DNA from: Thermopolyspora flexuosa
GTDB taxonomy: Bacteria > Actinomycetota > Actinomycetes > Streptosporangiales > Streptosporangiaceae
Length of the DNA stretch: 64,000 bases
Direction: 5' to 3'
NCBI RefSeq assembly: GCF_006716785.1
Contig: NZ_VFPQ01000001.1
Span: 3,100,001 to 3,164,000, forward strand
Shown here: piece by piece, positions 1-64,000 of the stretch
Layout of the letters: every line of letters starts with the position of its first letter
Position numbering within the stretch: position 1 is the stretch's first letter
The notes under the pieces: model-generated
Database searches by the model: none
The model's input: the letters and a program-made list of their open reading frames with translations, nothing else
Told to the model about the DNA's origin: nothing
Program-made: the position numbers and the translations under genes

Positions 1-1869
1 CGGCTCGACGAGGAGTTCCGTGCGATCTTCGGAAGCGTATCCCCAGAGTCGGACGCCGAGGTCAGGGCAATCCTTTCCGAGCTGCGCCTGCTGTCAGAAC
101 AGTACATCGCCAACCTGGCCAAGTCCTGGATGGCCCCGGCCTTCTCCGACCGGCGTCACCGCACGGCCCGTGGTCACCGTACCGACCGCTGGCTCGTGCC
201 GCGCCGCCACGATGCCTGGCTCACCGCACGGTTGCTCGGCCTGCCCGAGAAGTCCGAGGAGGGGCGGGACGTCGAGCGGGACGAGGTCGAAGCTCTACAT
301 GTGCTTTTCGACGCTCCGGACGCGCGGGAGGTAGCCCCGCTGCCGCTCGCGAATCTCACCACCGAGCAGGCGGAGGGGACACGTAAGCAGATCACCCGGG
401 TGTTGCGTGAGATCTCCGGGGGATGCCGGAACGCAACGCTTCCCGTGTACAAGCAGGAGCTGAACGAACTCCTCTCACAGGTCGTCCCCGACGATACCGT
501 CCGCGGTCTCGTGGTGGATCGCCTGATCCGCCGTGCCCACCTGGAGCCGCTCCGCCGCAAGCTGTCCGAGCTCTTCTACCACACGCCACACCTGGGCGCG
601 ATGGGCGCCGATGCCGCTGAGACGATCGCCGACGCGCTGGGCGGTTTCAAGCGATGGGAGGCGATGCCCGCCAGCCCGCTCGGCCGTCTGTTCTTCGCTT
701 TCAAGGAGCGTTTCGACGCGGAGAAGCCGTCCGAAGCGGCGCTGTCGGTGGCCGCATTCGGTGGCGATCCGCACGGATATGTCCGATACCTCGGCGAGCT
801 GACCGCGCGCGGCCACGCAGGTGTGCCCCGTTCCGTGCTCGGGCTCTCGGCCACAAGCCACTTCCCCCGTGCCCCGCACCATCACGTGTTCGGCGAGCCG
901 ACCTGGATCGTTCCGGACACCGACGACCGGGGCGTCACGATCCACGATGCCCGCGTCTTCGCCGACGACGCCGCGATCCGGATCTCCGGGGTTCAGGGTC
1001 GGCAGCGGGAGCTGAAGCTCTTCGACCTTGGCGAGCACCTGTACCGGCTCAAGCTCGCCCACCATCTAGGTGAGCTGGCCCGCCGACGTAACGAACGCGG
1101 CACACCCGGCCGGGACCGCATCCTTGTCGCCACGACCTCGTACACGAGTGTGTTACCCCTGGCCCAGGGCATGGTGCGCGGCGGTGCGGAGGAGAAACGC
1201 CTCTGCCTGCTCGCCCGGGAGGAGGAGAAGCCCGAGCTGGACCGTGGGGGCTGGCACGTACTGGCCTCGGACCAGGTGGAGCGCTTCCCCGCGACCGGAG
1301 CGGACATCCTGATCGCCCCGCTCGCCGTGGTGGAGCGCGGCGCCAATATTCTCGACGGAGAGATCTCGGCGCTCGGCGCCATCTACGTCGTGGTACGTCC
1401 GGTCCCCCTCATCGACGAACCCGCGGAGCTGCTCGCCCACATCAGCCACCGGCTGTGGCGCGAGACCTGGCAAGGGGCGACCCCGCCGAGGCGGCTCGAC
1501 GAACGCATGAAAGCCGCTGGCAAGCACTTCGACGACATCGTTCGCTCGGCCCAGTACTTCCGCTCCCTGCCCGAATGGGTCCGGCTCGGCATCGTCGCCG
1601 AGATCATCGTCAGCCTGATCCAGCTCGTCGGACGCGCTCGGCGTGGTGGAACCCCGGGCGAGCTGTACCTGGTGGACGATGCCTTTTTCGACAACCGTGG
1701 CCAGTCGGATCTGCCGCGGTTAATCCTGCAGCTGCGCGACAAGTGGGACTCCGCCGGACAGCTTGAACGACTGCGCGAACTCTACGGCCCCACACTCGAG
1801 TCCTTTTTCATCTTCGCCACGCGGATGAGCCGCGTCATGTCAGGAGACGACGACCATGATGATCACTAG
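1..1869 (+). CDS. DinG-like helicase of a pPIWI_RE island (5' end outside window)
   Basis: The reading frame is open from base 1, so the N-terminal part, including Walker A and the DEAD/DEAH box, lies upstream of the window; 622 residues are visible. They contain a motif III-like LSATS (bases about 841-855), a C-terminal RecA-like lobe beginning near RILVATTSYTS, and a motif VI-like QLVGRARRGG. I call it a DinG-type superfamily 2 helicase because the next gene is a pPIWI_RE protein, which typically sits beside such a helicase. In that family the helicase is thought to unwind nucleic-acid duplexes for the PIWI protein (literature prediction). The stop overlaps the next start by 14 nt, so the two are co-translated. 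A rare TTA leucine codon lies at 1720-1722. GC is lower than in neighbouring genes, which fits horizontal transfer. Confidence 0.8.
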   Translation, partial: RLDEEFRAIFGSVSPESDAEVRAILSELRLLSEQYIANLAKSWMAPAFSDRRHRTARGHRTDRWLVPRRHDAWLTARLLGLPEKSEEGRDVERDEVEALHVLFDAPDAREVAPLPLANLTTEQAEGTRKQITRVLREISGGCRNATLPVYKQELNELLSQVVPDDTVRGLVVDRLIRRAHLEPLRRKLSELFYHTPHLGAMGADAAETIADALGGFKRWEAMPASPLGRLFFAFKERFDAEKPSEAALSVAAFGGDPHGYVRYLGELTARGHAGVPRSVLGLSATSHFPRAPHHHVFGEPTWIVPDTDDRGVTIHDARVFADDAAIRISGVQGRQRELKLFDLGEHLYRLKLAHHLGELARRRNERGTPGRDRILVATTSYTSVLPLAQGMVRGGAEEKRLCLLAREEEKPELDRGGWHVLASDQVERFPATGADILIAPLAVVERGANILDGEISALGAIYVVVRPVPLIDEPAELLAHISHRLWRETWQGATPPRRLDERMKAAGKHFDDIVRSAQYFRSLPEWVRLGIVAEIIVSLIQLVGRARRGGTPGELYLVDDAFFDNRGQSDLPRLILQLRDKWDSAGQLERLRELYGPTLESFFIFATRMSRVMSGDDDHDDH

Positions 1870-4282
1870 CGCGTTCCGTATTCCCCAGGACCTATACGGC
1901 ACGGTCTCCGTCTATCCGCTCACGACGCAGATCATGACCGCCTTCGATCGGATCGCCGCGAAGTGGCGAGGACGCACCGGCAACGAGCACGCCACAGCAC
2001 CGTACGCCTCGCTTGCGAACGCGCTTACCGCTGTCACAGCGCAACCCGTCATCATCCTTCCGAGACCGCGGAAGCGCACCGACCCGTACTGGCTCATCAC
2101 CACCGACCCCATTGATCCCGAGACGCTCCACATGGCCACCCGGAGCTGGGAACGGCTCGCCGGCGGCCATGACACTCTGGGGCCCCTGATCGCCGAGCTC
2201 CGGCCGCGCACGATGAAGCTTGCCGACGACGTACAGCGTTCCGCCGGGCGCGTCTCGGCCGCCAACTGGGTCTACAAGGTAATGGCCTGGAACCTGGCCG
2301 CGACCTTCGCGAGCAGCCCCGTTGACTTCGACGGGCACCTGGTGACCTTCCGGCTCGACACCAAGGGAAACATGATCGCCTGGGATGACCCCATCCGCGA
2401 CACCAGCCGCGATAGGGCCGCCGAAGGACTCATCAAGATCTCTTTCGAGATCGTCACGATCCCCGGGGAAAGTGAACTGGTGGCCATCCCCACCATCAGT
2501 TTCACCCGGCTGGTTAGCAACCTGCGCATGGTGAAGTGGGCGTGGATCGACCATGGGCGCCCCACGCTGCTACGTCTCCCGATTGCGCGGAAGGCCACGG
2601 ACACCGGCTGGAGAAGTGTCTTCGCCGATTTCAGCGGCACCGTGGTCGAGGAGTGTGGGCTCTCTCCCCTGCCGTGGGGCGAGAACGTCCTGGTCGACGA
2701 GCCCGACCGGGTACGAGCCTCGCGAAGCGTCAACTGGAGCCACCGGTTGGGCGTCGGGGTCGGAGCCCGGTCCTATCGACGGTTCCTCGAACACGTGACC
2801 GCCATTTCGGGCGCCGAGCCGATCGCGTACGACGAGACGAAGATCAGGGTCCAAAGAGAGGTCGACACCGAACCCCTGTCATCGTTGGACGCCTCCGCAC
2901 TGGCGGCCGGATACGACCGGATCCGGATCGTCCACCTCTCCGCTTCCTCCGCGAGCCGGGAGCGGGTACGGCTGGCGCTGCGCGCGTACCAGGCGGTGGA
3001 GGCTCCCGAGCTACCCGTAGCGACCGGTGTCGAGCATCCGGTCACCGATCGCGTCGGCTTCGTCGCCTACGACCTACCCGAGCTTCTTGCCCATGGTGAC
3101 GTCGACCGCACGGCACTGCCTGTGGCCGCTCCCCTGCTCAAGGCCGACCCGTGTGCCCTCGTCCTCGCCATCGTAGACACCGAGTACAAGCCGGGGGATT
3201 CCATTACCGGCGACGCCAAGCCCGTACTACGCAGGATGCTGGCCCAACTCGGCGTGCCCAGCCAGTTCCTGAAGATTACGCCGGGCACTGACGGGCCGAC
3301 CGACCCGGAGACGGAGGACTATCCCGCCAATGTCGCCGTGCGAGACCTCCTACGCGCAGCCGGCCTGACCGACGACCGACTGGCCCGGGCCGTGCGGATG
3401 TCCCCGTACCCGCTGGAGCGCGAGGTGTGGCTGGTCGGCCTACACGTACGTGTGCAGAACACCAAAGCAAACGGCCGCGCCAGGCACGATCGCCCGCTCC
3501 TGGTCACGACTCTGGTGGGGGTGCGCGCCCGCCCGTCCGGGCCCTGGGAGTTGTGCATGTACGTCCGGGGCCGCGGCTGGGTACCGCATGCCGAAGGCCT
3601 CACCGCCTTTCACCGCGACTCCATCGGTGATCGGATCGAGGAGCGGAAGGCGGCCTACGCCCGGCTGCGCGCCTACGTCGATAGCGCGCTCGCCGAACTC
3701 CCAGGCGATCTTCCGGTGGTGGTCATGGTCGATGCCGATGAGACCCGCCGCGTCTGGAGCGGTCTGAGCAATGGCCAGCTGCGCGAGGGAGTACTACCCG
3801 GCGACGGTCTGGCGCGGTCCGAGCGCGTCGCCGTGGTAAGGGTCGGCACGGGCGACAAGGCCGTGCCCCGCCCGATCCACTTCATCGACGGTCGTCCATC
3901 CCGTGATCCCGGCAAGCCCGGTAGCCCGCGCAAGCGCGTGTACCGGGGTGCCGACAGTTGGCTGCTCGGTTACTCCTCGCGGGTGTTCAACCAAGGCAGC
4001 AAAGGTCGGGTCGGCTCCGACTACACACGCTTCACGCTGCCCAGTGAACGGGCCAGAGAGCAGCGCGCCCCCTGGCACGCGTTCACCGCGACCGAGTTCG
4101 TTGTCGTGCGACCGGGGCCGTTCACCGACGAGGAGGTTGTGGCGCTCTCGGCGCGGTTGTGTGCCCAGCCGCTGTCGTGGGATGCCCACACACGGCGTCC
4201 CCTGCCGTTGCACCTCGCCGTAACCGCCGACCAGGACCACCCCGCCTACCGGAGCGAGGACCTCGACGGCGACGAGGAGTGA
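1856..4282 (+). CDS. pPIWI_RE family protein (prokaryotic PIWI/Argonaute relative)
   Basis: An 808-residue protein. The C-terminal third looks like the RNase H-fold domain of pPIWI_RE proteins: a hydrophobic strand ending in MVDADETRR (Asp626, Asp628), a long loop with YRGADSWLLGYSSR, then WHAFTATEF (Glu747), and a tail with the family-like phrase RRPLPLHLA. The N-terminal and middle parts would be the X (DUF3962) and MID domains by architecture; I recognise these less surely. Known of the family: predicted nucleic-acid-guided defence against invading DNA, acting with a DinG-like helicase and often a third nuclease-type gene. Here the helicase gene lies directly upstream and overlaps. The start ATG at 1856 has AGGAGA 8-9 nt upstream. 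No third gene follows; one could lie left of the window. Whether the nuclease site is active cannot be told by eye. Confidence 0.82.
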   Translation: MMITSAFRIPQDLYGTVSVYPLTTQIMTAFDRIAAKWRGRTGNEHATAPYASLANALTAVTAQPVIILPRPRKRTDPYWLITTDPIDPETLHMATRSWERLAGGHDTLGPLIAELRPRTMKLADDVQRSAGRVSAANWVYKVMAWNLAATFASSPVDFDGHLVTFRLDTKGNMIAWDDPIRDTSRDRAAEGLIKISFEIVTIPGESELVAIPTISFTRLVSNLRMVKWAWIDHGRPTLLRLPIARKATDTGWRSVFADFSGTVVEECGLSPLPWGENVLVDEPDRVRASRSVNWSHRLGVGVGARSYRRFLEHVTAISGAEPIAYDETKIRVQREVDTEPLSSLDASALAAGYDRIRIVHLSASSASRERVRLALRAYQAVEAPELPVATGVEHPVTDRVGFVAYDLPELLAHGDVDRTALPVAAPLLKADPCALVLAIVDTEYKPGDSITGDAKPVLRRMLAQLGVPSQFLKITPGTDGPTDPETEDYPANVAVRDLLRAAGLTDDRLARAVRMSPYPLEREVWLVGLHVRVQNTKANGRARHDRPLLVTTLVGVRARPSGPWELCMYVRGRGWVPHAEGLTAFHRDSIGDRIEERKAAYARLRAYVDSALAELPGDLPVVVMVDADETRRVWSGLSNGQLREGVLPGDGLARSERVAVVRVGTGDKAVPRPIHFIDGRPSRDPGKPGSPRKRVYRGADSWLLGYSSRVFNQGSKGRVGSDYTRFTLPSERAREQRAPWHAFTATEFVVVRPGPFTDEEVVALSARLCAQPLSWDAHTRRPLPLHLAVTADQDHPAYRSEDLDGDEE

Positions 4283-4300
4283 TCCCAGCCTCACGCCGGT

Positions 4301-5374
4301 CTAGTGATACACGAGGGGCGCGGCCTTGAGGCCGAGGTGGAGGAGGAGGCGTTGCTCGCCGTCGGCGAGGTCGAGGCCGGTGAGGTGCTCGGCGCGGCCG
4401 AGGCGGTAGTAGAGGGTCTGGCGGTGGACGCCGAGGGCCTCGGCGGTCTCGCCGGCGTGGCCGCCGTGGTCGAGGTAGGTCTCGACGGTGCGGGCGAGCT
4501 CGCCGGACAGGCCGAGGGCGGGGGCGGCGAGCTCGAGCAGGTCGGTGCGGGGCAGGCGGGACAGGACGCGGTAGACGCCGAGGTCGGGCCAGGACGCGAC
4601 CGGGCCGTGGCGGTCCACGGCCTCGGCGACGCGCAGGGCGTGCAGGGCCTCGCGCCAGCTCTGCCAGGCGTCGGCGATGTCGTCGCGGGGGCCGCCGATG
4701 CCGGCGGCCGTGCCGTACATGGCCTGGACCTTGCGGGCGACGTCGCGGGCCTGGGTGGCGGGGGCGAGCAGCGCGGTGAGCGGGTCGCCGGGGTCGGCGA
4801 GCACGCCGCGGGGCAGCGACCACAGCGAGGCCACCGCGTCCGGGGACGCGCGTACCGCGATCGCGCAGACCGGGGCCGGCACGTCCACCTCGAGGCCGGC
4901 CTCGGCGCGGACGTCGGGGTCGACGGAGAACAGGGCGCGCAGCGCGGCGCCCGCCTTCTGGCGGCTGCGGACCTCCTGGGCGAGGGCGGCCGCGGCCCGG
5001 CGGACGAGGGGCGCGGCGGCCGCGAGGCGGTCGTCGGTGATCGCGCCGGAGTCGAGCAGCCACAGGTAGCCGTAGGTGACGCCGCGGTACCGGAGCGGCA
5101 CGCAGATCCGGGCGAGCACGCCGAGGCGCTGGTCGGCCGGGATGCGTACCGGCGCGGTCGCGGTGGCGATGCCGAAGCCCTCGAAGTAGGCGCGCACCCG
5201 GTCGCTGGCGCGGCGGCGCAGGATCGACTCCTCGCGCACCCGGTCGATGGCGCCGCTCTGCGCGCAGTAGGCGACGAGCCGGAAGGCCCGGTCCTCGATC
5301 GTCGCCGCGCCGCCGAGGACCTCCGCGATCTCGTCGACGATGCTCTGAAGGTCCACCCCGCCATTGTCCGTCAT
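4301..5374 (-). CDS. PucR-family transcriptional regulator, probably of proline catabolism
   Basis: A 357-residue protein with the PucR/CdaR layout: an N-terminal sensor-like region, a middle degenerate GGDEF-like region, and a C-terminal PucR-type helix-turn-helix around residues 300-345 (AEALGVHRQTLYYRLGRAE). It is transcribed divergently from proline dehydrogenase, so control of proline use is the obvious inference; PucR-type regulators are known to govern such catabolic genes. I chose the ATG at 5374 rather than upstream starts at 5392 or 5437. A perfect inverted repeat at 5389-5404 then falls in the promoter instead of the coding sequence. It converges with the pPIWI_RE gene with only 18 nt between stops and no obvious terminator. 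Confidence 0.85.
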   Translation of the reverse strand: MTDNGGVDLQSIVDEIAEVLGGAATIEDRAFRLVAYCAQSGAIDRVREESILRRRASDRVRAYFEGFGIATATAPVRIPADQRLGVLARICVPLRYRGVTYGYLWLLDSGAITDDRLAAAAPLVRRAAAALAQEVRSRQKAGAALRALFSVDPDVRAEAGLEVDVPAPVCAIAVRASPDAVASLWSLPRGVLADPGDPLTALLAPATQARDVARKVQAMYGTAAGIGGPRDDIADAWQSWREALHALRVAEAVDRHGPVASWPDLGVYRVLSRLPRTDLLELAAPALGLSGELARTVETYLDHGGHAGETAEALGVHRQTLYYRLGRAEHLTGLDLADGEQRLLLHLGLKAAPLVYH

Positions 5375-5388
5375 GTCGGAAAGTGCCC

Positions 5389-5404
5389 TCATACAGGTGT
5401 ATGA
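5389..5404. promoter_or_regulatory. Palindromic operator between the PucR regulator and proline dehydrogenase
   Basis: TCATACAGGTGTATGA has perfect 7-bp arms around a GG centre. It lies 14 nt before the chosen regulator start and about 70 nt before the proline dehydrogenase start. A candidate -35 TTGACC (5412-5417) with CATAGG 17 bp later sits beside it. This placement fits a site that controls both divergent genes, probably bound by the PucR protein (inference). Confidence 0.55.
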
Positions 5405-5472
5405 AGGTGGCTTGACCGACCCGTTGCGGTTGTCCATAGGCCGCGCCGACCTGCCCTATCTAGCGTGGGGGC

Positions 5473-6396
5473 ATGCTCGGTACGGTGCTCACGGCGGCGG
5501 CGCAGAGCCCGCTCGCCCGGCGTGTGGTGTCGGAGTTCCCGCTCACCAGGCGGGTCGTCGACCGGTTCGTGGCCGGGGAGGACGTGGCGGCCGCGCGGGC
5601 CACGGTGGAACGGCTCGCGGCGGACGGCTTCGCGGTCACGGTCGACCATCTCGGCGAGCACGTGCGCGACGCGGCGGTCGCCGCGGCCACGGTCAAGGCG
5701 TACCTGGCGCTGCTCGGCGAGCTGCGCGCGCTCGGCCTCGGCGACCGTGCCGAGGTGTCGGTGAAGCTGTCCGCGCTGGGGCAGGCGCTCGGCCCGGACG
5801 GCGAGCGGATCGCGCTCGACCACGCCCGGCAGATCTGCGCGGCGGCACGCGAGGCGGGCGTGCAGGTCACCCTCGACATGGAGGACCACACCACCACCGA
5901 CTCCACGCTGGCGATCCTGCGCGAGCTGCGCGCCGACTTCCCCGGCACCGGGGTCGCGCTGCAGGCCTGCCTGCGCCGTACCGAGGCCGACTGCCGTGAC
6001 CTGGCGGGCCCCGGCTCGCGGGTACGGCTCGTCAAGGGCGCCTACGCCGAGCCCGCCTCGGTCGCCTACCGGGACAAGCACCAGGTCGACCTGGCGTACG
6101 TGCGGTGTCTGCGGGTGCTCATGGCGGGCAGCGGGTATCCCATGGTGGCCACGCACGACGACCGCCTCATCACCATCGCCGAGTCGCTCGCCGCGCGGCA
6201 CGGGCGCGGCCGGGACGGCTACGAGTTCCAGATGCTCTACGGGGTACGGCCCGGCAGGCAGCGGGAACTGGCCGCGTCGGGGCGGACGGTGCGGATCTAC
6301 GTCCCGTACGGCACCGACTGGTACGGGTACTTCATGCGGCGGCTCGCCGAGCGGCCCGCGAACGTCGCCTTCTTCCTGCGCTCGCTCGCCTCCTGA
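5473..6396 (+). CDS. putB: Proline dehydrogenase (FAD-dependent, monofunctional)
   Basis: A 307-residue TIM-barrel enzyme that oxidises proline to 1-pyrroline-5-carboxylate and passes electrons to FAD and then the respiratory chain. Family motifs are visible: LDMEDH near residue 137, VRLVKGAYAEP, and YEFQMLYGVR toward the C-terminus. The length is typical of the monofunctional PutA/PRODH domain found in Gram-positive bacteria. The ATG at 5473 follows a GTGGGGG stretch. P5C dehydrogenase follows 43 nt downstream, so the two genes complete proline to glutamate. The divergent PucR gene and the palindrome at 5389 suggest proline-responsive control. Confidence 0.93.
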   Translation: MLGTVLTAAAQSPLARRVVSEFPLTRRVVDRFVAGEDVAAARATVERLAADGFAVTVDHLGEHVRDAAVAAATVKAYLALLGELRALGLGDRAEVSVKLSALGQALGPDGERIALDHARQICAAAREAGVQVTLDMEDHTTTDSTLAILRELRADFPGTGVALQACLRRTEADCRDLAGPGSRVRLVKGAYAEPASVAYRDKHQVDLAYVRCLRVLMAGSGYPMVATHDDRLITIAESLAARHGRGRDGYEFQMLYGVRPGRQRELAASGRTVRIYVPYGTDWYGYFMRRLAERPANVAFFLRSLAS

Positions 6397-6439
6397 GGCG
6401 ACGGGAGTCCGGGACAGATCGCGGAGGGGAGTCATCGAG

Positions 6440-8065
6440 ATGGACGCCATCAGCAACGTTCCCGAGCCGGTCAACGAGCCGGTGCTCGGCTACGCGCCGG
6501 CGAGCCCGGAGCGCGCCGCGCTGGAGAAGCGGATCAAGGAGCTGTCGGGGGCCGCCCTCGAGCTGACCATGACGGTGGGCGGCGAGCGGCGCATGGCCGG
6601 CGGCGAGCCGATCGACGTGGTGCAGCCGCACAACCACGCCGCGGTGCTGGGCCGTACCGCGGAGGCGACCGGCGACGACGTGCGGGCGGCGATCGACGCC
6701 GCGCTCGCCGCGGCCCCGGCCTGGCGGGCGCTGTCGTTCGACGACCGGGCGGCGATCTTCCTGCGGGCGGCCGAGCTGCTCGCCGGGCCGTGGCGGGCGA
6801 CGCTCAACGCGGCCACCATCCTCGGCCAGTCGAAGTCGGTCTACCAAGCGGAGATCGACGCGGCCTGCGAGCTGATCGACTTCTTCCGGTTCAACGTGGC
6901 GTTCGCGCGGCGGCTGCTCGCCGAGCAGCCGATCTCGGCGCCCGGGGTGTGGAACCGCATGGAGTACCGGCCGCTGGAGGGCTTCGTCCTGGCGATCACG
7001 CCGTTCAACTTCACCTCGATCGCCGCGAACCTGCCGACCGCCCCGGCGCTGCTCGGCAACGTCGTGGTGTGGAAGCCGTCGCCGACCCAGCAGTTCGCCG
7101 CCGAGTTCACCATGCGGCTGCTGGAGGAGGCCGGGCTGCCGCCCGGCGTGATCAACATGGTGACCGGGCGCGGGCAGGCGATCTCCGAGGTGGCGCTCGC
7201 CCACCCCGAGCTCGCCGGCATCCACTTCACCGGCTCCACCGCGACCTTCCAGCACCTGTGGGCCACGGTGGGCGCGAACATCAGCCGGTACCGCGGCTAC
7301 CCGCGGCTGGTCGGCGAGACCGGCGGCAAGGACTTCGTGGTGGCCCACCCGTCGGCCGACCCGGCGGTGCTCTCCACGGCGCTGATCCGGGGCGCGTTCG
7401 AGTACCAAGGCCAGAAGTGCTCGGCCGCCTCCCGCGCGTACCTGCCGCGGTCGCTGTGGTCGCGGATGCGGGACGACTTCGTCGCCACCGCCGAGTCGCT
7501 CACCGTGGGGGACGTCGCCACCGACCTGTCGTGCTTCATGGGGGCGGTGATCGACGAGCGGGCCTTCGCCAAGTGCAGGGCGGCGATCGACCGGGCCCGC
7601 GCGGTGGACTCGATCACCGTGCTCACCGGGTCGTACGACGACTCGGCCGGGTACTTCGTGCGGCCCACGGTGCTGGAGTGCACCGACCCCACGGACGAGG
7701 TGTTCGTCAAGGAGTACTTCGGGCCGATCCTCGCCGTGTACGTCTACGACGACGACCGGTTCGAGCAGGTGCTCGACCAGATGGAGGGCGTGGCGCCGTA
7801 CGCGCTCACCGGGTCGATCATCGCGACCGACCGGCAGGCGATCGCGCTCGCCACCGAGCGGCTGCGGTTCGCCGCGGGCAACTTCTACGTCAACGACAAG
7901 CCGACCGGGGCGATCGTGGGCCAGCAGCCGTTCGGCGGGGCCCGCGCCTCGGGCACGAACGACAAGGCCGGGTCGATCCTCAACCTGCTCCGCTGGGTGA
8001 ACGCCCGGGCGATCAAGGAGACGTTCGTCCCGCCGACCGACCACCGCTACCCGCACATGGGGTGA
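6440..8065 (+). CDS. pruA: 1-pyrroline-5-carboxylate dehydrogenase
   Basis: A 541-residue NAD-dependent aldehyde dehydrogenase that converts glutamate semialdehyde (from P5C) to glutamate. The catalytic base region is LVGETGGKDFV and the nucleophile Cys is in YQGQKCSAASRAY, both typical of the P5CDH subfamily. ITPFNFTSIAANLP and FTGSTATFQHLW mark the cofactor-binding fold. The start ATG at 6440 has a strong GGAGGGGAG 9 nt upstream. The same frame remains open much further upstream inside putB, which is meaningless overlap. It is co-transcribed with proline dehydrogenase. The glutamate produced connects to the gltBD genes at the other end of the window. Confidence 0.94.
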   Translation: MDAISNVPEPVNEPVLGYAPASPERAALEKRIKELSGAALELTMTVGGERRMAGGEPIDVVQPHNHAAVLGRTAEATGDDVRAAIDAALAAAPAWRALSFDDRAAIFLRAAELLAGPWRATLNAATILGQSKSVYQAEIDAACELIDFFRFNVAFARRLLAEQPISAPGVWNRMEYRPLEGFVLAITPFNFTSIAANLPTAPALLGNVVVWKPSPTQQFAAEFTMRLLEEAGLPPGVINMVTGRGQAISEVALAHPELAGIHFTGSTATFQHLWATVGANISRYRGYPRLVGETGGKDFVVAHPSADPAVLSTALIRGAFEYQGQKCSAASRAYLPRSLWSRMRDDFVATAESLTVGDVATDLSCFMGAVIDERAFAKCRAAIDRARAVDSITVLTGSYDDSAGYFVRPTVLECTDPTDEVFVKEYFGPILAVYVYDDDRFEQVLDQMEGVAPYALTGSIIATDRQAIALATERLRFAAGNFYVNDKPTGAIVGQQPFGGARASGTNDKAGSILNLLRWVNARAIKETFVPPTDHRYPHMG

Positions 8066-8075
8066 GGCCGCGCGG

Positions 8076-8492
8076 CTACTCGGCGACGCCGCGGTAGGCG
8101 TGCACCCGCTCCACGTGCAGCCGGACGAGGAGCTCGCCGGGTACGGCGTTGCGCATGCCGTACTCGGCGGCGCGCTCCCGGCCCATGTAGCGGGCCGCGA
8201 TGCGGGACGCCCAGGCGCGCAGGTCGTCCAGGTCGGCCGACAGCGTCGTGGTGCCCTCGAGCAGCACGAACGAGTACGGCGGGGACTGGTCGTCGACGCA
8301 CAGCGCGGCCCGCGGGTCGCGGTGCAGGTGCCTGCCCTTCACGCTCGACTCGCCGGTCTGGAACACCACGTCGTCGCCGTCGAGGAGGAACCAGACCGGC
8401 GTGACGTGCGGGCTGCCGTCGGCGCGGGTCACGGCGAGCTTGCCGGTGCGGGTGCCGGTGAGCACGAAGTCCCGCCACTCTCTGTCAGTCAT
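8076..8492 (-). CDS. PPOX-class (pyridoxamine-phosphate-oxidase fold) flavin/F420-dependent protein
   Basis: A 138-residue split-barrel protein. TGKLAVTRADGSPHVTPVWF is the usual N-terminal segment of the actinobacterial PPOX-class, F420-dependent TIGR03618/TIGR03666-like families, followed by a central RHLHRDPRAALCVDD. Such proteins bind FMN or F420 and reduce varied substrates; the substrate here is unknown. The start ATG at 8492 has GGAG a few bases upstream. It ends 10 nt from the convergent pruA stop. The upstream gene unit on the same strand is separated by a strong terminator at 8578-8622, so this gene probably has its own promoter. Confidence 0.82.
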   Translation of the reverse strand: MTDREWRDFVLTGTRTGKLAVTRADGSPHVTPVWFLLDGDDVVFQTGESSVKGRHLHRDPRAALCVDDQSPPYSFVLLEGTTTLSADLDDLRAWASRIAARYMGRERAAEYGMRNAVPGELLVRLHVERVHAYRGVAE

Positions 8493-8577
8493 CGGCTCCA
8501 CGGCGTAGACGCTAGCCGCCGGCGGCCCGCCGCGCCCGGCACCCACGCGCGGCGTGTCCCGCGTGTCCCGGGAGCCG

Positions 8578-8622
8578 GCCGGGGGCGTGCCGCTCCTGCA
8601 GCCGCGGCGGCACGCCCCCGGC
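8578..8622 (-). terminator. Strong hairpin terminator after the TPP-enzyme unit
   Basis: A perfect 16-bp stem (8578-8593 with 8607-8622) and a 13-nt loop lie just 8 nt after the stop of the leftward TPP-enzyme gene. There is no T tract, as is common in high-GC actinobacteria. Confidence 0.75.
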
Positions 8623-8629
8623 ACAGCGA

Positions 8630-10282
8630 TCAGTGGCCGCGGAACGCCTCCTCCAGCCACCACGCCCCGCGCTCCCGGGTCACCTTCGCGTCGACCAGCA
8701 TCGGGCGGTCGCGCGGGCCCGTGACCCAGTCGGCGACGGCGGCGAGGTCGGCGGGCTCGCGCACGGTCACCGCCTCGAACCCGAAGCCCCGGCCGACCGC
8801 GGCGAGGTCGGCGGGCGGGAACTCGACCAGGTCGAGCGGGTGGCCGTCCGGCCCGAAGTGGTGGATCTCCGCGCCGTAGGCCTCGTCGTCGTACACCACG
8901 ACCAGCATCGGCAGGCCGAGCCGTACCACGGTCTCCAGCTCGGAGGCGGCCATGAACGCGCCGCCGTCGCCGAGCGCGGCCACCGGAAGCCGGTGCGGCT
9001 GGGCGAGCGCGGCGCCGATCGCCGTGGCGAGGCCGAGGCCGACCGACTGGAACGCCTGGGTGAAGCAGAAGGCGTTCTCGTCCGGGACCGACAGGAACAT
9101 CGACGGGTAGCCCATGAAGTTGCCGGAGTCGACCGCCACCACCCGCTCGGCGGGGAGCAGGTCGTCGAGCCGGATGGTGAGCGTGCGCGGGTCGATGCGG
9201 CCGCCGCCGGTCTCGTCCCGGTACGGCTCGGCCCGCCAGCGGATCCGGGCGGCGATGCGGCGGCCGACCTCGAGGGTGCGGTAGCGGCCGCCGGCGGGGG
9301 CGCCGAGGCGGTCGAGGGCGTCGGTGACCGCCCGCGCGACCGCGGCGACGTCGCCGGTGACGCCGAGGTCGACCGGCCGGTGCGCGCCGAGCGCCGCCGG
9401 GTCGTGGTCGACCTGGGCGACCTTCGCGCCCGGGCCGATGAGCCGGCCGTGCCGCATCGTCCACATGTTGAGCGCGCAGCCCCAGCCGACGATCAGGTCC
9501 GCGCCCGCGATCAGCTCGGCGGCGAGCGGCGAGGAGAACCCGCCGCTCACGTCGAGGTCCCATGGGCCGCCGCGGAACAGGCCCTTCGCCACGGCCGAGG
9601 TGGCGAGCAGCGCCCCGGCGCGCTCGCCGAGCGCCTCCAGCTCGTGCCGGGCGCCGCGGGCGCCGCGCCCGGCGACGAACACCGGGCGTTCGGCGGCGGC
9701 GAGCAGCCCGGCGAGCGCCTCCACCCCGGCCGGGTCCGGCTCGGCCGGGACGGGATCGGGCACCTCGGGCGTGCGGAACGTTCCGGGCAGCGCGCTCTCC
9801 TGCACCGGCAGCGGCAGGTTGAGCAGCACGGTCCGGCCGTCGCGGGCCGCCCGCCAGGCGCGGGCCACGTCGTCGAGCGCGGTCTCCGGGGAGCGCACCC
9901 GCTCGGCGGCCGCCCCGACCGCGGCGGCGAGCGCGTCCTGGTCGACGCGGAAGTTGGAGGTGGGCGAGGTCGCCTCCCCGGCGAGCACGAGCAGCGGGGT
10001 ACGGCTCTTGGCCGCCTCGGCGAGCCCGGTGAGCGCGTTGGTGAGGCCCGGCCCCTGGTGCACGCTCACCACGCCGACCGTGCCGGTCAGCCGCGCGTAG
10101 GCGTCCGCCATGGTGATCGCGCCGCCCTCGTGCCGGGCGGCCACGTACGGCACGCCGTGCCGTACCAGGGCGTTGGTCACGTGGAAGTTGCCGCTGCCGA
10201 CCACGCCGAAGGCGCGCGGCCCACCCGGCCCGGCCTTCGCCAGCTCGGCGACGGCCCGGCCCACCGCCTCGGCGACGTTCAC
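8630..10282 (-). CDS. Thiamine-pyrophosphate-dependent enzyme, acetolactate synthase/decarboxylase-like
   Basis: A 550-residue protein with the three-domain POX/ALS layout. The N-terminal Pyr domain carries the activating Glu in AARHEGGAITMADAYARL. A central Rossmann-like domain follows, and the C-terminal PP domain has the GDGGAFMAASELETVV metal/TPP motif ending in VVYDDEAYG. Such enzymes decarboxylate or ligate 2-keto acids (benzoylformate or sulfopyruvate decarboxylase, acetolactate synthase and relatives). It is not the biosynthetic IlvB by context, since no ilvN or ilvC is nearby. The start is a GTG at 10282 overlapping the TGA of the upstream cyclase-family gene (GTGA), so the two are translationally coupled and likely act on one pathway. 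The substrate is unknown. Confidence 0.82.
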   Translation of the reverse strand: MNVAEAVGRAVAELAKAGPGGPRAFGVVGSGNFHVTNALVRHGVPYVAARHEGGAITMADAYARLTGTVGVVSVHQGPGLTNALTGLAEAAKSRTPLLVLAGEATSPTSNFRVDQDALAAAVGAAAERVRSPETALDDVARAWRAARDGRTVLLNLPLPVQESALPGTFRTPEVPDPVPAEPDPAGVEALAGLLAAAERPVFVAGRGARGARHELEALGERAGALLATSAVAKGLFRGGPWDLDVSGGFSSPLAAELIAGADLIVGWGCALNMWTMRHGRLIGPGAKVAQVDHDPAALGAHRPVDLGVTGDVAAVARAVTDALDRLGAPAGGRYRTLEVGRRIAARIRWRAEPYRDETGGGRIDPRTLTIRLDDLLPAERVVAVDSGNFMGYPSMFLSVPDENAFCFTQAFQSVGLGLATAIGAALAQPHRLPVAALGDGGAFMAASELETVVRLGLPMLVVVYDDEAYGAEIHHFGPDGHPLDLVEFPPADLAAVGRGFGFEAVTVREPADLAAVADWVTGPRDRPMLVDAKVTRERGAWWLEEAFRGH

Positions 10283-11040
10283 CGCTCCACCAGGGCGATC
10301 ACGCGGGCCGGGCTGCCGGAGCCGCCGAGGATCGGCAGCGGGCCGGCGATCACGACCGCGCCGGTGGGCGGCAGCCGGTCGAGGTTGCGCAGCTGGGTGA
10401 GGCCGTACTTGCCCGCGCCGAGCAGGTAGGCGTGGCAGGGGAAGGCCGGGTCGAAGCCGCCCGCGGCGCCCGCGTCGGTGCCGACCGTCTCCACGCCGAT
10501 GCCCGCGATCGGGGTCTGCTCGGCGAGCCAGCGGGCGCACTCCACCGAGACGCCCGGGGTGTGGCCCTCGTTGAGGAACTCCTCCTCCGAGTCGCCGCGG
10601 GCGGCCCAGCCGGTGCGGTAGAGCAGCCAGCCGCCCTCCGGCAGCGGGCCGTGCCGCTCCTGCCAGGCGGTGACGTGCTCGACCTGGAGCAGGAAGTCGG
10701 GGTCGGCGGCGGCCTCGGCGGTGAAGTCGAGCACCACGGCCGGGGCGATCAGCCGGGAGACCGGCACCTGGGCGACGTCCTCGCCGTCCTTGCCGGTGAT
10801 CCAGTGGATCGGCGCGTCGAAGTGGGTGCCGGTGTGCTCGCCGGTGGTGATGTTGTTCCAGTACCAGGCCGGGCCGCGGTCGTCGTACCGGCTGATCTCC
10901 TCCAGGCGGAACGGCACCGTGTTGCCGAACGGCTCCGGCAGCTTGAGGATCGGCGTCGTCTCCGACAGCGGCGCGGTGAGGTCGATCACCTCGATCGAGC
11001 CGTTGCCGATGCCCTCGAGCAGGCTGCGCAACACCGACAT
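10279..11040 (-). CDS. Cyclase-family metal hydrolase (kynurenine formamidase-like)
   Basis: A 253-residue protein of the PF04199 cyclase family. The metal-binding motif HTGTHFDAPIHW is intact near residues 73-84, with further family segments IDLTAPLSETTP at the N-terminus and GVETVGTDAG. Members hydrolyse amides or lactams such as N-formylkynurenine or isatin. The coupled downstream TPP enzyme suggests a hydrolysis then decarboxylation route on an unknown substrate (inference). The start ATG at 11040 has GGGAGG upstream. It is divergent from dhaK. No kynureninase or other tryptophan-degradation gene is present, so I do not name it kynB. Confidence 0.82.
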   Translation of the reverse strand: MSVLRSLLEGIGNGSIEVIDLTAPLSETTPILKLPEPFGNTVPFRLEEISRYDDRGPAWYWNNITTGEHTGTHFDAPIHWITGKDGEDVAQVPVSRLIAPAVVLDFTAEAAADPDFLLQVEHVTAWQERHGPLPEGGWLLYRTGWAARGDSEEEFLNEGHTPGVSVECARWLAEQTPIAGIGVETVGTDAGAAGGFDPAFPCHAYLLGAGKYGLTQLRNLDRLPPTGAVVIAGPLPILGGSGSPARVIALVER

Positions 11041-11104
11041 CGTCGCCTCCCAGGCGGTTATCCGGTCCGGGGCAGAACCCGGCATATCTGATGAGGAATG
11101 TCCA

Positions 11105-11128
11105 GATCCTCCTATATCGATAAGGATC
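11105..11128. promoter_or_regulatory. Inverted repeat between the cyclase unit and dhaK
   Basis: GATCCT at 11105-11110 and AGGATC at 11123-11128 flank an AT-rich centre (TATATCGATA). This is the lowest-GC patch in the divergent intergenic region and probably holds the promoters. No regulator gene is adjacent. Confidence 0.3.
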
Positions 11129-11223
11129 ATCGCCACCCCGGGTGCTTGCCGATGCCGGGAAGCGGAAAAGGGTCTCCACGAGGGGTGTCGTAACGGCACC
11201 GACGCAAGGACGGGGATCGCATC

Positions 11224-12216
11224 GTGAAGAAGCTCATCAACGACGCCGAGTCCGTGGTCGCCGACGCCCTGGCCGGGATGGCGGCGGCACACCCGTCGCT
11301 CCGCGTCGACGTGCGGAACCGCATCGTGCTGCGCGCCTCCGGCCCGCGCCCCGGCAAGGTCGCCGTGGTCTCCGGCGGCGGCTCCGGCCACGAGCCGCTG
11401 CACGCCGGATACGTCGGGTACGGCATGCTGGACGCGGCCTGTCCCGGGGAGATCTTCACCTCCCCGGTGCCCGACCAGATGCTCGAGGCGGGCCAGCGCA
11501 TGCACGGCGGGGCCGGGGTGCTCTTCGTGGTGAAGAACTACACCGGCGACGTGCTCAACTTCGAGATGGCCGCCGAGGCGCTCGCCGAGGAGGGCATCGA
11601 GGTGGCGAGCGTGCTCGTCAACGACGACGTGGCGGTGCAGGACTCGGTGTACACCGCCGGGCGGCGCGGCACCGGGGCCACCGTGCTCGTCGAGAAGATC
11701 ACCGGCGCGCTCGCCGAGACCGGCGCCCCGCTCGCCGAGATCGCGCTCACCGGCGAGGAGGTGAACGCCCGCAGCCGCTCCTTCGGCATCGCGCTCACCC
11801 CATGCGTCACCCCTGCGGCCGGCGAGCCGACGTTCGAGCTCGGCCCGAACGAGGTGGAGCTCGGCATCGGCATCCACGGGGAGCCGGGCCGTACCCGCAC
11901 CGCGCTCGAGCCCGCCCGGGAGCTGGTGCGCATCGCGATGGACGCGATCAACGACGACCTGCCGCTCAGCGGCGACGTGCTCGTCATGGTCAACGGCATG
12001 GGCGGCACCCCGCTGATCGAGCTGTACGTGGTCTTCGCCGAGGTCGCCGCGTACCTGCGCCGCAAGGGGGCGAACGTCACCCGGCGGCTCGTGGGGAACT
12101 ACATCACGAGCCTCGACATGCAGGGGTTCTCGGTGACCGTCTGCCGGCTGGACGAGCGGCTCACCCTCCTGTGGGACGCCCCGGTCGAGACCCCGGCGCT
12201 GCGGTGGGGCCGGTAG
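11224..12216 (+). CDS. dhaK: Dihydroxyacetone kinase, substrate-binding subunit DhaK
   Basis: A 330-residue DhaK. It binds dihydroxyacetone covalently through a His; the family phrase GIGIHGEPG places this at His218, the same number as in the E. coli enzyme. The N-terminal SGGGSGHEPLHAGYVG substrate loop is intact. The start is GTG at 11224 after AAGGACGGGG. It is the first gene of dhaK-dhaL-dhaM, the PTS-dependent kinase that makes dihydroxyacetone phosphate using PEP (via EI and HPr, encoded elsewhere) rather than ATP. No glycerol dehydrogenase or DhaR-type regulator is adjacent. Confidence 0.96.
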   Translation: MKKLINDAESVVADALAGMAAAHPSLRVDVRNRIVLRASGPRPGKVAVVSGGGSGHEPLHAGYVGYGMLDAACPGEIFTSPVPDQMLEAGQRMHGGAGVLFVVKNYTGDVLNFEMAAEALAEEGIEVASVLVNDDVAVQDSVYTAGRRGTGATVLVEKITGALAETGAPLAEIALTGEEVNARSRSFGIALTPCVTPAAGEPTFELGPNEVELGIGIHGEPGRTRTALEPARELVRIAMDAINDDLPLSGDVLVMVNGMGGTPLIELYVVFAEVAAYLRRKGANVTRRLVGNYITSLDMQGFSVTVCRLDERLTLLWDAPVETPALRWGR

Positions 12217-12253
12217 GCGAGGGACGGCGGACGGACGGCGGAAGGAGACAGCG

Positions 12254-12907
12254 GTGGACACTCGGTTCTTCGCCGCGTGGCTGGAGGAGTGCGCCAGGGT
12301 CGTGCACGAGCAGCGGGAGTACCTCACCCGGCTCGACGCGGCGATCGGCGACGCCGACCACGGCAACAACCTCGACCGCGGCTTCACCGGGATCCGCCAG
12401 GCCCTCGCCGAGAACGCGCCGAAGACCCCCGGCTCGCTGCTCGCCCTCGCGGGCACCACGCTGGTCCGCAAGGTCGGCGGAGCGTCCGGCCCGCTGTACG
12501 GCAGCGCCCTGCGGCAGATGGGCAAGGCGCTGGGCGACGCCGAGACGGTCGGCCTTGCGGAGCTGACCGGGGCGCTCGAGACCGGCCTGCAGACGGTGCG
12601 CCGGCTCGGCGGCGCCGAGGTCGGGGACAAGACCATGGTGGACGCGCTCGCCCCGGCCTGCGTCGCGCTGCGGCGGGCGGTGGAGGAGGGGGTCAAGCCG
12701 CAGGAGGCGCTGAGCCGCGCCGCGGACGCGGCCGACAAGGGGGCGAAGGACACCGTCTCGATGCAGGCGCGCAAGGGCCGGGCGAGCTATCTCGGGCCGC
12801 GCAGCATCGGTCACCAGGACCCGGGCGCCACCTCGACCGCGCTCATCCTCGCCGCGCTGCGCGACGTCGCGGTCTCCTGGGCGGAGCCCGGGGCGGCGGG
12901 GCCGTGA
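12254..12907 (+). CDS. dhaL: Dihydroxyacetone kinase, ADP-binding subunit DhaL
   Basis: A 217-residue DhaL. It holds ADP/Mg as a bound cofactor that is rephosphorylated by DhaM and then phosphorylates the dihydroxyacetone on DhaK. The Mg-binding aspartates are in AIGDADHGNNLDRGF near the N-terminus, and the conserved C-terminal SYLGPRSIGHQDPGA is present. The start GTG at 12254 has GAAGGAG 6-7 nt upstream. It lies 37 nt after dhaK in the same unit. Confidence 0.95.
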   Translation: MDTRFFAAWLEECARVVHEQREYLTRLDAAIGDADHGNNLDRGFTGIRQALAENAPKTPGSLLALAGTTLVRKVGGASGPLYGSALRQMGKALGDAETVGLAELTGALETGLQTVRRLGGAEVGDKTMVDALAPACVALRRAVEEGVKPQEALSRAADAADKGAKDTVSMQARKGRASYLGPRSIGHQDPGATSTALILAALRDVAVSWAEPGAAGP

Positions 12908-12979
12908 ACCGGGCGGGCCCGCACGCCGCGCGCGCGGAAGGCGCGAACGGTCCGATCGGGAACGTGGGTGGGAGCCTGA

Positions 12980-13360
12980 ATGGTGGGAATCGTGGTGGTC
13001 TCGCACAGTCCGGCGCTCGCCCGTGAGGTGGCCGCCCTGACCCGTGTCCTCGCCCCGGTCCCGGCGCCCATCGCTCCGGCGGGCGGGGCCGCGGACGGCT
13101 CGGCCGGCGCCGACATCGACCGGGTGCGCGACGCGGTCCGCTCGGTCGACCAGGGGGACGGCGTCGTCCTCCTAGCCGACCTCGGCAGCTCGGTGCTCAC
13201 CGCGAGACTGCTGGTGGAGGAGCTCGGCGACCCCTCCGTGGTGCTCGCCGACGCGCCCCTGGTGGAGGGCGCGGTCGCCGCCTCGGTCATGGCGGGGGCC
13301 GGTGCCCCGCTCGCCGAGGTGCTCGCCGCCGCGGAAGGGGCCCGGGCCGGCAAGCTCTGA
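12980..13360 (+). CDS. dhaM: Phosphotransfer subunit DhaM (EIIA-Man-like)
   Basis: A 126-residue single-domain DhaM. His9 in VVVSHSPALA is the phosphate acceptor that takes phosphate from HPr and passes it to the ADP on DhaL. Only the EIIA-Man-like domain is present; the HPr and EI-like extensions of the E. coli protein are absent, so separate PTS proteins are required. The ATG at 12980 is preceded by GGGAG. The 72-nt gap after dhaL has no terminator-like structure, so the three genes are probably co-transcribed. Confidence 0.93.
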   Translation: MVGIVVVSHSPALAREVAALTRVLAPVPAPIAPAGGAADGSAGADIDRVRDAVRSVDQGDGVVLLADLGSSVLTARLLVEELGDPSVVLADAPLVEGAVAASVMAGAGAPLAEVLAAAEGARAGKL

Positions 13361-13425
13361 CGGCCGCACGGCACCGATCCCGGGCGCGGCGCGCACCGGG
13401 AGTGCGGCCTGACGACGCGACGTGC

Positions 13426-13854
13426 TCAGCCGTGCAGGTAGCCGACGAGGTGGGCGTTCTCGGTCTCCAGCTCCTCGATCGCGCTCTTCACCACGTCGCC
13501 GATGCTCACGATCCCGGCGAGCCGACCGTTCTTCACCACCGGGATGTGCCGGATCCGGTGGTTGGTCATGGTACGGCGCAGCTCGTCGACGTTGGCGTCG
13601 GGACCGCAGGTGCGCACCTCGGTCGTCATGATCGACGAGACCGGGGCGTCGAGGATCTCCGCGCCCCGCTCGTGGAGCTTGCGGACGATGTCCCGCTCGG
13701 AGACGATGCCCGCGATGGTGGCGCCGTCGTCGGAGACGACCACGGCGCCGATGTTGAGGCCGGCGAGCACCGCCAGCAGCTCGCGCACGGTGGCGGACGG
13801 CCGGACCGTCGCCACGCTGGTTCCCTTGCGCTGGAGGATCGTGCCGATGAGCAA
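13426..13854 (-). CDS. CBS-pair domain protein
   Basis: A 142-residue protein made of two CBS motifs (about residues 5-65 and 75-130; AGIVSERDIVRKL and AGIVSIGDVVKSA). Tandem CBS pairs bind adenosine nucleotides and regulate partners; no partner domain is fused here and the role is unknown. I chose a TTG start at 13854 because AAAGGTGG lies 6 nt upstream and homologous proteins start at this LIGTIL-like strand. An upstream ATG at 13926 would add 24 Arg-rich residues that look non-coding. It converges with dhaM. Confidence 0.85.
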   Translation of the reverse strand: MLIGTILQRKGTSVATVRPSATVRELLAVLAGLNIGAVVVSDDGATIAGIVSERDIVRKLHERGAEILDAPVSSIMTTEVRTCGPDANVDELRRTMTNHRIRHIPVVKNGRLAGIVSIGDVVKSAIEELETENAHLVGYLHG

Positions 13855-14077
13855 GCGCCACCACCTTTCGCACGGGCCGGCCGGACCGCCGGTGCGGACC
13901 CGTGCGCACCGCGCACGCCCGGGCACGGCGAAGGACCGTGTTACCCAGGCAACAGCTCGTCATCCGCGCTCGTCAAGGGCGATATCGGAGGTAACGGTAA
14001 AGAAACCGCGGCAGTAGGTCCCCCGGGGACGTGACCTCGGCCACGCCACCGGCACCGGCCGGGGATAGATTCACCTC

Positions 14078-14563
14078 ATGACCGACGACGTCGAACCGCG
14101 CTGGCTCACCGGGGCCGAGCAACGGGCGTGGCGCGCCATCCTCGCCGCTCACAAACTCCTGGACCACCGGCTCGACCGTGAGCTGCACGAGTTCGGGCTC
14201 TCCCTCAACGACTACGAGATCCTCGTCCACCTCTCCGAGAGCCCCGAGCGCCGGATGCGGATGAGCGACCTGGCCGCCGCCACGATCCAGTCCCGCAGCC
14301 GGCTGTCCCACCAGATCTCCCGGATGGAGGCGGCGGGCCTGGTCGCGCGGGAGACCTGCCAGCACGACCGGCGGGGCACCTTCGCGGTGCTCACCGAGCA
14401 CGGCTGGGCGACGATGCAGCGGGTCGCCCCCCACCACGTGGCGGGGGTGCGCCGCCACTTCCTCGACATGCTCAGCCCGGAGGACCTGGAGACGCTGGAG
14501 AAGGCGTACGCGCCGGTCATCGCCCACCTGCAGCGGATCCGCGCGGAGGAGGGCGACCGGTAG
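14078..14563 (+). CDS. MarR-family transcriptional regulator
   Basis: A 161-residue winged-helix regulator. The recognition region is RMRMSDLAAATIQSRSRLSH, followed by the wing (CQHDRRGTFAVLTEHGWATM). MarR proteins bind palindromes as dimers and often sense small aromatic compounds. The target is unclear because no divergent partner gene is adjacent. ATG 14078 follows GGGGATAGATTCACCTC. It converges with der across a short hairpin. Confidence 0.88.
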   Translation: MTDDVEPRWLTGAEQRAWRAILAAHKLLDHRLDRELHEFGLSLNDYEILVHLSESPERRMRMSDLAAATIQSRSRLSHQISRMEAAGLVARETCQHDRRGTFAVLTEHGWATMQRVAPHHVAGVRRHFLDMLSPEDLETLEKAYAPVIAHLQRIRAEEGDR

Positions 14564-14568
14564 CGGGT

Positions 14569-14589
14569 GGCCGCCCGGAACCGGCGGCC
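14569..14589. terminator. Bidirectional hairpin between MarR gene and der
   Basis: A 7-bp perfect stem GGCCGCC/GGCGGCC with a 7-nt loop lies in the 38-nt gap between two convergent stops, so it can serve both. Confidence 0.5.
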
Positions 14590-14601
14590 CCCGCCCCGCG
14601 G

Positions 14602-16038
14602 TCAGCGGTGCTTGGCCGCCGGAGGCGCGCCGCGGCGCTCGCGGATCCGCATGCTGATGACGATCGGCGAGCCATCGAAGCCGTACGTCTCGCGGATGCG
14701 GCGCTCGATGAACCGGCGGTAGGTCTCCTCCAGGAAGCCGGTGGTGAACAGGATGAACCGCGGCGGCTCGACGTCGGCCTGCGTGGCGAAGAGGATCTTG
14801 GGCTGCTTGCCGCCGCGCACCGGCGGGGGCGTGGCCGCGACCAGCTCGCCGAGGAACTGGTTGAGCTTCGCCGTCGGCACCCGGTTCGACCAGGACTCGA
14901 GCGCGCGCTCGATCGCCGGGACGAGCTTCTCCACGTTGCGCCCGGTCTTGGCGGAGATGTTCACCCGCAGCGCCCAGGGGGTGCGGGTCATCCGCCGCTT
15001 GATCTCCCGCTCCAGGTCGTAGCGGCGCTCCTCGTCGAGCAGGTCCCACTTGTTGAACGCGATCACCATCGCCCGGCCCGCGTCCGCGACCATGCTCATG
15101 ATCCGCAGGTCCTGCTCGCTGAGCGGCTGCGAGGCGTCGATCAGCACGACCGCGACCTCGGCCCGCTCCAGGGCGGCCTTGGTGCGCATGGTCGCGTAGA
15201 AGTCGGCGCCCTTCAGCTCCCGCTCGCGCCGCCGGATGCCCGCGGTGTCGATGAACCGCCAGGTCTTGCCGCCGAGCTCGATCAGCTCGTCCACCGGGTC
15301 CCGGGTGGTGCCCGCCATCGGGTCGACGAGCACCCGCTCCTCCCCGGCGAGCCGGTTGAGCAGCGACGACTTGCCCACGTTCGGCTTGCCGACGAGCGCG
15401 ATCCGGCGCGGCCCGCGGTCGCCGCCGAACTGCTCGGGCGGCGCCTCGGGCAGCAGGTCGAGCACGGTGTCGAGCAGGTCGCCGCTGCCCCGGCCGTGCA
15501 GCGCCGACACCGGGCGGGGCTCGCCCAGGCCGAGCGACCACAGCACCGAGGACTCCAGCTCGAGCTGCGGGTTGTCCGCCTTGTTCGCGGCGAGGATGAC
15601 CGGCTTGCCGGTACGGCGCAGCACCGCGCCGACCGCCTCGTCGGCGTCGGTGACCCCGACCGTGGCGTCCACCACGAACACGATCACGTCGGCGAGCTCG
15701 GCCGCGACCTGCGCCTGCTCGGCGATGCGCAGCCCCATGCCGGTCGCGTCGGGGTCCCACCCGCCGGTGTCGACCAGGGTGAACCGGCGTCCCCGCCAGG
15801 ACGCCTCGTAGGTGACCCGGTCGCGGGTGACGCCGGGCACGTCCTCCACCACCGCCTCGCGGCGGCCGATGATCCGGTTGACCAGCGTGGACTTGCCGAC
15901 GTTCGGGCGGCCCACGATCGCGACGACCGGCAGCGGACCGGCGGCGCCACCGCCTCCGCCCTGGTCCCGGTCGCCCTGCTCCAGGTCGGCGAACTCGGCC
16001 GCGATCAGGCCCTCGTCGCCATCGTAGTCCCCCGTCAC
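14602..16038 (-). CDS. der: Ribosome-assembly GTPase Der (EngA)
   Basis: A 478-residue protein with two GTPase domains and a C-terminal KH-like domain. Domain 1 has [12 protein letters not shown] and NKAD; domain 2 has [12 protein letters not shown] and NKWD. It acts in 50S subunit maturation. The N-terminus carries a short acidic, Gly-rich extension before the first G1 motif, as in other actinobacteria. The start is a GTG at 16038 overlapping the cmk stop (GTGA), so cmk-der is translationally coupled. An apparent longer frame upstream is the shadow of cmk. Confidence 0.95.
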
Positions 16039-16709
16039 GACGTTCTCTCCTTCGTCAGGCGCAGCACCTCGGCGATCACCTCGTCGAGGGTGAGCCCTGT
16101 GGTGTCCAGTTCGACGGCGTCGTCCGCCTTGGCCAGCGGGTTGACCGGCCGCGTCGAGTCGAGCTGATCCCGCCGGGCCATCGCCTCCCGCTGCGCCTCG
16201 AGGGTGGTGCCGGTCAGCTCCGCGGTACGGCGCCGCGCGCGCTCCTCGGCGCTCGCGGTGAGGAAGATCTTGACGGTGGCGTCCGGGGCGACCACCGTGC
16301 CGATGTCGCGGCCCTCGATCACGATGCCCGCGCCGTCCCGGCACGCCTCGTCCATGATCTCCCGCTGCCGGGCGACGAGGCGCCGCCGTACCTCGGGCAC
16401 CGCGCTCACCGCGGACACCGCGCCCGTGACCTCGGGGCCGCGGATCGGCCCGGCCACGTCCACGCCGTCGACGGCGATCGCAGGCGCGTCCGGGTCGGTG
16501 CCGACCACGAGCTCGGGCTCGCCGGCACGGGCGGCGACCGCCGCCGCGTCGCCGACGTCCACGCCCTCGCGCAGCATCCACCAGGTGATCGCGCGGTACA
16601 TCGCGCCCGTGTCGAGATAGCGCAGGCCGAGCTCGCGGGCGACCCCGCGGGACACGCTCGACTTGCCCGACCCCGAAGGACCGTCAATGGCGACGACCAG
16701 ACCGGCCAC
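16035..16709 (-). CDS. cmk: Cytidylate kinase
   Basis: A 224-residue (d)CMP kinase that makes CDP/dCDP. The P-loop [13 protein letters not shown] is at residues 8-20, and [13 protein letters not shown] and EGRDIGTVV are the CMP-binding segments. GTG start at 16709 with GGAG 5-8 nt upstream. It is the first gene of the cmk-der pair. In many actinobacteria tyrA directly precedes cmk; here a carotenoid oxygenase and TetR gene sit between them. Confidence 0.95.
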
Positions 16710-16761
16710 GCTGTCTCCATTCCGTTCGAGTTGCCGCCCACGAGGTTACCGGGATCGGGCA

Positions 16762-16785
16762 CCCGCCCGCGCACGCGCGGGCGGG
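16762..16785 (-). terminator. Hairpin terminator after the carotenoid oxygenase gene
   Basis: A perfect 10-bp stem (CCCGCCCGCG/CGCGGGCGGG) with a CACG loop lies 15 nt after the leftward stop and before the cmk start. Confidence 0.65.
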
Positions 16786-16799
16786 CCTGTGGATATCCG

Positions 16800-18194
16800 T
16801 CAGGCGTCGGGGATCCAGCTCCCGTGGAAGCCGAGCGGGATGCGCGCGGGCAGGTGCACCACGGCGACCGGCTCGCCGGTGAAGTCCTGCGCGGAGAGGA
16901 TGAGCAGGTCGGCCGCGCCACGCTCCGGGTCGTTCACGAACGCGAGCACGTAGCCGTCGTCCTCGGCGGCCGCGCCCTCGGCGGGGACGAACACCGGCTC
17001 GCCCGCGTAGGCGTCCCGGTGCAGGGTGCGGGCCTGCACGGTGCCGGTGCGCAGGTCGTGCTTGAGCAGCGCGTTGCCGAACGCCGCGTCGTCCAGGTCG
17101 TTGAGGTCGACGTAGCCGTCGCCGAGCCGCTCGGTGAGCTCGCCGGTGACCACGGCGTAGCCGTACCGGTACGGCCGGCCGACCCGGCGCTCGTCGACGC
17201 GGGGGAACTCCTGCGGCCGGTCGTCGAGCCGGGTCACCGTCACCGTGCCCGCCGCCGGGTCGATCGTCCACCGGTCGAGCGCGGGCAGGCCCCCGGCGAG
17301 CCGGCCGCCGTCGAACAGGCGGGGGTAGACGACGAGGTCGATCACCACCCGGTCGCCGTCGTCGTAGGCGTTGAGCGTGTGGAACACCCAGCACGGCTCG
17401 ATCTCGAACCAGCGCACGTCCGCCGCGCCGCCGTCGCGCGGCAGCAGCCCGACGCGGGCGGGCCGCCCGTCGGTCCAGGAGTACGGGATGTCGGCCCCCT
17501 GCCGGGCGAGCTCCATGTCGAACGTGACCGGCAGGTCGTAGACGACCACGTACCGCTCGGTGAGCGCGCAGTCGTGCACCATCGGCTGGTCGGGGATCGG
17601 GATGTCGACGGTGCGGGTGACGAGCCCGTCCCGGCCGATTCGCACGTACTGGACGTGCGCCCGGCCCCAGTAGTAGGCGATCGCGTGCAGCTCCCCGGTG
17701 GCCGGGTCGAGCTTGGGGTGGGCGACGTACCCGCCGGGCAGCGTGCCGCCGAAGTCGCACACGCCGAGCGTGTCGAGCTCGTACCCCAGCTCGTACGGCC
17801 GCGGCCCGGACTCGACGAGCGCGAGCGTGCGCCCGGCGTGGCCGATCACGTGGGTGTTGGCGGCGAAGTCCATGCCGGCGTGCACCGGGCCGCCGGGCCA
17901 CGGCTCGCCCAGCCGCTCGGCCACCCGTGCCGAGCGCACCCACCGGTTGCGGTACCACTCGGCCCGGCCGTCGCGCAGCCGTACCCCGTGCACCATGCCG
18001 TCGCCGGCGAACAGGTGCAGCCGGGGGTCGTCGAGGTTCATCGGGTTCGGCCCGTTGCGCAGGTAGCGGCCGTTGAGCTCGGCCGGGATGCGGCCGGTCA
18101 CCGGCAGGTCGAAGGCGGTGATCTCCTCGGTGACCGGGGTGAAGCCGCCGCGGAAGGCGGGGTGCTCGCCGACGCGGGACTCGGTGAGGGACAT
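16800..18194 (-). CDS. Carotenoid cleavage oxygenase (RPE65/lignostilbene dioxygenase family)
   Basis: A 464-residue seven-bladed propeller dioxygenase that splits a polyene or stilbene double bond using non-haem iron. Iron-ligand His segments are visible: VAHPKLD, MVHDCAL and the C-terminal LGFHGSW (His457), with ELNGRYLRNGPNPM typical of the N-terminus. The substrate (apocarotenoid, carotene or stilbene) cannot be told. The ATG at 18194 has a near-perfect AGGAGGTG upstream. The TetR gene just upstream on the same strand (71 nt) is the likely regulator. The pair interrupts an otherwise conserved tyrA-cmk-der order, suggesting later insertion. Confidence 0.92.
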   Translation of the reverse strand: MSLTESRVGEHPAFRGGFTPVTEEITAFDLPVTGRIPAELNGRYLRNGPNPMNLDDPRLHLFAGDGMVHGVRLRDGRAEWYRNRWVRSARVAERLGEPWPGGPVHAGMDFAANTHVIGHAGRTLALVESGPRPYELGYELDTLGVCDFGGTLPGGYVAHPKLDPATGELHAIAYYWGRAHVQYVRIGRDGLVTRTVDIPIPDQPMVHDCALTERYVVVYDLPVTFDMELARQGADIPYSWTDGRPARVGLLPRDGGAADVRWFEIEPCWVFHTLNAYDDGDRVVIDLVVYPRLFDGGRLAGGLPALDRWTIDPAAGTVTVTRLDDRPQEFPRVDERRVGRPYRYGYAVVTGELTERLGDGYVDLNDLDDAAFGNALLKHDLRTGTVQARTLHRDAYAGEPVFVPAEGAAAEDDGYVLAFVNDPERGAADLLILSAQDFTGEPVAVVHLPARIPLGFHGSWIPDA

Positions 18195-18265
18195 GTGGGG
18201 CACCTCCTGACGGTGGCGGTTCCGGCGGCGCAGGGCCCGCCGCCGGGCGTGCGCCCGCGGACCGC

Positions 18266-18877
18266 TCAGCGGCCGGTCCGCAGGCCGTCGAGCAGGGTCG
18301 CCAGCAGCAGGCGGAACCGGTCGGCCGCCTGCGCGGGGTCCACCATCCGGGCCAGCTCCAGGCTCACCGCGCCGTGCAGCGCCATCCACAGCGCGTCGGC
18401 GACCGCGGCCGGATCCCCGTCGCGGAGGACCCCGGCCCGCATGCAGGCGGCCACGGCCCGCACCGCGTAGGCGAGCGTGGACTTGCTGTAGCTCACCGCC
18501 TCGCTGCTTGGCTCGAAGCCGGGGACTGCGTCCTGGAACATGACCCGGTAATACTCCGGCTCGGCGAGCGCGTACTCCCGGTACGCCCAGCCGAGCGCCT
18601 CCAGATATGCGGCCGGTTCCAGGTCCTCGGGCACCCGGGCGAGGTGCCGCCCCAGCCGGGCGAACCCCTCCAGCCAGAGCGCCTCGACGAGCCCGTCCTT
18701 GCCGCCGAACATCGTGTAGATGACCTTGGTCGAGCACCCCACCTCGGCGGCGATCCGCCGTACCGTGAGCGAGCCCGCCCCCTCGGCCACGAGCAGCCGC
18801 GTGGCGGTGTCGAGGATCGCCGTCCGCACCGCGCCCTGCCCTGCCTGCCGGGCCCGCTCGTACGCGCTCACCGTCAT
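18266..18877 (-). CDS. TetR-family transcriptional regulator
   Basis: A 203-residue regulator. The N-terminal HTH is around residues 30-52 (LTVRRIAAEVGCSTKVIYTMF), followed by a ligand domain of unknown specificity that resembles TetR proteins with a C-terminal WHG-type domain (AYLEALGWAYREYALAEPE). I chose the ATG at 18877 over one at 18949, because the longer form would place a palindromic operator (18902-18918) inside the coding region. It lies upstream of the carotenoid oxygenase on the same strand and probably represses itself and that gene. Confidence 0.88.
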   Translation of the reverse strand: MTVSAYERARQAGQGAVRTAILDTATRLLVAEGAGSLTVRRIAAEVGCSTKVIYTMFGGKDGLVEALWLEGFARLGRHLARVPEDLEPAAYLEALGWAYREYALAEPEYYRVMFQDAVPGFEPSSEAVSYSKSTLAYAVRAVAACMRAGVLRDGDPAAVADALWMALHGAVSLELARMVDPAQAADRFRLLLATLLDGLRTGR

Positions 18878-18901
18878 GGTTAGGGTAACACCGTTTCTTA
18901 T

Positions 18902-18918
18902 CGGTAACGCTGTTACCG
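18902..18918. promoter_or_regulatory. TetR operator (palindrome)
   Basis: CGGTAACGCTGTTACCG is a perfect 7-bp inverted repeat with a 3-bp centre, 24 nt upstream of the tetR start. A further half site GGTAAC is at 18884-18889. The location and symmetry fit autoregulation by the TetR protein. Confidence 0.65.
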
Positions 18919-18932
18919 CATTTGTACGGCAA

Positions 18933-18971
18933 AGCCGGTCACCCGTCAAGACCCGCGACGGATGACCGGCT
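18933..18971 (-). terminator. Terminator of the tyrA transcript
   Basis: AGCCGGTCA (18933-18941) pairs with TGACCGGCT (18963-18971), and CCGTC/GACGG continue the stem after one mismatch. It lies just after the tyrA stop and before the tetR promoter. Confidence 0.65.
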
Positions 18972-18992
18972 CGCGAAACCCTGGGGTACGGC

Positions 18993-20129
18993 TCAGCCGG
19001 GCACGTCCCAGCCCTGGGCGCGCAGCGCCGCGGCGAGCACCCCGGCGGCCTCGGGCTGGACGGAGAGCTCGGCCATGCCCAGCGGCAGGCCGGGGGCGTG
19101 CTCCAGGCGCACGTCCTCGATGTTGACGCCGACCTCCTCGGCGACCTGGAAGAGCCGGGCGAGCTCGCCGGGGCGGTCGCCGATGACGACCTGCACGACC
19201 GCGTACGCGCGGGCGGGGCCGCCGTGCTTGCCGGGGATGCGGCCGCGGCCGGTGACGCCGCGCCGCAGCAGGTCGGTGACCTCGGCCATCGCCGGCTCCC
19301 CCGCTCTCGCGGTACGGCGCAGCGCCGCCGCGGCGGCGGCCAGGTCGGCGGCGATCGCCTCGAGCACCGCGGCGACCGGCAGCGCGTTGCCGGAGAGGAT
19401 GCCGGTCCACAGGTCCGGGTCCCCGGCGGCGATGCGGGTGACGTCCCGCACCCCCTGCCCGGCGAGGCTGAGCGCGGTCTCCGAGGCGCCCGCGAGGCGG
19501 GCCGCGACGGCCGCCGCGGTCACGTGCGGGGCGTGCGAGACGATCGCGACCGCCTCGTCGTGCTCGGCCGCGCCGACCCGCACCGGCTCGGCGCCGCACA
19601 GCTTGATCAGCGACAGCACGGCCTCCACCGCGTCGGGCGAGGTCTGCTCGGTGGGGCAGTACGCCCACGGGCGGCCGAGGAACAGGTCGGCGCGGGCGGC
19701 CGCCGGGCCGGAGCGCTCGCTGCCCGCGAGCGGGTGCCCGGCGAGGTAGCTCGACAGGTCGCAGCCGATGGCGGCGGCGCGCTCCAGCGGCAGCGCCTTC
19801 ACGCTCGCCACGTCGGTGTAGCAGCGGGCCGCGCCCTCCCGCTGCAGCCGCAGCAGCTCGTCGGCGACGTACGGCGGGGGCACCGCGACCACCGCGAGGT
19901 CGACGGGCGCGATCTCGTCCCGCCCGCCCGGCGGCGGCCACTCCCGGCCGGCGCCCAGCTCCCGGGCGAGCCGTACCGCCCGGTCGTCACGGTCGGCGAG
20001 GTACACCTCCAGGCCGTGCTCGCGCAGCGCGAGCGCGACCGAGGTGCCGATCAGCCCGGTCCCGACGACGAGAACGCTCGAGATGCTCACCGGCGCCCCG
20101 TCCCGCAGGTGGTCGCGCAGGGCCGCCAT
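18993..20129 (-). CDS. tyrA: Prephenate dehydrogenase
   Basis: A 378-residue enzyme that oxidises prephenate to 4-hydroxyphenylpyruvate in tyrosine synthesis. The NAD-binding VVGTGLIGTSVALAL is near residue 20, and the catalytic-region phrases YLAGHPLAGSE and VSHAPHVTAA are intact. The C-terminal 75 residues form an ACT domain (VVIGDRPGELARLFQVAEE) for tyrosine feedback. The true start could be a little inside the 20129 start, since the first ~15 residues precede the Rossmann strand. It follows chorismate mutase by 39 nt, giving consecutive steps from chorismate. Confidence 0.93.
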   Translation of the reverse strand: MAALRDHLRDGAPVSISSVLVVGTGLIGTSVALALREHGLEVYLADRDDRAVRLARELGAGREWPPPGGRDEIAPVDLAVVAVPPPYVADELLRLQREGAARCYTDVASVKALPLERAAAIGCDLSSYLAGHPLAGSERSGPAAARADLFLGRPWAYCPTEQTSPDAVEAVLSLIKLCGAEPVRVGAAEHDEAVAIVSHAPHVTAAAVAARLAGASETALSLAGQGVRDVTRIAAGDPDLWTGILSGNALPVAAVLEAIAADLAAAAAALRRTARAGEPAMAEVTDLLRRGVTGRGRIPGKHGGPARAYAVVQVVIGDRPGELARLFQVAEEVGVNIEDVRLEHAPGLPLGMAELSVQPEAAGVLAAALRAQGWDVPG

Positions 20130-20168
20130 GACGTGCTCACGTGCGGATCCACTGGTGGCTCACCGCGC

Positions 20169-20531
20169 CTACTGGGCGATGTCCAGCCGCAGCGCGACCG
20201 CGCCCCGCAGGTAGACGTGCTGGATCTGCTGCCGAGGCTTGTCGGTCTCCACATGGGCCATGAGCCGGACCACGCGCGGCAGCGCACCCGGGACGTCGAT
20301 CTCGGTGGCACAGATCAGCGGCACGTCGTGGAAGCCGAGCTTGCGCGCGGCGAGCGCCGGGAACTCCGCGTTGAGGTCCGGGGTGGCTGTGAAGATGACG
20401 CTGATCACGTCGTCGGTGGTGAGCTCGTTGCGCGCCATCACCTCGGTCACCAGCTCGGTGACTCCGGCCAGGATCGCCTCACGCTCGTTGGCGTCGACCT
20501 GGATGGCTCCGCGGATCGCCCGCACCCCCAT
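20169..20531 (-). CDS. aroH: Chorismate mutase, AroH type
   Basis: A 120-residue trimeric AroH-fold enzyme (the B. subtilis type, not the helical AroQ) that converts chorismate to prephenate. It aligns with the known family: VRAIRGAIQVDAN at the N-terminus, FTATPDLNAEFPA, ATEIDVPGAL with the active-site Glu, then RVVRLMAHVET and QHVYLRGAV. The ATG at 20531 is chosen over one at 20549 because AAGGGAA is correctly spaced before it. It lies directly upstream of tyrA. Confidence 0.95.
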   Translation of the reverse strand: MGVRAIRGAIQVDANEREAILAGVTELVTEVMARNELTTDDVISVIFTATPDLNAEFPALAARKLGFHDVPLICATEIDVPGALPRVVRLMAHVETDKPRQQIQHVYLRGAVALRLDIAQ

Positions 20532-20556
20532 GATGTTCCCTTCGTACATGCCCTCG

Positions 20557-20581
20557 CGGGGCGGCCGGCCCGGCCGCCCCG
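20557..20581 (-). terminator. Hairpin between rluB and aroH
   Basis: An 11-bp perfect GC stem with a 3-nt loop lies between the rluB stop and the aroH start. It may terminate or attenuate read-through into aroH-tyrA. Confidence 0.5.
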
Positions 20582-20594
20582 GGAAAACGGCGGA

Positions 20595-21890
20595 CTACAA
20601 ACCGACGGCGGCGTACAGTTCACCTATTTCGGTCACCGTCAGGGAACGGATCGTACCCGGCTTCAGCCGTCCCAGCCTCACCGGCCCGAACTCGATGCGG
20701 GCCAGGTCGATGACCCGGTGGCCGACCTCCTCCATCATCCGCCGCACGATGTGCTTACGGCCCTCGTGCAGCGTGATCTCCACGAGCGCGAGGTCGCCGT
20801 GCACCTGGACCACCCTGAACTGGTCGGCCCTGGCGATGCCGTCCTCGAGCTCGACGCCCTGCAGGAGCCACCGGACCACCTTGCGCGGCACCGGGCCGGG
20901 CACCTTCGCCAGGTACTTCTTCCGCACCCCGTAGCGGGGGTGGGTGAGCCGGTGGGCGAGCTCGCCGTCGTTGGTGAGCAGGATCAGGCCCTCGGTCTCG
21001 GTGTCGAGGCGGCCCACGTGGAACAGCCGGTACGGCAGGTCGGCGACGTAGTCGGCGATCGTCGGCCGGCCCAGCGGGTCGGACATCGTGCTGATCACGC
21101 CGATCGGCTTGTTGAACGCGTAGTAGGCCAGCTCGGTGTTGGTCGGGATGCGCTTGCCGTCGACGTGGATCACCTGGCGGGCGGGGTCGACCCGGGCGCC
21201 GAAGCGGCGCACCACCTGGCCGTCGACGGTGACCCGGCCCTCGCCGATCAGCTGCTCGCAGGCGCGGCGGCTCGCCACGCCGGCCGCGGCGAGCACCTTC
21301 TGCAGCCGCACGCCGCCGGGCACCTCGGTGGTGTCCCGCTCCTCGGGCCGGTCCTCGGGGAAGTCATCGTCGTCGTCCGGCAGGTCGAGCTCGACCTCGA
21401 TGTCGCGGCCGCGGTCCCGGTCCCGGTCGGCGGAGCGGCCGAACCGGGCACGCACGGTCGCCGGCCGGGCCGGGCGCGGCGCGCCGCCGCGCTCCCGGGA
21501 GCCGCCGCCGACCGTGGTCACCGCGTCGTCGCCGAAGCGGCCGCGGCGCCGGTCCGCGCCGCGGTCCCCGCGGGCCCGCGGGCCCCGGTCCCGCTCGTTC
21601 CGGTCGCCGCCGTACGGCCGCCGCGCGCGGTCGTCCGCCGCGGTCTCGCGGTCGCGGGAGCGGCCGTACCGGGCGCGCAGGCCGGTCGCGGGGCGGCCGG
21701 TCTCCCGGCCGCGGGCCTCCTCCCCGCGCGTGCGGCCCGTGCGCGCGTCGCCCCGGACGCCGCCCGGGCCGCCGCGGGTGCCGCGGCCGTCTGCTGTGCG
21801 GCGCGGGTCGCCGCCACGGCCGGTGCCGTGGCCTCGGGCGCGCCCGTCACCGCGTCCATCACCGGACGGGGTGCCACGCCTCTTGCTCAC
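20595..21890 (-). CDS. rluB: 23S rRNA pseudouridine synthase RluB with a long Arg/Gly-rich N-terminal tail
   Basis: A 431-residue protein. Residues about 1-190 are a low-complexity tail rich in Arg, Gly and Asp (repeats of RGD, RDR and GRG), ending in an acidic DLPDDDDDFPED patch. The enzyme follows: an S4 RNA-binding domain (VRLQKVLAAAGVASRR) and the RsuA/RluB catalytic domain with the nucleophile Asp in GRLDTETEGLILLTNDG. It modifies helix 89-93 region uridines of 23S rRNA in the family. The tail is far longer than in E. coli RluB, though such tails are common in actinobacteria. It overlaps scpB by 4 nt. Confidence 0.93.
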   Translation of the reverse strand: MSKRRGTPSGDGRGDGRARGHGTGRGGDPRRTADGRGTRGGPGGVRGDARTGRTRGEEARGRETGRPATGLRARYGRSRDRETAADDRARRPYGGDRNERDRGPRARGDRGADRRRGRFGDDAVTTVGGGSRERGGAPRPARPATVRARFGRSADRDRDRGRDIEVELDLPDDDDDFPEDRPEERDTTEVPGGVRLQKVLAAAGVASRRACEQLIGEGRVTVDGQVVRRFGARVDPARQVIHVDGKRIPTNTELAYYAFNKPIGVISTMSDPLGRPTIADYVADLPYRLFHVGRLDTETEGLILLTNDGELAHRLTHPRYGVRKKYLAKVPGPVPRKVVRWLLQGVELEDGIARADQFRVVQVHGDLALVEITLHEGRKHIVRRMMEEVGHRVIDLARIEFGPVRLGRLKPGTIRSLTVTEIGELYAAVGL

Positions 21891-22558
21891 TGTCTCTGCT
21901 CCTCAAGGCTTTCGATGTCGTCGGGGAGGAACGGGGCGAGCTCGGGAAGCTCGTCCAGGCTGCGCAGGCCCAGCCGTTCCAGGAAGTAGTTGGTGGTGCG
22001 GTACAGCACGGCCCCGGTCTCCGGGTCGGTCCCGGCCTCCTCGACCAGGCCGCGCGCGACCAGCGTGCGCATCACGCCGTCGCTGTTCACCCCGCGGATC
22101 GCGGCCACCCGGGCCCGGCTCACGGGCTGGCGGTAGGCGACGACCGCGAGGGTCTCGAGCGCCGCCTGGGTGAGCCGTGCCGTACGGCCGTCCCGGACGA
22201 AACGTTCGACGTAGGGGGCGCATTCGGCCCGCGTGTAGAACCGCCAGCCGCCGGCGACCTCTCTGAGGTCGAAACCCCGGCCGGCCGCGGTGTATTCCGC
22301 CGACAGCTCGCGCAGCAGCGCGTCCACCTCGCCGGTGGGGCGCTCCAGCACCTGGGCGAGGGTCACCGTGTCCACCGGCTCGTCCACGACCATGAGGATC
22401 GCCTCGAGCGCGGCCCGCAGGCTCGGCTCGGGCCGCTCCACGGGGTCCGGAGCGCCGCCGGCGTCGGCCTCGCGGGCCGTGTCCGGTACGGCGTCGCCGG
22501 TCCGGCCGTCCGTGGCATCGGGCGCGCCGGCGCCCGGGGCGGGATCCGGATCAGTCAT
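21887..22558 (-). CDS. scpB: Segregation and condensation protein B
   Basis: A 223-residue kleisin-associated winged-helix protein that joins SMC and ScpA in chromosome condensation. Tandem winged helices are visible (LRAALEAILMVVDEPV, then LTQAALETLAVVAYRQPVSR and AIRGVNSDGVMRTLVARGL). A disordered, acidic ~45-residue N-terminus precedes them. The ATG at 22558 overlaps the scpA stop by 8 nt, so the two are coupled. Confidence 0.94.
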   Translation of the reverse strand: MTDPDPAPGAGAPDATDGRTGDAVPDTAREADAGGAPDPVERPEPSLRAALEAILMVVDEPVDTVTLAQVLERPTGEVDALLRELSAEYTAAGRGFDLREVAGGWRFYTRAECAPYVERFVRDGRTARLTQAALETLAVVAYRQPVSRARVAAIRGVNSDGVMRTLVARGLVEEAGTDPETGAVLYRTTNYFLERLGLRSLDELPELAPFLPDDIESLEEQRQ

Positions 22559-23432
22559 CGGTGGTCTCTCCGCCTTCCGCAACGGGGGTTCGCTCGCCGC
22601 CGGCGGGGCCCTCGTCGTAGTCGTCGGTCACCGCCACCTCGCCGTCGTCGCCGCCGGTCCAGATCACGTGCAGCTCCCCGAGCGGTTCGAGCTGTTCGAA
22701 GGCGACGGCCGCCTCACGGTACAGCTCCAGCACCGCGAGGAAGCGTGCGACGACCTCGTGGATGCCCGCGCAGTCGGAGATGAGGGCGCGGAAGGTGGCC
22801 TTGCGCACCCGCCTGAGCCGTTCCACCAGGATAGCCGCCTGCTCGCGGACGCTCGCCCGCGGTTGATAAATGTGCTCGGTGGAGACGGTGGGCGGCTTCT
22901 TCGGCGTGAACGCCCGCGCGGCGATCCGGGCGAGGCCCTCCGGGCCGACGCCGAGCACGAGCTCGGGCAGCAGCCCGGCGAAGTGCGGCTCCATCGGCAC
23001 CTGCCGGGGATACCGCAGCGCCTCCTCGGCCATGCGGACGGCGAACACCTTGGCGACCTCCTTGTACGCCCGGTACTGCAGCAGCCGGGCGAACAGCAGG
23101 TCGCGGGCCTCGAGCAGGGCGAGGTCCTCCTCGTCCTCCACCTCGCCGCTCGGCAGCAGCCGCGCCGCCTTGAGGTCGAGCAGGGTGGCGGCGACGAGCA
23201 GGAAGTGGCTCGCCTGGTCCAGGTCCCAGTCCGGCCCGCGGGAGCGGATGTACGCGATGAACTCGTCGGTGACCTGGTGGAGGGAGACCTCGGTGATGTC
23301 GAGCTTGTGCTTGGAGATCAGGCTCAGCAGCAGGTCGAACGGCCCCTCGAAGACCTCCAGGTGAACCTGGAAACCCTCGGCCGTCTCCCGTGTGGTCTCC
23401 TGCTGCGCGGTCACCGCACCATTCTCCCGCAC
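22551..23432 (-). CDS. scpA: Segregation and condensation protein A (kleisin)
   Basis: A 293-residue ScpA. The N-terminal VHLEVFEGPFDLLLSLISKH that grips the SMC neck and the C-terminal winged helix (about residues 205-255) that binds the SMC cap are both present. The ATG at 23432 may be a few codons early; a GTG seven codons inside is also possible. It follows parA by 43 nt, as in the conserved parA-scpA-scpB-rluB order. Confidence 0.94.
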   Translation of the reverse strand: MRENGAVTAQQETTRETAEGFQVHLEVFEGPFDLLLSLISKHKLDITEVSLHQVTDEFIAYIRSRGPDWDLDQASHFLLVAATLLDLKAARLLPSGEVEDEEDLALLEARDLLFARLLQYRAYKEVAKVFAVRMAEEALRYPRQVPMEPHFAGLLPELVLGVGPEGLARIAARAFTPKKPPTVSTEHIYQPRASVREQAAILVERLRRVRKATFRALISDCAGIHEVVARFLAVLELYREAAVAFEQLEPLGELHVIWTGGDDGEVAVTDDYDEGPAGGERTPVAEGGETTDD

Positions 23433-23475
23433 ATCGCCGCGCGGCGGCGCCGCTCGCCGCGCGCGGCCACGGCGG

Positions 23476-24396
23476 TCACTCCCGCTTGGGCCAGCGGGCG
23501 AGCAGCTCCCGGGCGAGCTCGCGGTAGGCGGCCGCGCCCAGCGACGCCGGGTCGAACTGGGTGATCGGCTCGCCGGCGAGCGTGGCGTCCGGGAACCGCA
23601 CGGTGCGGTTGATCACGGTGTGGAAGACCTTGTCGCCGAACCCCTGCATGATCGTCTGCAGCACCTCACGCGCGTGCAGCGTGCGCGGGTCGTACATGGT
23701 GGCGAGGAGGCCGTCGATCTCGAGGTTCTTGTTGAGCCGCTCCTTGACCTTGTTGATCGACTCCATCAGCAGCGCCACGCCGCGCAGCGCGAAGAACTCG
23801 CACTCCAGCGGGATGATCACGCTGTGCGCCGCGGTGAGCGCGTTGACCGTGAGCAGGCCGAGCGACGGCTGGCAGTCGATCAGGCAGATGTCGTAGTGCG
23901 GGATGAGCGGCTCCAGGGCCCGGGCCAGCGCGTACTCGCGGGCGACCTCGTTGACCAGCCGGATCTCCGCTCCGGAGAGGAAGATGTTGCTGGGCAACAG
24001 GTCCATGTTCTCCACGCTGGTCTGGAGCAGGACGTTGTCGGTGGTGACGTCCGCCTCCTCCATGATGAGGTCGTAGACCGTCACCTCCAGCGGGCGGGGG
24101 TCGATGCCCAGCCCCACCGACAGGGCGCCCTGCGGGTCGAAGTCGACCAGCAGCACCTTCTGCCCGACCTCGGCGAGCGCCGCGCCGAGGTTGATGGTGG
24201 TCGTCGTCTTGCCGACGCCGCCCTTCTGGTTGACCATGGCGACCACCCGGGCCGGGCCGTGGGTGGTCGGCGGCACCGGCTCCGGGAAGACCGGACGCGG
24301 CCGCCCCGTGGGCCCGAGCACCTGCCCGGAGGCGTCAGCCCAGGTTCCCTCGGGAGTGGCCCCCAGGGGAGTTTCGTGGGTCGTCGTCGTTGTCAC
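23476..24396 (-). CDS. parA: ParA-family ATPase (Soj-like) next to scpAB
   Basis: A 306-residue P-loop ATPase with the deviant Walker A MVNQKGGVGKTTTT, Walker A' VLLVDFDPQG and Walker B CLIDCQPSLG. This is the ParA of the scpA-scpB cluster, not the oriC-linked parAB, since no parB or parS-like site is nearby. GTG 24396 is chosen because AGGGAGG lies 8 nt upstream; an earlier ATG (24492) would read through the promoter. A 12-bp palindrome at 24429 lies just upstream. Confidence 0.9.
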   Translation of the reverse strand: MTTTTTHETPLGATPEGTWADASGQVLGPTGRPRPVFPEPVPPTTHGPARVVAMVNQKGGVGKTTTTINLGAALAEVGQKVLLVDFDPQGALSVGLGIDPRPLEVTVYDLIMEEADVTTDNVLLQTSVENMDLLPSNIFLSGAEIRLVNEVAREYALARALEPLIPHYDICLIDCQPSLGLLTVNALTAAHSVIIPLECEFFALRGVALLMESINKVKERLNKNLEIDGLLATMYDPRTLHAREVLQTIMQGFGDKVFHTVINRTVRFPDATLAGEPITQFDPASLGAAAYRELARELLARWPKRE

Positions 24397-24428
24397 CAGA
24401 TGAACCTCCCTGACAGCCCCGAAACGGA

Positions 24429-24440
24429 CCGTCCGGACGG
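24429..24440. promoter_or_regulatory. Palindrome in the parA promoter region
   Basis: CCGTCCGGACGG is a perfect 12-bp palindrome 33 nt upstream of the parA GTG, next to a -10-like CATAGT on the minus strand (about 24443-24448). A regulator could bind near the transcription start; none is identified. Confidence 0.35.
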
Positions 24441-24548
24441 ACACTATGGGGTCAGCATGTATGCGGCAAGGCGACTCGCCCGGTAACGCCAAAGTTCGGT
24501 CCGGCGGGCGACGGCTCCGCGGCGCTCGAGAGCGTGAACGTCCCGGAA

Positions 24549-25499
24549 CTAGTCGACCGAGACCAAAGTGTAGACCTGTGCCGTGCTTACCGAGGCGAGG
24601 CCGAGGAGTTCCCGGACAACTCTGACATCCGCGCCGCCGTCGATGAGCCGGGCGGCGAACGAGTGCCGCAGCATGTGCGGCGAGATGCCGCCGAGGCCGG
24701 CGCGCTCGGCCGCCGCCTGGAGCACCCCCCAGGCGCCCTGCCGGGTGAGCCGGCCGCCTCGGGCGTTGAGGAAGAGCGCGTGGGTGCCGCGGCCACGGCC
24801 GTGCGCGGCGATCGCCGGCCGCGCCCGGGTGAGGTAGGCGCGCAGGGCGTCGCGCGCGGACCGGCCGAGCGGCACCGCGCGGGTGCGGCCGCCCGCGCCG
24901 CGCAGCCGTACCCGCTCCACGCCGGTGGTGCGCCGCTCGCCCCCGTCCCCGGCGCCGTCGTCGCCGAGCTCCACGTCGTCGACGGCGAGCCCGACCACCT
25001 CGGAGATCCGCGCGCCGGTGCCGTACAGCACCTCGAGCAGCGCCCGGTTGCGCAGCGTGAGCGGCGCGTCCTCGGGGCCCAGCGCGGCGAGCAGCCGCTC
25101 GACCTCGCCCGCGCCGATCGCCCGCGGGGTACGGCGCGGCCGCCGCGGCGGTCGCACCCGCCCGGCCGGGTCGTGGGAGGCGAGCCCCTCGCGCACCGCG
25201 AACCGGTGCAGCCCGCGCACCGCCGACGCGGCCCGGGCCGCCGACCCGTCGCAGAGCGCGCGGTGCCGCTCGTCGCCCGCGCGCAGCGCGTCGAGGAACG
25301 CGGCCACGTCATCCTCGCTCACCTCGGCGAGGCTGCGCCGGCCCCGCTCCTCCAGGTACTCCAGGTAGCGCCGCAGGTCACGCCGGTAGGACGCGAGCGT
25401 GTTCGCGGCGAGGCCGCGTTCCGTGGCGAGATGGGTGAGGTACTCCGCCAGCACGGCGTCGGCGTCGGCGTGCGCGTCCAGGGCGTGACCTCCCGTCAT
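24549..25499 (-). CDS. xerD: Tyrosine recombinase XerD, with altered catalytic residues and an early stop
   Basis: A 316-residue tyrosine recombinase in the usual XerD position between the Nudix gene and parA. It would resolve chromosome dimers at dif. Of the six catalytic residues, Arg164, His275, Arg278 and Tyr310 are present. The beta-hairpin Lys is replaced (GKG-type motif reads GAGG, Ala202), and the second His/Trp is Leu301 (LLGLAS instead of LLGHAS; codon CTC at 24597-24599). The protein stops right after TLVSVD, and the frame beyond the TAG still reads like the missing tail (FRDVHALERRGA). I call it a full-length-like but possibly inactive or decaying XerD; a sequencing error is also possible. 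Confidence 0.85.
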
Positions 25500-25577
25500 G
25501 CCGATTCACCAGACTCGGGCCCCGGCACGGGGGACGCCCGGGGCGGGGGTGCGCCCCGCGCGTGCCGGCGCGCGGGG

Positions 25578-28903
<3,326 letters not shown>

Positions 28904-29419
28904 CCCCGGACGGCGGGCCCTTGTGATCGCACCCCGGTGTGCGGCCGCGCGCCCGGACACGGTGTGACCGAGCCCGCCGGATCGCGCCCGTAGCGGTCCG
29001 CCGCGGCAGGGCACCGCACCGGGCGAGATGACCGGGCGGCACTGTACGGCACCGCCGGGCGGTACGGCCCGGCGGTGCGGCCGTGACGCCGCCGCCGTGC
29101 CCGGCGAGCCCACACCGCGATCGCCCCTGCCCTGAGGCCGCGGCCGGAACGCCGGGATCGGACGCCGCGCCCGCCTCCGGAGGCCGCGGCGGCGCTCCCG
29201 CCGAGCGCCGCGGGCACCCGCGAGCGCGCGCCGTGCCCTGGGATCATCGCCGGGCGCCGCGACACGGTACCGCGACACGGCGCGGCGGCCGGCGCCGGAA
29301 CCGGAGGCCGGGGCGGGCACCGGCCGGACACGAATCGGCCGCGATCCCCGCAATCCCGCACGCGGGGCGCCGGACACCGGCATCGTGGTCCCCACGGGCA
29401 AAACCGACCAGGAGGTGCG
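28904..29419. other. Intergenic region, 516 bp, no gene seen
   Basis: Very GC-rich spacer with no credible coding frame. It holds one strong hairpin (29049-29078), and its right end carries the AGGAGGTG ribosome site of the next gene. Confidence 0.6.
29049..29078 (+). terminator. Hairpin terminator downstream of the acyltransferase
   Basis: A perfect 12-bp stem GCACCGCCGGGC/GCCCGGCGGTGC with a 6-nt loop. It is about 145 nt after the acyltransferase stop. Confidence 0.55.
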
Positions 29420-30040
29420 ATGTTCGAGGCCCTGACCGGGCTCGGCCTGTCCACCGCGGCCGGCCTCAACGCCTACATTCCCGTGCTCGTCGTCGGCGTG
29501 CTCGCCCACTTCACCGACGCGATACGGCTGCCGCCCGAGTACGCCTGGCTGTCGAGCGGCTGGGCCCTGGGGGTCGTCGGGGTGCTGCTCCTCGCCGAGA
29601 TCGTGCTCGACAAGGTGCCCGTGGTCGACCACGTCAACGACGTGATCCAGACCGCGGTGCGCCCGGCCGCGGGCGGCATGGTCTTCTCCGCCACCCAGGC
29701 GGCCGCCGAGCTGGACGGCTCGGCCTGGCTCGCCGAACGCCCGTGGCTCGGCTGGACCCTCGGCATCGTGGCCGCCCTCGCCGTGCACGCGCTCAAGGTC
29801 GCGGCGCGGCCGATCGTCAACGCCACCACCGGCGGGCTGGGCGCGCCCGTGGTGAGCACCGCCGAGGACGCCGGATCGCTCGGCATCAGCCTGCTCGCGA
29901 TCTTCCTCCCGATCCTGATCCTGCTGGCCCTGGCGTTCTTCGCGGTCTTCGCCTGGTGGGCGATCCGGAAGATCCGCGCCCGCCGTGCCGCCCGCCGGGC
30001 GGCCGCCGCGGCCGCGTCCCCGGCCGAGGACCGGTCCTGA
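29420..30040 (+). CDS. DUF4126 membrane protein
   Basis: A 206-residue integral membrane protein of the DUF4126 family, whose function is not known. It has a Gly-rich N-terminal helix (LSTAAGLNAYIPVLVVGVLA), a helix near 47-65, another around 110-127 and a C-terminal helix near 157-182, followed by a basic tail ([12 protein letters not shown]). The conserved VDHVNDVIQTAVRPAAGG lies in the loop. ATG 29420 has a textbook AGGAGGTG. It converges with uvrB across a terminator. Confidence 0.88.
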   Translation: MFEALTGLGLSTAAGLNAYIPVLVVGVLAHFTDAIRLPPEYAWLSSGWALGVVGVLLLAEIVLDKVPVVDHVNDVIQTAVRPAAGGMVFSATQAAAELDGSAWLAERPWLGWTLGIVAALAVHALKVAARPIVNATTGGLGAPVVSTAEDAGSLGISLLAIFLPILILLALAFFAVFAWWAIRKIRARRAARRAAAAAASPAEDRS

Positions 30041-30046
30041 CTCCCC

Positions 30047-30069
30047 GGGCCCGCCCCGCCGGCGGGCCC
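30047..30069. terminator. Bidirectional terminator between the DUF4126 gene and uvrB
   Basis: A perfect 9-bp stem GGGCCCGCC/GGCGGGCCC with a 5-nt loop lies between two convergent stops. Confidence 0.65.
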
Positions 30070-30099
30070 CTTCGCGGTCAGGACACCCCGGCTTCGCGG

Positions 30100-30113
<14 letters not shown>
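30070..30113. repeat. 22-bp exact tandem duplication at the 3' end of uvrB
   Basis: The 22 bases at 30070-30091 are repeated exactly at 30092-30113. The second copy contains the uvrB stop (30100-30102). The extra copy lies beyond the stop, so the protein is unaffected. It looks like a recent slippage duplication. Confidence 0.8.
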
Positions 30114-32214
<2,101 letters not shown>

Positions 32215-32373
32215 GTCTTTCAACCTACGCGCTCCGGCCGACAGTTCGTCCCCGGCACCGCCGCGCAGGCCCGCCCCGCGCCGGTCCGGTCCCGGCCCGC
32301 AAGCGCGGTGCGACCGAATTGTGAGCACCGGCCGGTACGGTACCAACCCCCTGACCGACGAAGTGAGGAAGCG

Positions 32374-34020
32374 ATGACATCACCGCGACAGGGAGTCGCG
32401 CGCCGGGCCGCGGCCGCCGCCCAGCAGGTGGCGCAGGCGGTCGCCCAGGGCGCCGACCCCCGCCAGGCCGTGCTCGAGGCGGCCACCGGGCAGGCCGGGG
32501 GCGACGGCGGCGGCGCCGAGCCCGCGTTCCGGCTCGACCCCGGCGACTTCGCCGCGGCCCGCCAGCACGGGCTGTCGGCGGGCACCATGATCGAGGCGCG
32601 CACCGCGCCGCTCGGCGAGGCCGGGGAGGTGATCAACCGCGGGTACCAGACGCAGGGACCCGGCGGTGAGCCGATCCACGTCATCTCCCCCGTGGTCATC
32701 CCCAAGGGCGGGACGGCCCGCATCGTCCTGCCGCTCACCGTGCTCGCCGGCCTCGGCGTGGTCGGCCTGGCCGGGATCGGGCTGCCGGACGCGGTGCGCG
32801 TGCTGTTCGGCCCGCAGTACTGGGCCGTGCTCGTGCTCGCGGCCGCGTTCCTGTGGTGGCGGCGCAGCGTGGTGACGGTGCCCGACGGCTGCAAGGCGCT
32901 GATCACCCAGTTCGGCAAGCTCGTGCAGGTCGCCGAGCCGGGCCGGGTGACGCTGTTCAACCCGTGGAAGCGGGTCGCGTACATCGTCAACACCACCCGC
33001 GAGTTCCCGTTCAACGCCCCGATCCGGGAGGCCCCCACCCAGCAGGGCGTCAAGGCCTCGGTCGACCTGTTCCTGCAGTTCCGCATCGAGGACCCGGCCG
33101 AGTTCATCTTCGTGCTCGGCTCGGTGAGCGGTTTCCAGGCGAAGCTGCAGAACGCGGTGAGCGAGGTGACCCGCAGCCTCATCTACGCCCAGCGCGCCGA
33201 GGACATCTACGACCTGGTGGGCGAGAGCACCCAGGGCATGCTCGACAGCCTCAACCAGCAGTTCCTGCCCGCGGTACGGCTCACCGACGTGAACATCACC
33301 CACGCCGAGCCGTCCAGCCGCGAGTACCGCATGGACCTCGCCGCGCCCGAGATGATCCGGGTGGCGAAGGAGGCGTACACCTACGAGTACGAGCTGCAGC
33401 TCCGCAAGGAGCAGAACGAGGGTGACCTGAGCAAGGAGCTCGCCGGGCTGCAGGAGACGCTCTCGGCGATCCAGGCCGACATCGCCGGATACCAGGCGCA
33501 GATGGACACCGCGCTGGAGCGCGAGTCGAACAAGGCGAAGGCGCTCGCCGCCCAGCGCATGGTGGAGGCGGAGAGCACGGCGAAGGCGAACGCGGCGCTG
33601 CTCGAGGCGCAGGCGCTCGACATCCGGGCGCTGAGCGCGGCCGCCGCGCCGGAGATCCTCAACTACCGCTTCCAGCAGGACGTGCTCGACCGGCTGGAGA
33701 GCGTCGCCTCCCGGCTGCCGCAGGTGGTGCAGGTCGGCGACGAGGGCACGGTGAACTTCCTGGCGATCGCCCAGGAGCTGATCGGCGGCGCCGAGGCGGC
33801 GCTGTTCTCCGAGGCCGAGGCCTCCGCGATCCGCGCCCGGCTGGACGAGATCTCCCGGCGGGTCGCCGAGCGCCAGGCCGAGGTGGACCGGCTGCTGCGC
33901 GGCGGCGACGACGAGCCGGCGCCCGCCGCGGTCGCCGCGGGTTTCCCTGACGGCACCACCGACGGCGGAGTCACGGGTACGGCGGGCACGGCGGCCGCCG
34001 GGAACGAGGAGCGGGCATGA
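32374..34020 (+). CDS. SPFH/band-7 domain membrane protein (first of a pair)
   Basis: A 548-residue protein. An Ala/Gln-rich cytoplasmic N-terminus (about 1-110) is followed by two adjacent hydrophobic segments (116-136 and 148-163). The SPFH domain runs roughly 165-340 ([18 protein letters not shown]), then a long helical coiled-coil region rich in Glu, Ala and Lys (about 345-430), and a Thr/Gly-rich tail. SPFH proteins form membrane-bound oligomers that organise microdomains or proteases; the specific role here is unknown. ATG 32374 follows GTGAGGAAGCG. Its stop overlaps the next SPFH gene (ATGA), so the two products are probably made together and may form a hetero-oligomer. Confidence 0.85.
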
Positions 34021-35276
34021 GCAAGGAGTTCTCCAGGATCAAGGAGGCGCTGGCCGGCTGGTCGGAGATCCGGCAGCTGCTGCGCGGCGGCGAGCAGGGC
34101 CGGCTCGTCCCGGTCGTGATCCCCAAGGACCGGCGGGGCTTCGCCTGGGTGGCGCCGCTGCTGCTCGCCGTCTACCTCGCGGGCACCGCGGTGCTCGCCG
34201 ACGGCGTGATCTCCGGGGCGGCCGCCGCCGGCGCGGTCGTGCTGCTGCTCGCCACCGGCGTGTGGCTGTGGCGCAGCGCGATCATCGAGATCGAGGAGGG
34301 CACCACCGGGATCCGCAGCCGGTGGGGCGCGATCGTCGGCACCCTCTCCCCCGGCCGCCACTACCTGTGGCTCCCCTGGGACCGGGTGGACGCGGTCGTC
34401 GACACCTCCACCGAGATCCCGTACACCGCGCCGGTCACCTCCTGCCCGACCGCCGAGGACGTGCCGCTGAAGGCGATCGAGTTCTTCCTCAAGTTCCGCA
34501 TCGTCGACCCGGTGGCGTTCGTGCGGACCATCGGCGCGAGCAACTTCGACATGGTGCTGTCGAGCGCGGTGCAGGACGCGATCCGGCAGCGCGCCCGCCA
34601 GGTCACCACCGAGCGCGCCCACGACCTGCGCGGCTCCGACGTCGGCGACATGCAGGAGGCGCTCAACCGGCGGCTCGGCCGGTACGGCGTGCGCATCACC
34701 GGCGCGAACATCCCCGACGTGCAGCTCCCCGACCAGTACCAGCAGCACCTGGCCACCCGGGAGAAGGTGGCCAAGGAGATGGCGGCGTACGAGCGGGAGT
34801 GGGAGCTGACCCGCAGGCGGCGCATCGACACCCTGCTGATGGAGATCGAGCGGGCGAAGAAGACCCGCGACGCGCGCATCGTCGAGGTGAAGGCCGCGCA
34901 CAACACCGCGCGCAAGGACGTGGCGCGCATGCTCGAGGAGCAGGAGACCGAGGCGCAGCGGGTGCGCTGGGAGATCGAGGCGCGCGGCCGGGCCCAGCTC
35001 ACCGCCGCGGAGAACGAGGCGAAGGCGCTGCGCCGGCTCGCCGAGGCCTACCGGGACAACCGCGCGGTGCTCCAGTACGAACTCGCCCGGCGGCGGCTCG
35101 ACGTGGGCGCCAAACTCGCCGAGGCCGCGCCGCAGCCGGTGGTGGTGCGCACCTCGGGCGGCGACACCTCGGCCCTGTCCACCCTGCTGCTCGCCCAGTA
35201 CCTGCCCCGGCTCACCGAGGCCGGCCGTACCGCGCGGGCGCAGGTGAACGGGGAGCACGCGCCCGCCTCGGGATGA
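34017..35276 (+). CDS. SPFH/band-7 domain membrane protein (second of a pair)
   Basis: A 419-residue protein coupled to the preceding gene by a 4-nt overlap. Two hydrophobic segments (42-61 and 68-85) precede an SPFH domain at about 88-260 (IEIEEGTTGIRSRWGAIVGT, LSPGRHYLWLPWDRVD). A charged coiled coil (about 245-345; KVAKEMAAYEREWELTRRRR) and a short tail follow. Resembles stomatin/HflK-type layouts, but no protease gene (FtsH or NfeD) is adjacent, so the function is unassigned. The order of domains parallels the upstream protein, although sequence similarity outside the SPFH core is low. A strong terminator follows. Confidence 0.85.
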   Translation: MSKEFSRIKEALAGWSEIRQLLRGGEQGRLVPVVIPKDRRGFAWVAPLLLAVYLAGTAVLADGVISGAAAAGAVVLLLATGVWLWRSAIIEIEEGTTGIRSRWGAIVGTLSPGRHYLWLPWDRVDAVVDTSTEIPYTAPVTSCPTAEDVPLKAIEFFLKFRIVDPVAFVRTIGASNFDMVLSSAVQDAIRQRARQVTTERAHDLRGSDVGDMQEALNRRLGRYGVRITGANIPDVQLPDQYQQHLATREKVAKEMAAYEREWELTRRRRIDTLLMEIERAKKTRDARIVEVKAAHNTARKDVARMLEEQETEAQRVRWEIEARGRAQLTAAENEAKALRRLAEAYRDNRAVLQYELARRRLDVGAKLAEAAPQPVVVRTSGGDTSALSTLLLAQYLPRLTEAGRTARAQVNGEHAPASG

Positions 35277-35306
35277 CCGGGGTGATCCGTCCGGCACGAC
35301 CAGGAC

Positions 35307-35335
35307 CGCCCCGCGACCCCGCAGGTCGCGGGGCG
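35307..35335. terminator. Bidirectional terminator between SPFH pair and coaE
   Basis: A perfect 12-bp stem CGCCCCGCGACC/GGTCGCGGGGCG with a 5-nt loop lies between convergent stops. Confidence 0.75.
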
Positions 35336-35348
35336 CGGCGTGCCGGGC

Positions 35349-35957
35349 TCAGCGGCCCGCCGCCCGGGCCCGCAGCTCGTCCCAGACCTCGTCGACGCGG
35401 GCCTGCAGCTCCTCGAGCGTGCCCTCGTTGACGATCACGATGTCGGCCACCCGCAGCCGGTCCTCGCGGGTGGCCTGGGCGGCGATGCGGGCCTTGGCGT
35501 CGGCCTCGGACATGCCGCGCAGCCGGGTGAGCCGGTCGACGCGAATCTCGTCGGCCGCGTCCACCACGACCACCACCTCGTACTGCCCGGCCAGGTCGTT
35601 CTCCACGAGCAGCGGCACGTCGTAGACGACGATGGCGTCGTCCGGGGCGGCGTCCTGCAGCTCGGCGGCGCGGGCGGCGACGAGCGGGTGCACGATCGCG
35701 TTGAGCGCGGCGAGGCGCTCGGGGTCTGCGAAGACGATCGAGCCGAGCCGTGGCCGGTCGAGCGAGCCGTCCTCGCGCAGCACCTCGGGGCCGAACTCCT
35801 CGACCACGCGGGCGAGGCCGGGGGTGCCCGGCTCGACCACCTCACGGGCGATCCGGTCGGCGTCGATCACGATCGCGCCGTGCGCGGCGAGGCGCTTGGA
35901 GACCTCGCTCTTGCCCGAGCCGATGCCGCCGGTGAGCCCGACCTTCAGCGCCGCCAT
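35349..35957 (-). CDS. coaE: Dephospho-CoA kinase
   Basis: A 202-residue enzyme for the last step of coenzyme A synthesis. The P-loop [15 protein letters not shown] is at residues 5-19, with [17 protein letters not shown] and YDVPLLVEN as family signatures. ATG 35957 is chosen because GGAGG lies just upstream and the P-loop is then at the normal position; an upstream ATG at 36053 would add 32 unrelated residues. The actinobacterial fusion to a C-terminal UPF0157/GrpB domain is absent. It lies leftward of rpsA, an order common in actinobacteria. Confidence 0.95.
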
Positions 35958-36055
35958 CGGCACCTCCACTCTCCTCGGGGCGCTCCGTCCGGGGGCGGTG
36001 CGCCACCGGTACGGCACTGCCGGCCGCCGGCGGCGGGCCCGCCGTGGCCGCACCG

Positions 36056-36529
36056 CTACCGGGGCGCGGGCGTGCGTTCCTTGCGCAGGTGCACGAGGGT
36101 GAGGTGGTCGTGCACGCGCTCCCGATGGGTCTCCCGGTAGCCGAGACGCCGGTACAGGCGCAGGTTGCCCTCCGACTGGTGGCCGGTGAACAGGGCGAAC
36201 GCCTCGACCTCGGGCGGGGCCTCGGCCTCCAGCCGGGTCATCAGGGCGGTGCCGATGCCGCGGCGCTGCATGTCCGGGGCGACCACGAGGCGACCGACCA
36301 GCAGGGTGCGGTCCTGCGTCCGGCCGCGTACCGCGCCGACGACGCGGGTGCCGTCGAGCGCCTTGAGCACGAGCGCGGACTCGATCGCCGCGCGGAGCTG
36401 CGCCTCCGACTCGACCAGCGGGGCGATGAACGCGTCGCCGTAGAGCTGCGCCTCGGTGACGTAGGCGGCCCGCTGCACGGTGAGGATCTCGCCCGCGTCG
36501 GCGGGCTCCGCCCGGGTGATCTGGATCAC
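36056..36529 (-). CDS. GNAT-family N-acetyltransferase
   Basis: A 157-residue acetyl-CoA transferase. The acyl-CoA-binding motif A is [20 protein letters not shown], and the C-terminal [23 protein letters not shown] is typical of GNATs of the PF00583/PF13508 type. The substrate is unknown. I take a GTG at 36529 ([16 protein letters not shown]); an upstream ATG at 36604 would run into the rpsA terminator. The ribosome site is weak, so the start is uncertain. It sits between rpsA and coaE on the same strand. Confidence 0.82.
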
Positions 36530-36603
36530 CGGGCCACTGTACCGGGCGTGATCAACGGGCGGGAAGCCGGGTCCGGACGGCCGGTCCGGCCCCGCCCCAT
36601 CCA

Positions 36604-36644
36604 CCGGTCACGGGCCGAGCGTCGCGGGCTCGGCCCGTGACCGG
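36604..36644 (-). terminator. rpsA terminator
   Basis: A perfect 17-bp stem (36604-36620 with 36628-36644) and a 7-nt loop begin 8 nt after the rpsA stop. Confidence 0.8.
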
Positions 36645-36652
36645 GAGGGACG

Positions 36653-38095
36653 TCAGCTCTGGCCGCCGGAGAGCTTCTCGCGCAGCGCGGCGAGCGCCTC
36701 GTCGGAGGCGAGGGCACCACCCTGCGACTCGCCGGAGTAGGCCTGGGCCTCGGCCTCGGCGGCCTGGCGGCGGGCCTCCTCGATCTGCCGCTTGTGGGCC
36801 TCGTACCGGGCCTGGGCCTCGGCGTACTGCCGCTCCCACTCCTCACGCTGCTTCTCGTAGCCCGGGAGCCACTCGCCGGTCTCGGGGTCGAAGCCCTCGG
36901 GGTACTTGTAGTTGCCGTGCTCGTCGTACTCGGCCGCCATGCCGTACAGCGTGGGGTCGAACTCGATCTCCGAGCCGACGGCACCCTCGTTCGCCTGCTT
37001 CAGGGAGAGCGAGATGCGGCGGCGCTCCAGGTCGATGTCGATGATCTTGACGAAGATCTCGTCGCCGACCTGCACGACCTGCTCGGGGATCTCCACGTGG
37101 CGCTCGGCCAGCTCGGAGATGTGGACGAGGCCCTCGATGCCCTCCTCGACGCGGACGAACGCGCCGAACGGCACCAGCTTGGTGACCCGGCCGGGCACGA
37201 CCTGCCCGATCTGGTGGGTCCGGGCGAACTGCTGCCACGGGTCCTCCTGGGTCGCCTTGAGCGAGAGCGACACGCGCTCGCGCTCCATGTCGACGTCGAG
37301 GACCTCGACCGTGACCTCCTGGCCGACCTCGACGACCTCGGAGGGGTGGTCGATGTGCTTCCAGGACAGCTCGGACACGTGCACCAGACCGTCCACGCCG
37401 CCCAGGTCGACGAACGCGCCGAAGTTGACGATCGACGAGACGACGCCCTTGCGGACCTGGCCCTTCTGCAGCGTGTTGAGGAAGGTCTGCCGGACCTCCG
37501 ACTGGGTCTGCTCCAGCCAGGCGCGGCGGGACAGAACCACGTTGTTGCGGTTCTTGTCCAGCTCGATGATCTTCGCCTCGAGCTCACGGCCGACGTACGG
37601 CTGCAGGTCGCGGACCCGGCGCATCTCGACCAGCGACGCCGGCAGGAAGCCCCGCAGGCCGATGTCGAGGATGAGGCCGCCCTTGACGACCTCGATCACG
37701 GTGCCGGTGACGATGCCGTCCTCTTCCTTGATCTTCTCGATCGTGCCCCAGGCGCGCTCGTACTGGGCGCGCTTCTTGGACAGGATCAGACGGCCTTCCT
37801 TGTCCTCCTTCTGGAGGACGAGGGCCTCGATATGATCGCCGACCTCAACGACCTCGGCCGGGTCGACATCGTGCTTGATCGAGAGTTCACGCGAGGGGAT
37901 GACGCCCTCGGTCTTGTAGCCGATGTCGAGCAAGACCTCGTCTCGATCGACCTTGACGACCGTGCCCTCGACGATGTCGCCGTCGTTGAAGTACTTGATG
38001 GTCTCGTCGATCGCGGCGAGGAAGGCCTCCTCGGAACCGATGTCGTTGACCGCTACCTGCGGGGTGTTCGAGGTGGCCTCGGTGCTGCTCGTCAT
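36653..38095 (-). CDS. rpsA: 30S ribosomal protein S1
   Basis: A 480-residue S1 with four S1 (OB-fold) domains, beginning around residues 35, 120, 205 and 290 (GDIVEGTVVKVDRDEVLLDI; VTGTVIEVVKGGLILDI; RKGVVSSIVNFGAFVDLGG; VPGRVTKLVPFGAFVRVEE). This is the shorter actinobacterial form, not the six-domain E. coli form. The acidic C-terminal tail is rich in Glu, Gln and Ala. ATG 38095 has only a weak GGAGC upstream. A promoter at 38258-38287 gives a leader of about 155 nt that may allow autoregulation (inference). Confidence 0.96.
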   Translation of the reverse strand: MTSSTEATSNTPQVAVNDIGSEEAFLAAIDETIKYFNDGDIVEGTVVKVDRDEVLLDIGYKTEGVIPSRELSIKHDVDPAEVVEVGDHIEALVLQKEDKEGRLILSKKRAQYERAWGTIEKIKEEDGIVTGTVIEVVKGGLILDIGLRGFLPASLVEMRRVRDLQPYVGRELEAKIIELDKNRNNVVLSRRAWLEQTQSEVRQTFLNTLQKGQVRKGVVSSIVNFGAFVDLGGVDGLVHVSELSWKHIDHPSEVVEVGQEVTVEVLDVDMERERVSLSLKATQEDPWQQFARTHQIGQVVPGRVTKLVPFGAFVRVEEGIEGLVHISELAERHVEIPEQVVQVGDEIFVKIIDIDLERRRISLSLKQANEGAVGSEIEFDPTLYGMAAEYDEHGNYKYPEGFDPETGEWLPGYEKQREEWERQYAEAQARYEAHKRQIEEARRQAAEAEAQAYSGESQGGALASDEALAALREKLSGGQS

Positions 38096-38152
38096 GTGTG
38101 GAAGTGCTCCGAACGCGGACAGGATGTCGATGGTGGACGAATGCGCGGCGGA

Positions 38153-38175
38153 CCCTTTTTCAGCCGAGGAAAGGG
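38153..38175 (-). promoter_or_regulatory. Hairpin in the rpsA leader
   Basis: CCCTTT and AAAGGG arms pair across an 11-nt loop within the long leader, next to an A-rich stretch. S1 genes are often autoregulated through leader structure, but this assignment is tentative. Confidence 0.25.
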
Positions 38176-38257
38176 ATCTTTTTTGACCCTGATCTATCGA
38201 CGACCGAGCGCGAACCCGCTCCGTCCGAGGCACGCGCGAGCCCACAGCGCAGCGATC

Positions 38258-38287
38258 AGCATATGAGACGATCCCGCGCCGGGTCAA
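38258..38287 (-). promoter_or_regulatory. rpsA promoter
   Basis: On the minus strand TTGACC (38282-38287) and TATGCT (38258-38263) are separated by 18 bp. This is one of the best sigma-70-type matches in the window and lies about 163 nt upstream of the rpsA start. Confidence 0.6.
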
Positions 38288-38318
38288 TTCGAGCTCCGGC
38301 CTGGAGCCCACCACCGCT

Positions 38319-39446
38319 CTAGTAGGCCAGAATCCTCTTGGTCCGCTTTTGAGCGATATTACCCTGTAGCCTCTTCGGTATCGAGACGTGATCAGGATCG
38401 CCGTCGGACGTGTACCGCTTCGAGGGGTGCCTGTCGAGCCACTCCAGCCAGTACGCCGAGCACCATCTGCGACACTCGCCCCCCTTGCCGTTGGCCTGGA
38501 TCCGCGGGATCTGCTGCGGCCGGAAGTCCTTGGAGTGCGGGGACGGGGCCGGTTCGGCACCCGCCAGGAACACACCGGAGAAATCATAGCGCGTGCCATC
38601 CCACGAGCCACGGTGCGCTGCGCGCCGGTTCTTCCGGCCCGGCAGGTTCCCGTACGGCAGCGCGAACGTGGCCGACGGCGGCGCGCCGAGCCGCCTCAGC
38701 AGCCGCTCCTGCCGCACGATCTCCTTGGCGATCTTGCGGCGGGACAGCCGGCGCAGGTCCGCGTGACCGTAGGTGTGGTTCGCCACCTCGAAGCCGTTGC
38801 GCACCAGCCAGCCCACCGCCTTCGCCTGGGCCTCCGGATCCTTGAGGCCGAACGGGTCGCGGTTCACCCAGAACGTCGCCACCGGCCGGAACCCGGGGTG
38901 GCGGCGGGCCACGTCGAGCAGCACGCCGACGGCGGTGTCCGGGTGCGGCCGCCCGGAGGCGTCGAGCGCGAAGTGGCCGGGCGTGCCGTCGTCGAAGGTG
39001 AGCACGACCGGGTGCGCCCCGGCCGGGATGTCGATCCGGCCGCTCGCGTACTCGGCCGCGGTGACCGGCACGTAGCCCGCCCGGGCGAGCCGCTCCAGCT
39101 CCTTGCGCAGCTGCTTCGGCGTGCGGTCGAGCGACGAGGTGCGCTTCTTGACGATCCGGTGGTACATGAGCACCGGAACCAGGCCGAGCTCGTTCGCCTT
39201 CGCCTTGCGCGCCGACTCCACGGTGGCGGTGAACCGCTTCCGCGGCGGCGCGTCCGCCGGCCCCGTGGCCTCGGCGCCCGGCTCACCGGCGCCGCCGCGC
39301 ACGTCCGCGGGCCGGGCCCGCCCCCGGCCCGTGGCCTCGGTACGGGTCTCGTCGCCGCCGCCGGGCAGGAGCACGAGCGACGCGATGATCATCACGAGCA
39401 CGTTGGCGATCGCGACACCGCGCGACGGACTCGCGGAACTCCGCAC
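38319..39446 (-). CDS. Secreted polysaccharide deacetylase-family protein
   Basis: A 375-residue protein with an N-terminal signal anchor (VAIANVLVMIIASLVLL, residues about 11-27), a charged disordered linker, and a NodB-type domain from about residue 90 (VPVLMYHRIV). The metal-site motifs are VLTFDDGT (Asp pair) and HTYGHADL (His-x3-His). Such enzymes remove acetyl groups from peptidoglycan, chitin oligomers or other surface glycans; the substrate is not determinable. GTG 39446 has GAAGGAGC upstream. It lies between polA and rpsA on the same strand, with its own upstream gap. Confidence 0.88.
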   Translation of the reverse strand: MRSSASPSRGVAIANVLVMIIASLVLLPGGGDETRTEATGRGRARPADVRGGAGEPGAEATGPADAPPRKRFTATVESARKAKANELGLVPVLMYHRIVKKRTSSLDRTPKQLRKELERLARAGYVPVTAAEYASGRIDIPAGAHPVVLTFDDGTPGHFALDASGRPHPDTAVGVLLDVARRHPGFRPVATFWVNRDPFGLKDPEAQAKAVGWLVRNGFEVANHTYGHADLRRLSRRKIAKEIVRQERLLRRLGAPPSATFALPYGNLPGRKNRRAAHRGSWDGTRYDFSGVFLAGAEPAPSPHSKDFRPQQIPRIQANGKGGECRRWCSAYWLEWLDRHPSKRYTSDGDPDHVSIPKRLQGNIAQKRTKRILAY

Positions 39447-39510
39447 CCCGCTCCTTCAGGTTGACCGTGCGATGACCAACCATAGACCGGATCTTCACCA
39501 AAGGGGGCCG

Positions 39511-39532
39511 AACGAAAAACCTTGTGAAAAGG
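39511..39532 (-). terminator. Possible polA terminator with T run
   Basis: On the minus strand CCTT-TTCAC-AAGG is followed by TTTTT. The stem is only 4 bp, but the T run is unusual in this GC-rich window. It lies about 45 nt after the polA stop. Confidence 0.4.
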
Positions 39533-39574
39533 GCCATAAACCCGGTGGGAGCGGGATTTTCGCGGCGCGGTGGA

Positions 39575-42271
39575 TCAGTGCCCGGCGTCCTCCCAGGTAC
39601 GCCCGACGCCGATCGAGACCTCCAGCGGCACCCGCAGCTTGTAGGCGCCGCCCATGCGGGCGATCACGATCTCGCGCAGCCGGTCGAGCTCGCCGGGGGC
39701 GACCTCGAACACCAGCTCGTCGTGGACCTGGAGCAGCATGCGCGAGCGCATGCCCTCCTCCCGCAGCGCCTCGGTCACGTGCAGCATGGCGATCTTGATG
39801 ATGTCGGCCGCGGACCCCTGGATGGGCGCGTTGAGCGCCATGCGCTCGGCCATCTCCCGGCGCTGCCGGTTGTCGCTGGTGAGGTCGGGCAGGTAGCGGC
39901 GGCGGCCGAGGATCGTCTCGGTGTACCCGTCCTTGCGGGCCTGGGCGACCACCGCCTCCAGGTAGTCGCGCACGCCGCCGAACTCCTCGAAGTACTCCTC
40001 CTTCAGCGCGCGGGCCTCGGCCACCGGGATGTTGAGCTGCCCGGCGAGCCCGAAGTCCGACAGGCCGTAGGCGAGGCCGTAGTTCATCGCCTTGATCCGC
40101 GCCCGCAGCTCGCCGTCCACCTGCTCGGGCGGCAGGTCGAACACCCGGGCGGCGGTGGCCGCGTGGAAGTCGTGCCCGGACTCGAACGCGGCGATCAGCG
40201 ACTCGTCGCCGGACAGGTGCGCCATGATGCGCAGCTCGATCTGGCTGTAGTCGGCGGTGAGCAGGGTCTCGTAGCCCTCGCCCACGGTGAAGCCCTGCCG
40301 GATGCGGCGGCCCTCCGCGGTGCGGATCGGGATGTTCTGCAGGTTGGGCTTCTCCGAGCTGAGCCGGCCGGTCGCGGCCCGGGTCTGGTTGAAGGTGGTG
40401 TGGATGCGGCCGTCGTCGCCGATCTCCTTGATCAGGCCCTCGACCGTGGTGCGCAGCTTGGTCTGGTCCCGGTGGCGCAGCAGGATCACCGGGAGCTCGT
40501 GGTCGGTCTGCGTGGCGAGCCAGGCGAGCGCGTCCGCGTCCGTGGTGTAGCCGGTCTTGATCTTCTTGGTCTTCGGCAGGCCGAGCCTGACGAAGAGGAT
40601 CTCCTGGAGCTGCTTGGTGGAGCCGAGGTTGAACTGCTCGCCCACCACCCGGTGGGCCTCCTCGACCGCCTGCTTCACCGCCGCGGCGAACTCGGCCTCG
40701 AGCTTGACGAGGTAGTCCCGGTCCGCGGCGATGCCCGTGCGCTCCATCTCCGCGAGCACCCGCTGCAGCGGCAGCTCCACCTCGCGCAGCAGCCGGATGC
40801 CGCCGCGCGGCTCCAGGTACGCCTCGAGGGCGTCGGCGAGCTCGCGTACCGCCCGCGCCCGCACCGCGAGGTTCTCGGCCACGTCCTCGGCGGGGTCGTC
40901 GAACAGGGCGGCCTGGCCGTTGGTCTCGGCCGTGGCGCGCAGCTCGCGATGCAGGTACCGGAGCACGAGGTCCTCGAGCGGGAACGACGCCTGGCCGGGC
41001 AGCGCCAGGTAGGCGGCGAGCGCGGTGTCGCAGGTGAGGCCGCGCAGGTCGAGCCCGTGCGCCCACAGCGCGAGCAGCGGGCCCTTGGCGTCGTGCACCG
41101 CCTTGGGCCGGTTCTCGTCGGCCAGCCAGTCGTGCAGCGCCCGCTGGTCGGCCGGGGTGAGCGTGGTCATGTCGAGGTAGGCGGCGGCGTCGCCGGGGGT
41201 GGCGATCGCGAGCGCGTCGACGCGCCCGGTGCCGCTGCCCCACGACCCCTGTACGGCGAGGCCGGCCCGGCCCTCGGGCAGCTTCGCCAGCCAGTCCGCC
41301 ACCTCGTCGGGCCCGAGCACGGTCAGCTCGACCTCGAAGCCCCCGTCGGCCGCGGGCTCGGCGTCGGGGGTGCCCAGCACCTTGAACAGCCGGTCGCGCA
41401 GCTCGCCGCGGAACTGCAGCGTGTCGAGCAGCTTGTGCACGCCCTCCCGGTCGAACGGGCCGCGCCTGAGGTCCTCGATCTCCACGTCGAGAGGCACGTC
41501 CCGGCGCAGCTCGGTGAGCTGCCGGTTCTGGATCACCTGGCCGAGGTGCTCGCGCAGCCGCTCGCCGGCCTTGCCCTTGACCTCGTCGACCCGCCTGACC
41601 AGCTCGTCCAGCGAGCCGAACTCCCGGATCCACTTGGCCGCGGTCTTCTCCCCCACCCCCGGGATGCTCGGCAGGTTGTCGCTGGGGTCGCCCCGCAGCG
41701 CGGCGAAGTCGGGGTACTGCGCCGGGGTCAGGCCGTACTTCGCCTCGACCTCCTCGGGGGTGAAGCGGGTCATGTCGCTGATGCCGCGCCGGGTCATCAG
41801 CACGGTCACCTTGTCGCTGACCAGCTGCAGGTTGTCCCGGTCGCCGCTGACGATCAACACGTCCATGCCCTGCGCGGCGGCGCGGGTGGCCAGCGTCGCG
41901 ATCAGGTCGTCGGCCTCGTACCCGGCGACCGACAGGCGGGGGATGCGCAGCGTGTCGAGCATCTCGAAGATGAGGCTCATCTGGCCGCGGAAGTCCTCGG
42001 GGGTCTCCTGCCGGTTCGCCTTGTACGCCTCGTAGGACTCGTGCCGGAAGGTCGGCTCGGACCGGTCGAAGCACACCGCGACATTGCTCGGCCGCTCGTC
42101 GCGCAGCAGGTTCACCAGCATGGAGGTGAACCCGTACACCGCCTCGGTGTGCTGACCGTCGGTGGTGACGAGGTTCGCGTCCTTCAGCGCGTAGAACGCG
42201 CGGTAGGCCAGGGAGTGCCCGTCGAGCAGCATGAGGCAGTCGCGGGCGGGAGTCGCTTCGGTCTTCGGCAC
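39575..42271 (-). CDS. polA: DNA polymerase I
   Basis: An 898-residue family A polymerase with an N-terminal 5'-3' exonuclease (LLDGHSLAYRAFYAL, VSGDRDNLQLV, IPGVGEKTAAKW). The middle region lacks recognisable 3'-5' exonuclease acidic motifs, as usual for actinobacteria. The C-terminal polymerase has motif A DYSQIELRIMAH, motif B RAKAMNYGLAYG-type (RIKAMNYGLAYGLSDFGLA) and motif C QVHDELVFEV. It fills gaps in repair and removes RNA primers. ATG 42271 is close to a -10-like TAGGCT on the minus strand, so a very short leader is possible. Confidence 0.96.
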   Translation of the reverse strand: MPKTEATPARDCLMLLDGHSLAYRAFYALKDANLVTTDGQHTEAVYGFTSMLVNLLRDERPSNVAVCFDRSEPTFRHESYEAYKANRQETPEDFRGQMSLIFEMLDTLRIPRLSVAGYEADDLIATLATRAAAQGMDVLIVSGDRDNLQLVSDKVTVLMTRRGISDMTRFTPEEVEAKYGLTPAQYPDFAALRGDPSDNLPSIPGVGEKTAAKWIREFGSLDELVRRVDEVKGKAGERLREHLGQVIQNRQLTELRRDVPLDVEIEDLRRGPFDREGVHKLLDTLQFRGELRDRLFKVLGTPDAEPAADGGFEVELTVLGPDEVADWLAKLPEGRAGLAVQGSWGSGTGRVDALAIATPGDAAAYLDMTTLTPADQRALHDWLADENRPKAVHDAKGPLLALWAHGLDLRGLTCDTALAAYLALPGQASFPLEDLVLRYLHRELRATAETNGQAALFDDPAEDVAENLAVRARAVRELADALEAYLEPRGGIRLLREVELPLQRVLAEMERTGIAADRDYLVKLEAEFAAAVKQAVEEAHRVVGEQFNLGSTKQLQEILFVRLGLPKTKKIKTGYTTDADALAWLATQTDHELPVILLRHRDQTKLRTTVEGLIKEIGDDGRIHTTFNQTRAATGRLSSEKPNLQNIPIRTAEGRRIRQGFTVGEGYETLLTADYSQIELRIMAHLSGDESLIAAFESGHDFHAATAARVFDLPPEQVDGELRARIKAMNYGLAYGLSDFGLAGQLNIPVAEARALKEEYFEEFGGVRDYLEAVVAQARKDGYTETILGRRRYLPDLTSDNRQRREMAERMALNAPIQGSAADIIKIAMLHVTEALREEGMRSRMLLQVHDELVFEVAPGELDRLREIVIARMGGAYKLRVPLEVSIGVGRTWEDAGH

Positions 42272-42919
42272 ATGTGCAGCCTAGTCCGCCGGACCGACAG
42301 AAACGCCGAGGTCGGCGAAGCGGGACCCCCGGGGCGGGTACGGCACCGCCGTCACGGCGGCCCCGGCTCCCCCGCTTTCCCCACCGATATGCGGCGATCC
42401 CTATTTGTCACTGATATTGCATGCACAGCACGATGATCGGCGCCGCGGTGCGCCCGCACGCGAGGCGATCAACGAGCGGATCATTTCGATGCGGCGCGAC
42501 CGCCGGCGATTCCCAGTGTGCTCCCTGCGGGCTCCCGGTGTGCGCTCGTCACGCGCCCGCGCCGCCGTTCCGTCCGCGGAGGCGCGGTCGCCGCTCTTGG
42601 CCGCGCATCCACGCAACGGAACACCGGCCAACGCGAGGTCCGGAGAGCGCATCCGACACACTGTCACATACATCATCAAACATCGCAATAGGTGCCGCAT
42701 TCTCCGCGGCGAACGACGCCGCGATCACCACTCACCGGCCGCCGGGCCGTGCCACCGCCGGCGACCGCGGATCACGGTCCCGCCCCCGATCACGCCGTGG
42801 ATCGCGCGCCACCGGCGCGCCGGCTCCGCCCGCCCCGGGATCCCGCCCGCCCGCCGTCCGCGCGGCCCGGGCACCGTTCATGACACTCTGTCGCGTTCCA
42901 TGCCCGGACATGTAGCGCG

Positions 42920-42935
42920 GACCCCTCTGACCTGG
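42920..42935 (+). repeat. 16-nt direct repeat, left copy, flanking the liv locus
   Basis: GACCCCTCTGACCTGG occurs here and at 49391-49406 in the same orientation. In both copies AGCGC(G) precedes it, with one base of difference in spacing. The pair brackets all liv genes. Confidence 0.6.
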
Positions 42936-42968
42936 ATATTTTTTTGCTCACGCCCGAGAAACACCCTG

Positions 42969-42984
42969 GTCACCGATCGGTGAC
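42969..42984. promoter_or_regulatory. Perfect palindromic operator at the liv promoter
   Basis: GTCACCGATCGGTGAC is an exact 16-bp palindrome ending 6 bp before the -35 box of the liv promoter, where an activator or repressor would be expected to bind. Confidence 0.55.
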
Positions 42985-42990
42985 GACTGG

Positions 42991-43019
42991 TTCGAAATCG
43001 GGCGACGCGGCATTATGCT
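42991..43019 (+). promoter_or_regulatory. livH: liv operon promoter
   Basis: TTCGAA (42991-42996) and TATGCT (43014-43019) are spaced by exactly 17 bp, about 80 nt upstream of the livH start. Confidence 0.5.
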
Positions 43020-43097
43020 CCGCGACGTCATCGCATACTCGTGCGACGTGGCATGTTCCGGGGGCTCACCCCACCATGACCTAATGAGGGAGCACCA

Positions 43098-44390
43098 TTG
43101 CGCAGAGCCGTGATCGCGTTCACGGCCTTCCTGGGTGGACTCATCTTCCTGCTCGCGTCCGGCACCCCTGCGGCGTGGGCCGAGGACGAGAGCCTGAGGG
43201 GCACACTCCAATACCAAGGCCGACCAGTCGACGGCGTGAAAATCAGCGTGGCGTCCGAGGATGGGCAACCCATCGGAGAGGCCACGACCGCAGCCGACGG
43301 CAAGTGGGAGATCCCGCTCCCCGGACCGGGGACGTACAAGGTCACCATCGACCAGTCGACGCTCCCTCCCGACCTTGAGCTGCGGTTCAAGGATCGGGCG
43401 ACGCTGACGCTCTCCGTCTCCGAGGACCAGCAGCGCACCGCGCTGTTCGCGCTGGTCCCCAAGGGAGAGGCCGCTGATTCCGGGGGGCAGGCGGCCGCGG
43501 AACCCTCCATGTGGCAACGGGCGGCCCAGCTCGCCTTCGAGGGACTCAACCTGGGCCTCATCATCGCGCTCGCCGCGATGGGCCTGTCGCTCATCTTCGG
43601 CACCACCGGCCTCACCAACTTCGCCCACGGCGAGCTGCTCACCCTCGGCGCGTTGATCGCCTACTTCTTCAACGTGACGGTCGGGCTCCACCTCATCCCC
43701 GCCGCGATCATCGCGGTGATCCTGGGCGGGGTGCTCGGCTACGCACAGGACCGGTTCTTCTGGGGCAGGCTGCGCAAGCGCGGCACCAGCCTCATCGCCA
43801 TGATGATCATCTCGATCGGACTGGCGCTGTTCCTCCGCAACCTGTTCCTGTTCCTGTTCGGCGGTGAGGGCGCGCCGTACGCCGACTACAACGCCCAGCA
43901 GGGCATCCAGATCGGGCCGATCTCGGCGACGCCGAAGAACCTGTGGGCCATGGCGATCGAGATCACGGTGCTGGTGATCGTGGCGCTCGCCCTGCTCAAG
44001 ACCCGCACCGGCAAGGCGGCCCGGGCGGTGGCCGACAACCCGGCGCTCGCCGCCTCCTCCGGCATCAACGTGGACCGGGTGATCCGCACCATCTGGACGG
44101 TCGGCGGCGCCGTCGCCGCGCTCGCCGGGATCATGCTGGGGCTCTCCCAGAACCTCAACTACCAGATGGGCTTCCACATCCTGCTGCTCATCTTCGCCGG
44201 CGTCACGCTCGGCGGCCTGGGCACCGCGTTCGGCGCCCTGGTCGGCTCGCTCGTGGTGGGCCTGTTCATCCAGCTCTCCACGCTCTGGGTGCCCACCGAG
44301 CTGAAGACCGTCGGCGCCCTGCTGGTGCTCATCCTCGTCATGCTCTTCAGGCCGCAGGGCATCCTGGGCCGACGCGAGCGCATCGGCTGA
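43098..44390 (+). CDS. livH: Branched-chain amino-acid ABC permease LivH with an exported N-terminal domain
   Basis: A 430-residue permease. Residues 1-28 are a signal peptide ending in TPAAWA. Residues about 30-115 resemble a beta-sandwich of the carboxypeptidase-regulatory/Cna-B type (RGTLQYQGRPVDGVKISV, GEATTAADGKWEIPLPGPG, TYKVTI). A linker and then the LivH permease follow from about 150, with about eight hydrophobic helices (MGLSLIFGTTGLTNFAHGE; ILLLIFAGVTLGGLGTAFGA). The permease half is normal; the extracytoplasmic domain is extra compared with E. coli LivH. TTG start at 43098 with GAGGGAG upstream. First gene of livHMGF. Confidence 0.92.
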   Translation: MRRAVIAFTAFLGGLIFLLASGTPAAWAEDESLRGTLQYQGRPVDGVKISVASEDGQPIGEATTAADGKWEIPLPGPGTYKVTIDQSTLPPDLELRFKDRATLTLSVSEDQQRTALFALVPKGEAADSGGQAAAEPSMWQRAAQLAFEGLNLGLIIALAAMGLSLIFGTTGLTNFAHGELLTLGALIAYFFNVTVGLHLIPAAIIAVILGGVLGYAQDRFFWGRLRKRGTSLIAMMIISIGLALFLRNLFLFLFGGEGAPYADYNAQQGIQIGPISATPKNLWAMAIEITVLVIVALALLKTRTGKAARAVADNPALAASSGINVDRVIRTIWTVGGAVAALAGIMLGLSQNLNYQMGFHILLLIFAGVTLGGLGTAFGALVGSLVVGLFIQLSTLWVPTELKTVGALLVLILVMLFRPQGILGRRERIG

Positions 44391-44402
44391 TCGGAGACGT
44401 CC

Positions 44403-45389
44403 GTGGACTGGAACACCATCCTCGTCACCACGGTGGAGGCCGCGGTCAACTGGGAGACCGTGGTCTACGCACTCGCCGCCATCGGGATCAACATCCAGTT
44501 CGGCTATGCCGGGCTGCTCAACTTCGGCCAGGCCGCCTTCCTCGGCGTCGCCGCGTACGGCATGGCGGTCACCGTCGCCACCTTCAACCTGCCGTTCTGG
44601 CTCGGCATCGTCATCGGCCTGGTGGCCACCGTGCTGCTCGCCCTCCTGCTGGGCATACCCACGCTGCGGCTGCGCGCGGACTACCTCGCCATCGCCACGA
44701 TCGCGGCCGCCGAGATCATCCGGCTGATCTTCCGCTCGGTGACGTTCTCCGACATCTTCGGGGGCTCCGACGGCCGCCAGGGCTTCGCCGGCGAGTTCTT
44801 CGCGATGAACCCCTACCCCCGCGGTGAGTACGGCATCGGCCCGTTCGGGTTCAACGAGCGGGTGATGTGGGTGCTCACCGTCGGCTGGATCCTCGTCGCG
44901 CTCGCCCTCACCCTCGTCTATCTGCTGATGAAGAGCCCGTGGGGCCGCGTGCTCAAGGCGATCCGGGAGGACGAGGACGCGGTGCGGAGCCTCGGCAAGA
45001 ACGTGTTCGCCTACAAGATGCAGGCCCTGATCCTCGGCGGCCTGATCGGCTGCTTCGGCGGGTTCATCTTCGCGCTCAGCCAGGCCTCGGTGCAGCCGGA
45101 CCTGTTCGGCACCGAGCTCACCTTCTACGCCTACACGATCGTCATCCTCGGCGGCGCGGCCCGCGTGTTCAGCCCGGTCGTCGGCGCGATGATCTTCTGG
45201 GTCCTGCTGGTCTTCCTCGGCAACACGCTCAGCGAGATGGTGGGCGCCGGCATGATCCCGTTCATGAACGTGAACCAGGTCGGCCCGGTGCGGTTCATGC
45301 TGGTCGGCCTCGGTCTGATGCTGCTGCTCATCTTCCGGCCGCAGGGTATCTTCGGGGACAAGAGGGAGATCGCACTCAATGCACGCTGA
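44403..45389 (+). CDS. livM: Branched-chain amino-acid ABC permease LivM
   Basis: A 328-residue inner-membrane permease that pairs with LivH to import leucine, isoleucine or valine. Family segments are IQFGYAGLLNFGQAAFLGVA, LRLRADYLAIATIAAAEIIR, the EAA-like loop LMKSPWGRVLKAIREDEDA, and many hydrophobic helices. The GTG at 44403 is 12 nt after livH. The 3' end overlaps livG by 11 nt. Confidence 0.94.
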   Translation: MDWNTILVTTVEAAVNWETVVYALAAIGINIQFGYAGLLNFGQAAFLGVAAYGMAVTVATFNLPFWLGIVIGLVATVLLALLLGIPTLRLRADYLAIATIAAAEIIRLIFRSVTFSDIFGGSDGRQGFAGEFFAMNPYPRGEYGIGPFGFNERVMWVLTVGWILVALALTLVYLLMKSPWGRVLKAIREDEDAVRSLGKNVFAYKMQALILGGLIGCFGGFIFALSQASVQPDLFGTELTFYAYTIVILGGAARVFSPVVGAMIFWVLLVFLGNTLSEMVGAGMIPFMNVNQVGPVRFMLVGLGLMLLLIFRPQGIFGDKREIALNAR

Positions 45390-46388
45390 CCAGAAGGCGG
45401 GCGGCGAGGCCGCCGCGCTCACTCCCCGCAAGGCCGCGGCGCTGAAGGCGTTCGAAGGGCTGCCGCACGAGCCCGGTGTCCCCAAGCCCGACCCGATCCT
45501 CGTGGTCGACAAGGTGGTCCGCCGGTTCGGCGGTCTCACCGCGGTGAACGTCGACCACCTGGAGATCCAGCGCGGCTCGATCACCGCGCTGATCGGGCCC
45601 AACGGCGCCGGCAAGACCACGTTCTTCAACCAGCTCACCGGGTTCGACACCGCCGACTCGGGCACCTGGACGTTCAACGGCAAGCGGATGAACGGCCTGC
45701 CCGCCCACCGGGTGGCCCGGGCGGGCATGGTGCGCACCTTCCAGCTCACCAAGGCGCTGTCGAAGCTGACGGTGCTGGAGAACATGCGGCTCGGCGCCCA
45801 GGGGCAGCGCGGCGAGCGCTTCTTCCAGTCGCTCATCCCCGCGCTGTGGCGGCGCCAGGAGGAGGAGATCACCCGGCGCGCCGAGGAGCTGCTCGAGCGG
45901 TTCAAGCTCGCCGCCAAGCGCGACGACTTCGCCGGCTCGCTCTCCGGCGGTCAGCGCAAGCTGCTGGAGATGGCCCGGGCCCTCATGGTCGAGCCCGAGA
46001 TGATCATGCTCGACGAGCCGATGGCCGGCGTGAACCCGGCGCTCACCCAGTCGCTGCTCGGCCACGTCAAGGACCTGCGCGAGCAGGGCATGACCGTGCT
46101 GTTCGTCGAGCACGACATGGACATGGTGCGCGACATCAGCGACTGGGTCGTCGTCATGGCGCAGGGCGCGGTCATCGCCGAGGGCCCGCCGGAGACGATC
46201 ATGTCGGACGAGCGCGTCATCGACGCCTACCTGGGCGCCCACCACGACGCCCCGCTCTCGGTCGAGGAGGAAGAGGAGCAGCTCCACGAGGCCGAGGCCG
46301 AGCTGGAGGCCGAGGCGGGCGTCACCCACGAGGACGGCCCGGCGGCGAGCCCGGACCGGGCCGAGGAGAACGTGAAGGAGCGGGCCGA

Positions 46389-46392
<4 letters not shown>
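45379..46392 (+). CDS. livG: Branched-chain amino-acid ABC ATPase LivG
   Basis: A 337-residue ATPase with Walker A GPNGAGKTTFFNQLTG, signature LSGGQRKLLEMARAL and Walker B MIMLDEPMAGVNP; the His-loop is VEHDMDMV. It carries an N-terminal ~35-residue lead and an acidic, Glu-rich C-terminal extension (about 290-337) that E. coli LivG lacks. It overlaps livM by 11 nt and livF by 4 nt (GTGA), so livMGF are tightly coupled. Confidence 0.94.
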
Positions 46393-47225
<833 letters not shown>

Positions 47226-47240
47226 ATTCGCACCACATCG

Positions 47241-47275
47241 CGAGAACGCCCCGCCCGCGCGGCGGGGCGTTCTCG
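47241..47275 (+). terminator. liv operon terminator
   Basis: A perfect 15-bp stem (CGAGAACGCCCCGCC and its complement) with a 5-nt loop starts 15 nt after the livF stop. Confidence 0.85.
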
Positions 47276-47286
47276 TGTTCCGGCCT

Positions 47287-47526
47287 CCGCCGTACCGGCG
47301 CGTCCTGCCGGCCGTACGGCACGTCCTCTCGCTGACTCGGCGAGACATGCCGCCCCCGCCGAAGGCTCTCAGGCCGGCGCTGCGGCGCCGTGGCGCGGGG
47401 CGGGGCAGGAGAACCGGCCAGGAGCGACATACACGTCAGATGGCCGCAGAGAGCTTGATACATGCCAATTGCGGCGAACGGAGCATACCGGTCTCGCGTT
47501 CCGAGCCCGCCGTACCGGCGCGTCCT
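47287..47526. repeat. 20-bp direct repeat pair, 220 bp apart
   Basis: The 20 bases at 47287-47306 (starting CCGCCGTACCGG) recur exactly at 47507-47526 in the same orientation. Each copy is followed by a GTACGGC-containing segment that could fold back on the GCCGTAC part of the repeat. No gene is associated. Confidence 0.6.
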
Positions 47527-47859
47527 CGGCGGGTACGGCCGTGCCTCACCCTGCCCAGGGGAGGGCACGGGTGCTGCGGCGCCGTCACGCGGCGGTGCAC
47601 AGCGGGTCCGGTGCGGCGGCCGAGGCCGATGCGTCCGCGGCGGGCCGACGTGCACAGGCCTCTCCCCTATCCCGGCCCCGGCCGTTCCGCCGGTCGTGCC
47701 TCCTCGCCGTTTCCCCTCAGCGTGTCCCCGCCGTGTCCCAACGCCGTCCCGACCGGCCCACCGCCATGTCTCCCACCCGGAGACCGCGTCGCCGGGCCGC
47801 CGGCTCCCCCACGGCATCGGGACGAGGCCCGCGACGGCCGCGCGGCCGAGACGACGACA

Positions 47860-47887
47860 GGGCCCCGACCCTTGCGGATCGGGGCCC
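47860..47887 (-). terminator. livK terminator
   Basis: A 9-bp perfect stem GGGCCCCGA/TCGGGGCCC with a 10-nt loop lies 39 nt after the leftward livK stop. In the transcript it is followed by TGTCGTCGTCT. Confidence 0.65.
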
Positions 47888-47925
47888 GTCTCTGAGATCA
47901 GGGGGTTCGACGTACGACCGTCGGA

Positions 47926-49227
47926 TCAGCCGTCGATCTTGCCGGTCTTGTAGTCGATGTTCTTGACCTCGTTGTTCTCGTCGTACTGGTAGATGCCGAT
48001 CGTGGCCTCGGCCGGGTCACCGGCGGCGTTGAACTCGATCGGACCGCTCACGCCGTCGTAGTCGAAGTCCTTGCCCTGGTCGAGCAGCGCCTTGCAGGAC
48101 TTGAAGTCGTTGCACTTCTCGCCGCCGGAGCTGACCTCCTGGAGCTTGGCCGCGATGTCCTTCGGCGCGTCGCTCTTGGCGAGCTCGGCCGCGAGGGCGA
48201 TCAGGTTCGCCGCGTCGTAGGACTCAGGGCCGTAGTTCCAGTCCTTCAGCTTGGGGTCGACCGTGAGCATCCGCTTCCGGAACTCCTCCGGAGCCGCCGC
48301 GCCGGGCTGGGTGCCCTTGGCGCCCTTCAGCGTGCCCTTCGGGAACCCGTCGGGGCCGGTGCCGTAGTTCGACAGGTTGCCGTCGACGAAGTACCAGGCC
48401 ACCTTGTCGGTGGTGAGGCCCTGCTTCACCAGCTCCGGCACGATCTTCTTGGTCTCGTCGAAGCCGATGAGCGCGATGGCCTTCGGGTTCGCCGCCTTGA
48501 TCTTGGCGACGTCGGCGGAGTACTCGGCCGCCTTCGGGTCGTAGATGACCTTCTCGACGACCTGGCCGCCGCCGGCCTCGATCGTCTTCTGGGTGTTGTC
48601 GGCGAGACCCGTGCCGTAGGCGTCCTGGAGGGCGAGGATGCCGACGGTGTCGTGGCCGTCGGAGAGGATCAGGTCACCGAGGACGCGGCCCTGCAGGACG
48701 TCCGGCGGCGCGGTGCGGAAGTAGAGGCCGTTGTCGTTGTAGGTGGTGAACTGGTCCGAGGTGTTGGCCGGGGACATCTGGATGACGCCCGCGCCGGTGA
48801 TCTTGTCGATCACCGTGAGCGACACCGAGGACGAGGCGGCGCCAATGATCGCGTCAACCTTCTGCTGCAGCAGCTTGTCGACCGACTGCGAGGCGATGTT
48901 CGTGGAGGTGTCGCCCGAGTCGGTGTCGATCAGCACGACCTCCTTGCCGAGCACACCGCCGGCCTCGTTGATCTCGTTGACCGCGAGCCTCACGCCGGCG
49001 AACTCGGGCGGACCGAGGAACGCAAGCGAACCGGTCGACGGCAGCAGGGTGCCAATGGTCAGGGTGCCGTCGCCCTGGGCCGCGGCAGGAGCGGAAGATG
49101 CCGGCGCGGACGACGCACCCGCCGCCGGCTCAGCGGCATCTTCGCCACCACCGCTACAGGCCGCCAGGGCAAGGCTTGCAGCCGCCGTTACGGCCAGCAA
49201 ACGCCCAAAGGGGGCAATGCGGATCAT
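47926..49227 (-). CDS. livK: Branched-chain amino-acid binding lipoprotein LivK
   Basis: A 433-residue periplasmic-binding-fold lipoprotein. The signal peptide ends in the lipobox LALAAC (Cys24), followed by a Gly/Ala/Ser linker. The type I fold begins TLTIGTLLPSTGSLAFLGPP and includes GVRLAVNEINEAGGVLGK and IIGAASSSVS. It would capture leucine-type amino acids or relatives and deliver them to LivHM. It is encoded on the opposite strand from livHMGF and converges with them, so it has its own promoter. The ATG at 49227 has AAGGAG upstream. The Cys will be modified by Lgt, whose gene begins beyond the right end of the window. Confidence 0.94.
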   Translation of the reverse strand: MIRIAPFGRLLAVTAAASLALAACSGGGEDAAEPAAGASSAPASSAPAAAQGDGTLTIGTLLPSTGSLAFLGPPEFAGVRLAVNEINEAGGVLGKEVVLIDTDSGDTSTNIASQSVDKLLQQKVDAIIGAASSSVSLTVIDKITGAGVIQMSPANTSDQFTTYNDNGLYFRTAPPDVLQGRVLGDLILSDGHDTVGILALQDAYGTGLADNTQKTIEAGGGQVVEKVIYDPKAAEYSADVAKIKAANPKAIALIGFDETKKIVPELVKQGLTTDKVAWYFVDGNLSNYGTGPDGFPKGTLKGAKGTQPGAAAPEEFRKRMLTVDPKLKDWNYGPESYDAANLIALAAELAKSDAPKDIAAKLQEVSSGGEKCNDFKSCKALLDQGKDFDYDGVSGPIEFNAAGDPAEATIGIYQYDENNEVKNIDYKTGKIDG

Positions 49228-49390
49228 GAAGTATCTCCTTCATCCAGGCCGGGGAATGCGTCAGCGCTGCCGACCCGTCCCGATCGAACGCTCGCAAGCT
49301 ATAAAACCGGCCGGGCTTTCGGCCAGATCTGCACGCGAACTGTGGACGGTTGGATGCGGAGTCGTAATAAGGTCTCAACTTACCCAGCGC

Positions 49391-49406
49391 GACCCCTCTG
49401 ACCTGG
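49391..49406 (+). repeat. 16-nt direct repeat, right copy, flanking the liv locus
   Basis: This is the second copy of GACCCCTCTGACCTGG. It lies between the livK start and the pdtaR stop, 6.47 kb from the left copy. Confidence 0.6.
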
Positions 49407-49427
49407 GAAGCTGTGGCGTTCCTGCGA

Positions 49428-50036
49428 TCACTTCCGCGGGGCGTCCACGGCGTCCCCGCGGCCGGTCGCCCCGTCGATCACCATCTGCGCCACCTGCCGC
49501 ATGCTGGTCCGCCGGTCCATCGACGCCTTCTGGATCCAGCGGAACGCCTGCGGCTCGGTCCACCCGTGCTCGGCCATGAGCAGGCCTTTCGCGCGTTCCA
49601 CGAGCTTGCGGGTCTCCAGCCGCTCGGTGAGGGTGGTCACCTCCTTCTCCAGCGCGATGATCTCCTCGTGGCGGCTGATCGCCATCTCGATCGCGGGCAC
49701 CAGGTCGGATTTGGTGAACGGCTTGACCAGGTAGGCCATGGCGCCGGCGTCCCGGGCCCGCTCGACCAGCTCACGCTGGGAGAAGGCGGTGAGGATGAGA
49801 CAGGGGGCGATGCGCTCGGATACGATCCGCTCGGCGGCCGAGATACCGTCAAGGATCGGCATCTTGACGTCCAAAATCACCAAATCGGGGCGCAGCTCTT
49901 CGGCCAGCTTGACCGCGCTCTCACCGTCACCGGCCTCCCCGACGACGATGTATCCGTCCTCTTCCAGCATCTCTTTCAGGTCGAGGCGGATCAGCGCCTC
50001 ATCTTCCGCGATCACTACTCGCCGTGGAGAACTCAC
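49428..50036 (-). CDS. pdtaR: ANTAR-domain response regulator PdtaR
   Basis: A 202-residue regulator. The receiver domain has Asp56 (LVILDVKMP) as phosphoacceptor and Lys105 (YLVKPF). The ANTAR RNA-binding domain is at about 135-190 (LVERAKGLLMAEHGWTEPQA). ANTAR proteins act by antitermination on paired RNA hairpins. Its kinase, PdtaS in other actinobacteria, is not in the window. The gene is next to a tRNA and pyk, a conserved actinobacterial neighbourhood. It lies upstream of livK on the same strand but 200 nt away, so co-transcription is uncertain. Confidence 0.93.
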   Translation of the reverse strand: MSSPRRVVIAEDEALIRLDLKEMLEEDGYIVVGEAGDGESAVKLAEELRPDLVILDVKMPILDGISAAERIVSERIAPCLILTAFSQRELVERARDAGAMAYLVKPFTKSDLVPAIEMAISRHEEIIALEKEVTTLTERLETRKLVERAKGLLMAEHGWTEPQAFRWIQKASMDRRTSMRQVAQMVIDGATGRGDAVDAPRK

Positions 50037-50160
50037 GAGCCAAAGGGTACCGATGTCCGGTAGATTAGGTACACGTCGGTCCGGCCCAGGAAGCGTGGTG
50101 ACCTGGTAGAGTCGTCAAGCGATCTTGGCCCGGCGGCGGTATTCGTCACAGCGGGTTATG

Positions 50161-50234
50161 GCCCCGGTATCCCAATTGGCAGAGGATGCGGATTCAAAAC
50201 CCGTAAAGTGTGGGTTCGACTCCCACCCGGGGCA
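50161..50234 (+). tRNA. tRNA with Leu(CAA) anticodon and short variable loop
   Basis: A 74-nt cloverleaf. Acceptor GCCCCGG/CCGGGGC (7 bp), D arm at 50170-50186, anticodon stem GCGGA/CCCGT with an A-C mismatch at the base of the loop, and loop TTCAAAA with anticodon CAA at 50195-50197. The variable region is only 5 nt (50205-50209), and the T arm is GTGGG-TTCGACT-CCCAC. The discriminator base is A, as expected for leucine. Bacterial tRNA-Leu normally has a long variable arm, so this shape is unusual. No CCA is encoded. A strong terminator follows. Confidence 0.85.
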
Positions 50235-50242
50235 CATTCGGC

Positions 50243-50274
50243 AAAGCCCGTCCGGTCACTTCCGGACGGGCTTT
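50243..50274. terminator. Terminator between the tRNA and pyk
   Basis: A perfect 13-bp stem AAAGCCCGTCCGG/CCGGACGGGCTTT with a 6-nt loop, flanked by A and T runs, works in both directions: for the rightward tRNA and the leftward pyk. Confidence 0.85.
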
Positions 50275-50290
50275 ACGTTGCCCGGGCGGC

Positions 50291-51721
50291 TCAGCGGGCG
50301 TGCGACACGGCCGAACCGATGACGTGGACGCGCAGCGCGTTGGTCGAGCCGGGGTTGCCGGGCGGGGAGCCGGCCACGATGACGACCTTGTCACCTTTCT
50401 CACATCGGCCGAGCGAGAGCAGCGCGGACTCGACCTGGCGGACCATGTCGTCCGTGTGGTAGACGAACGGCACCTGGAAGGTCTCCACACCCCAGGTGAG
50501 CGCGAGCTGGCCGCGCACCTCCGGCGAGGAGGTGAAGGCGAGCAGCGGGATCGGCGAGCGGTAGCGGGCGAGCCGCCGCGCCGTCTCACCGGACATGGTG
50601 AACGCACACAGGGCCTTGGCCCCCACGATCGCCCCCACCTCGGCCGCGGCACGGGCGATCGCGCCGCCGGTGGTCTCCGGCATCCGGGTGATGGTGTGGG
50701 TGGACTGGAGCGTGGCCCGCTCGGCCTCGCGGGCGATCCGGTCCATGGTCTGCACCGCCTCGACCGGATAGTTGCCCACCGAGGTCTCGCCGGAGAGCAT
50801 CACCGCGTCCGCGCCGTCGATCACCGCGTTCGCGACGTCGGACACCTCGGCGCGGGTGGGCCGGGGGGCGTGCATCATCGAGTCGAGCATCTGGGTCGCC
50901 ACGATGACCGGGTGGGCCTTCTCCCGGCACAGCTCGATGGCACGCTTCTGCACGAGCGGCACCTGCTCCAGCGGCAGCTCGACGCCGAGATCGCCACGGG
51001 CCACCATGATGCCGTCGAAGGCGTCGACGATCTCCTCGAGCCGCTCCACCGCCTGCGGCTTCTCGATCTTCGCCAGGAGCGGTACCCGTACCGCCTCCTC
51101 GTCCATGATCGCGCGCACCAGGTCGGCGTCCTCCGGGCTGCGCACGAACGAGAGCGCGATCAAATCGAAGCCGGTGCGCAGCGCCCAGCGCAGGTCCTCC
51201 TCGTCCTTGGGCGTGAGGGCGGGCGCGCTCACCGCGACACCGGGCAGGTTGAGACCCTTGTTGTCGGAGATCATGCCGCCGACCAGCACGCGGGTGCGCA
51301 CCCGGGGCCCGTCCACGTCGGTGACCTCGAGCGTCATGCGGCCGTCGTCGACGAGGATCCGGTCGCCGGGCTTGACGTCGTTGGGCAGCCCTTCGTACGT
51401 CGTGGAGACCTGCTCGCGGTCACCGGGCACGTCCTCGGTCGTGATCGTGAACACGTCTCCGTAGCCGAGGCGCACCGGCCCCTCGGCGAAGCGGCCCACG
51501 CGGATCTTCGGACCCTGCAGGTCGGCGAGCACGCCGACGGCACGGCCGTGCAGCTCGGCGGCCTTGCGAACCCGATCGTAGATCTCCTTGTGCTGCTCAT
51601 GCGTGCCGTGGCTCAGGTTGAACCGGGCCACGTCCATGCCTGCAGCGACGAGCTCGTTCAGCCGCTCCTGCGAGGATGTGGCGGGGCCGAGTGTGCAGAC
51701 GATTTTTGCGCGACGAGTCAC
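50291..51721 (-). CDS. pyk: Pyruvate kinase
   Basis: A 476-residue glycolytic enzyme that converts PEP and ADP to pyruvate and ATP. TKIVCTLGPATSS-type N-terminus (AKIVCTLGPATSS), LLAKIEKPQAVERLEEI with the catalytic Lys, MVARGDLGVELPLEQVP, and TQMLDSMMHAPRPTRAEVSD are all present. ATG 51721 lies 13 nt downstream of a DasR-type palindrome. In Streptomyces pyk is a reported target of the N-acetylglucosamine regulator DasR (from memory), so sugar-responsive control is plausible. The terminator at 50243 ends the transcript. Confidence 0.95.
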   Translation of the reverse strand: MTRRAKIVCTLGPATSSQERLNELVAAGMDVARFNLSHGTHEQHKEIYDRVRKAAELHGRAVGVLADLQGPKIRVGRFAEGPVRLGYGDVFTITTEDVPGDREQVSTTYEGLPNDVKPGDRILVDDGRMTLEVTDVDGPRVRTRVLVGGMISDNKGLNLPGVAVSAPALTPKDEEDLRWALRTGFDLIALSFVRSPEDADLVRAIMDEEAVRVPLLAKIEKPQAVERLEEIVDAFDGIMVARGDLGVELPLEQVPLVQKRAIELCREKAHPVIVATQMLDSMMHAPRPTRAEVSDVANAVIDGADAVMLSGETSVGNYPVEAVQTMDRIAREAERATLQSTHTITRMPETTGGAIARAAAEVGAIVGAKALCAFTMSGETARRLARYRSPIPLLAFTSSPEVRGQLALTWGVETFQVPFVYHTDDMVRQVESALLSLGRCEKGDKVVIVAGSPPGNPGSTNALRVHVIGSAVSHAR

Positions 51722-51734
51722 GGAGTAAAGCCTA

Positions 51735-51750
51735 AATGGTCCAGACCACT
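51735..51750. promoter_or_regulatory. DasR (dre)-like operator upstream of pyk
   Basis: AATGGTCCAGACCACT matches the Streptomyces dre consensus ACTGGTCTAGACCACT at 14 of 16 bases. It sits 14 nt upstream of the pyk start, overlapping a -10-like TAGGCT on the minus strand, where DasR would block transcription. Confidence 0.5.
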
Positions 51751-51897
51751 AGGGTGACGCGCTCGGGCAAGCAGGCTGCCAAAATGTCATGACGTGCCCC
51801 TTCCCGCCACCCCGGTGACGATCTAGCCTGCCTACAGCGGCGGCGCTGACCGGCGGGTCGCGGCGCCCACCACCGTCTTCCCGGAGAGGCGCCCGGC

Positions 51898-53082
51898 ATG
51901 CACCCGGTCAGGCACACCGTGCGGAAGCCCGCTCCGCACGTTCCCCGAACACCCCTCTGGCACGTCGTCCTGGCGTCCGTGGCCGCTCTCGCGCATTCGG
52001 TCGTGCACGCATGCACGAGAGCCCGCCCGCGCCCGCTCACGGCGGCGCTGGGAGCCGCCCGCGCCGCCTTCCGCGGCGTCGCACCGGCGATGCCCCGCAC
52101 GATGCCCGGCACCGTGCTCCGCACGGTGTCCCAGTCCGTGCTCCGCACGGCATCCAAGTCCGTGCTCCGCACAGCATCCAAGTCCGTGCTCCGCACAGCA
52201 TCCAAGTCCGTGCTCCGCACGGTGCTCACCGGGTCGCTCGTGGTCGCGGCCCTGGCCGCCTGCACCGGCCCCGCCGCCGAGCAGCCGGGCGAGGCGTCTC
52301 CGCCGCCCGGGCTGTCGGTGAGCCTGGCGCAGTGGCGCGCGGACGAGGCCGACCACCAGGTGTCGGTGGCGGTCCGCAACGACTCGGCCACGCCGGTCCA
52401 CTTCGCCCGCGTCCGGCTCGTCACCGAGTCGTTCCGCACCCTCCCGCCGCACCCGGTCGGCACCACGCTCGGCCGTACCCCGCGCACCGACCTGCGCATC
52501 CCGTACGGCGAGGCCGTCTGCCCGTCCGACCGAATCCCGCCGGTACGGCCCGCCGCGATCGTCGCCGACCTGCGCGTCGGCGACGGCCCCGAGCGGCGCG
52601 TGCGCTTCCCCCTGCCGCATCCCGACCCGCTGCTGACACGCCTGGTGCGCGAGGAGTGCGGCGCCCAGCTCCTCCGGCGGAGGATCGACATCGCCTTCGG
52701 CGAGTCCTGGACCCGGGTGCGCACGTCCGGGCGGGACGCGCTGCGCGGCGTCCTGCGGATCGAGCGCCGGTCCGGGAACGAGGCGATCGAGATCGTCGAG
52801 CTCGGCGCGACCACGAACTTCGCGCTGCTGGCGGCCTCCGGGCGGTCCCGCCCGGTCGCGGTGCTGCCCGCGGGGACGCCCCGCCTGGAGCTGGCCGTCC
52901 TGGTCACCCCGGCCCGCTGCGACCCGCACGCCTTCGCCGAGGCGAAGAAGGCCCACCTGTTCCCGATCCGCGCCGCGGCGGGCGGCGGCGACCCGCTCTG
53001 GCTCGTCGCCTCGCCGCCGCCACACGTGCGGACGCTGTTCACCGAGCACGCGCGCCAGGCCTGCGGCCTGCCCGGCGCCTGA
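51898..53082 (+). CDS. Putative secreted lipoprotein of unknown function with repeat-bearing 5' end
   Basis: I do not recognise the family. As 394 residues from ATG 51898 (GGAGAGG upstream), the first ~105 are basic and include four in-frame copies of an 8-residue repeat (VLRTASKS-type). A lipoprotein signal follows (VLRTVLTGSLVVAALAAC, lipobox Cys at about residue 122). A start at the GTG of 52210 would give a normal 290-residue lipoprotein, so the upstream part may be leader rather than protein. The mature part has a cysteine pair region (AVCPSDRIPP, EECGAQLL) and beta-rich segments like actinobacterial secreted proteins (VSVAVRNDSATPVHF). It converges with the serine protease gene 24 nt away. 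Confidence 0.6.
   Translation: MHPVRHTVRKPAPHVPRTPLWHVVLASVAALAHSVVHACTRARPRPLTAALGAARAAFRGVAPAMPRTMPGTVLRTVSQSVLRTASKSVLRTASKSVLRTASKSVLRTVLTGSLVVAALAACTGPAAEQPGEASPPPGLSVSLAQWRADEADHQVSVAVRNDSATPVHFARVRLVTESFRTLPPHPVGTTLGRTPRTDLRIPYGEAVCPSDRIPPVRPAAIVADLRVGDGPERRVRFPLPHPDPLLTRLVREECGAQLLRRRIDIAFGESWTRVRTSGRDALRGVLRIERRSGNEAIEIVELGATTNFALLAASGRSRPVAVLPAGTPRLELAVLVTPARCDPHAFAEAKKAHLFPIRAAAGGGDPLWLVASPPPHVRTLFTEHARQACGLPGA
52114..52209 (+). repeat. Four 24-bp tandem repeats with a partial fifth
   Basis: Units start at 52114, 52138, 52162 and 52186, with a partial one at 52210. Units 3 and 4 are identical; unit 2 differs by one base and unit 1 is more diverged. Each starts with GTGCTCCGCAC, so each offers an in-frame GTG start. 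The length is a multiple of three, so copy-number change keeps the frame. Confidence 0.9.
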
Positions 53083-53106
53083 CCCACGGGACGTCCCGGC
53101 GTCGGC

Positions 53107-54924
53107 CTAGCGGGCGACGGTCGCGGCCCGTTCCGCGTTCACCAGCCCGCGCCCGTAGAAGCCGTTGTGGTCCGGGCCGCCCTCGCACACCTGCACCGCG
53201 CCGTCGGGGAACCGTACGGCCGGCGGCGTCGGGCAGGGCGTCTTCGTCGCGGTGGCGTACAGCAGCCGCTCCACCTCGTCCGGGTCCAGGCCGAACCCCT
53301 CCTTGCCCGCACTGCCGAACCGGCTGATCAGGATCGCCGCGACCCCGGTCGCGTGCGGCGCGGCCATCGAGGTGCCCTCGAGGTACTGGTAGTAGGCGCA
53401 GGTCCCGCCGCGGCACTCCCGGACCACCGAGTCGTCCTTGGGCCGCCCGTCCGCGGTGAGCTTGCCGTTGGCGCGCAGCGCCCGCTCCGGCGCCGGGGCG
53501 AGCACGCCCCGGGCGTGGTCGACGCCGTCGTCGGAGTCCGGGTCGAAGGTGTCGCCGCCGGGGGCCGACAGGTCGGCCTGCTCGATGCCGTAGTCGGCGT
53601 ACTGGGCCTTGCGGCCGCTCGGCCCGACCGAGGTCACCGAGATCACCCCGTCCGCCTCGGTGGGCATGGTGAGGCAGCTGTTGTCCACCTTCCGCCGCCG
53701 CTCGGAGTTCTTCGGGTAGTCGGGGCTGGTGTCGTCCGCGGTGATCTTGCCGAGGTCGGTGGCGCCGTTCCCGGTGGCGGAGATGAGCGTGACCCCGCGC
53801 TTGCGCGCGTAGTTGAGCGCGCGCTGCATGCCGACCACGATGCCCGCCTGTTCCAGCTGCTCGGCCCGGGTGCCGCCGACGCCGGGCCGGGTGCAGTTGA
53901 ACAGCCACGGATCGATGTAGAAGCTCATGTTCACCACGTCGATGCCGTGGTCACCGGCGTAGGTGAGCGCGTCCATGCTGGGTTTGAGGAAGAAGAACCC
54001 CGAGTCCTGGCCGGCGCGCAGGTTGACGAGGGTCACGTTCGGGGCCACCCCGGCGATGCCCAGGCCGTTGATCGGGGCGGCGACGATGCCCGCCACGTGC
54101 GTGCCGTGGCCGTCGTCGTCGACGTCGACCGGGTCCCGGCAGGTGGACACCTCGCAGGGGCCGTCGACGGTCTCGCCGTTGGGGTCGGTGGGGATGTCGA
54201 CGACGAAGTTGCGGCTGAGCTCGCGGTCGAAGTTCGGGGCGATGTCGGGGTGGTTGCCGTCGATCCCGGTGTCGATGATGCCGACGCGGACCCGCTTGTC
54301 GCCGGGGGCGATGGCGAGCGAGCCGGTGGCGGTGGCGCCGATCATCCGCATGTCCCACTGCCGCCCGGCGAGCGGCTCGGGCTCGACGGCCCCGCCGGTA
54401 CGGCCGGCCCGGGCGGCCGCCGGCGCCGCGGCGCCGGACACGGCCGTCTCCGGGGCGGCCGCCGGGATGGGCGCGTACCGCGGGCCCCCGCCCGGGAGCG
54501 CGCGGGCACGGCGCAGCGCGGCCGCGGTGCCGCCGATGCGGCTGTTGGGGGTGACCCCGACCACGGCGTCGCTCTCCCCGGCCTTCTCCGGGAAGCCGGG
54601 CGGGGCGCCGCGGACCACCAGGTAGCCGAGCTTGTTGTTGTCCTCGCCCGGCTCACCGCCGGCCCGCCGTACCGCCTCGACCGCGTCGTCCCGCCTGCCC
54701 TCGGCGTAGAACACCAGGTAGTCCTCGGCGTGGGAGGAGGCCGAGCCGTTCGCCCGGCGCGCCTCCGGCGCGGGCGAGGCGGTCGCGGCGCGGTCGGCGA
54801 CGCTCGGGCTGCCCGAGGCGGCGTCCCCGCCACCGGTCAGGTTCACCAGCAGGGCACCGCCGGCGATCACGCCGGCCGCGGTGGCCACCGCCAGTGCGGC
54901 CGTCAGCCCTCTGTTCCCCCGCAT
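53107..54924 (-). CDS. Secreted subtilisin-like serine protease (S8 family)
   Basis: A 605-residue protease. An N-terminal signal/anchor (LTAALAVATAAGVIAGGALL) is followed by a propeptide of about 170 residues. The S8 domain has the catalytic triad Asp218 (GIIDTGIDGNHPD), His273 (DGHGTHVAGI) and Ser519 (GTSMAAPHATG), with Asn in the oxyanion region VTLISATGNG. Several Cys pairs suggest disulfides. The domain has a long insert between His and Ser, including FFFLKPSMDALTYAGDHG. The ATG at 54924 is chosen for its GGGAGGG; an upstream ATG at 55089 would run through a promoter-like region. It probably degrades extracellular protein. Downstream it converges with the putative lipoprotein gene. Confidence 0.92.
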   Translation of the reverse strand: MRGNRGLTAALAVATAAGVIAGGALLVNLTGGGDAASGSPSVADRAATASPAPEARRANGSASSHAEDYLVFYAEGRRDDAVEAVRRAGGEPGEDNNKLGYLVVRGAPPGFPEKAGESDAVVGVTPNSRIGGTAAALRRARALPGGGPRYAPIPAAAPETAVSGAAAPAAARAGRTGGAVEPEPLAGRQWDMRMIGATATGSLAIAPGDKRVRVGIIDTGIDGNHPDIAPNFDRELSRNFVVDIPTDPNGETVDGPCEVSTCRDPVDVDDDGHGTHVAGIVAAPINGLGIAGVAPNVTLVNLRAGQDSGFFFLKPSMDALTYAGDHGIDVVNMSFYIDPWLFNCTRPGVGGTRAEQLEQAGIVVGMQRALNYARKRGVTLISATGNGATDLGKITADDTSPDYPKNSERRRKVDNSCLTMPTEADGVISVTSVGPSGRKAQYADYGIEQADLSAPGGDTFDPDSDDGVDHARGVLAPAPERALRANGKLTADGRPKDDSVVRECRGGTCAYYQYLEGTSMAAPHATGVAAILISRFGSAGKEGFGLDPDEVERLLYATATKTPCPTPPAVRFPDGAVQVCEGGPDHNGFYGRGLVNAERAATVAR

Positions 54925-55072
54925 CGACCACCCTCCCTGACGGGCCCGCCCGGCGGCCCGGTCCGATCCTCCCCGTACTCCCAGAAATCCACCGATAGCG
55001 CATGCAGGTGTGAAACTTCCGGGCCTGACGATTGTGTCCCCGGAACGGGCAAGATCATGCTGGCCTGAACGA

Positions 55073-55102
55073 TCACGCGGCCCCCGCATGGGGACCGCGT
55101 GA
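55073..55102 (-). terminator. gltBD terminator
   Basis: TCACGCGG/CCGCGTGA and CCCC/GGGG arms, separated by one mismatch, form a 12-bp stem around a GCAT tetraloop about 54 nt after the gltD stop. Confidence 0.65.
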
Positions 55103-55155
55103 CCGTGGCCGCCCGGCCATAAGACCGGGTTGACCGAGCCGTCGTGGCGGGCCCG

Positions 55156-56643
55156 TCAGACGGTGAGCGGGCGGGCGGTCGGCAGGATCGGGGCGGGCAG
55201 CACCGTCGAGCCGGTGAGGTAGGCGTCGACGTTCGCGGCGGCCGAGCGGCCCTCCGCGATCGCCCAGACGATCAGCGACTGGCCGCGGCCCATGTCCCCG
55301 GCGACGAAGACGCCGTCGACCGAGGTCATGAACGACCGGTCGCGCCGCACGTTGCCCCGCGCGTCGAAGAAGTTCTCCGGGTCCCCCGACATCTCCGCGA
55401 GGTCGGTGAGCAGGGGCCCCTTCTCCGGGCCGAGGAAGCCCATGGCGAGGGTGACGAGCTGGGCGGGGATCACCCGCTCGGTGCCGGGGATCGGCCGGAA
55501 CCCGGTCTGCGGGCCCTCGACGTTCACCACGCGCAGCCCGCCGACACGGCCGGTGCCGTCGTCGACGAACTCGAGCGTGTTCACCCCGTAGACCCGCTCG
55601 CCGCCCAGGTCGGCGAGCTCCTCGTGGGCGCTCTCCATCTTGAACAGCATCGGGTAGGTCGGCCACGGCTGGGACGCCGGACGGCTCTCCGGCGGGCGCG
55701 GCATGATCTCGAGCTGGGTGATGGAGCGCGCGCCCTGGCGGACGGCGGTGCCGATGCAGTCGGCGCCGGTGTCGCCGCCGCCGATCACCACCACGTCCTT
55801 GCCCTCGGCGGTGATCGGCGAGACCGGGAAGTCGCCCTCCTGCACCCGGTTGGCGAGCGGCAGGTACTCCATCGCCTGGTGGATGCCGCGCAGCTCGCGC
55901 CCGGGCACCTTCAGGTCGCGCCACTGGGTCGCCCCGCCGGCGAGCACCACCGCGTCGAACCGCTCGCGCAGCTCGGCCGCGGTGATGTCCACGCCGACGT
56001 TCACCCCGGTGCGGAACTCGGTGCCCTCGGCGCGCATCTGCGCCAGCCGCCGGTCGAGGTGCCGCTTCTCCATCTTGAACTCGGGGATGCCGTAGCGCAG
56101 CAGGCCGCCGATGCGGTCGGCGCGCTCGAACACCGTCACCTCGTGCCCGGCGCGGGTGAGCTGCTGGGCGGCGGCGAGCCCGGCCGGGCCCGAGCCGACC
56201 ACGGCCACCGACTTGCCGGTCCTGCTCGCCGCGGGCCGGGGCGTCACCCAGCCCTCGGCGAAGGCCCGGTCGATGATCTCGACCTCGACCCGCTTGATCG
56301 TCACCGGGTCGGAGTTGATGCCGAGCACGCACGCCGACTCGCACGGCGCCGGGCACAGCCGCCCGGTGAACTCCGGGAAGTTGTTCGTGGCGTGCAGCCG
56401 CTCGATCGCCTCCCGCCAGTCGTCGCGGTAGGCGAGGTCGTTCCACTCGGGGATGAGGTTCCCGAGCGGGCAGCCGTTGTGACAGAACGGGATGCCGCAG
56501 TCCATGCAGCGCGCCGCCTGCCGGGTGAGGGCCGGGCGCGGGAAGTCCTCGTAGACCTCGTGCCAGTCCCGGATCCGCACGTCGACCGGGCGGCGGGCGG
56601 GCAGCTCCCGCCGGTAGCTGAGAAACCCCTTCGGGTCGGCCAT
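55156..56643 (-). CDS. gltD: Glutamate synthase, small subunit (NADPH)
   Basis: A 495-residue subunit that passes electrons from NADPH through FAD and two 4Fe-4S clusters to GltB. Cys clusters are ARCMDCGIPFCHNGCP and RLCPAPCESACVLG. The FAD motif GSGPAGLAAAQQL and the NADPH motif VVIGGGDTGADCIGT are intact, with GVFVAGDMGRGQSLIVWAI at the C-terminus. ATG 56643 follows CTGGAGAATTCTC. It lies 66 nt after gltB on the same strand, so both are co-transcribed. Confidence 0.95.
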   Translation of the reverse strand: MADPKGFLSYRRELPARRPVDVRIRDWHEVYEDFPRPALTRQAARCMDCGIPFCHNGCPLGNLIPEWNDLAYRDDWREAIERLHATNNFPEFTGRLCPAPCESACVLGINSDPVTIKRVEVEIIDRAFAEGWVTPRPAASRTGKSVAVVGSGPAGLAAAQQLTRAGHEVTVFERADRIGGLLRYGIPEFKMEKRHLDRRLAQMRAEGTEFRTGVNVGVDITAAELRERFDAVVLAGGATQWRDLKVPGRELRGIHQAMEYLPLANRVQEGDFPVSPITAEGKDVVVIGGGDTGADCIGTAVRQGARSITQLEIMPRPPESRPASQPWPTYPMLFKMESAHEELADLGGERVYGVNTLEFVDDGTGRVGGLRVVNVEGPQTGFRPIPGTERVIPAQLVTLAMGFLGPEKGPLLTDLAEMSGDPENFFDARGNVRRDRSFMTSVDGVFVAGDMGRGQSLIVWAIAEGRSAAANVDAYLTGSTVLPAPILPTARPLTV

Positions 56644-56709
56644 GAGAATTCTCCAGTCACTGCCTGTGGGCGGGCGGGTACGACGGGGTGCGCGACGGCG
56701 TGCCGCGCC

Positions 56710-61227
<4,518 letters not shown>

Positions 61228-61601
61228 GGGTTCCCTCCTGTCGTCTCGTCGCTGGTCTACCGGCAAGAGGGACGACGTTGGCCCTGCTGCAAGTGAGTGT
61301 CAGTGGAGGGTACCGCACCATGTCGGAATGGTCCCTCCAGGGGTTGGTACGCGAACTTTCGTGACGCGCACGCAACCGAATGGGAGCATATCTTCCGTTC
61401 CGAACGGTCCGGTACGCAACCCTATTCCCCGCTCGACCACACCTCACGCACGAGCGTGGCGATTTGTGGACGGCGGGCATGCGGGACGGCGCGCCGTACC
61501 GCGCCAAGGAAACCTTACGTGCCCGAGCCGGTGCTTTGCGCCACCGGCCGGCCCGGCAGCAGAGGTACGGCGGGCGGCGGCCGGCCGCCGCGGCCCGGGC
61601 G
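61228..61601. other. Intergenic region upstream of gltB, 374 bp
   Basis: No gene. It contains the gltB leader and promoter region, in a low-GC patch at about 61340-61420, and near its other end an 18-bp palindrome (61574-61591) that may terminate the leftward transcript of the next gene. Two copies of GGTTGCGT occur in the low-GC part on the minus strand. Confidence 0.4.
61574..61591 (-). terminator. Possible terminator downstream of the 221-residue membrane protein
   Basis: GCGGCGGCCGGCCGCCGC is an 18-bp perfect palindrome just after the stop. With a 4-nt loop it gives a 7-bp stem. There is no T run. Confidence 0.35.
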
Positions 61602-62267
61602 TCACTCGGCGTCGACGACGCGCTGGTTCAGCGCCTGTCCGAGGCCGTCGAGCGCGAGCTGCGGCCCGGTGAGGTCGGGCCGCTCGTCGCCGACCGGCCC
61701 CACCCAGCTCAGCGTCACGAAGTGGCCGAGGGCGCGGGCCTGCGCCCAGCTGCGCGCGGCGTCGAACGAGGCGGGCTGCTCGGGCGCGACCCGCACGAAC
61801 CCGCGGTCCGCCTTCGGGTCGAGCGCCGCGACCAGGGCGTCGGCGGCCGCGGCGTCCGGCATGTTGAACACCAGGAACTGGCCGGAGACCGCGCCGTCCT
61901 CGCTCGCGTACACCGCGCGCAGCACCTGGGTGCACCCGGTGAGCGCCTCGGCCGCCGAGCCCCACACGACCGCCGCGCAGTCCTCCGACAGGCTCGCCGC
62001 GCGCCGTACCAGCACCGTGTCGTTCGCCGTGAGCCGCTCGGTGTCCGGGCCGAGGATCTCCTGCTCGGTGAGCGGCCGCGGGTCGGCCTTCCGGTTCGCG
62101 ATCGGGGCGTAGATCGCCGTCGACCTCTCCATCCGGTAGGTGCCCGCCGTCGCCTGCGTGCCGTCGCGCAGCCACCACCAGGCGCCGGCGCCCCCGGCGA
62201 CCAGCACCAGCACCGTCGCGACCACCGCGACCCGACCCCGCGTGTCACCCCAGATCCGGCCCAGCAT
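61602..62267 (-). CDS. Membrane-anchored protein, paralogue of its upstream neighbour
   Basis: A 221-residue protein with one N-terminal helix (VAVVATVLVLVAGGAGAWWWL, residues about 13-33) and an outer domain of unknown function. The outer part matches the C-terminal domain of the 429-residue neighbour along its length (APIANRKADPRPLT against KPIADRRNDPKPVT; EDCAAVVWGSAAEALTGCTQ against GDCSAVVWGEQLAAKLAAGGC; ALGHFVTLSWVG against AMGHLVGLVWLG). Two Cys are conserved between them and could form a disulfide. The ATG at 62267 is 10 nt downstream of the neighbour's stop, so the two are co-transcribed. Confidence 0.72.
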   Translation of the reverse strand: MLGRIWGDTRGRVAVVATVLVLVAGGAGAWWWLRDGTQATAGTYRMERSTAIYAPIANRKADPRPLTEQEILGPDTERLTANDTVLVRRAASLSEDCAAVVWGSAAEALTGCTQVLRAVYASEDGAVSGQFLVFNMPDAAAADALVAALDPKADRGFVRVAPEQPASFDAARSWAQARALGHFVTLSWVGPVGDERPDLTGPQLALDGLGQALNQRVVDAE

Positions 62268-62277
62268 GATCCTGACC

Positions 62278-63567
62278 TTACTTGGGCGACGCCTCCGGCT
62301 TGCCGCCGGCGGCCACCACCCGTGTGAACACCGCCTTCTCCACCGCGCGGACCGTCAGCGACAGGCCGACGAAGTCGTCCCGCGCCGTCGGCTCGCGGCC
62401 GTCGGCCCGCCCGAGCCACACCAGGCCGACCAGATGCCCCATCGCGTGCCCGCTCGCCTCGGTGTACCCGCCGGGGGCGAAGGCCGCCGCGGAGGACTCG
62501 AGCGGGCGCACCCAGCCGCCCCGGTGCAGCGTGGTGAGCGTCTTGACCAGGTCGTCGGCGGCGTCGACCGTCGCCAGGTTGAACAGCGTGTACTGCGCGA
62601 CGTACCGTCCGTCGGCGCTGCGGTAGAGCCCGCGCACCGCCTGGTTGCAGCCGCCCGCGGCGAGCTTGGCGGCGAGCTGCTCCCCCCACACGACCGCGGA
62701 GCAGTCGCCGTCCTCCTTGCGCGCGACCAGCCGCAGCGTGATGCGGTCGCCCTTGAGGGTCCTGGTGGCGAAGAGCTCCTTGGCGGTGACCGGCTTCGGA
62801 TCGTTCCTACGGTCGGCGATCGGTTTGAACTGCGGCAGCGAGGTCCAGCCCTGGTAGTCGTCCGGGCGGGCGAGGTCGACGCGCGAGCTCTCCCCGGCGG
62901 CCGCCCTGGGCGGCTCGGCCACCTCCGACAGCCGCCCGACCACCACGGTGAGCGCGATCGCGATGGCGAGCACGACGACGCCCCCGGCGACCGCGACGAG
63001 CACCGTCTGCTGCCGGTCGCTCAGCCCGCGCTCGCGCAGCGCCGGGAGGCTGAACGAGAACGGCGAGCGCCGCCGTTTGGTACGCCCGGGGCGCGGCGGC
63101 TCGGCCGGCCCGCCGGCCGGCGGTCCCATCGGTTCCGGGCCCTGCGGTGGGACCGGCGGCGGGAACGGTCCCGACGCCGGCGCGCCCGGCGCCTCGGCGG
63201 CCTGCCGGTCGGTGAACCAGCGCCCGGCCGTGTTCCGCATGCGGCCGGTCGACCGTACGGCGGGCCGGGCCGGGCCGGGCGGGAAGGCCGGGCGTCCGGG
63301 CGGGGCCTGCTCCGCCGGGCCCGGGAACGGTCCGCCCGGCCCCGGCGGATGCCCGGCCGGGCGGAACGCCTGCGGCCGGGGGGCGGGACCGGGGCGCGGC
63401 TGCGGAGGCTCCGGTCCCTGACCCGGCAGCGGCGGCCCGCCGGGATGGGGCCCCGGGTGGTGCCACGCCGTCTGCCCACCGGCCGCGGGCGGCCGGTCCG
63501 CGGGCCCACCCGGGGCCTCCCGCCTGCGGCGGCGTCCGGGGCGCCCGTCGCGCCCGCCTGCGCTCAT
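62278..63567 (-). CDS. Proline-rich membrane-anchored protein of unknown function
   Basis: A 429-residue protein. Residues 1-170 are a Pro/Gly/Arg-rich, disordered cytoplasmic tail with PPG- and GPxP-type runs. A helix at about 190-215 (TVLVAVAGGVVVLAIAIALT) is followed by an outer domain of about 200 residues shared with the 221-residue neighbour. It shows no catalytic motif I recognise. The ATG at 63567 overlaps the lgt stop (ATGA), which suggests co-translation with lgt, although a lipoprotein-pathway link is only contextual. Confidence 0.72.
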   Translation of the reverse strand: MSAGGRDGRPGRRRRREAPGGPADRPPAAGGQTAWHHPGPHPGGPPLPGQGPEPPQPRPGPAPRPQAFRPAGHPPGPGGPFPGPAEQAPPGRPAFPPGPARPAVRSTGRMRNTAGRWFTDRQAAEAPGAPASGPFPPPVPPQGPEPMGPPAGGPAEPPRPGRTKRRRSPFSFSLPALRERGLSDRQQTVLVAVAGGVVVLAIAIALTVVVGRLSEVAEPPRAAAGESSRVDLARPDDYQGWTSLPQFKPIADRRNDPKPVTAKELFATRTLKGDRITLRLVARKEDGDCSAVVWGEQLAAKLAAGGCNQAVRGLYRSADGRYVAQYTLFNLATVDAADDLVKTLTTLHRGGWVRPLESSAAAFAPGGYTEASGHAMGHLVGLVWLGRADGREPTARDDFVGLSLTVRAVEKAVFTRVVAAGGKPEASPK

Positions 63568-64000
63568 CGGCGGCCGGCCTCCCGTTCCGGCACGGCGCCG
63601 CCGTCCCCGTCACCGCGGCCCTCGGCCGCGGCGGAGCGCACGGTGCCCGGCTCGCCGTCCGGCTCGTCCCGGCCGTCGCCGCCGTCGCTCTCCTCCCGGT
63701 CAGCCTCCGGCCCGGCCGGGCCGGTGGCGACGCCGAGCGACTCCTCGGCGGTGCTGCCGCGCCAGAGCCAGAAGTACACGAGCGCGCCCACGAAGATGAC
63801 GATCGAGGTCCACTGGTTGAGCCGCAGGCCGAGGATCTCGTGGGCGGGGTCGACCCGCATGCCCTCGATCCAGAACCGGCCGGCGGTGTACCCGGCGACG
63901 TAGAGCGCGAACAGCCGGCCGTGCCGCAGGTCGAACCGCCTGCCCAGCCAGATCAGCGTGAACCCCACCGCGAAGTCCCACAGCATCTCGTACAGGAACG
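63564..64000 (-). CDS. lgt: Prolipoprotein diacylglyceryl transferase, C-terminal part (5' end outside window)
   Basis: Only the C-terminal part is visible; the gene runs off the right edge. The visible start FLYEMLWDFAVGFTLIW matches the Lgt phrase TFLYE-x-LWD, and RFWIEGMRVDPAHEILGLRLNQW matches the family's end. Lgt transfers a diacylglyceryl group to the lipobox Cys of lipoproteins such as LivK. A disordered, acidic C-terminal tail of about 70 residues (about 63564-63770) follows the last helix, longer than the E. coli end. The stop overlaps the next gene (ATGA). Confidence 0.92.
   Translation of the reverse strand, partial: FLYEMLWDFAVGFTLIWLGRRFDLRHGRLFALYVAGYTAGRFWIEGMRVDPAHEILGLRLNQWTSIVIFVGALVYFWLWRGSTAEESLGVATGPAGPEADREESDGGDGRDEPDGEPGTVRSAAAEGRGDGDGGAVPEREAGRR

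What the first reader, a model, noticed from the sequence alone, without database searches (positions are those of the whole stretch)
1..4282. Helicase plus pPIWI_RE defence unit at the window edge
A prokaryotic PIWI-related protein of the RE type is encoded directly behind a DinG-like helicase with a 14-nt overlap. Seen: SAT motif, QLVGRARRGG, and the pPIWI_RE-like C-terminus. Known: this family is predicted to be guided defence against foreign DNA and is far less studied than Argonaute. Its GC looks about 62-67% by eye in sampled lines, against about 70-80% in nearby genes, and it sits on the border of housekeeping genes, so it is probably horizontally acquired. The third gene of the island is not in view.
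Basis: partly seen in the sequence, partly recalled or inferred. Interest (0 to 1): 0.85.

Follow-up and report, generated by a model that had tools for sequence, protein, structure and literature searches.

The report
Four-gene PIWI-like DNA defence island
At the window's edge lies the end of a four-gene bacterial island that probably guards against foreign DNA: an Argonaute-like protein that seems to have lost its own cutting site, encoded with a helicase and two separate DNA-cutting enzymes, one of which resembles nucleases that work with Argonautes elsewhere.

Summary
The 808-aa protein is a pPIWI-RE (RNaseH_pPIWI_RE 3e-50, X 4e-31, MID 3e-8). The partial helicase before it is the 3' part of a 1058-aa PprDinG (5.9e-121), overlapping it by 14 nt. 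The genome extends upstream, so the 'third gene out of view' could be read: a 359-aa Y/zinc-ribbon/REase gene, and before it a fourth, a 568-aa PD-(D/E)XK nuclease (PprPDDEXK 6e-80). All four are co-directional and fill 8.6 kb that is missing between the same flanking genes in a same-genus draft genome.

New here: (1) at the assigned position of the first catalytic Asp of the PIWI RNase H site, Asp is absent in 110 of 110 actinobacterial pPIWI-REs, while guide-pocket Lys/Gln (108 and 110) and the REase D...DxK (105) persist; the cutter is probably the partner nuclease. (2) The fourth protein is AdnA/Cas4-like with eight invariant Cys (53 of 53), shares the fold of the Argonaute-associated nuclease ACE1, and keeps company with the trio in three groups of the helicase tree.

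The family is described and PADLOC-DB already models the fourth protein: a new member of a known kind. Guide-making by that nuclease is testable, unproven.

The parts
1..4302 (+). Part of the island inside the window. The whole island is 8.6 kb, C1:3095708-3104302; its first two genes lie outside the window: gene 1, PD-(D/E)XK nuclease, C1:3095896-3097602, and gene 2, Y/zinc-ribbon/REase, C1:3097617-3098696 (window base 1 = C1:3100001)
   Evidence: Stretch absent between lpd and pucR in same-genus draft G057: alignment ends at L003 7707 and resumes at L003 16303, with 43 unaligned nt in G057; genes 1 and 2:
1..1869 (+). Gene 3, DinG-type SF2 helicase, the C-terminal 622 of 1058 aa (whole gene C1:3098693-3101869; overlaps gene 2 by 4 nt)
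   Evidence: PADLOC PprDinG 5.9e-121 for the whole protein, 3.1e-74 for this piece; Walker A K224, DEVD 407-410, four Cys 307/329/344/350, Q977..GRxxR
1856..4282 (+). Gene 4, pPIWI-RE protein, 808 aa; overlaps gene 3 by 14 nt
   Evidence: AlphaFold model pLDDT 91.2, pTM 0.91
1871..2875 (+). pPIWI_RE_X (N-terminal) domain, residues 6-340
3140..3379 (+). MID_pPIWI_RE domain, residues 429-508; guide-pocket K455 and Q470
   Evidence: K 108/110, Q 110/110; their role in guide binding is inferred from Argonaute MID domains
3431..4243 (+). RNaseH_pPIWI_RE domain, residues 526-796; H530 where the first catalytic Asp is expected, D626 on strand 4
4283..4302 (.). Right edge of the island, between the pPIWI-RE stop and the pucR stop (pucR is on the minus strand, 4301-5374)

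Best explanation
It is a four-gene pPIWI-RE island (PD-(D/E)XK nuclease, Y/zinc-ribbon/REase, DinG-type helicase with an iron-sulphur-type Cys set, pPIWI-RE), probably transcribed as one unit and most likely acting against invading DNA. Shown: gene order, overlaps, family membership, island boundaries, and conservation of the helicase, REase and nuclease motifs. Inferred: the pPIWI-RE protein binds a short guide strand in its MID pocket and recognises matching nucleic acid but does not cut, because the first catalytic Asp of its RNase H site is replaced (H530). The DinG-type helicase opens or moves the hybrid, and the REase (D282, D298-x-K300) makes the cut. The first gene's AdnA/Cas4-like nuclease either trims DNA into guides or resects the cut ends.
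For: Profiles. Spacing: 14 nt between genes 1 and 2, 4-nt overlap, 14-nt overlap. One 8.6-kb insertion holding these four called genes and no other, relative to a same-genus draft. Conservation: in 110 pPIWI-RE proteins Asp at the assigned first catalytic position 0, MID K 108, MID Q 110; in 110 REase proteins D 105, D and K of DxK 105 each, zinc Cys 109-110. DinG Walker A Lys, DEVD, four Cys and motif VI in 38-39 of 39. Fourth gene: D418 52/53, E431 49/53, K433 49/53, eight Cys 53/53. The four-gene state needs only 3 changes on a FastTree of 110 DinG proteins, shuffled mean 29, 0 of 500 shuffles as low, and PDDEXK and DinG tree distances agree (r 0.73 over 33 loci, 0 of 2000 permutations as high; 0.97 in the six-member clade of this island). 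The pPIWI-RE model matches TtAgo over its length, Z 18.6, 510 residues at 5.1 A. A tested family member, PsPIWI-RE, uses RNA to guide DNA cleavage and DNA to guide RNA cleavage, and its two catalytic Asp are essential (PMC10991935, abstract and sections 3 and 11 read).
Against: No phage, plasmid or guide data exist for this island. The only knockout I read about (P. stutzeri) gave ciprofloxacin sensitivity and filaments; no phage test is described in the sections read. The D1 position was assigned from predicted strand 1 (524-534), a recalled Argonaute hGhDh pattern and spacing to the published D525/D610, without a residue-level superposition, and one search used a quick automatic alignment. 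Asp on strand 4 is kept in 73/110, which a fully dead site would not require. No pPIWI-RE was found in 50,697 phage records. The DinG tree carries long-branch warnings, and 3 changes cannot tell gains from losses. The empty-site genome is a 78% complete draft.
Confidence: 0.6

Rival explanations
1. The first gene's nuclease is the guide maker: an AdnA/Cas4-like enzyme that chews foreign or broken DNA into short pieces which load the nuclease-dead pPIWI-RE, so each four-gene island carries its own guide supply.
For: Placed first, upstream of the trio, in each of the 19 four-gene stretches (besides this genome's) and the 16. The model of the S. carneum ortholog (62% identical to this genome's protein) matches ACE1, the Argonaute-associated Cas4 family protein, Z 14.1 over 228 residues, tied with AdnA Z 15.0. 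Inactive pAgos are known to sit in operons with Cas4 and other nucleases (PMC6299218, passages), and a Cas4-like gene was found, with ago, to reduce RSF1010 plasmid transfer or maintenance (PMC10653904, passages). A review passage proposes guide generation for PIWI-RE-linked nucleases in general (PMC10573157, passages).
Against: 76 of 110 islands in the tree lack the gene, so it is not needed for the basic function; the matched fold is shared by many repair nucleases; nothing shows it acting on guides.
Confidence: 0.3
2. The first gene's nuclease is a downstream effector: like AdnA it resects or degrades DNA from ends made by the REase, enhancing destruction of the target.
For: AdnA's nuclease domain is among the two tied best fold matches (Z 15.0) and has the higher identity (24%); catalytic D418 and E431xK433 in 33 of 33 four-gene copies.
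Against: No fused motor; the nuclease also stands without a trio in the 20 loci fetched for that reason, so its job is not strictly tied to REase cuts.
Confidence: 0.35
3. The PD-(D/E)XK gene is an independent neighbour (stand-alone Cas4-like repair or defence gene) and the functional unit is the classical three-gene island.
For: Relatives at 50-62% identity occur without the trio in genomes of the same family (16 of the 20 such loci fetched); in this genome its GC3 is host-like (0.960) while the trio's is low (0.82-0.84); on the nuclease tree it pairs with a stand-alone copy.
Against: All four genes are missing together in G057; 14 nt separate it from gene 2; the four-gene state clusters on the helicase tree with congruent distances; one stand-alone copy (L096) still has a 71-aa gene-2 stump beside it, which points to loss of the trio there.
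Confidence: 0.2
4. The island serves the cell's own replication or R-loop handling rather than defence.
For: The P. stutzeri knockout is ciprofloxacin-sensitive and filaments; DinG helicases unwind R-loops (as stated in PMC3702460, section 6).
Against: Patchy: 37 of 200 genomes of the same family, this one included, and 5 of 296 across the phylum, this one included; also on 17 Streptomyces plasmid records, 6 of them with at least 80% of the protein; some relatives are flanked by other conflict genes (SEFIR and caspase-helicase at L064, N6-methylase at L043).
Confidence: 0.15

Closest known systems
pPIWI-RE three-gene island (Burroughs, Iyer and Aravind 2013, PMC3702460; abstract and section 6 read)
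   Same: REase first, then DinG helicase, then pPIWI-RE, with overlapping ends; Y + zinc ribbon + REase architecture; cysteine-rich DinG; inactive RNase H in part of the family
   Different: A fourth gene, the PD-(D/E)XK nuclease, stands in front; it is not mentioned in the parts read. No Pfam pPIWI_RE_Z hit on the helicase at E <= 1
PADLOC-DB Ppr models (PprPDDEXK, PprRE, PprDinG, PprPIWI)
   Same: Each of the four proteins hits its model
   Different: Gene 2 hits PprRE less strongly (1.6e-8) than the Y and REase domain models; the source paper behind these models was not found in the library
PsPIWI-RE of Pseudomonas stutzeri (PMC10991935)
   Same: Same protein family; the spacing of its D610 and E718 resembles that of D626 and E747 here
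   Different: PsPIWI-RE has both catalytic Asp (D525, D610) and cuts; here the first is H530
Prokaryotic Argonautes with a Cas4-family partner (ACE1, PDB 9iab/9iac; Cas4 orthogroups in PMC6299218, passages)
   Same: A guide-binding PIWI protein encoded with a Cas4-like nuclease; the nuclease folds match (Z 13.6-14.1)
   Different: No significant sequence match to ACE1 (E 0.77); the protein here is about twice as long (568 aa against 266-269) with a second Cys cluster; the partner is a pPIWI-RE, with a helicase and an REase as well
AdnA nuclease domain (AdnAB)
   Same: Fold match to the C-terminal half, Z 15.0, 24% identity; Cys...CX2CX5C of the Fe-S nuclease type
   Different: No helicase domain fused

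Membership tests
pPIWI-RE protein family | RNaseH_pPIWI_RE, MID_pPIWI_RE and pPIWI_RE_X domains above curated cut-offs | tested here: met
   172.1/25, 34.4/26.6 and 108.9/30.5 bits
pPIWI-RE protein family | Conserved Glu of the 'RE' pair | tested here: met
   E747; Glu in 101 of 110
pPIWI-RE protein family | Conserved Arg of the 'RE' pair | tested here: inconclusive
   R657 and R662 both lie at plausible spacing before E747; R662 is at least 90% conserved in A3, but the residue was not matched to the published Arg
pPIWI-RE protein family | Extra helix after the three-strand meander of the RNase H fold | tested here: met
   Strands 524-534, 548-558, 565-570 (574-577), then helices 578-587 and 597-613, then strand 621-626 in the model
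pPIWI-RE three-gene island | Order REase, DinG, pPIWI-RE with overlapping or abutting ends | tested here: met
   Overlaps of 4 and 14 nt
pPIWI-RE three-gene island | Y domain and zinc ribbon before the REase domain | tested here: met
   pPIWI_RE_Y 5.1e-13, REase 3.6e-17; three Cys in the zinc-ribbon region in 109-110 of 110
pPIWI-RE three-gene island | DinG-type helicase with iron-binding Cys region | tested here: met
   PprDinG 5.9e-121; four Cys in 38 of 39; iron binding itself not tested
pPIWI-RE three-gene island | Z domain at the N-terminus of the helicase | tested here: inconclusive
   No pPIWI_RE_Z hit at E <= 1, but PprDinG covers residues 13-1042
Catalytic (DEDX) Argonaute/PIWI nuclease | Asp on strand 1 of the RNase H domain | tested here: not met
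   H530 at the assigned column; Asp in 0 of 110; column assigned from strand position, recalled motif and spacing, without superposition
Cas4/AddB/AdnA-type PD-(D/E)XK nuclease (gene 1) | D...ExK motif and Cys...CX2CX5C | tested here: met
   D418, E431xK433, C305/C524/C527/C533; PDDEXK_1 4.6e-24
ACE1 (Argonaute-associated Cas4 family protein 1) | Sequence-level relationship | tested here: not met
   Profile search against PDB sequences: 9iab E 0.77; fold likeness Z 14.1 concerns likeness only
Anti-phage or anti-plasmid defence system | Protects cells against phage or plasmids | not testable with these tools
   No experiment available

The most novel reading that the evidence does not exclude
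The fourth gene makes this an Argonaute-like immune island with its own guide factory: a Cas4/AdnA-like nuclease built as a tandem (one live nuclease half, one inactive half that keeps its own Cys set) cuts intruder DNA into guides, which load a nuclease-dead pPIWI-RE that directs a DinG helicase and a separate REase to matching DNA. This would have arisen independently of the Argonaute/ACE1 pairing, and the survival of the nuclease without the trio (stand-alone copies, and copies next to a PIN-like protein on plasmids) would mean it is a general-purpose nucleic-acid processor reused by several systems.
Probability: 0.25. Interest if true: 0.75.

Novelty: new member of a known kind. Interest (0 to 1): 0.48.

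Why it matters
How pPIWI-RE systems get guides and which part cuts is open (the 2013 paper could only propose a model, and one member has been tested biochemically in what I read). The data here say that, in 110 actinobacterial proteins sampled, the first PIWI catalytic Asp is missing while the separate REase site is kept in nearly all, which gives a direct prediction for mutants. They also define a four-gene subtype with a Cas4/AdnA-like nuclease that its three-gene sisters lack, so the role of that nuclease can be tested by comparing natural three- and four-gene islands.

Tried and rejected
Rejected or led nowhere: single-protein scan of genome contigs (no relative confirmed); viral-contig scans with the PDDEXK and DinG alignments (none confirmed); phage records (none); Rfam on the 18-kb stretch around the island (none at gathering score). 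A CRISPR-like guide array was not searched for. Solved structures by sequence: no pPIWI-RE. 'GC alone shows transfer': not accepted, since in 116 related islands (duplicates included) DinG is on average only 0.006 below its flanks; the empty site is the stronger evidence. 'Stand-alone nucleases are all leftovers of lost trios': only 1 of 20 (L096) has a visible stump. Other tblastn hits with the L003 gene-2 query are out-of-frame overlaps with PDDEXK, because that query carried an N-terminal ORF extension; one weak hit in L094 (E 3e-4) was not followed up. Tandem origin of the nuclease: the same order of predicted helices and strands in both halves (read by eye) and matching Cys sets, but profile comparison of the halves is weak (local probability 14.8, P 0.0018; global probability 0.6, P 0.048) and Pfam sees only a 33-residue tail in one of four N-terminal halves (E 0.15); left as suggested, not shown. 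Shared direct repeat at the island ends: longest exact match 8 nt, taken as chance. Promoter scan (sigma-70 type): none found. In one search the row labelled H340 is in fact H333 (H in 16/20 and 24/33); H340 is the invariant one. The PIWI strand-4 Asp counted under the label D625 is D626.

Unexplained: in this genome gene 1 has host-like GC3 (0.960) and genes 2-4 do not (0.842, 0.831, 0.822), whereas in the five closest relatives the four genes lie within 0.04 of each other. On the PDDEXK tree this gene pairs with a stand-alone copy, L085, while its DinG pairs with the four-gene island L102.
Full report
What was given. The window is bases 3100001-3164000 of the main contig (C1) of a 5.77-Mb genome; its relatives found here are Actinomycetota. 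The missing side could be fetched.

Observation. Window 1-1869 and 1856-4282 are as described. The second protein carries the three pPIWI-RE domains and matches PADLOC PprPIWI. The full helicase is 1058 aa (C1:3098693-3101869) and matches PprDinG over residues 13-1042. Upstream are a 359-aa Y/zinc-ribbon/REase gene (C1:3097617-3098696) and a 568-aa PD-(D/E)XK nuclease (C1:3095896-3097602), which PADLOC calls PprPDDEXK. There are 14 nt between genes 1 and 2; genes 2/3 overlap by 4 nt and genes 3/4 by 14 nt, all on the + strand.

Boundaries and transfer. In G057, the one other genome of the same genus in the samples (78% complete, 590 contigs), one contig runs through the site without the island: lpd and pucR are neighbours, with 43 unaligned nt where this genome has 8.6 kb. 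pucR also appears on a second G057 contig, so that draft may mix strains. None of the seven stretches fetched around pucR from six relatives gives a tblastn hit (E <= 1e-8) to any island gene; two of those genomes, G003 and G009, have pPIWI genes elsewhere. Genes 2-4 have GC3 0.822-0.842 against 0.959 (sd 0.038) for 49 neighbouring genes, 1 of which is lower; gene 1 has 0.960. In the five closest relatives the four genes lie within 0.04 of each other in GC3, so the split in this genome stands out and is unexplained.

Distribution. PprPIWI is found in 37 of 200 sampled genomes of the same family, 5 of 296 of the phylum sample at E <= 1e-20 (this genome counted in both), 17 plasmid records, all Streptomyces, 6 with at least 80% of the protein, and no phage record. 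Of 40 stretches fetched around pPIWI genes, 19 have all four genes, one is cut by a contig end where a PDDEXK fragment was seen (L058), 17 have the trio without PDDEXK (L080 with a split and L081 with a cut pPIWI gene among them), and 3 are partial (L042, L063, L067). A DinG-based scan of named genomes confirmed 135 relatives and kept the best 80, 79 distinct loci, 7 of them the same contigs as above: 16 have four genes, 62 the trio, and 1 is cut. In the phylum sample the three genomes with PprPDDEXK all have PprPIWI; in the two besides this one the genes lie about 5 kb apart.

Is gene 1 part of it? On a FastTree of 110 helicases the four-gene state (34 rows, L058 included) needs 3 changes against a shuffled mean of 29 (long-branch warnings apply, and gains cannot be told from losses). 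This genome lies in a clade whose six members all have four genes. PDDEXK and DinG distances correlate at 0.73 over 33 loci (0 of 2000 permutations as high) and 0.97 in that clade. Against this, of the 30 PDDEXK places in the family sample without a pPIWI hit nearby I fetched 20, and none shows DinG or PIWI. Sixteen of these share the clade of this genome's copy, and only L096 keeps a gene-2 stump. So the nuclease goes with the trio as a stable subtype but also occurs without it.

Active sites. In 110 pPIWI-RE proteins, Asp is absent at the assigned strand-1 catalytic position in all 110 (His 73, Trp 24, others 13); strand-4 Asp is present in 73; MID Lys in 108, MID Gln in 110 and RE Glu in 101. 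The assignment rests on the model's strand 1 at 524-534, on the Argonaute hGhDh pattern (recalled), and on spacing to PsPIWI-RE D525, D610, R639 and E718. In 110 REase proteins, zinc Cys are kept in 109-110, E257 in 108, D282, D298 and K300 each in 105. DinG keeps Walker A Lys, DEVD, four Cys and motif VI in 38-39 of 39. In 53 nucleases eight Cys are invariant, and D418, E431 and K433 are kept in 33 of 33 four-gene copies and in 19, 16 and 16 of 20 stand-alone copies.

Structure. The pPIWI-RE model (pLDDT 91.2, pTM 0.91) matches Argonautes over residues 1-799, best row TtAgo Z 18.6, 510 residues, 5.1 A, with many other Argonautes tied or close. The N-terminal half shows the same order of helices and strands by eye and a second Cys...CX2CX5C set, but sequence comparison of the halves is weak. 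A sequence search found no solved pPIWI-RE and only a non-significant ACE1 hit (E 0.77).

How it most likely works. Shown: the parts and their conservation. Inferred: a guide-loaded but non-cutting pPIWI-RE recognises foreign nucleic acid, DinG remodels it, the REase cuts it, and the front nuclease makes guides or resects. This refines the 2013 model (PMC3702460, abstract and section 6 read), in which the REase cuts and an active PIWI may also cleave RNA. PsPIWI-RE shows that the family can use RNA guides on DNA and DNA guides on RNA (PMC10991935, abstract and sections 3 and 11 read). Inactive pAgos with Cas4 partners are documented (PMC6299218, passages), as is a Cas4-like gene that, like ago, limits RSF1010 plasmids in Synechococcus (PMC10653904, passages). 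Stand-alone Cas4 genes are common (PMC5704561, passages). A review already says that PIWI-RE-linked nucleases may make guides and helicases may give access (PMC10573157, passages). A 2025 paper on ACE nucleases with cyanobacterial Argonautes is recalled only; of it I saw just the PDB titles. PMC7641849 was looked at by passages and is not about pPIWI-RE.

Novelty. PADLOC-DB has a model for the fourth protein, so its curators knew the association. I did not find it described: the sections and passages I read do not mention it, and the papers listed by searches show none about it in title or abstract start (one search listed 20 of 202). Ten of the 13 papers with 'PIWI-RE' were not opened, and only open-licence PMC papers are held. 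Filed as a new member of a known kind, with new evidence on the subtype.

Noticed in passing
L201:10073-12459 (NZ_CP110616.1, Rhodococcus antarcticus plasmid) and L202:9992-12507 (NZ_CP108380.1, Streptomyces albidoflavus plasmid): Two distant plasmids carry a relative of the PD-(D/E)XK nuclease (29-32% identity; PprPDDEXK 6e-51 and 1.3e-51) followed by a 265-268-aa protein (29% identical to each other, sub-threshold PIN_4 hit 8.9e-4 in one) and a convergent ImmA/IrrE peptidase, with no PIWI gene annotated in the stretch: a possible second module using the same nuclease.
   Followed up: partly
L043:13342-16731 and equivalent places in other clade-A islands: Four-gene islands of the second major clade lie beside a kinase-like gene and, in several, an N6-methylase-like gene (BLAST families 4 and 5; Pfam Pkinase and N6_Mtase checked on L043 only), although the 2013 paper notes the lack of a methylase; possibly an added self-marking or signalling layer.
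   Followed up: partly
L064, L065, L066, L071 flanks: Islands of the third four-gene lineage are flanked by a caspase-domain/DEAD-helicase protein and a SEFIR-domain protein (families 12 and 13; Pfam checked on L064).
   Followed up: no
L062:6020-7246, L068:6167-7354 and seven more loci of BLAST family 9: In nine three-gene islands the slot in front of the REase gene holds a protein of one family where four-gene islands have the nuclease; the two members scanned are XRE-type HTH proteins.
   Followed up: partly
L003:7828-7845 (C1:3095828-3095845, upstream of the window) and L102:7013-7030: TTGTG-N7-TTCACA 50-64 nt before the first gene in this island and its closest relative, found in no other of the 202 fetched loci apart from the overlapping L002 copy; possible operator; the pattern was chosen by eye from these two.
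   Followed up: partly
L082-L101: Copies of the PD-(D/E)XK nuclease without the trio in the same family, 16 of 20 at 50-62% identity to this genome's and 16 of 20 with E431 and K433; context differs between most of them, so they are a conserved gene of unknown job.
   Followed up: partly
L080:10161-12949 and L104:13217-15675: pPIWI-RE genes split into two frames, possibly recent breaks or sequencing errors; not mended.
   Followed up: no
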